From Actinomycetes bacterium (lineage in GTDB: Bacteria > Planctomycetota > Phycisphaerae > JAACET01), in the NCBI GenBank assembly GCA_030614915.1, contig JAUXAG010000003.1:62001-126000 (forward strand): 64,000 bases of DNA, read 5' to 3'. This document shows positions 1 through 64,000 of the stretch, in pieces (the stretch's first letter is position 1; each line of letters begins with the position of its first letter). The position numbers were made by a program, and so were the translations under genes. The notes under the pieces were generated by a model. That model worked only from the letters and a program-made list of their open reading frames with translations, had not been told where the DNA came from and searched no databases.

Positions 1-12
1 CTAACAGAAATA

Positions 13-903
13 TTGGCGGACACAATTCTTTTCTTAAATACTAATGAAGATGTCTACTTTAAAGATTATTTTTATTTTCATGAGCTGGTTGAATATCAAA
101 ATGTTCAAAAAGATAGAAATGAATTTTTTTGCTTTAAGAATCGCAATTTGGAGCACCACATTGAATGGCTAAAAAAACAGATTCTTGAACTGGAGAAAAA
201 CGGGCTTAAAATAGGTCAAAGATGGTATCTTCATTATCCAAAGTCCATTACTTATCTAAAGAAAATTGATTTGTCCTCATTTAGATCAAAATACAAAAAA
301 ATATCATCAGAGCAAAATGCTGAAATTGTTACACTATTAGGAAGATCTTACCTACATGTTTATGGTGAATCTCGAAGGATTCACTTCTCGGCTAACGACA
401 CTAGCGAGGGTTTCAATGAAAATGGTTCTCTGTTAACAGCCAAGAAGATAGCCATTTTGCTTATTAATTTATTGCTCAAGGCTCAAGAGCTATCTCTCGT
501 ATCATCCGCAAAAATGACCAAATTACTTTCAGGAATAAAAGCCAATGACGTAGCTAGCGAGCCTTATAGAGTACTGACTAGATCGCAAGCAAGTATTGGG
601 GATTATGTTTTAGTTGGGAGGGAGTTGGTGCAAGTTATGGAAGAACGAGAAAGCAAATATGGCTATTTTTCTTATCATGTAAGATACGTTGGCAAGCCTC
701 CACTAGAAGAAGTTTCTGATGATTGGTTTGCCTCTTTTCAAATAAGAAGAATAGGAAGTAAAACAGAAATCCTTAACAAGGTCAAATCAGTCATTTCGAA
801 GCATGTTGATATAGATGAAGATAAAATTGCATCAATCGATGATGGAGAGTTCGAACAATGTTTAAGTCAAAGTATTGACGAAGTACTTAAAGCAATGAGT
901 TAA
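13..903 (+). CDS. Hypothetical protein, AT-rich, 5' end possibly cut by window edge
   Basis: Long ORF with TTG start in ORF track; low GC relative to backbone; no recognised domain. Confidence 0.6.
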   Translation: MADTILFLNTNEDVYFKDYFYFHELVEYQNVQKDRNEFFCFKNRNLEHHIEWLKKQILELEKNGLKIGQRWYLHYPKSITYLKKIDLSSFRSKYKKISSEQNAEIVTLLGRSYLHVYGESRRIHFSANDTSEGFNENGSLLTAKKIAILLINLLLKAQELSLVSSAKMTKLLSGIKANDVASEPYRVLTRSQASIGDYVLVGRELVQVMEERESKYGYFSYHVRYVGKPPLEEVSDDWFASFQIRRIGSKTEILNKVKSVISKHVDIDEDKIASIDDGEFEQCLSQSIDEVLKAMS

Positions 904-949
904 AACCAATTTTCCCGCTGCGAAAGGACAAGTTGATTTGAGTTCTCTG

Positions 950-976
950 GATTCCGCATCAAGTGCGGAATGACGG
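950..976. repeat. Palindromic intergenic repeat (GGATTCCGCATCAAGTGCGGAATGACGG type)
   Basis: Hairpin TTCCGCA/TGCGGAA followed by ATGAC; relatives at 26614, 51784, 53668. Confidence 0.6.
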
Positions 977-1206
977 TTATTCAAATCACGCGTAAGAAAA
1001 CATTAGAGCTCCAGAAGCTTCCCCAGCAGTTTAGGCCCGAGGGCAATTGCCAAACGGGGAAAATCTTGGGCTGGACTGGAGATATTGGATTATGTGTAAG
1101 AGAAGGTTGCTGGGCCTAAATACACGAAAGAATTTGGAATTTTTCCAGAATACCGGGAATCAGGGGAGTGAAACAGCCGATAATCAATATGAAGGGGGAT
1201 TGCAGC

Positions 1207-1590
1207 ATGCCCAAGGTGACAGAAGTGAGAAAACGTATAAATCGTCTTCTGGAACAGATTGAGCACACAACAGGGCAAAAGCCACCGCCTGATGCTCGAC
1301 GTGCTTCTTTTCGCTACGCATGGCCAGCACAGGCTACGGTCGAACTCGTTGAGGCTGATAACTCGTCTGAGCCATTGTTCGTTACCGTGGGCCACATTAG
1401 CCGAGACAGTTTGGACTTCCGCTCCTCGCAGAGGCTTCAGCTCGACCAAAAGGTGTTGATAACCTTGGAAACCGATGAAGGCCAATTACAGATACCTGCC
1501 ACTGTAGTACACTCGACAGAATCGGTCGTAAGGTTCGTTGTCGGCGTTAAGTTTGATCTACAGGACAACTGTCAAACTGATGACAAATAG
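1207..1590 (+). CDS. PilZ-like domain protein (divergent)
   Basis: RRASFRY (RRxxxR), later VGVKF; second PilZ motif degenerate (HISRDS instead of DxSxxG); start chosen at ATG 1207. Confidence 0.55.
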   Translation: MPKVTEVRKRINRLLEQIEHTTGQKPPPDARRASFRYAWPAQATVELVEADNSSEPLFVTVGHISRDSLDFRSSQRLQLDQKVLITLETDEGQLQIPATVVHSTESVVRFVVGVKFDLQDNCQTDDK

Positions 1591-1599
1591 TGATCGCGT

Positions 1600-1980
1600 C
1601 TAGGCACGTCGGACGATACTAGATGAACTGGCCGGTAGAGCGGAGGTTCTTTCCCCGCGTCCTCTTCCGCCGCGTCCTCGTCCCCCGCGTCCTCGTCCTC
1701 TGCGTCCTCGTCCCCTGCGTCCTCTTCCGCCGCGTCCTCTTTCTTCATCGTCATCTTCATCTTCATCGGCTTGTGATGATTCGCTAGAATCCTCGTCGCC
1801 GTTGCCCGAAGGCAAGGCTCCGGCCGTAGAACCTATGGAATTGCTCAGGCTAGTTCCCAGCAGAGCAATAGCGGCCAGGGCCCCGAATATTATCAGAACG
1901 AGCAAGACCGCGTATTCGACAGCTGTGGGTCCGGCACATTGGTGCAGGAACTCCCTAAATCTTTTGACCAGCATCTTCAT
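1600..1980 (-). CDS. Flp/Fap-type pilin with acidic linker and RG-repeat C-terminal tail
   Basis: GPTAVEYAVLLVLIIFGALAAIALLGTSLSNSIGSTAGAL is Flp-like; tail of GR(G/R)GR repeats. Confidence 0.7.
   Translation of the reverse strand: MKMLVKRFREFLHQCAGPTAVEYAVLLVLIIFGALAAIALLGTSLSNSIGSTAGALPSGNGDEDSSESSQADEDEDDDEERGRGGRGRRGRGRRGRGRGGRGRGGRGRGERTSALPASSSSIVRRA
1648..1737 (-). repeat. 15-bp tandem repeat, six copies, inside the Flp pilin tail
   Basis: On the minus strand: GGACGC-RGV-GGA-MGA units encoding GRGGR/GRRGR. Confidence 0.85.
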
Positions 1981-2271
1981 CGACAACTCCCAGGAGCAAG
2001 CCCGCCCCAAAGGGCTAAGGTGCGGCGGCTGGCCTGCCCCATTATCTGAATTATACGAAACGATTCGGCTGCATCCAAATCCAGGCGAACCGGAAAAAGG
2101 TTCAACGATAGTTAGCGGACCTGCTGGGATATCGGACTGTCCGAGCTGCAGACGAGTGGTTTAGGCTTGCTCGGCGTGGGCGCGCGGACTGAGGGTAGAT
2201 ATAGACAACTTGGCCAACGGTTAGATTTGCATATCGGCGATTTTAATTGGATTCATTAATTAGTTGGGTGT

Positions 2272-2357
2272 CTCGCAGGGCAAACTGTCGGCAACGGCAG
2301 GACGCAAAACCGCGAGTCCGCTATTCATGCGGAAAGTCGGGTTGCCCGAAGGCTGAC
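2272..2357 (+). ncRNA. Cyclic di-GMP-I (GEMM-I) riboswitch
   Basis: CGCAGGGCAAAC-[CTGTCG GCAA CGGCAG]-GACGCAAAACCGC...GCGGAAAGTCGGGTTGCCCGAA: AGGGCAAA and GACGCAAA core, GNRA-capped P1b, 3' closing element. Confidence 0.85.
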
Positions 2358-2411
2358 GTGTAAGGTCTTTGGTAAAGAGAGACATAGAAAGTCTTTGCCA
2401 AGGACCGTCCA

Positions 2412-5066
2412 ATGCATTTCGAACACAAAAAGGCACTTTTTGGGCGAACCCTTTTCGAACCTCTGGAAGAACGGATGCTACTTTCCGGGGGCTGGGATGT
2501 CGTTCTCATCGATTCTCAGTTGGCAGATCACGATCTGCTTGTGCGTTCAGCAGCCCAAGCTGAGCAGATTGTTATCTACGATAGCCAGAAAGAATCCTCT
2601 CTTGATGTGCTTTCTAGAATGGAAGTGTTAGCCCAGTCTTCCGAAGAGCCTATCCAATCACTTTCTATTCTGTCTCACGGAGCACCAGGCGGGTTTGCTT
2701 TGGGCAGCGATTGGATTTCAAACCAATATCTTCAGCAGACCAATCAAACCTGGTCGGAGGTTGGCGCTCTGCTCAGCGATGATGCTACCATTTACATATA
2801 CGGATGCAATGTGGCGGCGGACGTCGTTCAGGGTCAAAAACTCATCAACACCCTGGCAGACTTGACCGGCGCCGATGTGGCGGCCAGCGTCAATGATACG
2901 GGGCATGCTTTGCTAGGCGGCGACTGGCAACTCGAGTATACCGCGGGTGCGGTCGAAACCAGTGTGCTGTTCAGCGAAGATATGCAGCAAGACTGGTTGC
3001 ATCTGATGAGCCTGGAAACTTACTATCTCGACGGCGTCGGCGACGGGTCTGATGTGCCAACAGCGATTTTGAAGCCTGCTGCGCCGACAGATCCCACACT
3101 CGATAACTTTGACCCAGGTCGAGACGCCTTTGGGGGATTGCTGATTAGCAAGGGTGGAGCAGATGTCAACGAAAGCGATCCGACGAAACAACAAGCGTGG
3201 ATCGTGGCGTCTGGCGGCACGGTCCTCGACGGCTCGGTAAGTCTCACCCTTTGGTCAGCAATAAAGGACTTCACGACCGACAAGAGCGGAAGTGTCACCG
3301 CTTATCTCGTCGACTCAAACTCCTCGGGAGGCGACCTGACGCAAATCGCCAGCACTACCATCACACGCGCCGACTGGGACACTGCGGACAGCGGTACGTG
3401 GATTGAAGACAGCTTTGACTTCGGCAGTGTAAGCTACACGATTGGCGCCGGGCGTTATCTCGGTGTGAAGATCATCGTCGCAGACAGTTCCGGCGATGAC
3501 ATGTGGTTCGCCTACGATGCGACGTCCTATCAGTCCAGGCTCGAGTTCACCACCACCGCGAATACTCCGCCAGTCATTAATGACCAGTCTCTGCCGAATC
3601 TGGACGAGAATTCGGCCAATGGAACCGTGGTGGGCACGGTGCTGGCCGGCGACCCCGATGCCGGGGACAGCCTCAGCTATTCGATTACCGCCGGCAACGG
3701 CGCTGGCGTCTTCGCCATCAACCCCTCCACGGGACAGATCACTGTGGCCGACAACACCAACCTCAACTATGAGGCCACCAGCAGTTACGGCCTGACCGTC
3801 CAGGTAGAGGATTCGGGAACCCTGACCGATACGGCCACCATCACCGTCAATGTCACCGACGTCAACGAAGCCCCATCCGCTTCTGACGATACCTTCAGCC
3901 TAGCTGAAGATGCAGCCAATGGGACGGTGGTCGGCACGGTAAGTGCTTCTGATCCTGATGCCGGCGATTCTCTGACCTACAGCATCACGGCCGGGAATAC
4001 CGGCGGGGCCTTTGCCATCGATTCCAACACGGGTCAAATCAGCGTGGCCAACACAGCCGCCCTGGATTACGAGACCAATCCAAGCTTCAACCTGACAGTT
4101 CAGGTCAGCGACAGCGGCACACCGGGTCTAACCGACACGGCCACGATCACCATTAGCCTCAATGATCTCAACGAAGGCCCCACAGTCAATAACCAGGGCT
4201 TCTCACTCGACGAGAATTCGGCCAATGGCACCGTCGCAGTCAGTGACCAGGGCTTCTCACTCGACGAGAATTCGGCCAATGGAACCGTGGTGGGCGCGGT
4301 GGAGGCCAGCGAGCCCTTGAGGCCCGATTATTCTGACATTCAGTACTTACTTTCCGAGCAAGATAGCAGTCTGACAGCCGATTACGCTGACACTCGGTAC
4401 TCGCTTGGCGAGATCGTCCTGCCGGAGATTTCTCTGCCGGAGATGACAAGCCATCGTCATGTTACGTGGAGTGTTGGAGACACCTACATCATAGGAGTCT
4501 ACCTTACAGAGGTATACTTACCCGCGATGGCCATGCAGGAGGAGATAACGCCAGAGATCACGGATAATCGAAGTTCGCAGGGCTTAGCCTCCTCGGAGGA
4601 GCCAGCCGATAGCAGAAGAGGCACCGAAACAGACGCCCCTTCTGGCCGCATTGACATCGTCGAGAGAGAGGCCGGCCAGCCTAGTGAGTTAGCTAACAGC
4701 CCAGGCGGAGCTACAGAAGCGGCTGCAGCGCCGAGCAATAAGGCCAAGCCGGATCCCAGCCCGGCAATCCAAGAGCCCTCCGCCACGCTGCAGTGGAGCG
4801 AACCCGAATACTACGATCTATTGGCGAGGATACAGACGCCCAAGCCGCCAGTCGATAAAGAAGTTGGTCTTGAGCGGGAAATCGAGATCTCAACTGGCGA
4901 GGTAACTGCCGGATTCAGCCCAGTTTGCTCTGCCGGAAGCCTATCCAAATTGATGCGTGATTATGTTCTACCAGTGGGGCTATTAGCTACCATGGCGACG
5001 CGGAAACGTACGGATAGCTTGGCAGATCCAGGATTATCCGGCGGCGGCCGTCGGCGTGAGAGATAA
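2412..5066 (+). CDS. LEPR-XLL domain, DUF4347, cadherin-repeat surface protein
   Basis: LFEPLEERMLLSGG N-terminus; DUF4347 (SILSHGAPGGF...YIYGCNVA); cadherin repeats (DPDAGDSLSYSITAGN...FAINPSTGQITVA). Confidence 0.85.
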   Translation: MHFEHKKALFGRTLFEPLEERMLLSGGWDVVLIDSQLADHDLLVRSAAQAEQIVIYDSQKESSLDVLSRMEVLAQSSEEPIQSLSILSHGAPGGFALGSDWISNQYLQQTNQTWSEVGALLSDDATIYIYGCNVAADVVQGQKLINTLADLTGADVAASVNDTGHALLGGDWQLEYTAGAVETSVLFSEDMQQDWLHLMSLETYYLDGVGDGSDVPTAILKPAAPTDPTLDNFDPGRDAFGGLLISKGGADVNESDPTKQQAWIVASGGTVLDGSVSLTLWSAIKDFTTDKSGSVTAYLVDSNSSGGDLTQIASTTITRADWDTADSGTWIEDSFDFGSVSYTIGAGRYLGVKIIVADSSGDDMWFAYDATSYQSRLEFTTTANTPPVINDQSLPNLDENSANGTVVGTVLAGDPDAGDSLSYSITAGNGAGVFAINPSTGQITVADNTNLNYEATSSYGLTVQVEDSGTLTDTATITVNVTDVNEAPSASDDTFSLAEDAANGTVVGTVSASDPDAGDSLTYSITAGNTGGAFAIDSNTGQISVANTAALDYETNPSFNLTVQVSDSGTPGLTDTATITISLNDLNEGPTVNNQGFSLDENSANGTVAVSDQGFSLDENSANGTVVGAVEASEPLRPDYSDIQYLLSEQDSSLTADYADTRYSLGEIVLPEISLPEMTSHRHVTWSVGDTYIIGVYLTEVYLPAMAMQEEITPEITDNRSSQGLASSEEPADSRRGTETDAPSGRIDIVEREAGQPSELANSPGGATEAAAAPSNKAKPDPSPAIQEPSATLQWSEPEYYDLLARIQTPKPPVDKEVGLEREIEISTGEVTAGFSPVCSAGSLSKLMRDYVLPVGLLATMATRKRTDSLADPGLSGGGRRRER
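4191..4298 (+). repeat. 54-bp direct repeat (NQGFSLDENSANGTV) in truncated cadherin modules
   Basis: aaccagggcttctcactcgacgagaattcggccaatgg at 4191 repeated at 4245 (gaccagggct...). Confidence 0.85.
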
Positions 5067-5289
5067 ACCGGCCTGACATGATGCTTCTATGAATATGAGC
5101 GCTTGATTCGCGCGGGCGCATTAATTAATCTGAAGCAGTATCAGACCAATCCAACTGGTCTTTCTCATCAAGCTCCCAAAGAAAAGCACGCCGGGCTTGT
5201 AGCTAGATGTCTTGTTCTTCCCAGAGTTTGAGTTTTCTCCAGCAAGTTGTACAAAGTACCTTTCAGGAAGGACTTGGATATCGCTTTGG

Positions 5290-5317
5290 CAAATCCGCCC
5301 CCGGGGGCGATTTTTTT
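5290..5317 (+). terminator. Intrinsic terminator-like hairpin
   Basis: CGCCCCCGGGGGCG followed by ATTTTTTT. Confidence 0.5.
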
Positions 5318-5433
5318 GTTTGCCAACTGGGCCTAAGCCATGTAGTTTGCCGGGCAATCCGTAAGTACATAAACCGGAGAAGAGCAGCCCCGAGTAAGGC
5401 AAGCTCGAATAGAATGTTATTTGGAGTACATAG

Positions 5434-7164
5434 ATGAATAAAAAACCCAAAGCAAAGTGTCTGCCGGTTATAGCCAAAGGCAATCCCAAGGTTCCCGTGA
5501 TTGGCGTTTTTGCCCCTTGCGACCCCCGGATTGACCAGGCCAGTCGTCAGCGCTCGCAGAACATTGTTGAGTTGGCGGCCAATGCCATAAGTGGTGCCGT
5601 GATCCTGCCGGATAAGACACCGGTGAGCGTGGTATATTCCTCGCTGCTGATCGACGGCGAAGCCCAGGCGGATATTGTAGCCCAGCAGTTTCGCAAAGCC
5701 GGCGTGGATATCCTGGTCTGCCTGCCGGATACTTGGGCCTTCCCCCAGCTGACGACCATTTCGCTGTTGCAGCAATTTCCCAATAACATCCCCATAAACA
5801 TTACCTGCGGCAATAGCGGGCCCAAGCCCGGCGTGGTTTACGCTCAGGCCCTGGCCGGGGCCATCAGCCAGTACGGCAGAATGGTTGCTTTGAATATCGG
5901 CAATTGGCCCGATACCGGAAGCCAGCCCAGGATGAGCACTCAGACAGTCACAAACCTTATCGACTGGTGCTACGCTGCGGTAAGCGCAGTGGCCCTGCGC
6001 GGCCGCAGAGTCATGATTTTCGGGCACGACTCCATGGGCATGGAGACCGCCTTGGCACATGTGATTCCCACGCGGAATATCTTTGGGCTGGAGATAACGC
6101 GGCTGGATATGAAACTGTTGGCTGATATGCTGCAAAAGGGAGCCTACAAGAAGAAAGAATTGAAGGAACTTCGGGCCTGGATTGACAAACACCTGGGCAA
6201 ACGACTGGAGATTCGCAGCCAGGCTGATAACGAGCGTTTCAACCTCTCCCTGGCCATGTACCTGATCAATCGCGATTTGATGGGCGGGCTCAATGCCGTC
6301 GGCGGCGGATTTATGAGCCAGTTGGAGTGGGGCAGCGATTTACGTGGTGTCCCCCTGCCGGTGGCCGACTGCATGGAATCGCTTTTCAACAGCAGCTTCG
6401 ACCACGCCGGCCCCAAGGCTCCTTTGCCCTATGCCACCGAGGCTGACGTGCAGGGATTGCTGACCATGCTGTTTATGACCTATCTGAGCGGGGGCAATCC
6501 ACCGTTGTTTATGGACTTCCGCAAGGTCTGGGAGGTATGGGAAATCAAAGAATTGGCCAAGAAGATCGGTCTGAAAAAACTTCCAGCCAAGGCCGACTGG
6601 CTCAGCAAGGGATTGGTGGACGGCAATAATTCGGGCAGCGCCGCGTTTGACTGGGCAGCCAAGCCCGGCTCGTCGGTCAAGCAGATCATGAGCCGAATCT
6701 CAATGCCCCTGGCAGATGCGGGCTATTTCCCCGGCGGAGGTAATTCAGTTACCTTTATGACGCCGGCCGGCATCGAAGGGATCGCCGCTCGAATGGCTTA
6801 CAGCAGCAGCTGTGGAAAGTTCAGCCTGATCTGGGACCAGGCTCACACGACGGAGGTGCCAGCGAAACTATCGCGAGCCATGTGCAATCTTACTAACTGG
6901 TCTTGGCCGCACACCTTTGTTGTCCCCGAGTACGCCAGTATGCTCGAGTACAAGCAGTACGCCCCGGCCAACCACTTCCACATGACCTGGGACTTGCCGG
7001 TGGCCCGCCTGCAACACTGGATGGATCTAACCGGTGTGCTTAGTGTTACTCCCTGGGCAGCCAGACCCAGCTTCGTTGAAGGTCTCGACAGACCCCAGCC
7101 CCTGGTGCACCTGCTCAACGCCGGGGAGAATGCCTTCAAGATGTTCTCCAGCGGCCGCAGATAG
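5434..7164 (+). CDS. L-fucose isomerase-like protein (L-fucose/L-arabinose isomerase family)
   Basis: 576 aa; FucI-type architecture (VIGVFAPCDPRID..., PLPYATEADVQGLLTMLFMTYLSG). Confidence 0.65.
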   Translation: MNKKPKAKCLPVIAKGNPKVPVIGVFAPCDPRIDQASRQRSQNIVELAANAISGAVILPDKTPVSVVYSSLLIDGEAQADIVAQQFRKAGVDILVCLPDTWAFPQLTTISLLQQFPNNIPINITCGNSGPKPGVVYAQALAGAISQYGRMVALNIGNWPDTGSQPRMSTQTVTNLIDWCYAAVSAVALRGRRVMIFGHDSMGMETALAHVIPTRNIFGLEITRLDMKLLADMLQKGAYKKKELKELRAWIDKHLGKRLEIRSQADNERFNLSLAMYLINRDLMGGLNAVGGGFMSQLEWGSDLRGVPLPVADCMESLFNSSFDHAGPKAPLPYATEADVQGLLTMLFMTYLSGGNPPLFMDFRKVWEVWEIKELAKKIGLKKLPAKADWLSKGLVDGNNSGSAAFDWAAKPGSSVKQIMSRISMPLADAGYFPGGGNSVTFMTPAGIEGIAARMAYSSSCGKFSLIWDQAHTTEVPAKLSRAMCNLTNWSWPHTFVVPEYASMLEYKQYAPANHFHMTWDLPVARLQHWMDLTGVLSVTPWAARPSFVEGLDRPQPLVHLLNAGENAFKMFSSGRR

Positions 7165-7265
7165 GGGACAGCAGCAGCACAGGCCTGCTCGCACACCCGA
7201 GAGCTCGCGTACTCCCAGTGCCGTGAGGCCTACATCGTGGGCTGCAAACGAAACACAAAAAAAAG

Positions 7266-7298
7266 AAAAGAGGCAAGCCGCAAAGACCTGCCTCTTTT
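7266..7298. terminator. Bidirectional intrinsic terminator between convergent genes
   Basis: AAAAGAGGCA-13nt-TGCCTCTTTT. Confidence 0.75.
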
Positions 7299-7326
7299 GT
7301 TATCCGTCAAGCAAACTAATTCTTGA

Positions 7327-8871
7327 CTACATCCGGCTTCTCCGCAGCAGTGCCAGAGCGCCAATCAGCAGCAGGGCCAGCGTGGCTGGTTCGGGGACGG
7401 CTTCGACTGCGGCGTAGGCGTCGATCCGACCCCACCCTGAGAGATAATCATATCCGCCGACTTCGATATCGACGGCCGTGTTAAACAGCAGCTCGTAGAG
7501 TTCATCAACCGACAGAGTAATTCCCAGGTCAGCGGCCTGCTCGAGCACTAAAGCTGCCACGGCGGCCGCGTGGGGGGCCGATGCCGAAGTTCCGTAAAAC
7601 GGATCGAATCCGGGCACCGCAGTGCTGACCCCATCGGGGGCAGTCAGGAGCGGGAGGTCGCGAATCTCGTTGATTGGGTTGCCGTCCGTGTCGAACAGAA
7701 TCTGGGTTGGACCGACCGAGCTGAACCACTCAGCGGTATCTGGGGTTCCATAGTAGTGCGCCGCCACGGCGACACTGCCGTCAGCCGCGGTGTGTCCGAA
7801 GATGGTCGGAGAGTCCGTGTCGTCATCGTCGAAAACCTCACCTTGATCGAAGACGATGACCTTAAGCATTTTGTCGATCGCCCCAGAGTAATGTTGGATG
7901 ACTAATCCGTACTGCTTGTCCGCCCCGCTGGTGTTCGTCGCCAAGACCAACTCCCATGGGTCTTCACCGGCGTCCTGCCAGCGCGTGCTAGTGTCGACAT
8001 AGTCGTCCAGATCGAAATCCCACAAACCGACGTCATAATCAGCTGCAAATCCAGGGGCCCCCACCGACGGATATGGATCGTTCCACTGAACGACCGCCCG
8101 GACGGTTCGACCGTCGGGGATCACGATGTTCAGCGCGTCATCGCCGCCTTCGCTGCTGTTGAGGTCGTAATCGTGAAACCCACCGGAGCCGCCGTTGAAC
8201 GTTCCAATATAGCCCTCGTTCCCGCTGTTTCCGGCCGAGGAGAAGTACGCCACCCCGGCTGCCTTCGCTGCAGTCACCGCCTGTGCAATCGGACCGTCCT
8301 GGAAGAACGGTTCGTTCAAGTACCCCACGTCGTCCAGGATGATGTTGGCCCCGGCGGCGACCAGGTTATTGATCGCTGTGTCGATGCTCCAGCCACCGTT
8401 GTTGAAGGACGAATGGACTAGTAGGTTGGCCCCCGGCGCGACGTCGTGGACGATGTGGAGTAAGGCTCGGGCTTCATCGCTCCCGGTGTCGTCGTTCAAG
8501 ACCTGGACGGGCGTGCTGTATCCATTGGGATTGCCCACTCCGGGCAAATCGCCGGTGGATATATCCGTCGCATAGCCTCCCCCGGAATCGAATGAGTCGG
8601 AGATCACGCCGATCGTCAGTCCCGAACCGCTCACAGTGAAAGCCGATCGGGCCAAGTCTGCGTTCATCACAGAGTCGCCCTGCGTAGTCAAGCTGCCGAT
8701 ATTGGTCAAGCGTAGGCTGATCTCATCACCCGGGTCCGTCAACGTCCGAAGACCCACACCGGTCCCTGGGCCCGAAAGCAGCTCATCAGCCTGCGCGACG
8801 CCGCTCGACAAGGCTAACGCCATGACCAGAATTGCCGTGAGTTGTCCTCGTGAATCTGAAAGTGTTAACAT
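7327..8871 (-). CDS. S8-like subtilase with PEP-CTERM anchor
   Basis: GVISDSFD, IVHDVAPGA, FSSAGNSGN, GTSASAPHAAAVAALV; C-term VPEPATLALLLIGALALLRRSRM. Confidence 0.85.
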   Translation of the reverse strand: MLTLSDSRGQLTAILVMALALSSGVAQADELLSGPGTGVGLRTLTDPGDEISLRLTNIGSLTTQGDSVMNADLARSAFTVSGSGLTIGVISDSFDSGGGYATDISTGDLPGVGNPNGYSTPVQVLNDDTGSDEARALLHIVHDVAPGANLLVHSSFNNGGWSIDTAINNLVAAGANIILDDVGYLNEPFFQDGPIAQAVTAAKAAGVAYFSSAGNSGNEGYIGTFNGGSGGFHDYDLNSSEGGDDALNIVIPDGRTVRAVVQWNDPYPSVGAPGFAADYDVGLWDFDLDDYVDTSTRWQDAGEDPWELVLATNTSGADKQYGLVIQHYSGAIDKMLKVIVFDQGEVFDDDDTDSPTIFGHTAADGSVAVAAHYYGTPDTAEWFSSVGPTQILFDTDGNPINEIRDLPLLTAPDGVSTAVPGFDPFYGTSASAPHAAAVAALVLEQAADLGITLSVDELYELLFNTAVDIEVGGYDYLSGWGRIDAYAAVEAVPEPATLALLLIGALALLRRSRM

Positions 8872-8924
8872 CCTTCTGCCCTTTTCGTGAAATCGTTTTC
8901 CATCCCTGCCGGACCAAAAGAACA

Positions 8925-9028
8925 GGCACGCGGGGCGCTCTCTGCTCCACGTGCCGACTATGTCTACGTATCCTACGTTTAGACCCGCAAACTACTGGGC
9001 CTATCTAATCTAGAGATGGTGCGGGTCT
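8925..9028 (-). promoter_or_regulatory. Structured leader candidate upstream of the subtilase gene
   Basis: Three inverted repeats: AGACCCGCA/TGCGGGTCT (8981-8989/9020-9028), ACGTA/TACGT, GGCACG/CGTGCC (8925-8955). Confidence 0.35.
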
Positions 9029-9269
9029 CCTTCTCTCTATCCCATCTTACACCTTCTTACAAGATAGCAGAAAGCGTTAGATTAATCAAGCTTTTTCCGG
9101 CTCAAATTTGTGAGATCAGCGTGCTTGCCATCACAAGTACAATGGAATCAATATGTTATGAATTATTCCAGTGCCCGTGCGACAATACCTGGATTGCCCG
9201 AATAGCTCCTATTCTGGGCCATAACCAGCCTGGGCTCAGAGTTTTGGCTTTTCTTGTTTTGTCGATGAT

Positions 9270-10229
9270 TTAGTTTTCGCCCTGCGGCCCTGGGGCGCAG
9301 TCGCTGGTATCGCCGCGGAGTTTTAGCAGGCCGTGATTCAGGGCGGGGAGAATGGTCTCGATGTTCTCGGTGGCGGCTCGCCGGGAACCGGGCAGATTGA
9401 CAATCAGCGTCGAGCCCCGGATGCCCGAAAGGCCGCGAGAAAGCATGGCATGGGGAGTTTTGGCTAGTGATGCGGAGCGCATGGCCTCGTCCAGGCCGGG
9501 AGTGAACCGCTCGAGCACTTCGCGGGTGGCTTCGGGGGTAACGTCCCGCGGCGAAAAACCGGTTCCGCCGACCGTAACCACCAGGTCGATGGAATGCCCG
9601 TCGCAATAATGTTTGAGCCGATCGGTAATGGCCAGCTTTTCGTCGGGCAGGATTTCGGTTCGGTATATGTGGAGTCTGAGCCCTTTTTCTAAGCTGTTGG
9701 CCACGGCCGGGCCGGCTGTGTCCTCGGCCTGACCTTGGGAGCATCTGTCGCTGATGGTCAAGACCACGGCCTGGAATAAATCGCGACTTACCTGCCAGAT
9801 TACCTCTGCCTTATCGCCCGCTCTGGCCAGGCCGCCGCTCTGGACGCGGGCGAAGAGACCCAGGCGGGGCATGATACAATCGCCGGTCAATTGGCCTATC
9901 CGGCAGGGAGTATGACAGACCTTACCGATCTGACTAACGACCAGGACGACGTCGGGTCCTAGACACAGTCGGCTGCCCAGGCCAAGTTTGGCCAAATCTA
10001 TCCCCTTGACCACAACGTTCTCAGCGAAGTCGCCGGGGCCCACGTCAGCCAATCCCTGTTTTCGCACGGCTTCGATATCCCGGGCGCAAAGAATGCTCAC
10101 CTGTCTGTGCCAGTGGCCCGCGTGAGCATCGCCCTCGATACCCCGGTCGGTAAGAAAAAGGGCAAAATCTACGGGGCGTTTCTGCACACCTTTCTTTTCG
10201 CTGACACATAATGCCTGAACCTGACCCAT
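9270..10229 (-). CDS. MOSC domain - MogA/MoaB fusion, molybdenum cofactor biosynthesis
   Basis: N-term MOSC-like (DRGIEGDAHAGHWHRQVSIL), C-term MogA (VVTVGGTGFSPRDVTPEAT). Confidence 0.85.
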   Translation of the reverse strand: MGQVQALCVSEKKGVQKRPVDFALFLTDRGIEGDAHAGHWHRQVSILCARDIEAVRKQGLADVGPGDFAENVVVKGIDLAKLGLGSRLCLGPDVVLVVSQIGKVCHTPCRIGQLTGDCIMPRLGLFARVQSGGLARAGDKAEVIWQVSRDLFQAVVLTISDRCSQGQAEDTAGPAVANSLEKGLRLHIYRTEILPDEKLAITDRLKHYCDGHSIDLVVTVGGTGFSPRDVTPEATREVLERFTPGLDEAMRSASLAKTPHAMLSRGLSGIRGSTLIVNLPGSRRAATENIETILPALNHGLLKLRGDTSDCAPGPQGEN

Positions 10230-10269
10230 CAGTACGCTCCGGGGGAAATTGTCTGATTTTCGCCAGCGG

Positions 10270-11244
10270 CTATCCGCCGATTCTTACCATCGGCTCGGCT
10301 CGCCAAAAAAGGCGCCGTTTGCCCTTGATGTCCAGCACGTCGGAAATCATTTCGACTAAGCTTAACTCGTTGGCTTTGCCCGGGTCCTGAAGAAGGGGAC
10401 GTATATTGGGGCCTTCCGGCCGGGCCAGGCAGCCGATGAGTTTACCGGTGGATGTCAAACGCAGCCGGCGGCACTGCCTGCAAAAAGGGCTGCTGCTCGA
10501 AGATATAAGTCCGATAATGCCCTGGCGTCCCTGAGAGTCTTGTGCCAGATACTTTCGGCTGGAACTGCCGAACTTGGTCTTGGTGGGCTCTAGCTCAAAG
10601 GCCTGACAGAGCTCGGCGAGAATTTCCTGCGAACTGACGAACCAATCGGCGAAGTGCTCGGCCGACGGGCCGATGGGCATCAGCTCCAGGAAGCGGACCT
10701 CGCAGCGGCGCTCTATGCCGAAGCGGGCGATATCCACTACTTCATCGCTGTTGATTCCCTTGAGGACGACGGTATTTAGTTTTAACGGGGTCAGGCCGCT
10801 GTCTAAGGCGGCGGCCAAACCCGCCAGGGCGGCTTCGAGTTCACCGCTGCGCGTGAGTCGGCGATAGGTATCGGGGTTTATACTGTCCAGGCTGATGTTG
10901 ACGCGATTAAGGCCGGCCTGCTTGAGTTCGCCGGCCATGGCTGCCAAGGACTGGCCATTGGTTGTCAGGGTCAACTCCGAGAGTCCCTGGGCCGCGAGCA
11001 TTTTCACCAGCTCAACAACGCCCCGGCGAACCAGCGGCTCACCACCTGTAATCCGCACGGAGGAGATGCCGAAGTGGCCCTTGAGCACCTGCACGAAGCG
11101 GATAATCTCCGCAAAGCTGAGAATATCCTGGTGAGTGAATTTGGCCACCCCCTCCGGCCCCATACAGTAGATGCAGCGGTGCTGGCAGCGGTCGGTGATG
11201 GAAATCCTCAGGTAAACGGGTGTGTGTTTTTGGCTCTCGTTCAA
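10270..11244 (-). CDS. moaA: GTP 3',8-cyclase
   Basis: Radical SAM CQHRCIYC plus C-terminal FCRQCRRLRLTSTGKLIGCL. Confidence 0.9.
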   Translation of the reverse strand: MNESQKHTPVYLRISITDRCQHRCIYCMGPEGVAKFTHQDILSFAEIIRFVQVLKGHFGISSVRITGGEPLVRRGVVELVKMLAAQGLSELTLTTNGQSLAAMAGELKQAGLNRVNISLDSINPDTYRRLTRSGELEAALAGLAAALDSGLTPLKLNTVVLKGINSDEVVDIARFGIERRCEVRFLELMPIGPSAEHFADWFVSSQEILAELCQAFELEPTKTKFGSSSRKYLAQDSQGRQGIIGLISSSSSPFCRQCRRLRLTSTGKLIGCLARPEGPNIRPLLQDPGKANELSLVEMISDVLDIKGKRRLFWRAEPMVRIGG

Positions 11245-12455
11245 GGCAAGGGCCTCCAGGGTCTGAAAGCTACGACGGTTCCGGCGGATATCTTTCCTGC
11301 CTTTCCGGGCAGGACAATTACTCCGTCAGCCGTTCCGCCGGAGATGAGATCACCTGAGCCGTGGGACTTTATGGGCATCAGCGAAAGGCCCTTCTTGTTG
11401 GAGACGAGCTTGGCTACGACGAATCGCACGAGTTTGGGCAAGGCCTGCGCATCCGCGGCCAAAGGCAGCCGGAGGCAGGGCTGGCAAAGCTTGAGGTCCA
11501 GTCCGGACATTCGCCTGAGAGCCGGTAAGACAAATTCATAGAACCCGGTCATCACGCTGAGGGGGTTACCGGGTAGGCCGAAGATATGTTTGTTACGTCC
11601 TACGGTGGCATAAAGTTCAGGCTTGCCGGGTCTCATGGCCACACCGTGAAAGCGGATCCGCCCGCCGGTGAGTTTAATTGCCTGAGGTACGAAGTCGTAC
11701 TTTCCGACGGAGACTCCGCCGGAGAGGATAACGACGTCGTGTTGGTTGACAGCCCGTTTGAGTTTTGCGGCCAGGGCCTTGGGATCATCGGGGACAACTT
11801 TATGGGTTACGCCTTGATAGCCCCAAAGGGCCAGGGCAGCGGTAAGGCTCGGGCCATTGGAGTCGCGCAATTCGTGTCGGCCGACGCGATCGCTTACCGG
11901 GCGGAGTTCTTCGCCGGTGCAGAGCACAGTAACCCGCGGGCGGGCATAAACCTTGGGCTGGGCTTTGCCCACGGTTGCGCAAAGGCCGATTTGGACGGCT
12001 CCCAGAAGTGCGCCCTTTTTCAGCAGTACAGTTCGGTTCTTGGCCTCTTCGCCGCGCTTGCGAATGTTTGCCCCGACTTTGACAGGACGGCTGAACATTA
12101 CTCCACTGTCGCTTTCTTTTGTTTGTTCAACTATTACCACGGCATCGGCCCCGGGGGGAACATTGGCACCGGTCAGTACGCGGACACAAGTTCCAGGGCG
12201 AACTCTCGGGCGAGCTGGGCTGCCGGCAGCTACCTCTCCGGCCAGGCGGAGCTGTCGAGGACAAGAAGATAGATCAGTCGAGCGGACAGCGAAGCCATCC
12301 ATGGCCGAACGGTCGGCCGCGGGCTGGTCGCGGTCGCTGCGGATGTCCTCAGCCAGGCAATGGCCGGTGGCTTGACTTAGGGGCAGTCGAAGAGCCTTGA
12401 GCGGGCGTACCTGCTCGAGAATAATCCCCAGTGCCTTGGTCGGAGTTATTAGCAC
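11241..12455 (-). CDS. moeA: Molybdopterin molybdenumtransferase
   Basis: DRDQPAADRSAMDGFAV; GLPGNPLSVMTGFYEFVLPAL. Confidence 0.9.
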   Translation of the reverse strand: MLITPTKALGIILEQVRPLKALRLPLSQATGHCLAEDIRSDRDQPAADRSAMDGFAVRSTDLSSCPRQLRLAGEVAAGSPARPRVRPGTCVRVLTGANVPPGADAVVIVEQTKESDSGVMFSRPVKVGANIRKRGEEAKNRTVLLKKGALLGAVQIGLCATVGKAQPKVYARPRVTVLCTGEELRPVSDRVGRHELRDSNGPSLTAALALWGYQGVTHKVVPDDPKALAAKLKRAVNQHDVVILSGGVSVGKYDFVPQAIKLTGGRIRFHGVAMRPGKPELYATVGRNKHIFGLPGNPLSVMTGFYEFVLPALRRMSGLDLKLCQPCLRLPLAADAQALPKLVRFVVAKLVSNKKGLSLMPIKSHGSGDLISGGTADGVIVLPGKAGKISAGTVVAFRPWRPLP

Positions 12456-12474
12456 GGTCCGGCTTTCCCCAGCT

Positions 12475-13359
12475 CTATCGCAAAAGCAGAGCTATCAGTA
12501 AAAACAGTAACACAACAGATTCAAATTGGGCCGTTCTGGCATCGATGTCCACCAGTCTTTGCTTGTGCCAAACGCAAGCCAGCGGTTTGGCCAGAAGGAT
12601 CAGCAACACCGGGGCAAAGACCAGCAGGCCGGGGGCGACTTTGACTATGCCCAGCCCAGCCAGAGAAAAGACGCAGCCAACTACCAGGAGTATGTAGAAC
12701 CAGCGCAGGGCCCGGATTCCCACGACCTGGGCCAAGGTGCGGATGCCCGCCACGTGATCTTCCTCCTGGTCCCGGATATTGTTGGCCGCCAGGATTGCGG
12801 TGGTTGCCAGACCGACCGGAATGCTCAGCAGCAGAGCCATCCATTCGAGCTTGGCAGTCTGGGCATAGCCGGCGCCAAGCATTAATATAGGGCCGAACAC
12901 CAGGAAGATTAATGGCTCGCCCAGGGCCCGGTACTTCAGTTTCAAAGGTGGTCCGGTGTAGCAGTAGAGACCCACAAGGGCTGCGCCGGCGAACCAGAGC
13001 AGTCCCGGACCGCAGCGCCAGAGCAGATAAAGCCCGATGGGCAATACGGCCAGCAGGCAGACAACGGCCTCAGCCAGGATGTCTTTGGCTCTGAGTTGCC
13101 CGCGGACCAGAAGTCTTCCGGGGCGTCCCTCGTCGCCTTCGACTTTGCGGTCAACGCCTGAGCGGAAGTCGAAGTAATCGTTTAGCAGGTTTCCGGCGCA
13201 GTGCAGAAGGGCCACGCCCAACATTGAAGCGAAGAGGATTGGCCAGTCCCATTGAGCTGGCGGGCGGACGGCGGCGGTTGCCACCAAGACCGGCAGAACC
13301 GACACCGGCAGCGAGAAAGCTCTAAGAGCCCGCAGGCGTTTACCAAGCCAGCTTACCAT
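12475..13359 (-). CDS. UbiA/MenA-type prenyltransferase
   Basis: [32 protein letters not shown]. Confidence 0.8.
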
Positions 13360-15020
13360 TTGAGCACGGCTCCGGTACTGGCCGAGGTGGCCATGGTCGC
13401 ATATTTACCGAGCACCCCGGTGGTGATTCTTGGCTTAGGCGGTTGCCATTCCTTCCGGCGCTGAGCGAGCTGTTCATCAGAGAGCCGAACCTCGATTTTC
13501 TCGTTGGGGATATCGATGGCGATGATATCTCCGTCGCGGAGCAGGCCGATAGGCCCGCCGATTGCTGCTTCCGGCGAGATGTGGCCGAAACAAGCCCCCC
13601 GGGTTCCACCTGAAAATCGCCCGTCGGTAATCAGAGCCACCTGCTCGCCCAACCCTCTGCCCACTATGTAGCTGGTGGGGGAGAGCATCTCCTGCATTCC
13701 CGGCCCGCCACGGGGACCCTCGTTGCGGATAACCACGACTTGGCCAGCCTGGACTTTACCGGCTAGGATACCTTCGGAGGCCTCTTCCTGACTCTCGAAG
13801 ATAATGGCCGGTCCTTCGTGTACCATCATAGAACTGGGCACACCTGCTGACTTAACTACCGCACCTTCTGGAGCGAGGTTACCCGAGAGAATGACCAGTC
13901 CGCCACTGGCCGAATAGGCCTTGTTCAATGGACGGATACATTCCGGATCATTGATCTTGGCATCGGCAATAGTCTCACCGAGCGTTTTTCCGCTGATTGT
14001 CGGGCAGGACAAGTCAAGCAGGCCGTCAATCTTCGAGATTTCCTTCATGATGGCGCTAACGCCGCCGGCCTTGTCCACGTCTTCCATGTGATAGTCGCTC
14101 GATGGAGCGACGCGACAAATGTTGGGGACTTTGCGGGAGAGCTCGGCAATGGACTGCATGTCCAGTTTGACATCGGCCTCCTGAGCTAAGGCCAGACTGT
14201 GCAGAACGGTATTGCTCGATCCGCCCATGGCCATATCCAGAACCAAGGCGTTATGGAGGCTGGGCTCGGTGATAATCTCTCTGGGCTTAGGACCTTTGCC
14301 GGCGATCTCAACAGCCCGGGCCCCGGCCTGACGGTAAAGCTCTTTACGGCGGGGATCGACCGCGGGGATTGTCCCGTTGCCGGGCAGGGCAATGCCGATA
14401 GCTTCACACAGACAATTCATCGAATTGGCGGTAAACATACCAGAGCATGATCCGCATCCGGGACAGCCGTAGCGTTCAAGAGTCTCCAGTTCTTCGGCGT
14501 CGATGGTGCCGGCTGCTTGCTGAGCCACGCCCTCACCAATGGAAATCAGGTCAATGGTCCGCCCATTGGGCGTTTTACCGGCCAGCATAGGACCGCCGGA
14601 GACGAAGATGGTGGGCACATTGCAGCGAGCGGCAGCCATGAGCATACCCGGGACGATCTTGTCGCAGTTGGGGATGCAAACCACCGCGTCGAAACAATGA
14701 GCTTCGAGCATGATCTCCACCGAGTCGGCAATGGTCTCCCTGCTGGCCAGGGAGTATTTCATTCCGGTATGCCCCATGGCAATACCGTCGCAGACACCGA
14801 TGGTATTGAACATGAAGGGCACACCACCAGCATCGACGATAGCCTGGCGAACAATCTCTCCTACTTCGCGCAGATGTACGTGGCCGGGAACAATGTCGGT
14901 ATAGCTGTTGGCTATTCCGATGAAGGGCTTGTCAAAATCGTCGTCTTTCAGGCCGACCGCTCGCAAGAGGCCTCGGTGCGGTGCTCGTTGGGGTCCTTTC
15001 TTGATTGCATCACTTATCAT
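13353..15020 (-). CDS. ilvD: Dihydroxy-acid dehydratase
   Basis: [39 protein letters not shown]; start placed at ATG 15020. Confidence 0.93.
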
Positions 15021-15054
15021 CAGCAATTCCTTTCCCCGAACAAACCGGGGGATT

Positions 15055-16176
15055 TCAGGCACGGTTCTTTGCGGCCTTCTTCTTTGCCTTGGTCTTTTTC
15101 TTCTCGGCGGTTTTCTTGGTTGGTTTTTCGTTGGTCAGTTTTATCGAGCCGTCAGTCAGCGAGCCGATGATCCGCAACTTCTGGTAACGCCGTTCCACCA
15201 GCTTATCGACAGGGACACGGCAGAGGCGGCGCAGCGTTCGGGTTATGTAATTTTCCACAGCCAAGCCCGCCTGCTGCGGATCGCGGTGGGCACCGCCGAG
15301 GGGCTCAGGAATAATGTCATCTATGATTCCGAGCTTGAGCAGAGCCTTGGCCGTGGGCTTCAGGGCCAGGGCTGCTTCCTTGGCATACTCTCCGCTCTTC
15401 CAGAGAATAGCGGCGCAGCCCTCCGGTGGTATGACCGAATAGTAGGCGTGCTCGAGCATCCCGATTTTATCTCCCACACCGATGCCCAGGGCGCCTCCTG
15501 AGCCGCCCTCGCCTACGACTACGCAGACTATGGGCAGTTGCAGCCGGCTCATGGTGCTGAGGTTTTCGGCAATAGCGTGGGCCACGCTGCGCTCTTCGGA
15601 ACCGACCCCGGGATAAGCTCCGGAGGTATCGATCAGACAAACGATGGGCAGGGCATATTTCCGGGCCAGCTTCATAACCCGCTGGGCCTTGCGGTAGCCT
15701 TCCGGATGGGCGCAGCCGAAGTTGCAGGCTACCTTTTCTTTGAGCAGTCGGCCTTTGTGGTTGCCGACGATCATTACCTTCCGCCCTCGAATGCGCCCGA
15801 AACCGGCAATGATGGCTTTGTCGTCTCGAAAACGCCTGTCCCCGTGCAAAACCCGAAAATCCTGCACTATCATATCCAGGTAATCGGCAACGACCGGCCT
15901 GTTCTGATGGCGGGCTACCTGGACCGTCTCCCAGGCGTTGAGGTTGGCGTAGGTCTTGCGTACCAGCGAAACCAGCGAGGCCCGCAACTTCTTGATATCT
16001 TCGCTGAAGTCCCGTCCGGTTTGGGCCCTTTGCTCCTGGGCCAGCTGGAGCTCCTCGATCTGGTTCTCGAGCTTGGCGATGGGCTTCTCGAATTCCAGAT
16101 AAGCCCCGCTGGATCCTGTAGTAGCACTACCGTTAGCCATGGTTGAAGCCTCGTTCTGGCAGAGTTCTTCAGGCAA
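15055..16176 (-). CDS. accA: Acetyl-CoA carboxylase carboxyltransferase subunit alpha
   Basis: [24 protein letters not shown]-like [44 protein letters not shown]. Confidence 0.92.
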
Positions 16177-16187
16177 CTCGTTTGGAA

Positions 16188-17021
16188 TTAGGGAACAAGA
16201 TCCGAGAAGAGCTCAATCTTCTGCAGGGTTTTAGCCACCTCGTGCATACCCGCCGGTCGGCTTTGGGGGTGTTTGGCCAACATGGCCATCACCAGCTCCC
16301 CGGCTTCGGGGGTAATACTGTGATTCAAACTGCGCACGGGCTGGGGCCTTTCGGTGAGGTGCTGTTGCATCGACTTTTTGCTGCCGTCCATCTGGAAGGG
16401 CGGCCGGCCGCTGAACAGCTCGTACATGGTTGCTCCCAAACCATAAACGTCTGCCTGAGCGTCGCTCTGTCGGCCCAGCACCTGCTCGGGAGCCATGTAA
16501 TTGCGGGTCCCGGAGATCTTGGGCTTGATCCGAAGCAGATGACGCATATCAAAACCCGTTTTAACCGATACCGAAAAATCTATTATCTTCAGCTCACCCT
16601 TATCGGTGACCAGGATGTTGCCCGGTTTGACGTCACGATGCACAAACCCCTGCTCGTGGATGTAGGCCAAAGCCGTCATGGCCTCGATAAGCAGACCCTT
16701 CAACTGGGCCTTTCTGGTGGGTTCCTCGTTGAGCCAGGTGGATATCGGCTTACCGGCCACGAATTCCATCACCAGGTAACTTTTGAGCCCGTCGATCGTA
16801 AAGTCTTCGAAGCAGACCAGATTCTTGTGGCTGAGCTTCAGGCCCATGCGGGCCTCCCGCTCGAGGCCCTGCAGGGCGCGTTTGAGACGCCGTACCGAAG
16901 GGGTAATGGTCTTGATGACCACGTCTCGGTGGTTTGTAGTATCATATGCCCGCCAGACCGTATAGTTCTCCGTCTGGTGGAGCATAGACAGCAGGGGGTA
17001 GCCGCCCACAGAATCTGGCAT
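16188..17021 (-). CDS. Ser/Thr protein kinase-like protein
   Basis: VVIKTI, HRDVKPGNILV, IIDFS (DFG variant), MAPEQ. Confidence 0.85.
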   Translation of the reverse strand: MPDSVGGYPLLSMLHQTENYTVWRAYDTTNHRDVVIKTITPSVRRLKRALQGLEREARMGLKLSHKNLVCFEDFTIDGLKSYLVMEFVAGKPISTWLNEEPTRKAQLKGLLIEAMTALAYIHEQGFVHRDVKPGNILVTDKGELKIIDFSVSVKTGFDMRHLLRIKPKISGTRNYMAPEQVLGRQSDAQADVYGLGATMYELFSGRPPFQMDGSKKSMQQHLTERPQPVRSLNHSITPEAGELVMAMLAKHPQSRPAGMHEVAKTLQKIELFSDLVP

Positions 17022-17369
17022 AAATCACCACATAAAATAAAAAATATATAATGACAATTTCATCCGCTCAGAGGCCGGGCAGGCTATGCCACCGACGTGG
17101 AACATCGCCCCATGCCCCAAATAGCGGGGATAATACCTCCAACCGGTCCTAATCATACCCTGTTGGAACCGCTTGGGCAAGAAAAAATTTGACTTCCGCA
17201 GCCGCCCTGATAAGCTGGCCTTTCTTTATAGTTGGCTAAGTTTGATGCTGCCTGCTTCCCATTGGCCTCACCCAGACTCAGCCCAGGCGTTTCAAGTTCT
17301 GAAAATGAAAGAGAGCCAGCCCGGATACGAGGTTTATCCCTGCTGTGTTTTCAAGGATGGCTTACGAAA

Positions 17370-20237
17370 ATGAACTGGCGTATTGAGCTGAGTACCAGAG
17401 AGGAGTTTCCCGATACTCACGCCCAGGCCCTGCTGAGCCAGATCTGCGACCTGGGAATCACCTCGGTACAGGCCTTGCGATTTATTCGGGTATTCCTTAT
17501 CGAGTCCGACGCCGAGCGGTCGGCTATTGAAAGGGCTGCCGCCGAGCTCTTGGCTGATCCGGTTACCGAGCACTTTCACGTCGGCCAAACCAAGCCCCCG
17601 CCGGGCCCGGCCAAGGTGAACATCGTCGAGGTCCACCTAAAGCCCGGGGTGATGGACCCGGTAGCGGCTTCGACTCTGATGGCCCTGGACGACATGAACA
17701 TAAAGGCTGATTCGGTCCGCACCGCCCGCAAGTATATCATCCTGGGCTCCATGACCGACCTGGAGGTACAAACCATCGCCTCCGGAATCTTGGCCAACGA
17801 CTGCATCGAGACGGCCCTGTTCGACCCCTCGGCTGAGCCGCCCCCGCCGCATCTCGCCCCTTATGAACTGAAGGTAATTACCGTCCCGATCCGCCAGCTC
17901 GGAGAAGATGAGCTGCTGGGCCTTAGCAAGCAGCGGGACCTGTTCCTGAATCTTCGGGAGATGCAGGCCATCCAGGAGCATTTTCGCAAGCTCGATCGCG
18001 ACCCGACGGACCTGGAGATCGAGACCCTGGCTCAGACCTGGTCGGAGCACTGCGTGCACAAGACGCTGCGGGGGCGAATAGAGATCGACGGGGAGATTAT
18101 CGATAACCTGCTGGGCTCGACGATAATGAAGGCTACCAGGGAGCTGGACAAGCCCTGGTGCATATCGGTTTTTAAGGACAATGCCGGGGTTATCAGTTTT
18201 GACGACACTTATGCAGTGTGCTTCAAGGTAGAGACCCACAATCATCCCAGTGCCATAGAGCCTTACGGCGGAGCGGCGACCGGGATCGGCGGGGTCATTC
18301 GCGATCCGCTGGGCACGGGCTTGGGGGCCCTGCCTGTAGCTAATACGGACATATTCTGCTTTGCCCCGCCGGACATGCCGCGTGAGAAGATTCCCAAGGG
18401 CGTTCTACACCCCCGGCGGGTGTTTCGTGGAGTAGTGGGAGGGGTGAGAGATTACGGCAACCGAATGGGCATTCCCACGGTCAACGGGGCTGTCTATTTT
18501 GATGAGCGTTACTTGGCCAACCCCTTGGTGTATTGCGGCAATCTGGGGCTGTTGCCTGCCGCCGGAAGTTTCGGCCAGGCTAAGCCCGGCGACAAGATCG
18601 TTGTTGCCGGCGGGCGAACCGGCCGAGACGGAATTCACGGGGCCACCTTCAGCTCCGGGGAGCTGACCCATACCTCGGATACGCAATTCTCCCACGCCGT
18701 GCAGATCGGCAATGCCATCACCGAGAAGAAGCTGGTGGACACGCTGATGCAGGCCCGGGACCGCGGGCTTTACAGCGCCATCACCGACTGCGGGGCCGGC
18801 GGTCTGAGCTCTGCCGTGGGAGAGATGGGCGAAGAACTCGGCGCCAGTGTCGAACTCCAGCAAGTTCCTCTAAAGTATGACGGGCTCTCCTACACCGAGA
18901 TCTGGATATCCGAAGCTCAGGAACGGATGGTGATTGCGGTGCCGCCGGAAAATCTCGAAGCGGTCATGGAGATATTCCGAGCAGAGGATGTCGAGGCTAC
19001 CTGCCTGGGCGAGTTCACCAACGATCGCGTGCTGCGGGTCTGTTATCAGGGCAAAACCGTCGGCGAACTGGAAATGAAGTTTCTGCACAAAGGCGTACCC
19101 CGCTATACGCGGCAGGCGAGTCTGCCCAAGCGCGACCTTTCCGAGCCGAGCCTGCCGGTCCCGGACGATCTTGGTAGGTGCCTGCACGATATCCTTTCCG
19201 CTCCGAATGTGGCCAGCAAGGAGTGGATCATCCGCCAATACGACCATGAGGTGCAGGGCGGCTCGGCTATCAAACCCCTGGTGGGCGTGACCAACGACGG
19301 GCCCGGCGATGCGGCTGTGGTCAGGCCCTTGCTGGATTCGGATCGCGGGCTGGTGATTTCTTGTGGAATGAATCCGAAGTATTCGGATCTGGATTGCTAC
19401 TACATGGCCCTGGCAGCCATTGACGAGGCCATTCGCAACGCCATCTGCGTCGGCGCCGATCCGGAGCGGCTGGCCCTGCTGGATAATTTCTGCTGGGGAA
19501 ATCCGGATGTGCCCGAGCGGTTGGGCACCCTGGTCCGGGCATCACAGGCCTGCTACGACGCAGCCATGGCTTTCGGCACGCCTTTTATCTCCGGAAAGGA
19601 CTCGCTGAACAATGAGTTCAGCTGCGACGACGGAACTACCATTGCCATCCCCGACACCCTGTTGATCTCAGCCATGTCCGTGGTAGCAGATGTGAGCAAG
19701 TGCATCACCATGGACCTCAAAGGAGCGGGGAATTATCTGTTCCTGGTAGGACTTACCAAGAATGAGCTGGGCGGCTCACACTACTATGCTTTGCACGATC
19801 ACCTGGGCGCCAACGTGCCCAAGGTTGATTTGTCAACGGCCCCGGCCCTACACCGGGCTGTGGCTGGAGCTATTGCCGAAGGGCTGGTTGTTTCCTGCCA
19901 TGATCTTTCGGAGGGCGGGCTGGCGGTGGCCGCAGCGGAGATGGCCTTTGCCGGTGGCCTGGGAGCCAAACTCAACTTGGCCGGCGTACCCCTGGCCCCC
20001 GGAATCGTTCGCCCCGACCATATACTCTTCAGTGAATCGCAGAGCCGTTATCTGGTGGAAGTGAAGCCGGAGAATTATAGCGCGTTTCTGTCAAGCCTCT
20101 TGCCTTGCCACGTGGGGCAGGTGGGAGTGGTAACCGATGAGCCGAGCTTGAAGGTTGTGGACTCTCAGAAAAAGGTTTTGATAGAAGAGTCGATCGAAGC
20201 TTTGAAGGAATCCTGGCAGCGTACCTTTAATTGGTAG
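17370..20237 (+). CDS. purL: Phosphoribosylformylglycinamidine synthase, PurS-like N-terminus fused to PurL
   Basis: N-term PurS-like (IVEVHLKPGVMDPVAASTLMALDDM); PurL motifs (ETHNHPSAIEPYGGAATGIGGVIRD); start at ATG 17370. Confidence 0.9.
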   Translation: MNWRIELSTREEFPDTHAQALLSQICDLGITSVQALRFIRVFLIESDAERSAIERAAAELLADPVTEHFHVGQTKPPPGPAKVNIVEVHLKPGVMDPVAASTLMALDDMNIKADSVRTARKYIILGSMTDLEVQTIASGILANDCIETALFDPSAEPPPPHLAPYELKVITVPIRQLGEDELLGLSKQRDLFLNLREMQAIQEHFRKLDRDPTDLEIETLAQTWSEHCVHKTLRGRIEIDGEIIDNLLGSTIMKATRELDKPWCISVFKDNAGVISFDDTYAVCFKVETHNHPSAIEPYGGAATGIGGVIRDPLGTGLGALPVANTDIFCFAPPDMPREKIPKGVLHPRRVFRGVVGGVRDYGNRMGIPTVNGAVYFDERYLANPLVYCGNLGLLPAAGSFGQAKPGDKIVVAGGRTGRDGIHGATFSSGELTHTSDTQFSHAVQIGNAITEKKLVDTLMQARDRGLYSAITDCGAGGLSSAVGEMGEELGASVELQQVPLKYDGLSYTEIWISEAQERMVIAVPPENLEAVMEIFRAEDVEATCLGEFTNDRVLRVCYQGKTVGELEMKFLHKGVPRYTRQASLPKRDLSEPSLPVPDDLGRCLHDILSAPNVASKEWIIRQYDHEVQGGSAIKPLVGVTNDGPGDAAVVRPLLDSDRGLVISCGMNPKYSDLDCYYMALAAIDEAIRNAICVGADPERLALLDNFCWGNPDVPERLGTLVRASQACYDAAMAFGTPFISGKDSLNNEFSCDDGTTIAIPDTLLISAMSVVADVSKCITMDLKGAGNYLFLVGLTKNELGGSHYYALHDHLGANVPKVDLSTAPALHRAVAGAIAEGLVVSCHDLSEGGLAVAAAEMAFAGGLGAKLNLAGVPLAPGIVRPDHILFSESQSRYLVEVKPENYSAFLSSLLPCHVGQVGVVTDEPSLKVVDSQKKVLIEESIEALKESWQRTFNW

Positions 20238-20250
20238 TTGGTTGAGAATC

Positions 20251-21030
20251 ATGGCTGATGTAAATGTTCTGGTATTGCGTGCGGCGGGAACCAATTGCGA
20301 CCGCGAGTGTGTGCACGCCTTCGAGTTAGCCGGGGCCAAGGTGGCCAGCCTGCACGTCAACCGCGTCCTGGAAGAGCCTCACCTGCTGAGCAAGTTTCAG
20401 ATACTGGCCCTGCCCGGGGGCTTTAGCTACGGAGACGACATTGCCGCGGGTAAGATTTTGGCCAATCAGCTGCTGCACCATTTGGCCCAGCCTCTGGGTG
20501 AGTTTGTCGAGGCCGACAAGCTGATCATCGGCATCTGCAATGGCTTTCAGGTCCTGGTGAAGACCGGTCTGCTGCCCGGCGACTCCAAGGCGAATTCGCG
20601 CTCGCAATTAGCGACTCTTACTTATAATGATTCGGACAAGTTCGAGGACCGCTGGGTGCATTTGGCTGCCTGCAGCAGCAAGTGCGTTTTTCTGCAGTCC
20701 CCAGCCCGCATTTATCTGCCCGTCGCCCACGGGGAAGGCAAGTTTGTGACCTCCAGTCCGGAGGTATTGGGAGCCCTGAACGAGAACGACCAGGTGGCCT
20801 TTCGTTACACTTCTGCCGATGGGGCTGAACCTGCTTATCCGGACAACCCGAACGGCTCCGTGGAGAACATTGCCGGGATTACTGACCCCACGGGGCGAAT
20901 CCTGGGACTAATGCCGCACCCCGAACGGCACGTCCATCGTACCCACCATCCTCAATGGACCCGCCTTGCCGCCGACCGCGAGCCGGACGGCCTGGCCATC
21001 TTCACCAACGCCGTCGATTACTTCAAATAG
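20251..21030 (+). CDS. purQ: Phosphoribosylformylglycinamidine synthase subunit PurQ
   Basis: LRAAGTNCDRE, LPGGFSYGDDIAAGKI, GICNGFQVLVK. Confidence 0.93.
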   Translation: MADVNVLVLRAAGTNCDRECVHAFELAGAKVASLHVNRVLEEPHLLSKFQILALPGGFSYGDDIAAGKILANQLLHHLAQPLGEFVEADKLIIGICNGFQVLVKTGLLPGDSKANSRSQLATLTYNDSDKFEDRWVHLAACSSKCVFLQSPARIYLPVAHGEGKFVTSSPEVLGALNENDQVAFRYTSADGAEPAYPDNPNGSVENIAGITDPTGRILGLMPHPERHVHRTHHPQWTRLAADREPDGLAIFTNAVDYFK

Positions 21031-21041
21031 TAAACCCCGCG

Positions 21042-21078
21042 AGGGGTTTATCCTGAGCGAACGAAGTGAGTCGAAGGG
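21042..21078 (+). repeat. Dispersed hairpin repeat (TTTATCCTGAGCGAACGAAGTGAGTCGAAGGG)
   Basis: Palindromic intergenic sequence resembling widely dispersed bacterial repeats. Confidence 0.5.
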
Positions 21079-21133
21079 CCATCTCCGGACCCCTCAAAGA
21101 TTTGCGTAGCTAAAATCGAGAGCTTCATTTAAG

Positions 21134-21233
21134 ATGTCATTGCGAAGGAGCCGAAGGCGACTGCGGCAATCTCTCAATGTCATTGCGAGGAGCGTAGCGA
21201 CGCGGCCTTATCACTGCTTTAGCAGTAATCTAA
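21134..21233 (+). repeat. Two copies of palindromic repeat (TGTCATTGCGA...GCAATCTC; TGTCATTGCGAGGAGCGTAGCGACGCGGCCTTATCACTGCTTTAGCAGTAATC)
   Basis: Relatives at 21519-21545 (inverted), 26650-26746, 51719-51750, 51840-51900. Confidence 0.8.
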
Positions 21234-21237
21234 AACT

Positions 21238-21543
21238 ATGAAACACTATTGGGTATACATCATGACCAATGCTAATAATAAGGTCCTTTATACAGGCGTT
21301 ACTAACGATCTTGAGCGAAGGGTTGCTGAGCATAAAGACAAAAAAGGCTCATCATTTACGAGCAAGTATAATGTGACCAAGTTGGTTTTTTGTGAGCAAT
21401 TCGACCGGATTTGTGACGCTATAGACGCAGAAAAAAAGATTAAATCTGGGTCCAGAGCCAAAAAGATTAAATTAATAGAAAACACGAATCCCGACTGGCA
21501 GGATTTGTATAATCAGAAGATTGCCGCGCTTCGCTCGCAATGA
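21238..21543 (+). CDS. GIY-YIG family endonuclease
   Basis: YWVYIMTNANNKVLYTGVTNDLERRVAEHK. Confidence 0.85.
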   Translation: MKHYWVYIMTNANNKVLYTGVTNDLERRVAEHKDKKGSSFTSKYNVTKLVFCEQFDRICDAIDAEKKIKSGSRAKKIKLIENTNPDWQDLYNQKIAALRSQ

Positions 21544-21545
21544 CA
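21519..21545 (-). repeat. Inverted copy of the palindromic repeat, overlapping the 3' end of the GIY-YIG ORF
   Basis: gattgccgcgcttcgctcgcaatgaca. Confidence 0.85.
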
Positions 21546-21622
21546 GAAAGAATTTGTAAGGAAAACATCAAGAGTTTTGTACAGGAATTGGGCGCGATGA
21601 ACGGAGAGGCAGTGGTAACAGT

Positions 21623-22396
21623 ATGAATATTAAAGTTAGCCCCAAGTTTATGATTAACCTTATCAAAAAGATTGACAAGACTATCTGGAATGAATTCAAA
21701 TCGTATAAGGAAGTCGAAGCCTATATTTCTAGATTCCGCGAAATAGATGGCTATGGTTATGCAGATTTCAATATTTTTTATAAGGACACAGAAAATACGC
21801 AGATTGATCTATATGACACCTTAGTAAAGATTGACAGCGATGAAACGAGATTCAAAATCGCCGTTGATATAGGCCTCGTAATTCCTGATTTAATCTTTGC
21901 AATCCCAGAAATCAAGGGCATTCTGTCTTCCGATTATGAAGCAGCACATATCACTTTTGAAAATGCTCTTAAAAAAGTTGCCTCTGAACCCAACGTTTCT
22001 ATTTGTTGTGCAAATTCGGCGTTAGAATCTATAATCAAGCATATTTGTGAGCACAGCTCAATCAAAGACTGCAAGCCGAAAGAAACGCTATACAAGTTAA
22101 CCCAGCATATTTTGAAGGAATTTAAGTTTTACCCCCAGAAAAACTTGGATGACAATATCAAAAACATAGGCTCATCGTTACTAAACATAGCCCAGAACAT
22201 TGAAGCAATCAGGAGTAATTATTCAGATACATCACACGGGAAGACTTCAGAAGATTATATAATTGACGATGAGCTTTACGCAAAATTCTTAGTAAACACA
22301 GTCACAACAGTAGGATTATTTTTGCTTAATTTTTTTGACAAGAAATATAAACACAATGCCAACATTGGTTCTCTTGATGATGACGTCCCGTTTTAA
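21623..22396 (+). CDS. Abi_C-like (abortive infection C-terminal) protein
   Basis: CANSALESIIKHIC ... NIEAIRSNYSDTSHGK, AT-rich. Confidence 0.55.
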   Translation: MNIKVSPKFMINLIKKIDKTIWNEFKSYKEVEAYISRFREIDGYGYADFNIFYKDTENTQIDLYDTLVKIDSDETRFKIAVDIGLVIPDLIFAIPEIKGILSSDYEAAHITFENALKKVASEPNVSICCANSALESIIKHICEHSSIKDCKPKETLYKLTQHILKEFKFYPQKNLDDNIKNIGSSLLNIAQNIEAIRSNYSDTSHGKTSEDYIIDDELYAKFLVNTVTTVGLFLLNFFDKKYKHNANIGSLDDDVPF

Positions 22397-22428
22397 TTGG
22401 CGAAAAGGATGAATGGTGTAATAGAAGT

Positions 22429-22491
22429 CTGGAAAACTAGGGACAGTTACCTATCTACGGGGGGAATTAAAGCTGTCTGCCCATATTTCCT
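22429..22491. repeat. Palindromic REP-like element (ggaaaactagggacagttacc...agctgtctgcccatatttcc)
   Basis: Imperfect inverted repeat; gggacagttacctat resembles REP sequences linked to RAYT transposases (from memory). Confidence 0.4.
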
Positions 22492-22514
22492 TTTTCGGAG
22501 CACGTGCATCATAC

Positions 22515-22565
22515 GCACCATCCGGCCTAGCCATCTTTAGCAATGCCATCAAATACTTCAAATAG
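22515..22565 (+). pseudogene. Displaced relic of purQ 3' end (APSGLAIFSNAIKYFK*)
   Basis: Aligns to purQ C-terminus EPDGLAIFTNAVDYFK*: 12 of 17 codon positions identical including stop; about 40/52 nt by eye. Confidence 0.8.
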
Positions 22566-23814
22566 TCAAGAACAGACCTCAATAGCGGTTGGGGGTGCGC
22601 GCTCGAATCGGCACTGGCACTTTCTATCGCTATTGATGATCACCCACATTTTCATCGATATGGGTGGTAGCGTCATCAGTCCACTACTAAAGCGGCTAGG
22701 AGTTCATCACCAAGTCTCGGATGAAGCCATGGGAGTGGTAGCCAGCCTTTTCCTAGCCGGCGTCAGCTTTTCTCAGCCGTTGTTTGGATACATCTACGAC
22801 CGCTTCAGAGCCTATTGGCTAATGCCCGTCTTAGTCCTTATCACCGGCTGTAGCCTGGCCTGCGTGGGACTGGTCGATTCATTCGCTCTGCTGGTGGTCT
22901 TGGTCATAGTCGGCGGCCTATCCATCGGAGCCTTTCATCCGGCGGGCACGGCCATGGCCGGAAGCCTCACTGAAAAACGTCGGCCCTTGACCATCGCGAT
23001 TTTTCTCTTTGCCGGAACTCTCGGCGTAGCCGTCGGCTTCTGGTTCGTTGCCCGGCTGGTCGACGCTCAGGGCCTGGGCGCCACTGCCTGGCTCTTCGCC
23101 GCCATGGCTCCCGTTTTAGTCATTGCCATACTAGCTTCTTTGAGCTATCGCAAACTGCCCCACGCCCAGCAGCACATCGCGCAGCAGACCAGCACGGCCC
23201 CCGGAGGTTATTTCTCACGCACCTTATTACTGCTATTTGGCGTGGCTACTTCACGCAGTTTCCCCGTGTTTGTCTGTATCACTGGAATGTCCTTTCTGAT
23301 GACTGAGAAAATCCCCGACGCATCCCTAGCTCTTAGAAGCACCGGCACTGCCTTAGCTCTATTCATACTAACTCAGGGCGCGGGCGGCTTGCTCAGCGGG
23401 CTCTTCACCCACCCCAAAAGCGAAAAGCCCGGAATCATCATTTCCCTGGTCATTGCCCTTCCTCTGCTAATGCTCTTTCCCACCTTATCCGGAGTTTGGC
23501 TGCTGGTCACTCTTGCCTTGGGTTCGATAGCTTTATCTTCGACAATTCCGCTGGTTACGGCAACGGGCCAGCGACTTCTTCCGCATTCCTCGGCCCTGGC
23601 ATCCAGCATTTTCATGGGCTTGGCCTGGGGCACTTCGGGGGTGGCAGCGCCAATAGCAGTTACCTGGCTGGGGAGCTGGATCGGGTATGGCCGGACGATG
23701 CCTATTCTCATTGGGGCTGGGCTGCTGGTTTCGCTGGCGTGCACTTTGGCTTTGCCGCGGGTCATTCGACCGACAGACGATTCGCAGCTTGTTCCTTCCG
23801 AACCAATTGTATAA
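22543..23814 (+). CDS. MFS transporter (start uncertain; 22636 is an alternative)
   Basis: Multiple TM segments, SLFLAGVSFSQPLFGYIYDRF; ORF start overlaps the purQ relic. Confidence 0.75.
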   Translation: MPSNTSNSQEQTSIAVGGARSNRHWHFLSLLMITHIFIDMGGSVISPLLKRLGVHHQVSDEAMGVVASLFLAGVSFSQPLFGYIYDRFRAYWLMPVLVLITGCSLACVGLVDSFALLVVLVIVGGLSIGAFHPAGTAMAGSLTEKRRPLTIAIFLFAGTLGVAVGFWFVARLVDAQGLGATAWLFAAMAPVLVIAILASLSYRKLPHAQQHIAQQTSTAPGGYFSRTLLLLFGVATSRSFPVFVCITGMSFLMTEKIPDASLALRSTGTALALFILTQGAGGLLSGLFTHPKSEKPGIIISLVIALPLLMLFPTLSGVWLLVTLALGSIALSSTIPLVTATGQRLLPHSSALASSIFMGLAWGTSGVAAPIAVTWLGSWIGYGRTMPILIGAGLLVSLACTLALPRVIRPTDDSQLVPSEPIV

Positions 23815-23815
23815 A

Positions 23816-24610
23816 ATGTTGGCCATGAATACGGATCAAGTCGGCCCAGAGCTGTCGGAGTTTGTGGAATTGGCGGAGCTGGCCGCCCGGGCCAGCGCCA
23901 AGATTATTCTGCCCTACTTTCAAAGCTCACTGGACGTGCAGAGAAAGGCCGACGGCTCGCCGGTAACCATTGCCGACAAGAAGGCCGAGGAATGCATCCT
24001 GGAGCTGATACGTACCCATCGCCCACAGGATGGCTGGCTCGGCGAAGAGTTCGGCTCGGCGGACGGGACCAGCGGCTATCGCTGGATTATCGACCCCCTC
24101 GACAGCACGATATCTTTCATTCATGGGGTGCCTTTGTTCGGCACTCTCCTGGCTGTGCAGAAGGATGGGCAAACGCTGCTGGGCCTGATCAACATGCCCG
24201 CTCTGGAAGAAATGATCATCGGCGTGAGAGGTTCGGGCACTTTCTACAACGGACAGCAGTGTCGCGTCTCCCAGACGGCCAATATTTCTCAAGCTACGAT
24301 ACTCACCAGCAGTTGCACTAACTTGCTCAAGCACGATCGCCAGGCAGGCTTTACTAAGCTCACCGCTCAAGCGGCGGAGTCGCGCACCTGGGGCGACTGC
24401 TACGGCTATCTGCTGGTGGCCACCGGACGGGCGGAGATTATGATCGACCCGGTTGTGGCCCCCTGGGACGTAGCCCCGATGCTGCCCATAATCACCGAGG
24501 CCGGCGGGCGGATTACAGACCTCGACGGCTGCGAAGATTTTCCTCCTCGTCATGTGTTGGCCACCAACGGCTTGCTGCACGAGCAGGCCCTGGCTGCCTT
24601 TGCATCCTAA
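23816..24610 (+). CDS. Inositol monophosphatase/histidinol-phosphatase family protein
   Basis: GEEFG, IDPLDSTISFIHG, WGDCYGYLLVATGRAEIMIDPVVAPWDVAPMLPIITEAGG. Confidence 0.85.
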   Translation: MLAMNTDQVGPELSEFVELAELAARASAKIILPYFQSSLDVQRKADGSPVTIADKKAEECILELIRTHRPQDGWLGEEFGSADGTSGYRWIIDPLDSTISFIHGVPLFGTLLAVQKDGQTLLGLINMPALEEMIIGVRGSGTFYNGQQCRVSQTANISQATILTSSCTNLLKHDRQAGFTKLTAQAAESRTWGDCYGYLLVATGRAEIMIDPVVAPWDVAPMLPIITEAGGRITDLDGCEDFPPRHVLATNGLLHEQALAAFAS

Positions 24611-24620
24611 GACCCTGCAA

Positions 24621-26597
24621 ATGCCCATCCACAGAAAACTCCAGCCGCTGCCCATAACCGCCGTTGAGCCACGGGGCTGGCTGCGCCGTTACCTACGGAA
24701 GCAGACCCGCGGGCTCACCGGGCATCTGCAGGCAGCCGGCTTTCCGTTTAGTACAAAAGGATGGGCCGGGCCGAGAATGGCGCCCCCCAAAGAGGCGGCC
24801 CCGTGGTGGCCCTATGAGCAGTACGCCTACTGGATCGACGCAATGACCAGGTGCGGACACCTCCTGCGGAACAAATCTCTAATCAACAAGGCGGCTAAAA
24901 ACTTTGAGCATCTGCTCGAGCACGCCGATGCGGACGGCTATCTGGGGCCGAAGTTTCTAAAGCAGCCGAAAGAGCAGTACCGTTGGCCGCATACGGTGTT
25001 CTTCCGGGCGTTGATGGCCCATTATTCAGCGACCCGCGACCGCCGGATCATCTCGGCTTTGAAAAGGCACTATCTGTCCGATAGCTCAGAGCATTGCCGG
25101 GGCAGAGATGTCTGCAACGTTGAGATTATGCTCTGGCTATATGATAAGACTCAGGACAAACGGCTGTTGAATCGGGCCGGCAAGGCCTACGTCCAGTACA
25201 ACCGGATTACCGCTGCCGCTGGGCGGGCATCACAAGGGGCCTTATCCGCCGGGCTTGATACCACCGTCCAAGGCATGTTATCACCCACGAGGGGACGCTC
25301 GCATGGCGTTACCTATAATGAAATAGCTAAGCTCGGAGCTATTCTCTATATGTACACCGGCAAGAAGAAATATCTTGCGGCTACGGTCAATGCCTATCGC
25401 AAGATCGACAAGTTTCACATGCTGATTGACGGCGTCTGCAGCTCCACCGAGCAGCTCCGCGGGCGCGAGGCCCTGGACAGCCATGAGACCTGCGATATAG
25501 CCGACTATACCTGGAGCCTCGGCTTTCTGCTCATGGCCACCGGCCAAGCACAGTATGCGGATAAGATTGAGCGGGCCTGTTTCAATGCCGCGCCCGGTGC
25601 GGTTACCAGCGACTTTCGGGCCCTGCAGTATTTTTCGTGTCCCAATCAGGTCATTGCCGATCACTGCTCCAACCACAATCTCTTTCGCCGCGGCGGCCCG
25701 CGGATGTCCTACCGTCCAAACCACGACGTCGCCTGCTGCGCGGGGCAAGTCAACCGTATTATGCCAAACTTCGCAGCCAGGATGTGGCTAAGCGCCGCGC
25801 CGGACACGATAGTCGCCGCTATGTACGGCCCATCTCGCATTACAGCCAGGCTCGGCAAGCCGGCACATAAGTTTAGCATCGAGCAGCAGACGGATTACCC
25901 GTTTTCCGAGCGTATAGATTTTACCATTCACACCGCCAAGCCCATCAACTTCGCCTTGAGCCTGCGAATCCCCGGCTGGTGTCGCAAAGCCCGCCTGCTG
26001 ATCAACGGCAAACCTTCGCGAGCCAAACTCACCCCAGCTACCTTTGTAAAGATCAGGCGCACCTTCAAAAACAACGATCAGATCACCCTGATCCTGCCCA
26101 TGCAGATAAAACTCACTCGTTGGCCTAAAGGCGGCCTGGGCATTGAGCGCGGCCCGCTGGTTTATGCCCTGCCTATCGAAGAAGATCGGCAAATCGATAA
26201 GCGCACCAGCCCAGCCAATAAGAAATTCCCAGCCCTCAACCTTTACCCAGCCAGTCCTTGGAACTACGCCCTGGCCCTGGATTCCAAAAAACTAAAAAAG
26301 AACATCAAGGTTATTCAGCGACCAGTAAGTAATGACCCCTGGAGCCTCGAAGCCGCTCCGGTTGAGTTGCTCGTCCGGGCCCAGAAGGTTCGCAATTGGA
26401 AGATCGTCAGACGCAAGACCGTCGAGTCTTTTATTGATGGCCGAGTCCGGAAACTCAAAGGCCGTTTTGCCTTTACTCCGCCTCTTCCCGATCCCGCTAG
26501 CCTGCCTGGGCGGCTGGGAAAAAGATTGCAAACCATCCGCCTCGTACCTTATGGTTGTACAAACCTGAGGATCACTATCTTCCCCCATTGCCCGTAG
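24621..26597 (+). CDS. Glycoside hydrolase family 127-like (beta-L-arabinofuranosidase type)
   Basis: SHETCDIADYTW (ExC) and DVACCAGQVNRIMPNFAARMW (CC) as in GH127. Confidence 0.8.
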   Translation: MPIHRKLQPLPITAVEPRGWLRRYLRKQTRGLTGHLQAAGFPFSTKGWAGPRMAPPKEAAPWWPYEQYAYWIDAMTRCGHLLRNKSLINKAAKNFEHLLEHADADGYLGPKFLKQPKEQYRWPHTVFFRALMAHYSATRDRRIISALKRHYLSDSSEHCRGRDVCNVEIMLWLYDKTQDKRLLNRAGKAYVQYNRITAAAGRASQGALSAGLDTTVQGMLSPTRGRSHGVTYNEIAKLGAILYMYTGKKKYLAATVNAYRKIDKFHMLIDGVCSSTEQLRGREALDSHETCDIADYTWSLGFLLMATGQAQYADKIERACFNAAPGAVTSDFRALQYFSCPNQVIADHCSNHNLFRRGGPRMSYRPNHDVACCAGQVNRIMPNFAARMWLSAAPDTIVAAMYGPSRITARLGKPAHKFSIEQQTDYPFSERIDFTIHTAKPINFALSLRIPGWCRKARLLINGKPSRAKLTPATFVKIRRTFKNNDQITLILPMQIKLTRWPKGGLGIERGPLVYALPIEEDRQIDKRTSPANKKFPALNLYPASPWNYALALDSKKLKKNIKVIQRPVSNDPWSLEAAPVELLVRAQKVRNWKIVRRKTVESFIDGRVRKLKGRFAFTPPLPDPASLPGRLGKRLQTIRLVPYGCTNLRITIFPHCP

Positions 26598-26613
26598 ATT
26601 CTATTCTTTCCTG

Positions 26614-26746
26614 TCATCCTCGCGCAAGCGGGGATCCATCTTTTTTCCCGTCATTGCGAGGAGTCCCGATTTATCGGGGCGACGTGGCAATCTCGACTTT
26701 GGCAACAAGCCCGCAGGCAGGCTTATCGCCGCTTTGGCGGTAATCC
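26614..26746 (+). repeat. Composite palindromic repeat cluster
   Basis: ctgtcatcctcgcgcaagcggggatcc; gtcattgcgaggagtcccgatttatcggggcgacgtggcaatctc; cttatcgccgctttggcggtaatcc. Confidence 0.8.
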
Positions 26747-26912
26747 AGTCCTAGTTTTTCAGCGTTACTCTGTCACGCTAATATAGTACAATAGCAACTC
26801 ATGAACAAAGTCTAGCGATGACACACAAACAAGCTTATTGGTTCGCCATATGAAAGATAGCTTCAGATCAATGATTGCATTATGTCCTTGCTACAGAGCA
26901 CTTGAAGGAACA

Positions 26913-28613
26913 ATGCCTAGTTTCAATGATCTTATAGAGAGACTAGAAAAGTTTTCCTGCGGGGATTGGCTTCACCAACTTGCGCGTCTGGCCACACTGT
27001 TGGGAGAATCGCGCATTCACGATAAAAAATATGCTAGGGTCTTCTGGGGGTTCTTTATTTCTCCATCTCGTAGTAAATCGATGGACGAGTTCTTTCGCAC
27101 GCAGCGACAGAATAACACGGAAGTTGTCCCTTTCCCGCCACGAGCTATAGGAATCCTAGCCGAGTTGGCGATTCTCTATGCTCCTTCTAGTGCGCCTAAG
27201 GTGATGGAATTTAAAGAGGGCGAGGATAGCGACGAACAGACGGTTTTTGACGCCTTTCTTATCCTTTGGGATCTAGTCGGAAAAGGTGTTAATCCAAGTG
27301 CGGATGAAGAATCCCGTATACAAAATGCTGCCGATATGGCTACCAGAGTGCAGCAGAGCCAGATTTCGAGTTTCGCAGAAGCAGCCCGGGCTCTGAGGCT
27401 TTACTTACACCGTTCAAAAGCTGTTCAAGCACAGAGCCGAGATTTGGCAAAAGCGTTTGAAGAGTCTACAGGCGTATCGCTAGTCCAATATCTTATGGGT
27501 GGATTTGGCCTTCTTGTTCATGAACAACAGAAGACTATTTCGGATTTAGTCGAACGGTGGGAAGGAATTCCTACAAGACCGGAAAACTTTAAGTTTTCAG
27601 GATACCCCGACGCTCCGGTAAAGGCATGTGAAGCCGTGCAAAGCTACTGCCGAGTTCGGAGAGGAACACTCGGCGAAATTCGGTGTGCAATCGAGAAGTA
27701 CGAACCTAAATGTGCGTCTAATTCCAAGCACATGGACCCTTCTGGATTCAATCTTATTGCTCTGCACAAGTACCCGTTGGTTGATTTAGAAGCTAGAGGA
27801 ACACGCTGTCTGTACTATCAAGGTCTTTCGGCCAGCCTTCTCCATGGAGTATATCATGCAGCTATCGACAAGTGGGTGTCAACATACGGGAAGGAAGGTG
27901 GCTCTCCCCAATACATCAACGGACTTTATGGTAAGATTTTTGAGGACTATGTTCTAGAGGTACTTGAACGTGTGGTAAATGGGCGTTTACTTAAAAGACC
28001 GAAGACAAGAAGCGGCAAAGAAAGAGAAGGAGCAGATGGAATTATTGAGTATGCAAACGGCATCATAGTTGTTGAGATAAAGGGATGGAAATACAACGGT
28101 ACTTCTCTATATGCCTTCAAAACGACAGAAGAATTTCTCGAAGAACTTGAGCAATCCGGCTTGGGGAAAGCGATACGACAAATGGAGCGTCATGTTCAGA
28201 GATGCCTGGATAATGATATAGAAGGTCTGAGACAATTTGACTGGGATTGTCATTATATCCAGCCCGTTATCGTGACGGACGCGTATATTCCATTCTTCCC
28301 TGGTGCTGGTAGGCTTCTAAATCCCAAATTGAATGTATTTGCAAAATATCCTTGTGTTAAAGCAGCGCAGATTCTGCATGTGACAGAGGTGGAGATGTTA
28401 CCGGATATTGCATCGAAAACTGGCAGTTCTATTTGGGATGTGTTAAAATGTTACGCTGCAGACCATCCTGACAGAGACATTCCATTTCGGAATTTTCTCA
28501 ATGAGTTATATGATATTAGCTATGATTACAGTACCGAGTTGGTGCAACAGGCTATCCGAGACTACGGCAGGTGGCTTGGACTTCGGGGCACTGTGTGGGA
28601 TCATAATAGTTGA
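26913..28613 (+). CDS. Hypothetical protein with PD-(D/E)XK-like nuclease motif (start could be 26850)
   Basis: GKIFEDYVLEVL ... GADGIIEYANGIIVVEIKGW (D-x9-13-ExK) ... QMERHV; SD aagga before ATG 26913. Confidence 0.6.
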   Translation: MPSFNDLIERLEKFSCGDWLHQLARLATLLGESRIHDKKYARVFWGFFISPSRSKSMDEFFRTQRQNNTEVVPFPPRAIGILAELAILYAPSSAPKVMEFKEGEDSDEQTVFDAFLILWDLVGKGVNPSADEESRIQNAADMATRVQQSQISSFAEAARALRLYLHRSKAVQAQSRDLAKAFEESTGVSLVQYLMGGFGLLVHEQQKTISDLVERWEGIPTRPENFKFSGYPDAPVKACEAVQSYCRVRRGTLGEIRCAIEKYEPKCASNSKHMDPSGFNLIALHKYPLVDLEARGTRCLYYQGLSASLLHGVYHAAIDKWVSTYGKEGGSPQYINGLYGKIFEDYVLEVLERVVNGRLLKRPKTRSGKEREGADGIIEYANGIIVVEIKGWKYNGTSLYAFKTTEEFLEELEQSGLGKAIRQMERHVQRCLDNDIEGLRQFDWDCHYIQPVIVTDAYIPFFPGAGRLLNPKLNVFAKYPCVKAAQILHVTEVEMLPDIASKTGSSIWDVLKCYAADHPDRDIPFRNFLNELYDISYDYSTELVQQAIRDYGRWLGLRGTVWDHNS

Positions 28614-28795
28614 CACATAAGTAGCTCTATCTTCTTTGCGATCATGCTGCCGGTCCTGTGTGCCATCGCGTGCCCGGTCTGCTGCGATTCTTGTTTTGGT
28701 TTCAGACTGCTTCCGCTTGGGTACTAACTACGTTCTTAATTGTCGGCCTGACGCGCATAATCCGCCATTGGCTTTTCGCACCCAGTCGGAACGAA

Positions 28796-30085
28796 TTAGG
28801 AATGGGCCGAATGGCCCGGCGGCAGTGGTGGCTCAACAGGAGGCCTGCCCGGCTTAGCTGTGCGGATTTGGGGCTTGGCAAAGACTCCCTGCCAATCAAC
28901 TCGGCCGGTAGACTGCATCAGCACAAAGAGTGTGGCCACGGCCCCAATGACCACGGTCAAGCCGGTACGCCCGGGGTAAAAGAAGGCATAGCTAAAACCG
29001 ATCAGGTAGACGAGCTGAGCTAAGCCGACGTAGAGGACGGCAAACCTTACTCCGGCTACCAGGCGCATATAGCTGACCACCAGGAAAATGCTCACTGCGG
29101 CGCAAATCCAAAAGGCCCCGTGGATGTTGATTATGTCCACCAGATAGGCCAAAAGAATATGAAAGGCGAAGAATCCCGCTGAGATAAACATGTAGTGCAT
29201 AGGATGCAGCGGAATCTTCTTAAGCACCACAACGGTGAACAGCACGGTGAAAAAGAAGAGCAGACTTATCGGGGCAAACATACTCATCCGCGCAGCCAGG
29301 GGTCCGGCATTCGACCGGGAGGGCATCTCTATCCCGATGCCCTGACTCATGTGCACATCATTGAACCGCCAGGTGGCAATCAGCCCTTGGTCGTCATCGG
29401 TGGGCTTTGCCGGCGTGCTGGGACTCCTGGAACCTTTCAGATAGTCAATGTCCCGGAAATTGGTCTCGGCCGTCAGGGTAAAATCCTTAACCCGGATAGC
29501 CTCGTCTTTGCGGCTGGAAAGTGCATACTGCCAACGGTCTCGGCCTCTAGTGCTGTAGGAAACTCCCACGTAATGGGGCTCCTTATCAGCGGGCAGCTTC
29601 ACCAGCAGCGTATTTTCACGCCCTTTCGAGGAGTAGATCGGCTCGGTGGGCTTTTGGTCAATGGTAACGGATATCTTCTCAAAGAAATCGGCTTTGTCCG
29701 GCAGAGCGAAGACGAATGTTGCCCCGTCATTAATTGGATCGCTGACGGGTGCTTGCACGAGATATCGGCCGGAAAAGTCAACCGTATAGGTACTGAACCA
29801 CAACAGACCCTTATAACGATTGTGATGTTCGAATTGTACAGTGGCTTCGGTCTTGAGAGGTCGAATATGACTAGCCGAAGCCTCAGAACGTGATTTGTTC
29901 TGGCCGGAAAGGACGTAAGGGGCGGATTGCACCAACGCCCTGGGTCCCCAAAGATTGTTCACCTCCTTGCTGAGCGAATCTTCCAGAGTAGCTGTGCGAT
30001 AATCCAGGGTTCTGCCCAGAACTATCCAGGCAGTAGAAACCGCGAAGAAAATCAGAGCAATCGCAAAAAGCTTTTGTGATGACAT
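28796..30085 (-). CDS. CreD-like inner membrane protein
   Basis: N-terminal TM, periplasmic domain, C-terminal multi-TM region ending STGRVDW. Confidence 0.55.
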   Translation of the reverse strand: MSSQKLFAIALIFFAVSTAWIVLGRTLDYRTATLEDSLSKEVNNLWGPRALVQSAPYVLSGQNKSRSEASASHIRPLKTEATVQFEHHNRYKGLLWFSTYTVDFSGRYLVQAPVSDPINDGATFVFALPDKADFFEKISVTIDQKPTEPIYSSKGRENTLLVKLPADKEPHYVGVSYSTRGRDRWQYALSSRKDEAIRVKDFTLTAETNFRDIDYLKGSRSPSTPAKPTDDDQGLIATWRFNDVHMSQGIGIEMPSRSNAGPLAARMSMFAPISLLFFFTVLFTVVVLKKIPLHPMHYMFISAGFFAFHILLAYLVDIINIHGAFWICAAVSIFLVVSYMRLVAGVRFAVLYVGLAQLVYLIGFSYAFFYPGRTGLTVVIGAVATLFVLMQSTGRVDWQGVFAKPQIRTAKPGRPPVEPPLPPGHSAHS

Positions 30086-30433
30086 GGCTGGCTCCTAATT
30101 GTAGGCCCTGGTTTTTTTCCCAACATAGCATCCTTTACGAATCGGAACAATAGTTGGTTTGACTTTATTCGGAGAATTCCTCCCTAATCTGCCGAGGCGC
30201 TTGGGCTACGGCGCATCTGCCATAATCCGCCGTTAAGGTGTAGGATTTTGTCCCACCCGGATGGGTTTTTCCAATACTTGCTTACCTCATTGTCCCACCG
30301 GATCCGGGGACTTGTCGGGGGTGTCAACTTGGCAGGCCAGGCACTATTTCGGCTGGATTGGCAGTAGAAGCACAATCGGGGCCGTTTTCATAACGAATTA
30401 GCATACAAGGAGTTAGAGCACGCATCGCCTTCC

Positions 30434-30447
30434 GGCACGGCCTTTGC
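30434..30447 (+). promoter_or_regulatory. Sigma54-type -24/-12 promoter candidate
   Basis: CGGCACGGCCTTTGCAT: GG-N10-GC, matches TGGCACG-N4-TTGCW except first base. Confidence 0.55.
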
Positions 30448-30519
30448 ATACTCCGCAAGAGGACGTGGTAGGTCTGTCCTTCTATCTGGACAGCTCGAAC
30501 TTGTGGAAATCATAACGGT

Positions 30520-30566
30520 GCCCGCCAAGCTTGTCCCTGCGAAGGCAGGGAGCTCCGGAGCGGGCA
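30520..30566 (+). promoter_or_regulatory. Long hairpin directly 5' of the groEL Shine-Dalgarno
   Basis: gcccgccaagcttgTCCCTGCgaagGCAGGGAgctccggagcgggc, then aaaggagg and ATG 30582. Confidence 0.5.
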
Positions 30567-30581
30567 AAGGAGGCTAAGTGT

Positions 30582-32273
<1,692 letters not shown>

Positions 32274-32341
32274 GCGACTGTGGATTTGAAAAAAACAAGA
32301 TTGCAACTAATTAAAAAATCAGGCGTGGAGGACACACAAAG

Positions 32342-34350
<2,009 letters not shown>

Positions 34351-34354
34351 GAAT

Positions 34355-34482
34355 GTAAAAATCAAAATGTAGAAATCAAAATTACATATCAAAATGCAAA
34401 ATGACAAGAAAAGGCTGCAGACCGGAGGCTGGAGGCTGTAGGAAATCAAGAACCATCTTCCTCCAGCCTACAGTCTGCAGTC
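34355..34482. repeat. A-rich caaaat repeats plus long imperfect hairpin
   Basis: aaaatcaaaatgtagaaatcaaaatt...; CTGCAGACcggAGGCTGGAGG / CCTCCAGCCTacAGTCTGCAG. Confidence 0.6.
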
Positions 34483-34621
34483 TTGAGCCTGTTTGGATTT
34501 TGATCTTTGATATTTCAACGGCGGGTCGGCGTGTTTTGTAACCTTCGAGCCGTCGCTATCCTTTGAGGAAAAACAAGTTTCCAAGGCTAAGGTTTGGGCA
34601 AAAGGATAGAACCGGGCAAGT

Positions 34622-35743
34622 ATGGCCGAACAACGGGATTACTACGAGGTACTTGGGGTCAATAGAGAGGCCACAGCCGATGAGATCAAGTTGGCTTATC
34701 GGCGGATGGCCATGAAGTATCACCCGGATCGCAATCGGGACAACCCCCAGGCCGACGCTAAGTTCAAGGCCTGCTCGGAAGCCTACGAGGTGCTCAGCGA
34801 TCCGGAGAAGCGCAGCCGTTACGACCGCTTCGGGCACGAGGGTCTGCGGGGGGTAAGCCTGCACGACTTTTCGCACATGGGCTTCGAAGATATCTTCAGT
34901 ATGTTCAATGACATTCTGGGAGGGGGGCTCTTCGGGGGCCGGGCACGGGGAGGTGTGCAACGGGGATACGATCTGGAAAGCAGCGTGGAGTTGAGCTTGA
35001 ACGAGGTGGCCGACGGCGTCGAACGCACCCTGGAATACAAAAGGCAGGATTATTGCGAGAATTGCAAGGGCAACGGATCCCAGCCGGGCAGCCAGCCTCA
35101 AACCTGCCGAACCTGCGCGGGCAGCGGCCAGGTTCGCCAGGGCGGATTGGGCGGATTCTTCCAGATGGTGCGGACCTGCCCGACCTGCGAGGGGCGAGGC
35201 AGAGTGATAGTTGAGAAGTGTCGCAAGTGCCGAGGCACGGGTCGGCAGATGAAGCAGCGGACGGTTACGGTAAGAATCCCCGCCGGAGTCCACGACGGCC
35301 AAGCGGTGCGCTTGAGCGGTGAGGGCGAAGCCGGTCAGCACGGAGCCCCCCGCGGAGACCTGTACTGCTATGTCAAGATAAAGGAGCATCCATTTCTGCT
35401 GCGGGACGGCGATAACCTGCTGTGCGAGTTGCCGGTAAGCTTTGCCTTAAGCGCCCTGGGAGGAACAGTGGAAGTACCGACCCTGGAGGGAATAGAAGAA
35501 TTGGATGTTACCGGCGGGACGCAGCCGGGGGATACCATAAAGATACGGAACAAGGGTCTGCCTCGCCTGGGGCGATCCGGCAGAGGAGATTTGTACGTGC
35601 GGATAGTGGTGGAGATACCCCGCAAGCTGAACAAACGGGAGAAACAATTACTGGAAGAGTTCCGGCAAATAGAACAGAAGAACAATAATTTTCCGCAAAC
35701 CAAACGTTTTCTGGAGAAGCTCAAAGGTTATTTCTGCAAGTAG
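34622..35743 (+). CDS. dnaJ: Chaperone DnaJ
   Basis: J-domain HPDRNRDN, four CxxCxGxG zinc motifs. Confidence 0.95.
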
Positions 35744-35770
35744 AGGCAATATCAATAACGGAAAAAGCTC

Positions 35771-36370
35771 ATGCTCAAACGCAAAGAAGACACAGAGAAA
35801 CAACAGGTCAATGCAAAAGAACCTGCTCCGGACGAGTCGGGCTCGCAGGCTAAGGCTAAGATAAGCCACAGGAAGAAGGATCTTTTGGCCAAGCTGCAGC
35901 GGGTGACGGCGGACTTTGCCAACTATCAGAAGCGGATGACCCGCAATACGGAGGAGACGCGGCAGTGGGCCAGGGCGGAGATAATCAAGAACATTTTGCC
36001 GGCAATTGACGACTTCGAGCAGGCTCTGGAGGCCGGCAAAACGGCCCAGGACGTGCAGAGTCTGTTGGAGGGATTCAAGCTGGTACACGATCATTTATTG
36101 GCTATGCTGGGCAATCAGCAGGTCCAGACAATCGCGACCGAGGGGCAAAAGTTCGACCCGGTGGTCCACGAAGCAATGCTGCATCAGGAATCGGCCGAAC
36201 ATGAGCCGGGCACGGTCATGGCAGAATTGCGCAAGGGCTATACCATGAATGGCCGAACCCTGCGGCCGGCCAGAGTGACGGTCAGCAAAAGTCCCGGCGA
36301 GAAAGAGCCAGCCCCAACGGAAGAGCTCAATCAAACCACCGACCAGCAGAACAACGACTCGCTGGATTGA
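35771..36370 (+). CDS. grpE: Nucleotide exchange factor GrpE
   Basis: ADFANYQKRMTRNTEE...LPAIDDFEQAL. Confidence 0.88.
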   Translation: MLKRKEDTEKQQVNAKEPAPDESGSQAKAKISHRKKDLLAKLQRVTADFANYQKRMTRNTEETRQWARAEIIKNILPAIDDFEQALEAGKTAQDVQSLLEGFKLVHDHLLAMLGNQQVQTIATEGQKFDPVVHEAMLHQESAEHEPGTVMAELRKGYTMNGRTLRPARVTVSKSPGEKEPAPTEELNQTTDQQNNDSLD

Positions 36371-36401
36371 TATCCATGTCAAGATCTTGTAAGGAGCGGC
36401 T

Positions 36402-37628
36402 ATGACCTCACGCGAACGAGTGGCCAAAGCCCTGAATTTTGAAAAGCCGGATCGTGTACCGATCGACTTGGGGGCGATGCGAGCCAGCGGTATCGCCGCG
36501 GTGACTTATGAGAAGCTCAAAAAGCGAATGGGGCTGGAGAGCCCGATCAAGCTCGTGGACTCAATGCAGCTTCTGGCAGAAGTGGAAACGGAACTGCTGG
36601 AGCACTTTCACATCGATGTGGTGCCCCTGGACGTGAGTCTGGGAGTATGGCCGCTGAGCCAGGCGAGCGAGGGTGTCCAAAAGCGACTGTTCTCCGGGAC
36701 GAAGGTGTACTTTCCGCCGGGAACGAATATCAGGGAAGAGCCGAACGGAGATTGGCTGATGTGCGACGAGAAGGGCGAAGGCTTCGCTGGGATGCCCAAG
36801 GACGGCTACTATTTCGACTTCATGCGTCCAACTATGGCGGGCCAAATAGATCCGGATAAGTTTCGGCCGCGTGACACAATTCCCGATGAAGAACTCCAGG
36901 CCCTGCAGACCATGGCCAAACATCTCTACAACAACACCGACAAGGCTATTCTGGGCTGGGGAGGATCAATTTCGCTAATAGGACTTAGCGCCTTGCTTGG
37001 CGATAACATTACGCAGGGTTCGCTGGATACCTGGCTGGCAATGCTGATGACCGAAAAGCAGACAGCTCAGGAGATGATGGGCCGGGCTGTGGACGCGGCC
37101 ATAAAGTGTTTGGGGCAATACAACCAGGCGGTGGGAGATTACTGCATGGTCTGGGGGGTGGCTTCGGATGATGCCGGAACCCAACGTAGCGAGTTGATGT
37201 CTCCGGAGCTATTTTCCGAGATGATCAAGCCTCACTACAAACGTCTGTGCGACTGGGTGCACGCCAATACGAACTGGAAGACCTTCCTGCACTCCTGTGG
37301 TTGTATCCACGACTACATCGACCATTGGATCGAGGCTGGCATCGACGTGCTCAATCCGGTACAGATATCCGCGGCCAAAATGGAGCCCAAGCGGCTTGTG
37401 GAAGAGTTCGGCGGCCGTGTTGTATTCTGGGGCGGAGGCTGCGATACCCAGAAGGTTCTGCCGCTGGGTACGCCCGAAGAAATTCGCGAACATGTGCGGG
37501 AGAATATCAGAACTTTCAATGCCAATGGTGGCTATGTCTTCACTCAGGTACACAACATTCAGGCTAACGTGCCTGCCGAGAACATCGAAGCGATGTTGGC
37601 TGCTGCCTACGAATTCGGAACTTGCTGA
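36402..37628 (+). CDS. Uroporphyrinogen decarboxylase family / corrinoid methyltransferase-like protein
   Basis: MTSRERVAKALNFEKPDRVPIDLG; LHSCGCIHDYIDHWIEAGIDVLNPVQ. Confidence 0.8.
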   Translation: MTSRERVAKALNFEKPDRVPIDLGAMRASGIAAVTYEKLKKRMGLESPIKLVDSMQLLAEVETELLEHFHIDVVPLDVSLGVWPLSQASEGVQKRLFSGTKVYFPPGTNIREEPNGDWLMCDEKGEGFAGMPKDGYYFDFMRPTMAGQIDPDKFRPRDTIPDEELQALQTMAKHLYNNTDKAILGWGGSISLIGLSALLGDNITQGSLDTWLAMLMTEKQTAQEMMGRAVDAAIKCLGQYNQAVGDYCMVWGVASDDAGTQRSELMSPELFSEMIKPHYKRLCDWVHANTNWKTFLHSCGCIHDYIDHWIEAGIDVLNPVQISAAKMEPKRLVEEFGGRVVFWGGGCDTQKVLPLGTPEEIREHVRENIRTFNANGGYVFTQVHNIQANVPAENIEAMLAAAYEFGTC

Positions 37629-37644
37629 ATAGAGCAAATGCCCC

Positions 37645-38475
37645 ATGACTGAAGTTAGATATCAGATGTTGCGTCCGGAGCAGATTGTGGCTCGGCGGAA
37701 GGAATGTCCGGTGGTCTATGTTCCGCTGGGGACGCTGGAATGGCACGGGCTGCACAATCCGGTAGGGGCCGATACCATACAGGCAGAGGGATTGGCTGTA
37801 CTGTGTGCCCAAAAAGGTGGCGGACTGGTGTTTCCGCCGCTGTACTACGGCGAGAGCCGGGTGGAATCTTTGATGGAGGCCGTGGCCGCCGATCGCGAGA
37901 AGATTGCTGAGAAGATGGAACTGCCTGCGGAAAACTTTGAGCCCGATAAACATCCTTTCACGGCCAGCGAACAGGCCCAGAATTATCATAAGCTGCTTAT
38001 TCACATCCTGGCCGAGGCGGAAAGTCTGGGTTTTGAGCTGGGCGTTTTTGTGGCGGGTCATTATCCGTTGATCGACTACGCCCGGGCGGCAGTTCTGCAC
38101 TTCAATAAGAGACGACACAGCCGATACCACGGGATGCTGGCTTGGGCGGTCCTTGATTATGCCCTGATAGAGGATAGATACGATTATGCCGGGGATCACG
38201 CTGCCGGCTGGGAAACTTCGCATTTGTTGGCTCTGAAGCCGGAGACGGTTGATTTGAACTGCCTGCCGGCCAAGGGGCAAGAGCTGATTGGTGTAGAGGG
38301 AAAGATGGCTCCGCAGGATGCCAGCGCCGAGTTCGGCCGGGAGACGCTGGCCGCTGCTGCCCAGGTGGTGATCAAAGAAGTTACGCACCGCTTGGAGAAG
38401 CGGCAAGTCTACCACGGGCACGGCCGAAGTCTGCTTGAGGGACTGTGGAAAAACGACAAAGATAAAGGCGATTAA
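37645..38475 (+). CDS. Creatininase family protein
   Basis: VVYVPLGTLEWHGLHNPVGADTIQAEGLA; FPPLYYGES. Confidence 0.8.
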   Translation: MTEVRYQMLRPEQIVARRKECPVVYVPLGTLEWHGLHNPVGADTIQAEGLAVLCAQKGGGLVFPPLYYGESRVESLMEAVAADREKIAEKMELPAENFEPDKHPFTASEQAQNYHKLLIHILAEAESLGFELGVFVAGHYPLIDYARAAVLHFNKRRHSRYHGMLAWAVLDYALIEDRYDYAGDHAAGWETSHLLALKPETVDLNCLPAKGQELIGVEGKMAPQDASAEFGRETLAAAAQVVIKEVTHRLEKRQVYHGHGRSLLEGLWKNDKDKGD

Positions 38476-38515
38476 GTTCGCCTTTGACATAGTAAGTTTG
38501 TTCGAGGATAAATTG

Positions 38516-38842
38516 ATGCCAACCTATGACTATCGCTGCTGTAACTGTGACCATAAGTTTGAAGTTTTTCAGTCCATGACCGCCGGTGTGCTGAAGAAGT
38601 GCCCGCAGTGCGGGAAGCTGTCCTTGAAACGGCTGATCGGATCCGGAGCGGCGGTGCTGTTCAAAGGTTCGGGTTTTTATACGACGGATTACCGCTCCAA
38701 GAGCTACCAGAAGCAAGCCAAGGCCGAAACTGACAAGCAAGATAGCAAGAGCGAGAAATCGAAGACAAAGCAAACGGACTCTGCGGGCAAGAAGAAAGCC
38801 CCGGCAGCTGGGGATTCGAAGCAGGAGAAAAAGATCGGCTAG
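38516..38842 (+). CDS. FmdB-type zinc ribbon protein
   Basis: MPTYDYRCCNCDHKFEVFQSM...CPQCGK. Confidence 0.85.
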   Translation: MPTYDYRCCNCDHKFEVFQSMTAGVLKKCPQCGKLSLKRLIGSGAAVLFKGSGFYTTDYRSKSYQKQAKAETDKQDSKSEKSKTKQTDSAGKKKAPAAGDSKQEKKIG

Positions 38843-38876
38843 CTCCGCGGGAACTGACAAGGGAATTTGGATATAG

Positions 38877-39095
38877 ATGAGCGGTCGTGAGAAATGTCGG
38901 GCCTGTGGGCGAAAGTTAGCAGCCCAGGCTAAAGAAAGGAGCCCCTGGTATCCGTTCTGCTCCCAGCGTTGCCGGTGGGTGGACCTGGGCCAATGGTTCG
39001 ACCAGAAATACCGCCTGGCCGAGACGAAAGGACCGCTGGGGGTCCCGGAGGGGGACAAAAACAGGGCGAATGGGGATAAATCCGAAAGAAAATGA
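38877..39095 (+). CDS. yacG: YacG-like zinc-binding protein
   Basis: CRACGRK...PFCSQRCRWVDLGQWFDQKYRL. Confidence 0.8.
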   Translation: MSGREKCRACGRKLAAQAKERSPWYPFCSQRCRWVDLGQWFDQKYRLAETKGPLGVPEGDKNRANGDKSERK

Positions 39096-39289
39096 GGCCG
39101 GAAAAACTTTGTTTTTTGCTTGGCTGGACCGCTTGGAGGGCTCTATAATCTGCAGAAGCCCAAGGGCCGGGGTTCGGCCACTATATATGGACAGGCCCAG
39201 CGTCGGCAAGAGCAGGTAAATAACCTTCTAAGCAGGGCATTTGTCCTGCAGGAAGCAAGAGTCCACTATCTGATCGAAAGGAGAGGTCA

Positions 39290-41038
39290 ATGGCGGAAGA
39301 AAAATTAGAGTTACGCGGGATCAACTGGCAGGAGACGTTCAGCTTTACCCACGTATTCCGGAGCTTCCGACTGGCGATCCACCCCAGCAAACTGGTGTTG
39401 GCCTTTGTGGGGCTGGCCCTGTGTGTGATAGCCGGGTTCGCGCTGGACAGGCTCTGGTACGGCGGCCAGGCGATTATCTGGCAGAACGGTAAGCCTGTGG
39501 AAATCGAGGTCTTCGCCGATAAAGGCGTCGCAGGTCAGGACTTTGGGACTTGGTACGAGCAACAGGCCAAAAGTCGCGAGGATAGACTGAAAACACTCCG
39601 CAAGCGGGAACTGGGTCTGGACGCAGATGAAGTGAGCATCTACTCAGCCTCCTTGGCGGGTAAACTGATCGCGGCCAAGAATGAAAAGCTCCAGGATTGG
39701 CTTAAAGACAACAGTCTGGACAATAGAAAAAGGAAAATCAAAGACAGTTACGAGAATCAGCCGGAGCGTCGCGATAAGCTTCTGAGAAGGGCTAAAGAGG
39801 AAGTACCAAAGGAGCTTTTGGCCAAGCGTAGAGAAGTACATGGCCAGATGGAATCGATTAGGGATTTGGTAGGCAAGGGGCCGGCCGGCCGTGGACCATT
39901 CAGGGCTCTGCTCCGCTATGAGCTGGGCGTGTTCGACAAGGTGGTGACCTCTGCGCTGGGACCGAACCTGCTGGGTGGTCTGGAGATGACGGCCAGCGAG
40001 GCCGATGCGGGAGTGGTTGTGCATATTTGGCGGGGACTGAAGGGTTTGCAATGGTTGTTCAAGCAGCACCGGGTTTACTTTGTCATCTTTGGGGCGTTCT
40101 GGCTGGCAGTCTGGGCGATTTTTGGTGGAGCTATCAGCAGAACGGCCGCCCTGCACGTGTCCCGAGGCGAGAAAATTTCTATCAAAGAAGCCCTGAAATT
40201 CGGGATAAAGAAATTCCCCAGCTTCCTGTTTGCCCCACTGATTCCGGTGGCTATTGTGGCTGTTCTGGTAGTGCTGGTGCTGGTCGGTTCTTTCGCCCTG
40301 GGTAACTGGGGATTGGGGATCGGCGAGGTGCTGGTCTCGGTGCTGATATTCCTCTCGCTGATTGTAGGCTTCATCATGGCTCTGGTGGCGGTGGGCACAG
40401 TGGGGGGAGTGAATCTGATGTATCCGACGATTGCCGTGGAGGGCTCAGACAGTTTTGACGCCATAAGCCGCTCGTTCAGTTATGTGTACGCCCGTCCCTG
40501 GCGGATGGCCTTTTATTCGCTGGTAGCCATGATTTATGGCATACTTTGCTATTTGTTCGTGCGCTTTTTCGCATTTTTGGTTCTGAAACTTACCCACATG
40601 TCGGTCGCCGCCGGGATAGGCCGTCCAGGGGCCGGTAGTTATGGCCTGATAGACAAATTCACCAGCATGTGGCCAGCTCCGCAATTATTCGGCAGTCTGC
40701 ACGGCGGGTTCGACTGGGCCGCGTGCCAGGGGGCTCAGACGTTCGGAGCCTTTGTTATCGGCTTGTGGGTTTATGTGATTGTCGGTTTCGTGGCCGCATT
40801 TCTGGTCTCCTTCTTCTTCTCGGCGAACACGATGATCTACTACCTGCTGCGGAATAAGGTGGACTCGACGGATATGGATGACGTGTACGTGGAAGAAGAG
40901 CCCGAAGAACAGACTCCTCCGGTGGCCCAAGAGCCCGCCGAGGGTGGTGAAGCTGAAAAGCCCAAGGCCAAAAAGCCCAAGCCGGAAGAAAAGGCCGATG
41001 AGCCGCCCGAGGAGGAAAAACCCTCCGAAGGTGAATGA
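39290..41038 (+). CDS. Multi-pass membrane protein with charged C-terminal tail
   Basis: 582 aa, several hydrophobic segments, K/E/P-rich tail KPEEKADEPPEEEKPSEGE. Confidence 0.75.
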   Translation: MAEEKLELRGINWQETFSFTHVFRSFRLAIHPSKLVLAFVGLALCVIAGFALDRLWYGGQAIIWQNGKPVEIEVFADKGVAGQDFGTWYEQQAKSREDRLKTLRKRELGLDADEVSIYSASLAGKLIAAKNEKLQDWLKDNSLDNRKRKIKDSYENQPERRDKLLRRAKEEVPKELLAKRREVHGQMESIRDLVGKGPAGRGPFRALLRYELGVFDKVVTSALGPNLLGGLEMTASEADAGVVVHIWRGLKGLQWLFKQHRVYFVIFGAFWLAVWAIFGGAISRTAALHVSRGEKISIKEALKFGIKKFPSFLFAPLIPVAIVAVLVVLVLVGSFALGNWGLGIGEVLVSVLIFLSLIVGFIMALVAVGTVGGVNLMYPTIAVEGSDSFDAISRSFSYVYARPWRMAFYSLVAMIYGILCYLFVRFFAFLVLKLTHMSVAAGIGRPGAGSYGLIDKFTSMWPAPQLFGSLHGGFDWAACQGAQTFGAFVIGLWVYVIVGFVAAFLVSFFFSANTMIYYLLRNKVDSTDMDDVYVEEEPEEQTPPVAQEPAEGGEAEKPKAKKPKPEEKADEPPEEEKPSEGE

Positions 41039-41067
41039 TCAGGCGTCCGTCTACGCTGGAGAGCGAG

Positions 41068-41268
41068 ATGAAGATCGAAATTGAACGCGAGCAGGATGGT
41101 CAGTGGATCGCGGAAGTGCCTGATCTAGCAGGCGTTATGGTCTATGGCCAAAGCCGCGAAGAAGCCATTTCCAAGGTCGAAGCCCTTGCTCTGCGCGCTA
41201 TTGCCGATCGTTTAGAGCACGGCGAATCAATTCCGGAGCTTGACGGACTCTTCGCGGTACCAGCATGA
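41068..41268 (+). CDS. hicB: HicB-like antitoxin
   Basis: MKIEIEREQDGQWIAEVPDLAGVMVYGQSREEAISKVEALALRAI. Confidence 0.8.
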   Translation: MKIEIEREQDGQWIAEVPDLAGVMVYGQSREEAISKVEALALRAIADRLEHGESIPELDGLFAVPA

Positions 41269-41480
41269 GCCGTTGGCCCTCGAGCAAGGCTCGAAGGGTG
41301 CTTGCCGCTCTCTTGCGCATCGGATGGTCTATTAAACGAGAGGCTAAAGGTTCTCATCGTATTCTCTCTCGCCCCGGTCGACCCGACTTCGTCTTTGCGT
41401 TTCATGATGGTGACGAGATTGGTCCTCGGATGTTGGCCCGCATCGCCAAACGCACAGGCCTAAAGCCGGACGACCTTTGA
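41265..41480 (+). CDS. hicA: HicA-like toxin
   Basis: GWSIKREAKGSHRILSRPGRPDFVFAFHDGDEI; overlaps hicB by 4 nt. Confidence 0.8.
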   Translation: MSRWPSSKARRVLAALLRIGWSIKREAKGSHRILSRPGRPDFVFAFHDGDEIGPRMLARIAKRTGLKPDDL

Positions 41481-41491
41481 GAACCCCAAAC

Positions 41492-41553
41492 AAGCCGGCG
41501 AAAAGGACGACGAGTCGCCCGAGGAGGAAAAACCCTTCGAAGGTGAATGATCA
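41492..41553 (+). pseudogene. Displaced duplicate of the 3' end of the 39290-41038 gene
   Basis: KQAGEKDDESPEEEKPFEGE* versus KPEEKADEPPEEEKPSEGE* (40979-41041); identical ggtgaatgatca ends. Confidence 0.88.
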
Positions 41554-41580
41554 AAGGTCGTTTGACGTAAACTGAACAAA

Positions 41581-41612
41581 GGCCGATCCGCCTGCGGCGG
41601 ATCGGCCTTTGT
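41581..41612. terminator. Intrinsic terminator
   Basis: GGCCGATCCGCC-TGC-GGCGGATCGGCC-TTTGT. Confidence 0.8.
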
Positions 41613-41827
41613 CATTGGCTCAGGGGACTAGAAGCCATCCCACAACCCCAATTTCTACTGCGAACGGCCCTCTTTGCTCTGCGAAGCGCTACGCAAAGCA
41701 CGAGTTTGTCGTCTGGCTGCGTCGGGCGAACTCAATATATTCTCCAAATATGTATCGTTTTCGCTTCTTGCCAGCCGACAAAACTGCTCGTTCTCGCCAC
41801 GAAAGCAGGTTTTGGGATGGCTTCTAA

Positions 41828-42148
41828 TTATTCCGGCTGGCAGATAGTAAAAAGCCACCACCGGTTTTTAGCTTGGCCCTTCGATCGGGGCTGGCGTTCA
41901 AAGTAGATTTTCATTTGCAGGCCGTCGGTGGTTCGAATCCTGAACCAGTGTTTGCGCAGATACATTTCTGGCGAGTGGCTCTTACATGGTCCCGACTCCT
42001 TCCAGGTTTCAAGCAACTCGTCCAGGGCGTATTCTTTGTCTCGCCAGAGAAAGCGACGTGGAAACCCCGGCTCGCCTCTGGCCATGCCTTGAACATCACT
42101 GCTGCCAGGGCAGGGGTGGATGGGTTCACTGACGAATTCTTCTTTCAT
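41828..42148 (-). CDS. DUF6504-like hypothetical protein
   Basis: EPI...FLWRDKEYALDELLETW...YLRKHWFRIRTTDGLQMKIYFER...WWLFTI pattern. Confidence 0.5.
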   Translation of the reverse strand: MKEEFVSEPIHPCPGSSDVQGMARGEPGFPRRFLWRDKEYALDELLETWKESGPCKSHSPEMYLRKHWFRIRTTDGLQMKIYFERQPRSKGQAKNRWWLFTICQPE

Positions 42149-42250
42149 GGCTGCCGTCATTTTTGCTGTTGCTATTCTTGAAGCGAATCATTTTGATGCG
42201 GATAAGTTCCTCAGGCAAGCAGGGCTCCTTTGAAGCGTAGGTGCTGGCGG

Positions 42251-44995
42251 CTATTGTGCCGGGGGGTATTTGACGAGTTCGGGCTTGGGTGTGGTGACGC
42301 AGATGAGATGGTGACGGGAGAGGTATTTTTTGCCGACACGCTTTACGTCGTCCAGGCTGACCCGGTTGATCCGCTGGGATAGAGTCTGAGAGTGCTCATA
42401 GCCCAAGCCGTAGAGCTCGTCCAGGGCGGCAGCGGCGGCCCGGTCGGCGTTGGTCTGGCGATTGATGAGCTCCACGGCAATGATGAGACCCTTGGCCCGG
42501 GCGAGTTCTTCGGTGGTGAATTCGCCGGCGGCGGCCTTGGCGAAGTTTCGCTCCAGGGCCTCGATGACCTCGTTGACCTTTTCCGGCTCACAGGCGGCAT
42601 AGGCGGCGAAGTAGCCAGGTACCAGGCCGCTGAACTCGTAAGCGTGGACTACATAGACCAGTTTGCGCTTCCGAAGCTCCTCGTGCAGCCATCCTCCGGG
42701 CATGTAGTAGCCGGAGATGATGGTGTCGAGGACCTTCAAGGCCATGCAGTCCTCGGTTTCGGTGAGGACGGTACCGGGAAAGGCAACCATTACGGTGGCT
42801 ATGCTTTTGGTGGTCTGCTCGACGGCCAAACGATTGCTGTCAAAAGACTCAGGGGGCAAGTAAGGAATGGTCATTTTGTCGCCGGCCGGCAGGCGGGAGA
42901 AGTACTGGCGGATGAGCTTGCAGGCCTGGGACGGATCGAAATCGCCGTATATAGCCAGGACGGCGTTGCCGGCCACGGCGAGGCGGCGATGATGGGCAGA
43001 TAAGTCCTGGGGGCCGACCTTTTTGATCACCTCGGCGAATCCTGTGGGCAGACGCTTGTAAGGCGAGGTGCTGAAGAATTGATCGCGGAAGAACAAGGAC
43101 ATCTGACTGTGCCAGTTTTCCTTGAGAGCAGCTATGTCGGCCAAGAGCTGAGGACGAAGCTTGGCCATTTCGATGGGGTCGAAGGTGGGCTCGGTGACTA
43201 CTTGGGCAAAGATGTCCAAGGCTTCGGGGAAATCTTCCTTGAGGACCTGCCCGAGGTAATAAAGAGTGTTTTTGCCTGAAGCAGCTGCAATCTGGCCGCC
43301 ACGCGAGTCGAAGAAGGATTCTATCTGGTCAGCGGTGAGCTTCCTGGTGCCCTTTAGGCAGGTGCGGGCGGTGAATCGGCCAATCCCGTTGTTCTCGGCG
43401 GTTTCAGCCAGCAGTCCGCCGCGGAAATATATCTGCATGGAGACCAGGGGTACAGCCCTGCTGGGCCGAAGGACCACTCGTAAGCCGTTATCGAGAACGA
43501 ACATTCTGGGTGAATCCGGGGCGACTTGGCCAATAGTTACAGTCTTCTCGGTCGGGGTGAGGTCCTTGGGCAGAAGCATGGTCAGGCAGAGCTTGTTGGG
43601 ATCAAGATACATGCGGGCGACTTCTTGTATCTGCTCGGCGGTAACCTTCTGGATTTCGCTGACGTATCTGTCGGAGAAGTGTGGATTGCCGGTGGACAAG
43701 AGGTCCCTGCCGATTTGGTCAGCTTGGCCCTCAACGGTCTGCAGAGGGACAATGTAATCTGCGATCGTCTGCCGTTTGGCTTTGGCGAGCTCTTCTTCGG
43801 TTACGCCCTTTTGGATGAGAAGGTCGAGCTCGTCGGCGATGGCCCGGCGGGCGGGTTTGAGCTTGGCAGGATCAATGCGGGCCTGAATGACGAAAGAGCC
43901 AGGGTAAAGGGGGGGCGTGGCCGAGTAGGAACTGATGCCCAGAACCAGCGAGGCGTCACTCTTGAGTCGTTTGACCAGACGCGAACTTTCGCCCCTGGTG
44001 AGAATATAAGACAGGGTGTCCAGGGCGTAAAGATCGGGATGGGTCAGCTTGATAGAGGGATAAGCCCAACTGATCAGGGCGTGGGGAATGTCGCGGTACT
44101 GAATGCGAGTGCGTGGGCTGCTGGGCGGCAAGTCGGCGGGCATGACAACCGGCGGAAGGACCCGGCGAGAAAAGCCGGCAAATTTCTGGGCTACTATCGC
44201 TAGAGCCTTACGCGAATCGATGTCACCGACGATGCTGATGATTACGTTTTGGGGGACATAACGTCGGCGATAATAGTCCAGCAGGTCGTCTCTGGTAACG
44301 GCGGCGAGGGTGGGGACATGGCCGATAATTGGAAAGGCGGCGGGGTGCCGGCCGTAACGATTCTCAGCGGCAAGGTTGTAAAGCACGCGGTGTGGTTCGT
44401 CCGCGCCTTTTTCGATCTCGCGCTGAACCACGCCGTGCTCGCGGGCGACCGATTCGGGATCCAACAGGGGATGCGTAATCCAGTCGGCCAGCAGTTCGAC
44501 GGCAATATCCGCCCGCTCGGCGGGAACGGTTAAATGATAGCAAGTCTGACTGCGGCTGGTATAGGCGTTGGAGACGGCTCCGATCTTTTCGACGAGCAAC
44601 TGCGACTCGTCCTCAGTGCGCTTAGGGGTGGCTCCGCCGTGGAGGAGGTGCTCGAAGATGTGGCTGAGTCCGGCGCCGAGGTGGTCGCCCTCGTGGATGG
44701 AGCCGGTGGCTACGTATAAACGCACAGCTACGACCGGGTTGGTGTGGTTTTCCTTAATGGCCACCTGCATGCCGTTGGACAGGGTGGCAACGATTTCTTC
44801 GGGGGCACTGATCAGCCAGGACTCGACAGTCAGCGGCGGAGGCGGCGCTTGAACTGTAGGTTCGGGCGATGGCGGTGCTTGTTGGGCGGGGGTGCTGTCT
44901 GATTGGGCAAGAATGGGCCAGGTAACACATCCAAGCAAGGCCAAGAGTATGATGCCGGTCAATAGGGCGGACCGCTTGGGATGATTAGAGACCAT
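42251..44995 (-). CDS. M16 family zinc peptidase, exported
   Basis: HIFEHLLHGG (HxxEH), duplicated M16 domains, N-terminal hydrophobic signal; start at ATG 44995. Confidence 0.88.
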   Translation of the reverse strand: MVSNHPKRSALLTGIILLALLGCVTWPILAQSDSTPAQQAPPSPEPTVQAPPPPLTVESWLISAPEEIVATLSNGMQVAIKENHTNPVVAVRLYVATGSIHEGDHLGAGLSHIFEHLLHGGATPKRTEDESQLLVEKIGAVSNAYTSRSQTCYHLTVPAERADIAVELLADWITHPLLDPESVAREHGVVQREIEKGADEPHRVLYNLAAENRYGRHPAAFPIIGHVPTLAAVTRDDLLDYYRRRYVPQNVIISIVGDIDSRKALAIVAQKFAGFSRRVLPPVVMPADLPPSSPRTRIQYRDIPHALISWAYPSIKLTHPDLYALDTLSYILTRGESSRLVKRLKSDASLVLGISSYSATPPLYPGSFVIQARIDPAKLKPARRAIADELDLLIQKGVTEEELAKAKRQTIADYIVPLQTVEGQADQIGRDLLSTGNPHFSDRYVSEIQKVTAEQIQEVARMYLDPNKLCLTMLLPKDLTPTEKTVTIGQVAPDSPRMFVLDNGLRVVLRPSRAVPLVSMQIYFRGGLLAETAENNGIGRFTARTCLKGTRKLTADQIESFFDSRGGQIAAASGKNTLYYLGQVLKEDFPEALDIFAQVVTEPTFDPIEMAKLRPQLLADIAALKENWHSQMSLFFRDQFFSTSPYKRLPTGFAEVIKKVGPQDLSAHHRRLAVAGNAVLAIYGDFDPSQACKLIRQYFSRLPAGDKMTIPYLPPESFDSNRLAVEQTTKSIATVMVAFPGTVLTETEDCMALKVLDTIISGYYMPGGWLHEELRKRKLVYVVHAYEFSGLVPGYFAAYAACEPEKVNEVIEALERNFAKAAAGEFTTEELARAKGLIIAVELINRQTNADRAAAAALDELYGLGYEHSQTLSQRINRVSLDDVKRVGKKYLSRHHLICVTTPKPELVKYPPAQ

Positions 44996-45114
44996 TGTGA
45001 TTCTCCGCAAAAAAACCGGATAAGCAAACTTCTGTCTGGGTCTGCGACACTGCCCATCATGCCTGATTTGGCTGGGAGTTGCAGCCCCAGCGAGGACTGA
45101 AAACTCCAAACTCC

Positions 45115-46377
45115 CTAATATTTCGAGCTGCGAGGCGATTGTGTCTGTTTCATGAGCCAAGTCATGCCGTTTCGGATATTACCATAAGGATTACCACGCC
45201 AGCCGTGGCCTCCTTTGTAAGTCTCTAGCCTGACCAAAGCACCAACACCTGTTAAATCAACCTTCGCTTGTTTTGCATGGCTGAAAGGACAAATTTTATC
45301 CTGAGGAGAATGTAGCAGATAATAAATGTGGCCCTTGGCGGTATCAAGCGGTGGCAGCCAATTACGGCGGAAAACCGACATCGCAACAAAAGAACCTCTA
45401 ACTGCTGTGTTTTTCTGTAGCGAAATGGCATATGCAGCCGGGCCACTCGACGACCAACTTAAGGTGAAAATGTTTCTATCATTGATCTTATGTCGCTTCT
45501 TGACATCATTGATAACTGCCTCGACAAAATCCTCCGTAGCAAACTTCTGACCAATGGTTGGGTGAATTCTCGTCGGCCATACGATCTTCTGCTTCTTATG
45601 CCATTTGAAGGCCACTGGCTGAGCGACAAGGAAACTCTTACCCAGAGCATGTTTGTATATCCGTCGAACAAAAGGATGGAAATTTGCTCCTCCTCCGCCT
45701 CCCGGCATGATGACCACCAGATTGTAGCCTTTGGGGGGAGCTTCTGCGTTCTTTCCCGCTCCGATTAGAAAATAGCGCATTCTCCGATTATTGTTGACGG
45801 TCAAATCGAGGCTTGGAATATCCGCCACATCTTTCAAGGCCTCTTCGTTTACTCGTCCATTTTTATGCTGTTTCAAAACAACAGAACGTTGGCGAAGTTG
45901 ATCTGAAGGAACGACTTGTTCTACTGGAAGATCACCATGTTTCTCATACCACTGTGCGTAAGCCTGCGGCCTTCCGGAAAAATCTTCGAGGGCATACTCC
46001 TTTACATATGCGGCGGCATACTGTCTTACTTTTTCGTCCCTATCAGACATTCCCAAATGGAGAATCTTCAAAACACGGGGGTGCTTCTTTGGCCGAAGAC
46101 TCTTCCCGAAATGAAAGGCCTTTAGTAGGCCACGCTTTACCTGGAAGTCTGTCAATTCCGGCCATGCGGCTTCCATCACCTTCAAAGCAAAGTCGGGATC
46201 TAGCTTGACTAGTTCGGGCCCAACCCTGAAAGCGGCTGCCTTATGACCCTCTAACGTTTTCAGTCGTTCAAGCCAACTTTCAAGAGGAACAGATGCGTCA
46301 TTCGCAGAAACACATTGTGGGACAAGGCACCCTATCAAGATCAATAAAGCTACTACTGTGATTGATTCTCTGGTCAC
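45115..46377 (-). CDS. Alpha/beta hydrolase-like exported protein
   Basis: YNLVVIMPGGGGG...FTLSWSSSGPAAYAISL...GGHGW; N-terminal signal peptide. Confidence 0.6.
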   Translation of the reverse strand: MTRESITVVALLILIGCLVPQCVSANDASVPLESWLERLKTLEGHKAAAFRVGPELVKLDPDFALKVMEAAWPELTDFQVKRGLLKAFHFGKSLRPKKHPRVLKILHLGMSDRDEKVRQYAAAYVKEYALEDFSGRPQAYAQWYEKHGDLPVEQVVPSDQLRQRSVVLKQHKNGRVNEEALKDVADIPSLDLTVNNNRRMRYFLIGAGKNAEAPPKGYNLVVIMPGGGGGANFHPFVRRIYKHALGKSFLVAQPVAFKWHKKQKIVWPTRIHPTIGQKFATEDFVEAVINDVKKRHKINDRNIFTLSWSSSGPAAYAISLQKNTAVRGSFVAMSVFRRNWLPPLDTAKGHIYYLLHSPQDKICPFSHAKQAKVDLTGVGALVRLETYKGGHGWRGNPYGNIRNGMTWLMKQTQSPRSSKY

Positions 46378-46472
46378 TGACTATCTCTCTTTATGTAAAT
46401 CTGCTATCGATGAAATACTGCTCCATTTTCTTCGGTAATGCCCTACTGCCCCGAGTTCGCGGGGATTGAATA

Positions 46473-48389
46473 CTAATCAATCCGCACGCTGGGAAACAAG
46501 TCTGCGTCCATGTGGGGCAGGAACATGGCAAAGGTGTACTGGTCCATAAAGTCGGGGTCGAGATTGAGCTGGATGACCTTGGGTGTGGTTACGAGTTCGT
46601 CGGCTTCGGCGCGGAGCTTGGAGTCAACCAGGGCCAGGAAGGCGCCGCCGAGTGAGCCGTTGCCGATAAAGTGATAGCGATCCAGGGGTATGTCGGGCAA
46701 GAGTCCGATGGTAACGGCGTTGGCCAAATTGATGTGCCGGGCGAAGGCCCCGGCCAGGTAGACCTTGCGGAGGTCCTGGGCTTTTTTGCCGACGTTCTTG
46801 AGCAGGATGCAAATACCGGCGAAGATCACGGCCTTGGCTTGCAATAAAGCTTCAATGTCCTTTTCAGTGATAACGATGTCGGTTTTGGCGTCCTCGGTCT
46901 GCTCGGCGGGAACGAGGATGAATTCGGTAACTTGCGACTTGTCGGGCAGTGTTGTCCTGCGGACGTAGGGGCTCGAATCGAGCAGGTCGGGGTTGATTCG
47001 GCCGGTCTTGCCGAGCAGTCCGCTGCGCAGGGCCTGGGCGAGAAAATCGATCAGGGCTGAGCCGCAAATGCCCACGGGCTTTTCGTCGCCGATGACCTGG
47101 TAGGTGGTTTCGAGGGATTTTGGATCGATGCTCAGCGACTCGATGGCCCCGGCGGAGGCCCGCATGCCAAAGCTCAGGCCGGAGCCCTCAAAGGCTGGGC
47201 CGGCGGGTGTGGCACAGGCCCAGCAGCCTTGGCTGGAACCGAGGCAGAGCTCGGCGTTTGTGCCGATGTCGACCATGAGAGACAACTCATCCGCTCGGTG
47301 GGTTCCGCAGAGCAGCAGGTCGGCGGTGATGTCGGGACCGACGTAGGCAGCGATGGCGGGGAGTGTGTCCACTCGGGCGCGGGGATGGATTCTCAGGCCG
47401 ACCTCCGAGCCGGTCAAAGGCCCCGGGTCGCCGGCGACGGGCTCAAAGGGCAAGCGCCCGATGCTGGTGGGATCCAAACCCAGGAATAGATGCATCATAA
47501 CCGTGTTGCCGGCGATGCAGGCCAAAGGGATGTCGGTGGGCTCAAGATTGTGACTTCGGAGCAAGAGTCCGATAAGTCGATTGATGGTGTCGTCGACAAT
47601 GAGTCTGCGCAGTTGAGCCAGACGCTGGGGCGAAGAGGCAAAGCTGATTCGCGAGGCCACGTCCGCAGAGCAGGAAACTTGCTGATTATATGACGAAACT
47701 GCATCGATGATTCGGGGCTCGCCGGCTAAGTCAACCAAGGCGACGACCACCGTGGTAGTGCCGATGTCAATGGCCAGGGCCAATCTGGTGAGGGCAGCGT
47801 CGGCAGGGCAAACGTCAATGAGCTCCCAAGAGTTCGCAGCTCGGACGAGTCTGAGTGATACTTCTAAATCAGATTCATCTTTGTCGAACACGCTGGGCAA
47901 AGTGCGGAGCAGTTTGAGAGAGGCAGTGACCGGTGCGTCCAGGGCTGACTGGGCTTGGAGCTGGCGGCAAATGCGTTCGAAGTGGCCAGCGGAGTCCTCC
48001 AGTTCGGGCGGGGGGAGCTTGAGGCTGAGCACTCGCAGGGGCGGATCGGGCTGAGGTGTTTTGGTAAGGTCGAAGTCGATCAGGACCTTTTCGCCGGTCT
48101 CTACCAGGCTGCGATGAGGGACGAAAACAGTGAACTCCTCGCTGGTAGCGATAGTCTGACAAGCCATGACCCTGACTCGTCGGCCGGGGCCGGGTCGGAG
48201 GACTTCGCCTGTGACTGAACGGAATTCTCCGGAGATCAGGTCCACGGCACAGCCGTTGCAGAGGCCGTGCCCGCCGCATTTGGTGTTCAGGACGATATCG
48301 GCCAACAAAGCGGTGTCTGAAATCAAAGATTCATCCGGGGCATCTACACTGAGCGAGTGGGAATCAAAGCGGAAGGTGGCCTTGGGCAC
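46473..48389 (-). CDS. 2Fe-2S/ASKHA protein, RACo-like (DUF4445)
   Basis: TKCGGHGLCNGCAVDLISGE ferredoxin motif; ALAIDIGTTTVVVALVDL; DIGTNAELCLG. Confidence 0.85.
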   Translation of the reverse strand: MPKATFRFDSHSLSVDAPDESLISDTALLADIVLNTKCGGHGLCNGCAVDLISGEFRSVTGEVLRPGPGRRVRVMACQTIATSEEFTVFVPHRSLVETGEKVLIDFDLTKTPQPDPPLRVLSLKLPPPELEDSAGHFERICRQLQAQSALDAPVTASLKLLRTLPSVFDKDESDLEVSLRLVRAANSWELIDVCPADAALTRLALAIDIGTTTVVVALVDLAGEPRIIDAVSSYNQQVSCSADVASRISFASSPQRLAQLRRLIVDDTINRLIGLLLRSHNLEPTDIPLACIAGNTVMMHLFLGLDPTSIGRLPFEPVAGDPGPLTGSEVGLRIHPRARVDTLPAIAAYVGPDITADLLLCGTHRADELSLMVDIGTNAELCLGSSQGCWACATPAGPAFEGSGLSFGMRASAGAIESLSIDPKSLETTYQVIGDEKPVGICGSALIDFLAQALRSGLLGKTGRINPDLLDSSPYVRRTTLPDKSQVTEFILVPAEQTEDAKTDIVITEKDIEALLQAKAVIFAGICILLKNVGKKAQDLRKVYLAGAFARHINLANAVTIGLLPDIPLDRYHFIGNGSLGGAFLALVDSKLRAEADELVTTPKVIQLNLDPDFMDQYTFAMFLPHMDADLFPSVRID

Positions 48390-48546
48390 AGCAAAGTCCC
48401 TTAGGTGGTAACTACTGAAAGGTTCAAGAATAACCGTTTCATATCATATCCCTTTGGAAGGGCAGAAGGCAAGGCTGTGTTTGGACCCTTCGGATTTTAG
48501 AAGTAGGGACTTGCAAATTGTGGAATAAGGCTTAAACTTGGGACTT

Positions 48547-50043
48547 ATGGCAAAGAAATCTGCATCGGGCTCTAAAAAGGTTGCTAAGACCGGCAAGCCG
48601 TCAGCGTTGATCGATACGCGTGTAATTTACTGCGGGGACAACCTTGAACAATTGAAGAAGCTGCCCGAAAACAGCGTTGATCTCATTTATATTGATCCGC
48701 CTTTTAACTCCAACCGCAACTACGAGATCTTCTGGGGCGAGACCAAAGAAAAACGCTCCTTCGAAGATCGCCACGCCTCGACACAGGCCTATATCGAGTT
48801 TATGCGGCCTCGGTGTGTCGCACTGCGTCGCGTTCTAAAGAAAACCGGCTCGTTTTATTATCACTGCGATTGGCACGCCTCACACTACGTCAAGATAATG
48901 CTTGACCAGATATTCAGCGAAAACCAGTTTCATACAGAAATCATTTGGCGAAGAACGAACGCCAAGGGATTGGCATTCAAATCCTTTCCCACCAACCATG
49001 ATTCCCTTTTTTACTACACAAAGACCAATAAATATACCTTCAATCGCCAGTATTTGCCACACGATGAAAAATATGTCGAAGACTTTTACAAGTATATTGA
49101 CCCAGAAACCGGACGCAAATATCAACTAGCTGATTTGACAAATCCTAACAGAAACAGGCCGAATCTAACCTACGAGTTCCTTGGTGTGAAGCGAGTCTGG
49201 CGTTGGACAAAAGAACGGATGCAAAAAGCATATGACAAGGGCGTAGTCGTTCAAGCCAAAAAAGGTGCGGTTCCTCGCTTGAAGCGGTACTTAGATGAGC
49301 AGGAAGGAATCCCGGTCGATAGCATATGGTCAGATATACCGCCGATTCAGTCACAATCCGAAGAACGGCTTGGTTATCCAACACAGAAGCCATTGGCCTT
49401 GCTTGACCGTATAACAAAAACATCCAGCAACCCTAATGATATTGTTCTGGATGCATTTTGCGGATGTGGGACGGCGCTGGTCGCCGCTGAAAATCTTAGC
49501 CGGCAGTGGATAGGCATAGATATATCGCCTACCGCCTGTCGGGTAATGGCCAAGCGATTGCGTCGCGTGTGCGGGATGAGAGAGGACGAAAAGCTCTGGC
49601 GTATTGGGCGTGGATTTGTTGTGCGAGATCTGCCGTGGACTGAAAAGCAGCTTCGCAAGATTCCGCCGTTTGAATTTGAGAACTGGGCCGTTATAGCGCT
49701 GGGTGGTATTCCCAATAAGGCACAGGTCGGCGATATGGGGATCGATGGGCGTATTTATCCGGTATCTGCTATGCCGAAAAAGAAAAAAGATGAGCTGGCC
49801 TTTATGGACGTCTGGTATCCCATACAGGTCAAGCAGAAAGACAAGACCGGCAGGCCGGATATCGATCTATTCGAGACGGCGATGATGCGCCAAGACCGCA
49901 CGAAAGGATTCTTCGTCTCATTCGATTACTCCAGAGATGCGATGGCTGAGATACAGGCCTTCTTCAAAAGGAGCGGCAAGACCATCATTCCCTTGACTGT
50001 AAAAGAGATTCTCGAAGAACAAATCGCCCACAAGTTAGCATAA
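48547..50043 (+). CDS. Site-specific DNA methyltransferase with C-terminal Mrr-like endonuclease domain
   Basis: LIYIDPPFNSNRNYEIFWGE, VLDAFCGCGTALVAAE; C-term GIDGRIYPV...YPIQVKQKDKTGRPDIDLFETAM. Confidence 0.85.
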   Translation: MAKKSASGSKKVAKTGKPSALIDTRVIYCGDNLEQLKKLPENSVDLIYIDPPFNSNRNYEIFWGETKEKRSFEDRHASTQAYIEFMRPRCVALRRVLKKTGSFYYHCDWHASHYVKIMLDQIFSENQFHTEIIWRRTNAKGLAFKSFPTNHDSLFYYTKTNKYTFNRQYLPHDEKYVEDFYKYIDPETGRKYQLADLTNPNRNRPNLTYEFLGVKRVWRWTKERMQKAYDKGVVVQAKKGAVPRLKRYLDEQEGIPVDSIWSDIPPIQSQSEERLGYPTQKPLALLDRITKTSSNPNDIVLDAFCGCGTALVAAENLSRQWIGIDISPTACRVMAKRLRRVCGMREDEKLWRIGRGFVVRDLPWTEKQLRKIPPFEFENWAVIALGGIPNKAQVGDMGIDGRIYPVSAMPKKKKDELAFMDVWYPIQVKQKDKTGRPDIDLFETAMMRQDRTKGFFVSFDYSRDAMAEIQAFFKRSGKTIIPLTVKEILEEQIAHKLA

Positions 50044-50171
50044 AACCTATAGGTTAATTAGTGGCAGGCGACTATTGAAGAAGCAGCGGGAACTTGTTGT
50101 ACTGGATAAAGAAGTCTGTGTTTGGCCTTTTATACAGACTGTGTAATCATTGTTGAGCGAAAAAGGAAACT

Positions 50172-51110
50172 ATGGCGATATTCAATTTATTTTCAAAGCG
50201 TCAAAAACGCCTTCGAGGTGAAGTACCTGACGTTTATACATACGACAATATTCCATACGCATTACGAGTTCAGATTGTCCATATCTTGACCGGTTCTCTA
50301 GGCAGTGAAAATGAATACTGTGGAGGCAATGAAGACGTATGGCGTCTTTATAAATATATTGTTGACAGCCTATGCCGCGAATACGGCGTTTTCTACTTGG
50401 GTGAGAAAGTGTATGGTGAACGGAATTATAGGATTGAATTATTTAATTTTATTCTAAAAGAGCACAACATAGAACAAGTTTTAGACGCGGTAGAACGCTC
50501 CTTTCATGTCCTAGACAAACTTTGTCGAGAATATACATACAGAAGGCTAAGGAACGCCTCGAAAAACATTGATGATGCAATAAGTGAGCTGAACTCAAGA
50601 TTTAAAGAACATGGAATCGGGTTTCAGTTTGAGGAAGGAGAGATTATTCGAGTTGATTCTCAGCTTTTGCACACAGAAGCAGTCAAACCTGCGTTAAGCC
50701 TTCTAAGTAAAGAAGAATATGCAGGTGCTCAGGAAGAGTTTTTGAATGCATACGAGCATTTTCGTCACGGAAAACACAAAGAAGCATTAAATGACGCACT
50801 GAAGTCTTTTGAGAGCACTATGAAAGTAATTTGTGACAAACAAGGTTGGTCTTACGATCCGAAAGCTACAAGCAAGAACTTAATTGATATCTGCTACCAA
50901 CAGGGCCTAATTCCCCCGTTTTGGCAACAGCACATGGCGGCACTCAGAAGTCTACTAGAAGGTGGAGTACCAACGGGCCGGAATATACTAAGTGCTCACG
51001 GCCAAGGAGCTACGCCGAAAAAAGTCCCAGATCACATTGTATCTTACATTCTGCATATGAGCGCGGCAGCGATTGTTTTTCTGGTGAAGTCAGAACAAAG
51101 TTTAAAATAA
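50172..51110 (+). CDS. AbiJ N-terminal-domain-4-like protein
   Basis: MAIFNLFSKRQKRLRGEVPDVYTYDNIPYALRVQIVHIL; C-terminal GRNILSAHGQG. Confidence 0.6.
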   Translation: MAIFNLFSKRQKRLRGEVPDVYTYDNIPYALRVQIVHILTGSLGSENEYCGGNEDVWRLYKYIVDSLCREYGVFYLGEKVYGERNYRIELFNFILKEHNIEQVLDAVERSFHVLDKLCREYTYRRLRNASKNIDDAISELNSRFKEHGIGFQFEEGEIIRVDSQLLHTEAVKPALSLLSKEEYAGAQEEFLNAYEHFRHGKHKEALNDALKSFESTMKVICDKQGWSYDPKATSKNLIDICYQQGLIPPFWQQHMAALRSLLEGGVPTGRNILSAHGQGATPKKVPDHIVSYILHMSAAAIVFLVKSEQSLK

Positions 51111-51192
51111 TTCATGCCGTCTGGCCGCCTGAACAGTGCGAAAGTTTACGGGCTAGATAAGTGTTGTATAATATTATGTTAGGAATCCTGAT

Positions 51193-51645
51193 ATGGAATT
51201 AGAGTTTTCAACGCTTGTTGGAAGATTTATACATTATTGTGGAGCCTTAGAATTATTGACAAATAAAGCCATTAAGTCTTTTTCCTCTGATGCCATCCTC
51301 GCAGCAGAGGCTACTAAGTCTCCACTCGCCATACGCATAAACGTTTTACGTAATCTGCTACGTGACCGTTCAGACCTCAATGAAGGTGATATTGATTCCT
51401 TATGCAAAGAGCTCCATAAACTACGGGAGAAAAGAAACGCTGTTGCCCACAATCCGATAGTATCACAGGATCCTAGTGGATCTGCCTCAGATGCAATCCT
51501 TATGGTAAGGCATACGCCAGAGGGTGTCGAGGTTGGCGAGCTAATGTCACATAGTGAGCTGGCCAGCCTAGTTGAACGGACGAGCAAACTACTGATAAGG
51601 TTCGCTAAGTTAATTCCATCTGCTGCAAAGATAACATACGGGTGA
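51193..51645 (+). CDS. HEPN-like small protein
   Basis: LREKRNAVAHNP (RxxxxH). Confidence 0.5.
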   Translation: MELEFSTLVGRFIHYCGALELLTNKAIKSFSSDAILAAEATKSPLAIRINVLRNLLRDRSDLNEGDIDSLCKELHKLREKRNAVAHNPIVSQDPSGSASDAILMVRHTPEGVEVGELMSHSELASLVERTSKLLIRFAKLIPSAAKITYG

Positions 51646-51718
51646 ACTCGGACGGCCTAAAAAGCCGCAGGTGAGCCCTAGCGTTACGTTGAATTCTGAG
51701 GAAGGGGGCCTAAAGCCT

Positions 51719-51900
51719 GGATTGCCGCGGCCTACGGCCTCGCAATGACATAAAAGAAAGCGGGAATGATGGCTGACGGTGTCTGGATCCCGGCCTGCGC
51801 CGGGATGACAGAAAAGAGGCGGGGATGACAAGAAAAGATGGATTACTGCTAAAGCAGTGATAAGAGGCCACGTCGGTCTTCGGCCTTCTCGCAATGACGG
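51719..51900 (-). repeat. Palindromic repeat cluster (three elements)
   Basis: ggattgccgcggcctacggcctcgcaatgaca; ggatcccggcctgcgccgggatgaca; ggattactgctaaagcagtgataagaggccacgtcggtcttcggccttctcgcaatgacgg. Confidence 0.85.
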
Positions 51901-51907
51901 AAGAGCA

Positions 51908-53647
51908 CTATTCGGTGGGTACCGGGCCGGCTAAAGTATCAAAACATTCCAGACTCGTACGATCGCCACTGGTGATGAGCTCGCAATTGTACTTGACTCG
52001 CGGCAAAACCTCTAGGATGCAACGGTCGGCGACGGTGAGCTTTTCCCGGCTGTGGCGAGCCTGGTTGAGTAAGAGATAGGCCATGTATATGTCGGTGGCG
52101 GCGTCGACTATCTGCCGGCCGTGTAAATCCATGTACTCGGTGCCTTGCTCTTTGACGAAGGTTGTGGCCTGGGCGAATGTGGGCAAGACAGTGGCGAGCT
52201 TTTGGGCTAAGGGTGCTAGATCGCCATGGTATTCGCGCTGGGCAAAGGCGTCGAAGCTTTTTTGAGCAGTGCCGCTGGCCACCCCGCGGACGGCGGCGAC
52301 TATCTGCAGTTGGGAAGTGCCCTCGTAAATGGTGGTAATCCTGGCGTCGCGGTAGTAACGCTCGACGGGATAATCGCGCATATAACCGGAGCCGCCCAGT
52401 ATCTGGAGGGCATCGTAGGCTATCCGGTTGCACATTTCCGAACAGATATACTTGGCCATGGGGGTGAGCAAGGCGTTGAGGCGTTTGAGTTTGCGGGCAT
52501 CCTGTCGCATCTGCTTGAACAGGGCCTTGTCCTGGGGTTTGTCGGGGAGTTCGAGCTTCTTGAGCAGGCTATTCTCCAGGTCCACGTGGAAAGAGGCATC
52601 GTAGGTGAGGGCCCGGGCGGCCTGGATGTCCATATTCATTTTGGCGAGCATGTCGGCAACAGCGGGAAGCTTTTCAATAGCTACCTCGAACTGCCTGCGC
52701 GAAGCGGCATAGGCCCGAGCGGCCTGGTAAGCAGCTTGGGCAATGCCCAGGGATTGGGCGGCAATGCCGATGCGGGCGCCGTTCATCAGGGCCATGACGT
52801 AGGTGACCAGGCCCCGCTGCCTTTCGCCGATGATGCGGGCAGGTACATCGTCAAACTGGAGCTCACAGGTCGGTGAGCCGTGGATACCGAGCTTATCTTC
52901 GAGTCGGCGGATTTTTACGCCGTCGGCGAAATTGCAGATGAACAGCGAGAGTCCCAGGCCACCGGCACGGTCCGGCTCGCTGCGGGCAAGTACCAGGAGG
53001 ACCTCACCGCAGCCGTTGGTGATGAAGCGTTTGACGCCGTTGAGCAACCATTGGCCGTCGTCGTCCTGAGTGGCCTTGAGCTTGATGGCCTGGAGGTCTG
53101 AGCCGGCGTCGGGCTCGGTGAGGACCATGGCTCCGGTGACTTGACCTTCGCAGAACTTGGGCAGGTACTCGTCCTTGATCTGGTCGTCGGCAAAAGCGTT
53201 GATGGTCTCGGCGATGCCCTGCAGGCCAAAGATGTTCATCAGGGCGGCATCGGCCCGGGAGACTATTTCAGTGGCCATGGTGTAAATCAGGCTGGGAAAG
53301 TTCAGTCCGCCGTATTTGCGGGGTAGGGTGAAGCCCATGAGGTCGGCCTGGGCGAGAGCGGTGAGGTTTTCGTCCATGCCCGGCGGGCGCACGACGCGGT
53401 TGTTTTCAATGCGGTTGCCGGTGCGGTCGATGTCCTCAGCCCGTGGGTCGATGAAGTCTCCGGCTAATTCGCCGACTACGTTGAGCACCCGTTTGTAGTC
53501 TTCAATGGCCTCGGCGGCATTTGCCGGGGCATAGTCGAATTTCTCGGCGTCGGCATAAGAGTCTTCGAGACAATCGGCAATCCGTGCCAGGTCTGTATGC
53601 TCAAGATGGAAAAGAATATCCGGGTTATCGGTTAGGAAGTTGGCCAT
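51908..53647 (-). CDS. Acyl-CoA dehydrogenase
   Basis: GAMVLTEPDAGSDLQAIK; ILGGSGYMRDYPVERYYRDARITTIYEGTSQLQ. Confidence 0.92.
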   Translation of the reverse strand: MANFLTDNPDILFHLEHTDLARIADCLEDSYADAEKFDYAPANAAEAIEDYKRVLNVVGELAGDFIDPRAEDIDRTGNRIENNRVVRPPGMDENLTALAQADLMGFTLPRKYGGLNFPSLIYTMATEIVSRADAALMNIFGLQGIAETINAFADDQIKDEYLPKFCEGQVTGAMVLTEPDAGSDLQAIKLKATQDDDGQWLLNGVKRFITNGCGEVLLVLARSEPDRAGGLGLSLFICNFADGVKIRRLEDKLGIHGSPTCELQFDDVPARIIGERQRGLVTYVMALMNGARIGIAAQSLGIAQAAYQAARAYAASRRQFEVAIEKLPAVADMLAKMNMDIQAARALTYDASFHVDLENSLLKKLELPDKPQDKALFKQMRQDARKLKRLNALLTPMAKYICSEMCNRIAYDALQILGGSGYMRDYPVERYYRDARITTIYEGTSQLQIVAAVRGVASGTAQKSFDAFAQREYHGDLAPLAQKLATVLPTFAQATTFVKEQGTEYMDLHGRQIVDAATDIYMAYLLLNQARHSREKLTVADRCILEVLPRVKYNCELITSGDRTSLECFDTLAGPVPTE

Positions 53648-53667
53648 TGTGAACTATTTCTTTCTGA

Positions 53668-53694
53668 TGGACCCCTGCTTTCGCAGGGGTGACA
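53668..53694. repeat. Palindromic intergenic repeat (gatggacccctgctttcgcaggggtgacagg)
   Basis: Hairpin CCCCTGC/GCAGGGG then TGACAGG. Confidence 0.5.
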
Positions 53695-53710
53695 GGTTTG
53701 GTCCTTTGTC

Positions 53711-54739
53711 TCATGCTCTGGCTTTGACTGCCTTTATCAGGGAGGGGAGGACCTGTTTGTAGTCGCCGACAATTCCGTAGTGGGCAATGGATAAGATGGG
53801 AGCCTCGGGGTCGGTGTTGATGGCCAATATTTTGGCGGATTCCTGCATTCCGGCGCGGTGCTGGACGGCCCCGGAGATGCCCACGGCAATATAGAGGGCG
53901 GGTCTGACGGTGGTTCCGGTCTGGCCGACCTGGTGATCCTTGTTGATGAAGCCACTGTCAACCGCGGCGCGGCTGGCCCCGATCTCACCGCCCAGAGCAT
54001 TGGCGAGGTCGCGCAATAAGGCGAAACCCTCGGCGCTGCCGACGCCGGCGCCCCCGGAGACGACGATCCGGGAGCCTTTGAGATTAACACGCTTCTCCCG
54101 CTGACTCTTCTCGATGACCTCGATAAGCACATCGGCCTGGTCGAGCTCAACGTTCTTCTTTATGAGCGAGCCGGTGCGGGAGGTGTCGGGCGTGGGCATG
54201 GCCATGACGCCCTCTCGGACGGTGGCCATCTGCGGCCAACGGTCGTAGTTGACAATAGTGGCAATGATGTTTCCGCCGAAGGCCGGCCTGATCTGCAGGA
54301 GCAGATTCTTGTGGGTAACCTTGGTGGAGGGGTCGGTGTTGTCGCTGATGTCGAGGTCCGTGCAGTCGGCGGTGAGCCCGGCTTTCATGGCTGAGGCCAC
54401 CCGCGGAGCAAGGTCGCGGCCGCGAGGGGTAGCTCCGTAAATCACAATCTGCGGCTTGTGGCGAGTAATAAGCTGGCAAAGAGCCTTGGCGTAAGTATTG
54501 GCCTGATAGGTTTCGAGCAGATCGTGCTCGGCCAAGTAAACTTTGTCGGCACCATGGTGGAAGAGGGATTGGACCAAGGGCTCGACGTTTTGGCCCAGAA
54601 GGGCAGCGGCCAGCGGCACCTTGAGCTGATCGGCTAATTCTCGCCCCTTGGAAAGGAGCTCGAGGGAGACGTCGTTGAGCTTGCCGTTGTGCTGCTGGGC
54701 GAATACCCAGACATCGCCGTTGCGGTTGACTTCTATCAT
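53711..54739 (-). CDS. etfA: Electron transfer flavoprotein subunit alpha
   Basis: GRDLAPRVASAMKAGLTADCTDL; QVGQTGTTVRPALYIAVGISGAVQHRAGM. Confidence 0.92.
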   Translation of the reverse strand: MIEVNRNGDVWVFAQQHNGKLNDVSLELLSKGRELADQLKVPLAAALLGQNVEPLVQSLFHHGADKVYLAEHDLLETYQANTYAKALCQLITRHKPQIVIYGATPRGRDLAPRVASAMKAGLTADCTDLDISDNTDPSTKVTHKNLLLQIRPAFGGNIIATIVNYDRWPQMATVREGVMAMPTPDTSRTGSLIKKNVELDQADVLIEVIEKSQREKRVNLKGSRIVVSGGAGVGSAEGFALLRDLANALGGEIGASRAAVDSGFINKDHQVGQTGTTVRPALYIAVGISGAVQHRAGMQESAKILAINTDPEAPILSIAHYGIVGDYKQVLPSLIKAVKARA

Positions 54740-54784
54740 TCCTTCTTTCTTCCTTGGCTAACAAGTCCCGGCTGGGCTGGGCCC

Positions 54785-55699
54785 TTAGCCGATAGTATGA
54801 TCCTCAATCAGCTCGTGGACCAGATCGCCGATGGCCTGGGCGGTCGGTTCGACCCTCTTGTGCTCGGTTCCGGTTAGAATCACGGACTGGATGCGATGGA
54901 CCTTAGTCGCCGAGCCAGAGCGTCCGCACCGAGTTACGTCAGCCTTGACAGTATCCAGATCCCACTGTTCGATCAGCAGTCCCTTAGCAGACAAATCTTC
55001 GCTGCGTTGCTGCACATACGTCTCGATTTCATCGGTGGCGTCTTTGCCGAACTTATCGGCAGCCTCTTTTAGCAATTCGGTTTTGCCCCTGGCCCGTTTG
55101 TATTTGAGCATCCTGCGGGCAGCGGGCGGCCGAGGGGTGTTGGCGGTGCCCACGATAGTCATCAGCAGAGGCAGCGGGGCTTTGACAACCTCATAACCGT
55201 CGCCGAGGTTTCTCCGTAGGGTCAGGGTCGAGTCGGAGGCCTCGATAAGCTCCTCCACATAGGTTACCTGGGGCAGGTTGAGCTTTTCGGCCAATTGCGG
55301 ACCGACCTGGGCGGTGTCACCGTCAATGGCCTGGCGACCGCAGAATATCAGATGTACATCCGGCAGTTGGCTAACCGCAAGGGAAAGAATATAGCTGGTA
55401 GCTAGGGTGTCCGAGGCGGCTGCCCGCAGGTCAGTGAGCAGGATGACCCTATCAGCCCCGCGAAAAAGGCTGTCGCGGAGGATATTACAGGCCGACGGCG
55501 GGCCCATGGTCAGAACTGTTACTGTGCCGCCGCAACGGTCGCGCAGGCTTAAGGCAGCCTCCAAGGCGTTGCGGTCTTCGGGATTGAAGATGGCCGGCAA
55601 GGCAGCCCGGTTGACTGTGCCGTCGTCGAGCATGGCCTGGCCAGTGATGTTCTTGGTGTCGGGAACTTGTTTGATTAGTACAACGGAATTGAAGGCCAC
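54785..55699 (-). CDS. etfB: Electron transfer flavoprotein subunit beta (GTG start)
   Basis: VLIKQVPDTKNITG; FCGRQAIDGDTAQVGPQLAEKL; ggggag SD before GTG 55699. Confidence 0.9.
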   Translation of the reverse strand: MAFNSVVLIKQVPDTKNITGQAMLDDGTVNRAALPAIFNPEDRNALEAALSLRDRCGGTVTVLTMGPPSACNILRDSLFRGADRVILLTDLRAAASDTLATSYILSLAVSQLPDVHLIFCGRQAIDGDTAQVGPQLAEKLNLPQVTYVEELIEASDSTLTLRRNLGDGYEVVKAPLPLLMTIVGTANTPRPPAARRMLKYKRARGKTELLKEAADKFGKDATDEIETYVQQRSEDLSAKGLLIEQWDLDTVKADVTRCGRSGSATKVHRIQSVILTGTEHKRVEPTAQAIGDLVHELIEDHTIG

Positions 55700-55990
55700 G
55701 AAATTACTCCCCAACTTAGCGGGTGCCCGGCTCCGGCCGGGCTGACGTATCAGAAGTTGACGAGTCAGAGCCCTTGGCAGGGGGGGGCCGGCCCTTGGGT
55801 AACCAGCGGCAGATGAATAAACAAGCAAATCCGCCAAGGCGGATATACGCCGGGTAAGTCTAGCAGGGGTAGCTAAGGGCGTCAAGGCCAAATCCAGGGG
55901 CATTGTTCACAGGGCTGAACGGGGCTTTCAGGTAGAGAAAAAACCCGCAAATAAGGTCAATAAAAACCGGTAAAAAAGGCAAAAATTGTT

Positions 55991-56019
55991 TTGGACCCAG
56001 GCCAAGGGGCCGATATAAT
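55991..56019 (+). promoter_or_regulatory. Sigma70-type promoter
   Basis: TTGGAC-N17-TATAAT. Confidence 0.75.
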
Positions 56020-56024
56020 ATAGG

Positions 56025-56372
56025 TGACGTCCGGCTGCGGACGGGCCGGTTAGGCCCGCACAGCGGGACGCTATTGTAAATGCGAGTAACAGGAGTCCAC
56101 CGCCAAGGTAAGGAAAACGGGCATGAAGAAGCACACAGGAGAGTTCGGCGGTGTTGACGCTTAGGCCACAGTTTCGTGGCCTGCCGGCGGATTGCTGGAG
56201 CGTCCCGGCAATCCGGCGGAAAGGTGCGTCCTCCGGGCCATCTGCCGCAAGAAGGGCAGGTCGAGTTCGGGCCAAGGAATGGATAGCCGTTGGCTGTCCA
56301 GGGCTTGGGCCCTGAGCAGTCGCGGCGAACAGGGGCTTGGCAGAAAGTGGGACGCATGAGCCCACTTTTTTA
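56025..56372 (+). ncRNA. Candidate structured leader RNA / ncRNA upstream of nusA
   Basis: Serial hairpins: GTCCG/CGGAC, GGGCC/GGCCC, CACCGCC/GGCGGTG, GGCCAC/GTGGCC, CGGATTGC/GCAATCCG, CTGCC/GGCAG, CAGGGC/GCCCTG. Confidence 0.6.
56345..56372 (+). terminator. Intrinsic terminator upstream of nusA
   Basis: AAGTGGG-9nt-CCCACTT-TTTT. Confidence 0.75.
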
Positions 56373-56418
56373 TTGGGCGCGAAGCAGCAAAGGCAACTGT
56401 AGGATCAGGAAGATAAAG

Positions 56419-57879
56419 ATGAATCAGGACCTAGTTCGAATAATCGACGGGATAGCCCGGGAAAAGAACATCGAAGCCGAAGCGGTCTTTGGGGACCTGG
56501 AAGCGGCGATGATCTCGGCCGTTCGCAAACAGTACGATCAGAACGACGAGGTCGAAGTAAGCATCGACCGGCTGAACGGAACGATTACAGCCAACAGAAA
56601 CGGTGAGGCACTGAGCGTCGGCGAACTGGGGCGGATCGCAGCCCAGACGGCTAAGCAGGTGATGATCCAAAAGCTGCGGGAGGACGAACGGGGCAGTATT
56701 CTGGAAGAATATGAGCAGCGTGTGGGTACTATCGCCACCGGGACCGTGAGCCGATTCGAGAGCGGGGCAATGGTGGTGAACATAGGAAGGACCGAAGGCT
56801 ATTTGCCGCGCAGCGAGCAGATTCCCGGTGAAACACAGCACCCCGGGGAACGGATCCGCTGTCTGATCCTGGAAGTCCGCGAAGTACCGCATCAGGTAAA
56901 AATCATCCTTTCGCGGACCTCTCCCGATTTTATCCGGCGACTGTTTGAGTTGGAAGTTCCCGAAGTGTCCGAACGTATTATCGAATTGAAGGCCCTGGCC
57001 AGGGAGCCGGGCTACCGGACCAAGATAGCGGTGTCAAGTATCGACATGAAGGTCGATCCGGTGGGTGCCTGCGTGGGAGTGCGCGGCTCGCGGATCAAGA
57101 ATATCGTCGATGAGCTGGGCGGGGAAAAGATTGACATTGTCCGCTGGAATGAGTCATCCCAAGTGCTTATTCGCAATGCACTCAGGCCAGCCGAGGTCGT
57201 GGATATTGCCCTGTGCTTCGAACTTGGCAGAGCTACAGTGGTGGTCAACGAGGATCAACTCTCGCTGGCCATCGGCAAGCGCGGGCAGAACGTTCGTCTG
57301 GCAGCGAGGCTGACCGGCTGGGATACCGATATCCTCACGCCCAAGGAATACAACAGCGGCTTGAAGGCAGTAATCAGCACCCTTCGCGAATTCGACTTTA
57401 TGGACGATACCAAAGTGGATCGGGTGATCGCCATGGGCATGATCAATCTGTTGGATATCGAGGAAGTCGGGACCGAACCGTTTGTCCAGGAACTGGAACT
57501 GACCGAGGAGCAGGCCACTGAAATGGTAGCCAAGTCCAGTGAAGAATCCAAACGGCTGGCGGTCGAAGCTGAGAAGGAAAAAGAGGTTCTGAAAGTTCAG
57601 GAGGAAAAAGAAGCAGCTGAGAAAGACAGATTGATGCGAGCCTTGAAGGGTGAACTGGATGAAGAGGTCCAGAGTTCCCCTGAGCAGGCGGAGCAGGAAG
57701 CTGGCGCCGCCGAGGAGCTGGACGAGGAGCAAGAGGAAAGTACAGTCGAGGAGGCAGACTCGGACGAAGACGAAGAGGAAAGTGCAGCCGAAGAGGCCAA
57801 TGAGGAAGAACCAGATGATGAGCAAGAGAGCGATGAGGCTGCAGAGACAGAGGAAGAAAAGTCGGAAGCGGCCGATTAG
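56419..57879 (+). CDS. nusA: Transcription termination/antitermination protein NusA
   Basis: RTEGYLPRSEQIPGE; DPVGACVGVRGSRIKNIVDELGGEKIDIVRW; acidic C-tail. Confidence 0.94.
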   Translation: MNQDLVRIIDGIAREKNIEAEAVFGDLEAAMISAVRKQYDQNDEVEVSIDRLNGTITANRNGEALSVGELGRIAAQTAKQVMIQKLREDERGSILEEYEQRVGTIATGTVSRFESGAMVVNIGRTEGYLPRSEQIPGETQHPGERIRCLILEVREVPHQVKIILSRTSPDFIRRLFELEVPEVSERIIELKALAREPGYRTKIAVSSIDMKVDPVGACVGVRGSRIKNIVDELGGEKIDIVRWNESSQVLIRNALRPAEVVDIALCFELGRATVVVNEDQLSLAIGKRGQNVRLAARLTGWDTDILTPKEYNSGLKAVISTLREFDFMDDTKVDRVIAMGMINLLDIEEVGTEPFVQELELTEEQATEMVAKSSEESKRLAVEAEKEKEVLKVQEEKEAAEKDRLMRALKGELDEEVQSSPEQAEQEAGAAEELDEEQEESTVEEADSDEDEEESAAEEANEEEPDDEQESDEAAETEEEKSEAAD

Positions 57880-57964
57880 ATTGCCCGGATAACAGATGCG
57901 GAGGGTTGGGCGAGCCGAATACTTGTCGTAGCTGCTGGGAGCCGGAAGTTCTGGAGGCCTTGTA

Positions 57965-60625
57965 TTGGCCAAGCGCATTTACACATTAGCCAAAGAACTT
58001 GGCGTGGACAGTAAAACAATCGTGGCCAAGTGCCAAGCTGAGGGTCTGTCCGATACGGTCAAGAACCACATGAGCACTCTGTCGGCCGGGTTGGAAGCAA
58101 CCATCCAGGAATGGTTCTCGGAGGTGGAGGTCGCCCACACAGCAGTGGAGGAAGCCGATAAAGTCGATGTGGCTGCGGCAAAGCGTAAGGCCAGCAAGAA
58201 GAAAAAGAAACGCAAAGCCAAGAAGATTGAAAAGAAAGCTTCCTCGGCAACAGTTGTGGCTCAGGCCCCCGAGGCAGAGCCGACCGAGGCCCTGGTCGCT
58301 GAGCAGGAACAGGCTGCTCCGCCAAAGGAACAAGAAAAGGCTGCGGAGGTGGTCCCAGCGGACGAGGCCGAAATACGCGGCCCGGTTAAGGTCAAGCCTC
58401 CAGCGAAGTCGAGAATCATTCCCTCTCCCAAGCACGTACCGGAGCCGGCCAAGCTGCAGGGTCCGAAAGTGATACGTGTGGAAGAAGCAGAACGGGTGAA
58501 GGCTATTCGTGCTCGTGGCAGACCAGCTCGGACAGCTGAGCCATTGGCCCCAGCGGCGGAAGTGCCGCTCGACTCGGAGGTTCCCGTGCATCCGCGGCGG
58601 CGGGGCCCAGCCGGGGCCGTCGAGGACAAAGAAGGAGGAAGGCCAAAACGCCGTCTGGCCCGACGGCGAGGGAGATTATTCGATGCCGGGGAGAAACTCA
58701 GAGAGTGGCGAGACAGGGATCTGATAGAGCGATCCGAACGTCTGGCCCAGGCCAGCGGGCAACTACTGCGAGGCCGACAAACCGAGATCCGTGAAAGGGT
58801 CGGCCCCAGTACCCTGCCACGGGTCGGAAAGATAATTATCGGGGAGCCCATCACCGTCAAAGACCTCTCCGCAGCCATCGGGATAAAGGGCTCAGAAATA
58901 ATCAGCAAGTTGATGGGTCAGGGGATAATGGCCTCGCTCAATGCCAACATCCAGAGCGACGTGGCTGAGCTGCTGGCTCTGGACTACGGTGTAGAATTGC
59001 AAATAGAGCCGGAGGTGAGTCTGCTGGAGATTTTTGCCAGGAAGTACGAGACTCTCGAGGCGGTGGATCTGCAACCGCGGGCTCCGGTGGTAACTTTGCT
59101 TGGACACGTGGACCACGGGAAGACCTCGCTGCTGGATCGGATCCGTAGCAGCCAGGTGGTGGCCAGCGAAGCGGGAGGTATAACCCAGCACATCGGTGCC
59201 TACCGTGTGCAGTTGGGCCAGCATCGCGACGTGGTATTCCTGGACACGCCGGGACACGAGGCCTTTACGGCCATGCGAGCCCGGGGGGCGAATATGACGG
59301 ATATTGTAGTGCTGGTAGTGGCCGGCGATGACGGGGTAATGCCCCAGACTGAAGAGGCGATCAATCACGCCAAGGCCGCCGGTGTCCCGGTAGTGGTAGC
59401 CTTGAACAAGATTGATCTGCCCGGTGTGGATGAGAATCGTATCCTGGGGCAGTTGGCTGAGAAGAAACTTTCGCCGCACGAGTGGGGCGGAGATACTGAA
59501 GTGGTGCGGACCAGCGCGACGACTGGGCAGGGCATAGATGATCTTCTGGAATATCTGAGCTACATAGCGGAACTGGAGGATCTCAAGGCGGATACGGCCG
59601 TGCCGGCCAGCGGTACGGTGGTCGAGTCCGAACTCGATCCCGGTCGAGGAGTAGTGGCCCGATTGCTTGTCCAGCGTGGGACGCTGAGAGTGGGGGATAT
59701 AGTGGCCACCGGTGCGGCTCATGGGCGTATCCGGGCACTAATGGACGAAACGGGTAAGCACGTGGAAAAGGCCGGGCCTTCCACGCCTATCGAGGCTATG
59801 GGGCTGGATGTGGTGCCCGAGGCCGGCAAAAAGTTCTACGTAACGGAGGACATGGCCCAGGCTAAGATACTGGCCGAGGAAGATGGGCGACTGGCCAGAG
59901 AACGCAACCTGAGCCGGCGGCCGCAGATCACTCTGGAGAACTTCATGGGTCAGCTCGAAGCCAGCGAAACCCAGGAACTTTGTCTGATCCTGCGGGCGGA
60001 CGTGCAGGGCTCGGTTGATGTTCTGTGCAAGAGCCTGAACGAACTGTCGGTATCGGAAATAAGGATAAGGATACTGCAGGCCATGGTCGGCGGTATTACC
60101 GAAGGCGATGTGCTGTTGGCGGAGGCCTCCGGGGCTATCGTCATCGGCTTCAACGTGGTGGCCGGCGAGCGGGCTAGGATTCTGGCGGAAAAAACAGGCG
60201 TTGAGATCAGACTGTACCGTGTTATCTACGAGATTATAGATGATATCAGCAAGGCCCTGGAGAACAGGCTGGCCCCACGCGTCGAAGAGAACATTTTAGG
60301 CCATGCTCAAGTACGTCAGATCTTCAAGATCTCCCGGATCGGTACGGTGGCAGGCTGCTACGTGACCGACGGGATGATCAGCCGGACCAGAATGGCCAGG
60401 CTGATTCGGGAAGATGTGGTGATTAACGACGGCATGAGCCTGGAATCTCTCAAACGAGAGAAAGATGACGTGCGGGAAGTCAAGGCGGGACTGGAATGCG
60501 GGATTAAGTTAGCTGGCTTTGACGATGTGAAAGTCGCAGACGTCATCGAGATTTACGAAAAGGTGGAAGTGGCCCGGACGCTCAGCAGTGTGGCTGCGGG
60601 GAATACTGTAGGGAATTCAAGCTGA
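57965..60625 (+). CDS. infB: Translation initiation factor IF-2 (TTG start)
   Basis: [39 protein letters not shown]. Confidence 0.96.
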
Positions 60626-60706
60626 GCAAGGTCAAGGCTTTGCTGCGATGATGTGATATAGACGGCTGTGCCTATAGCTGAGAAGCACTCAAACGAGCAT
60701 ACATCT

Positions 60707-60988
60707 ATGGTGGTGGGGTTGCTGCAATTGTGGATTCGGGTACCGGATGCAATGAGCCTGAAGGACAAGCGCCGGGCGATAAAGTCTATCAAGGATCGCA
60801 TAGCCAATCGATTCAACGTCTCCGTGGCCGAGGTCGGTCTGCTGGACTCCCGACGGCAAGCCCAGCTGGGAGTGGCAATGGTGAGCAATGACTCCAGCTT
60901 CACCGAGAGCTGTCTGAGTAAAGTGGTTAATCTCGTGCAGAGAATGGTCAAACTGGAACTTCTGGACTATAGTATAGAAATGCTTTGA
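60707..60988 (+). CDS. DUF503/YlxP-like protein
   Basis: VVGLLQLWIRVPDAMSLKDKRRAIKSIKDRIANRFNVSVAEVG. Confidence 0.85.
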   Translation: MVVGLLQLWIRVPDAMSLKDKRRAIKSIKDRIANRFNVSVAEVGLLDSRRQAQLGVAMVSNDSSFTESCLSKVVNLVQRMVKLELLDYSIEML

Positions 60989-61016
60989 GGGAAGGTTTTT
61001 TGGGCGGAAAAAAACG

Positions 61017-61454
61017 ATGTCCTACAGGAGAGAAAGATTCGCCAGCGCCTTGCGTAACGTGGTAGCCGGCCTGATCCGAACGGAACTGAGCGATCCACGG
61101 ATCCGGGGTCTGGTAAGCGTGAGCCGGGTTGAAGTTTCGCCCGATTTGCGTCTGGCCAAGGTGTATGTAAGTGTGCTGGGTACGAATGGCGAACAGAAGT
61201 CGTCTCTGGTAGGGCTGCGTCACGGTGCGGGGCACCTGCAGAGCCTGCTGAAAAAGCACCTGGAATTTAGGGTCTGTCCGAAGCTTGATTTTCGTCTGGA
61301 TGAGGAACTGAAAGAAAGCCTGGCGACTATGGCCTTGATTGATAAAGTCAGCTCGGAACTGGCTGCCAAGGAGGCCGAGGCCGCCAAGGCGAGTGAGCAG
61401 CAGAGCAAACCGGTCCAGGACGATACGGCCGACAAAAAAAACGAAGCAGAGTAA
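61017..61454 (+). CDS. rbfA: Ribosome-binding factor A
   Basis: RFASALRNVVAGLIRTELSDPRIRGLVSVSRVEVSPDLRLAKVYVSVLG. Confidence 0.9.
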   Translation: MSYRRERFASALRNVVAGLIRTELSDPRIRGLVSVSRVEVSPDLRLAKVYVSVLGTNGEQKSSLVGLRHGAGHLQSLLKKHLEFRVCPKLDFRLDEELKESLATMALIDKVSSELAAKEAEAAKASEQQSKPVQDDTADKKNEAE

Positions 61455-61458
61455 GATT

Positions 61459-62154
61459 ATGGCAAGTAGAAGAGTTTCTCATCCCAAGGGGGCCAAGACT
61501 GTTCTAGGTCGATTGAAACGGTGGTATGGCGCACCGGCGAAACAGCCGGCCGAAGTCGAGCCAATCGAGCAGATAGTCCTGGCTATTCTGGCTGATAATG
61601 AATCCCCGAACAAAGCCCAAAGCGTTCTGCAAAGACTCAAAGGCTACTATGTGGACTTCAATGAGCTTCGTGTTGCCCGGCCCGGCGAGCTGGCCGGGCA
61701 GATGGGATCGACCTTTGCCCAGGCCTCGTCCAAGGCCAAGAGAATCCTGGCGGTCCTCAAGGATGTTTTTGGCCGGGAAAACAGTTTTAATTTGGAATTT
61801 CTGAAATCCAAATCGAAGCAGGACCTGGAAAAGTATTTCCGTGACATTCAGGGAGCCGACAACTACCTTCTGTCCAGCGTGATCCTGTACTGCTGCGGGA
61901 GGCAGGCCTTTCCGCTGGATGCAAAAATGCTCCAGGCCTGCAAGGAGCTGGAATTGGTCCAAGGCGAAGTGAGCCTGGAGGACGTGCAGGCTTACCTGGA
62001 ACGGCAGCTCCGCTCGGCCGACAGTTATGCCTTCTGCCGTCTGTTGAAAAAATATGCCCTCAAAGAAACGCCTCCGTCCAAGGCTAAGAAGGCAAAATCG
62101 GGTACCAGGAAAAAGACTTCGAAGAAGAAAAGTACAAAGCGGACAAAGGCCTGA
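61459..62154 (+). CDS. HhH-GPD (endonuclease III-like) protein, no Fe-S cluster, Lys-rich tail
   Basis: VEPIEQIVLAILADNESPNKAQSVLQRL; IQGADNYLLSSVILYCCGRQAFPLDAKM. Confidence 0.7.
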   Translation: MASRRVSHPKGAKTVLGRLKRWYGAPAKQPAEVEPIEQIVLAILADNESPNKAQSVLQRLKGYYVDFNELRVARPGELAGQMGSTFAQASSKAKRILAVLKDVFGRENSFNLEFLKSKSKQDLEKYFRDIQGADNYLLSSVILYCCGRQAFPLDAKMLQACKELELVQGEVSLEDVQAYLERQLRSADSYAFCRLLKKYALKETPPSKAKKAKSGTRKKTSKKKSTKRTKA

Positions 62155-62196
62155 TCAAAATCAAGAAAATAGGCACACGGCAGCAGGAGACAAACT

Positions 62197-63078
62197 TTGT
62201 CAGATAAAGAACGACAATTGAAGCTGGGTATACCCTCGGGCTCGTTGCAAGACTCGTCGCTGGATCTGTTTGCCAGGGCGGGATTCAATATTCGCGTATC
62301 CGACAGGAGTTATTCGCCCAGCATAGACGATGAGACTATCAAGGTGGTGATGTTTCGAGCCCAGGAGATGAGCCGTTACGTTGAAGATGGAGTGGTCGAC
62401 GTGGGGTTGACCGGGGTCGACTGGGTGCTGGAGAACGACTCGGATGTGGTGGAAGTGGCGGAATTGGTCTACTCCAAGGCAACTGCCATGCCGGCACGGT
62501 GGGTGCTGGTGGTGCCGGCCGAGTCGAAGGTCAGCAAGCCGGAAGATCTCGAGGGGGGCATTGTGGCCACCGAATTGGTCAACTGCACCCGGAAGTATTT
62601 CCAGGACAAGGGAATCAAGGTGAAGGTGGAGTTCTCCTGGGGAGCGACGGAAGTGAAGGCCCGGCTGGTTGACGCCATCGTCGATATTACCGAGACCGGT
62701 TCGAGTCTGGCGGCCAACAACCTGCGGATCGTCGATACCATTTTGAGAAGCACCACCCGCCTGATAGCCAACAAAGAGGCCATCAGGGATCCCTGGAAAC
62801 GGTCCAAGATCGAAAACATCACTCTGCTGCTGGAGGGGGCCTTGGCGGGACGTGAAAAGGTGGGACTGAAAATGAACGTACCCCGCTCGGCCCTGGAGGC
62901 GGTGGTGGCTCTGCTGCCGGCGGAAAAGAGCCCAACCGTTTCAGCCTTGGCCGACGAAGACTTCGTGGCTGTGGAAGTTGTCCTGGAGGAAAAGTCTGAA
63001 CGGGAACTCATCCCCCAACTGAAAAAGGCCGGGGCCTCGGGCATTATCACCTATCCCTTGAATAAGATCATTCCCTGA
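62197..63078 (+). CDS. hisG: ATP phosphoribosyltransferase, long form (TTG start)
   Basis: LKLGIPSGSLQDSSLDLFARAGF; DVGLTGVDWVLEN; C-terminal regulatory domain GASGIITYPLNKIIP. Confidence 0.93.
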   Translation: MSDKERQLKLGIPSGSLQDSSLDLFARAGFNIRVSDRSYSPSIDDETIKVVMFRAQEMSRYVEDGVVDVGLTGVDWVLENDSDVVEVAELVYSKATAMPARWVLVVPAESKVSKPEDLEGGIVATELVNCTRKYFQDKGIKVKVEFSWGATEVKARLVDAIVDITETGSSLAANNLRIVDTILRSTTRLIANKEAIRDPWKRSKIENITLLLEGALAGREKVGLKMNVPRSALEAVVALLPAEKSPTVSALADEDFVAVEVVLEEKSERELIPQLKKAGASGIITYPLNKIIP

Positions 63079-63139
63079 GCGGATTTGTGACAGCTTTCCC
63101 AAAGGCAAGAAGCGCATGATCTCAGCAGAGCCCATCTAA

Positions 63140-64000
<861 letters not shown>

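Follow-up and report, generated by a model that had tools for sequence, protein, structure and literature searches.

It has long been asked how toxin-antitoxin (TA) pairs of half a kilobase come to be in chromosomes across phyla when they carry no transposase, and a locus in the 64,000-nucleotide stretch of DNA analysed here (the window) raises the question in a concrete form. A hicBA pair lies there between two copies of the end of one and the same gene. Was that gene end duplicated in place when hicBA was inserted, or is one of the two copies the original end, pushed downstream by an incoming one? If the latter, each displaced gene end would record the arrival of a TA pair, such scars could be counted in any genome, and the idea of recombinational insertions held in place by addiction would become testable.

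hicBA between two copies of a gene end

The two copies (40979-41041 and 41492-41553) match as direct repeats with hicBA (41068-41480) in between, and form by far the strongest direct repeat within 38500-43500: the flanks of hicBA give a local-alignment score of 95, against a maximum of 26 in 100 shuffles. The gap-free core of the repeat spans 54 nt (40988-41041 and 41500-41553, spacing 512) and is identical at 50 of 54 positions, with one more indel upstream of it; the copies show 5 mismatches, and three of the four changed codons are nonsynonymous. Copy 1 forms, in frame, the last part of a 582-aa ORF (39290-41038, forward strand, as are all features of the arrangement) coding for a membrane protein that belongs to no Pfam or NCBIfam family, yields neither Rhs nor any other domain in a Pfam search, and has homologues in 54 of the 61 related genomes searched. 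Copy 2 has retained the reading frame and the stop (EEEKPFEGE*) without the gene body.

Between the copies, a 26-nt leader with a Shine-Dalgarno-like TGGAGAG (41042-41067) runs from copy 1 to a hicB-like antitoxin gene (41068-41268; 66 aa, MKIEIEREQDG...), which overlaps the hicA toxin gene (41265-41480; 71 aa), and an 11-nt junction (41481-41491) links the hicA stop to copy 2. HicA scores above the Pfam cut-off (PF07927, 51.5 bits against 27, E=1.1e-13), while HicB, only 66 aa long and in the expected position, falls just below it (PF15919, 25.4 bits against 27, E=1.7e-5; UPF0150, 19.8), and we regard the two as a predicted type II TA pair. An intrinsic terminator hairpin (ACAAAGGCCGATCCGCC...GGCGGATCGGCCTTTGT; 41576-41612, -34.5 kcal/mol, z=-9) sits 3' of copy 2.

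Three genomes of the family could be searched, all from one genus, and they include both an empty and a filled site. In G002, whose protein is 66% identical, the gene has a single tail (...SSEGE*), followed some 30 nt later by a hairpin whose stem is again GGCCGATC, and the window's hicBA has no match in that genome. The stretch behind the stop of copy 2, together with the hairpin, aligns to G002 better than 99.8% of shuffles (p=0.002); a resemblance between the leader behind copy 1 and the post-stop stretch of G002 was also considered and dropped as not significant (p=0.12). Because the single tail of G002 joins the homologous hairpin, copy 2 and the terminator are the native gene end, and hicBA is an insertion at the junction of gene and terminator. 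Both points had been suggested in the first-pass annotation, which also noted the repeat, its shared frame and stop, and the strong terminator; the check it had proposed, on a relative lacking hicBA, was run on G002 and agrees with it, and its sense that the locus is out of the ordinary is likewise borne out.

The second relative, G001 (protein 86% identical), has the complete arrangement of tail, hicBA and tail, with an identical leader. A likelihood scan for boundaries between the window and G001 delimits a tract of low divergence at 40868-41552, with 20 differences in 685 positions inside (2.9%) and 241 in 1822 outside (13.2%). In the gene body 13.9% of sites differ (23% at third positions), whereas hicB and hicA differ at 2.0% and 2.8% (3-5% at their third positions), and the right edge of the tract is the end of copy 2. 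Given the contrast between inside and outside, the segment 40868-41552 has moved between species as a unit ending at copy 2. Such an edge would be expected if copy 2 acted as a recombination arm, and the arrangement would either have been moved at least once by homologous recombination after its origin or have recently entered both lineages from one source.

Just past the terminator, the window holds a MITE-like segment of about 198 bp between 19-nt inverted repeats (41629-41826, 95% complementary), which is not at the corresponding place in G001. It is followed by a DUF6504 gene on the reverse strand (41828-42160; PF20114, 103 bits), the sequence of which is present in G001 and, in G002, is not found between the 582-aa homologue and the next gene.

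Recurrence across toxin-antitoxin loci

A scan of genome contigs with HicA (query: positions 41265-41477 of the window) yields 80 close relatives from many phyla, at 69-87% protein identity; at E 1e-5, neither the 72,556 plasmid records nor the 50,697 phage records contain a match to this subfamily. Taking a score of at least 50 between flanks as a strong direct repeat, such repeats flank 15 of the 77 testable loci of this HicBA subfamily (a count that includes G001 as L041 and leaves out the window itself), 10/50 other HicA loci of the phylum and 5/49 ParE loci. The corresponding figures are 27/2038 for random windows in the same loci (p=3e-12) and 0/327 for non-TA units (p=4e-15 against all TA loci), the latter counted after removal of three units that overlap the hicBA locus of L111. 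The pattern recurs at unrelated genes and around other TA families, and the suspicion of a recurrent capture process, voiced when the locus was first read, is upheld. This recurrence, across many phyla, suggests that tiny selfish pairs spread by recombining through host gene ends.

The repeats range from 35 to about 265 bp, and about half of them are copies of gene ends, the others being intergenic, interspersed or without assignment. Among the gene ends are those of a 463-aa gene (L111, 265 bp), a pheT-like gene (L092, 202 bp), a 169-aa gene (L079, copies identical at 145 of 149 positions) and a 455-aa gene (L089, the last 35 bp, identical at 35 of 35), as well as those at L075, L195, L203, L199, L192, L218 and L271. 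Gene ends occur in both orientations relative to the TA pair, lying on the opposite strand at L047 and L104, and two loci (L110 and L064) repeat a gene start. Gene names at these loci were read from the sequence by eye except where Pfam was run, and nearly all loci come from metagenome-assembled genomes. Four loci were excluded from the support, three for interspersed or simple repeats (L119, L180, L188) and one as a contig-edge artefact (L088); L104, where the locus is complex and the genome has another copy of the gene, is interpreted for its orientation only.

Several members of the subfamily (L077, L078, L083, L084, L106 and others) have attC-like flanks (GTTGGGTGGCA... / ...TGCCACCCAAC), and integron cassettes may be a further vehicle for the subfamily. 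Visual inspection finds no attC-like sequence around 41042-41067 or 41481-41553 in the window.

A proposed entry through gene ends and its alternatives

On balance we favour, as fairly probable, the integration of a foreign gene end together with its TA pair by homologous recombination, with displacement of the native tail. In a related organism hicBA would have followed immediately after this gene, and a DNA fragment carrying that junction would have entered the cell and integrated through the gene end common to both. The gene would then end in the incoming tail (copy 1) with hicBA next, and the native tail (copy 2) and its terminator would be left downstream as a relic; that copy 1 is the incoming end is suggested by the contiguity of copy 2 with the native terminator, and by L111 (see below). 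We infer a single crossover as the likely route, by a small circle comprising the gene end and the TA pair and closed at a random point just past the toxin. Such an event would account for the variable length of the repeats, for the lack of conserved ends (no common sequence is evident across loci) and for the lack of a recombinase (no recombinase ORF lies between the window repeats). The same features, an absent recombinase ORF, ends that differ between loci and repeats of 35-265 bp, led us to reject a transposon with target-site duplication. In Escherichia coli, short linear fragments homologous to the target at one end mostly circularise and enter by a single crossover, leaving duplications of 109-950 bp around the cargo (PMC3240628). 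The likeness lies in one homologous end being enough and in the partial duplication of the target, the difference in this being a laboratory reaction with a marker and not a natural TA route. Among the loci examined we saw no free circle, no repeat-less donor with a TA pair behind the gene and no live transfer. Direct repeats should collapse by recombination, and loss of the TA pair would be punished by free toxin; this penalty, we propose, is why TA cargo stays when other cargo is lost.

That penalty might explain the pattern by itself. Repeats could be common around any insert and vanish by collapse, remaining visible only where toxicity preserves them, so that no TA-specific route would be needed. 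The presence of the pattern at unrelated toxin families (HicA, ParE, PIN) and in one array fits such a filter, as does the near absence of repeats from control units. Orphan tails also lie beside non-TA cargo (transposase-like and endonuclease-like ORFs), which speaks against it, and it is not really exclusive of displacement; as a complete explanation we give it somewhat less than an even chance.

A circle-free variant of displacement would be homology-facilitated illegitimate recombination (HFIR), in which a linear fragment would pair with the gene by homology and be joined illegitimately just after hicA, upstream of the native tail. The product would be the same as that of the circle, and HFIR is known in competent bacteria, but it usually deletes recipient DNA, and the duplications obtained in E. 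coli stem mostly from circles (PMC3240628). By inspection, moreover, the junctions display no clear microhomology. We consider this variant rather unlikely. A search of the literature for HFIR together with toxin-antitoxin returned no match.

Still less likely, in our estimate, is a duplication in place, in which hicBA would have been inserted illegitimately (by staggered break fill-in, template switching or a transposition-like event) with duplication of a 35-300 bp target and later decay of the relic. Some repeats are indeed identical or nearly so (L089, L079 and L082, the last at 47/48), and in the window most differences are nonsynonymous; its repeat fits relic decay after duplication in place as well as it fits displacement, and counts against the latter, as does the half of flanking repeats that are not gene ends. 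Decay of an in-place duplicate should leave differences at all three codon positions in equal measure. In the 15 coding cases, the copies differ at 34, 23 and 81 first, second and third positions, 59% of the differences being at third positions, an excess over both one third (p=9e-10) and 0.45 (p=8e-4), the latter being a rough figure of our own that allows for relic decay or for constraint acting on the attached copy. Repeat lengths are also too variable for target duplication by a transposase.

At L111, the 463-aa gene is present in all four nearest relatives, with no hicBA at that place. The displaced copy of L111 differs by 10.1% from G136, another species, and by 13.1% from its own partner, with 7 against 6 private changes. 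The copies would be two ordinary alleles of the group, as the displaced one has no excess of private changes and is not accelerated. Their first ~44 bp are common to both, possibly through gene conversion or because the donor already carried the repeat. At L047, likewise, the relic tail is closer to the tails of relatives than the attached tail is. The polarity test was unusable at L092, whose nearest relative is too distant (81%), and at L178 there were no relatives with the gene.

In aggregate the divergence of the copies is allele-like, and the third-position excess and the displaced copy of L111 suggest that a foreign gene end was brought in by recombination. To speak of "duplication" is probably mistaken, the copies appearing, where they can be resolved, as diverged alleles of the same gene end. 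Of the tail duplication that the first-pass annotation described, the second copy stands, while in-place duplication is not supported as the general origin; the 62-bp repeat of the window is itself too short to separate it from allele displacement. Chance, assembly artefact or interspersed repeats are highly improbable as an explanation: nearly all loci do come from metagenome bins and three proved interspersed or simple repeats, but the window arrangement is found in two separately assembled species, the copies differ in sequence as assembly duplications would not, and the enrichment is at p<1e-11.

A relative of L092, L139 (in G076), has hicB directly after pheT and is a donor-like neighbour; this hicB is seemingly frameshifted or abnormally ended, and lies near a contig end.

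Known systems and a restriction-gene array

Site-specific elements that insert in the 3' ends of genes, tRNA genes and others, restore the end with incoming DNA and displace the old one. The loci described here differ from them in having no integrase, no fixed attachment site, a cargo of only ~0.45 kb and repeats of 35-265 bp. Rhs C-terminal tip displacement is a close known parallel, and homologous recombination with circular intermediates has been proposed for it (Jackson et al. 2009, PMC2935791), the circle being no more than a proposal there, as it is here. In Rhs loci an incoming end displaces the old gene end downstream as an orphan, and arrays of displaced ends result; the loci here likewise show an intact gene carrying a new end, with an orphan one further downstream. 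Rhs genes, however, have variable tips that are themselves the cargo, whereas the present genes are ordinary ones (membrane protein, tRNA synthetase, nucleotidyltransferase, restriction enzyme) with near-equivalent allelic tails, and a TA pair separate from them is the cargo.

Our literature searches found one direct precedent, a parDE-like module fenced by 152-bp direct repeats in Microcystis aeruginosa PCC 7806 (PMC7935541). It too is a type II pair within long direct repeats behind a host gene, but those repeats start 14 bp past the stop codon, are identical, and have not been tied to a gene end or a mechanism (PMC7935541).

L178 led us to an array at L304 (contig G252:C102, 7509-14125), in which an Eco57I-type methylase/restriction-modification gene is followed by four TA modules (DUF6883, PIN_3, HicAB and ParE/Phd) and then by a DUF433/DUF5615 region. 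The modules are split by orphan copies of the gene's tail (its final ~35 codons, with a stop in every copy), which makes five tail copies including the attached one. By analogy with the proposed Rhs tip arrays, this looks like repeated rounds of one event at one gene. We tentatively extend the displacement reading, at not quite even confidence, to a general recombinase-free spread of small TA pairs behind gene ends into relatives, in which a single crossover would displace the native tail, addiction would block collapse, and repeated rounds at one gene would leave TA arrays interspersed with old tails, L304 being an example.

The same restriction-gene tail (DEELDFIINYDIKYRMG) also occurs as orphan copies next to other cargo at L329-L336 (genomes G278, G450, G517, G279, G241, G568, G475 and G495, mostly of family f59). 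Named by eye, the cargo includes an endonuclease-like ORF at L331, a MazEF-like pair at L334 and transposase-like ORFs; in two of the last the restriction-gene tail itself forms the end of the ORF (L330, 2701-3456, and L336, 1999-2574, coordinates in the orientation analysed).
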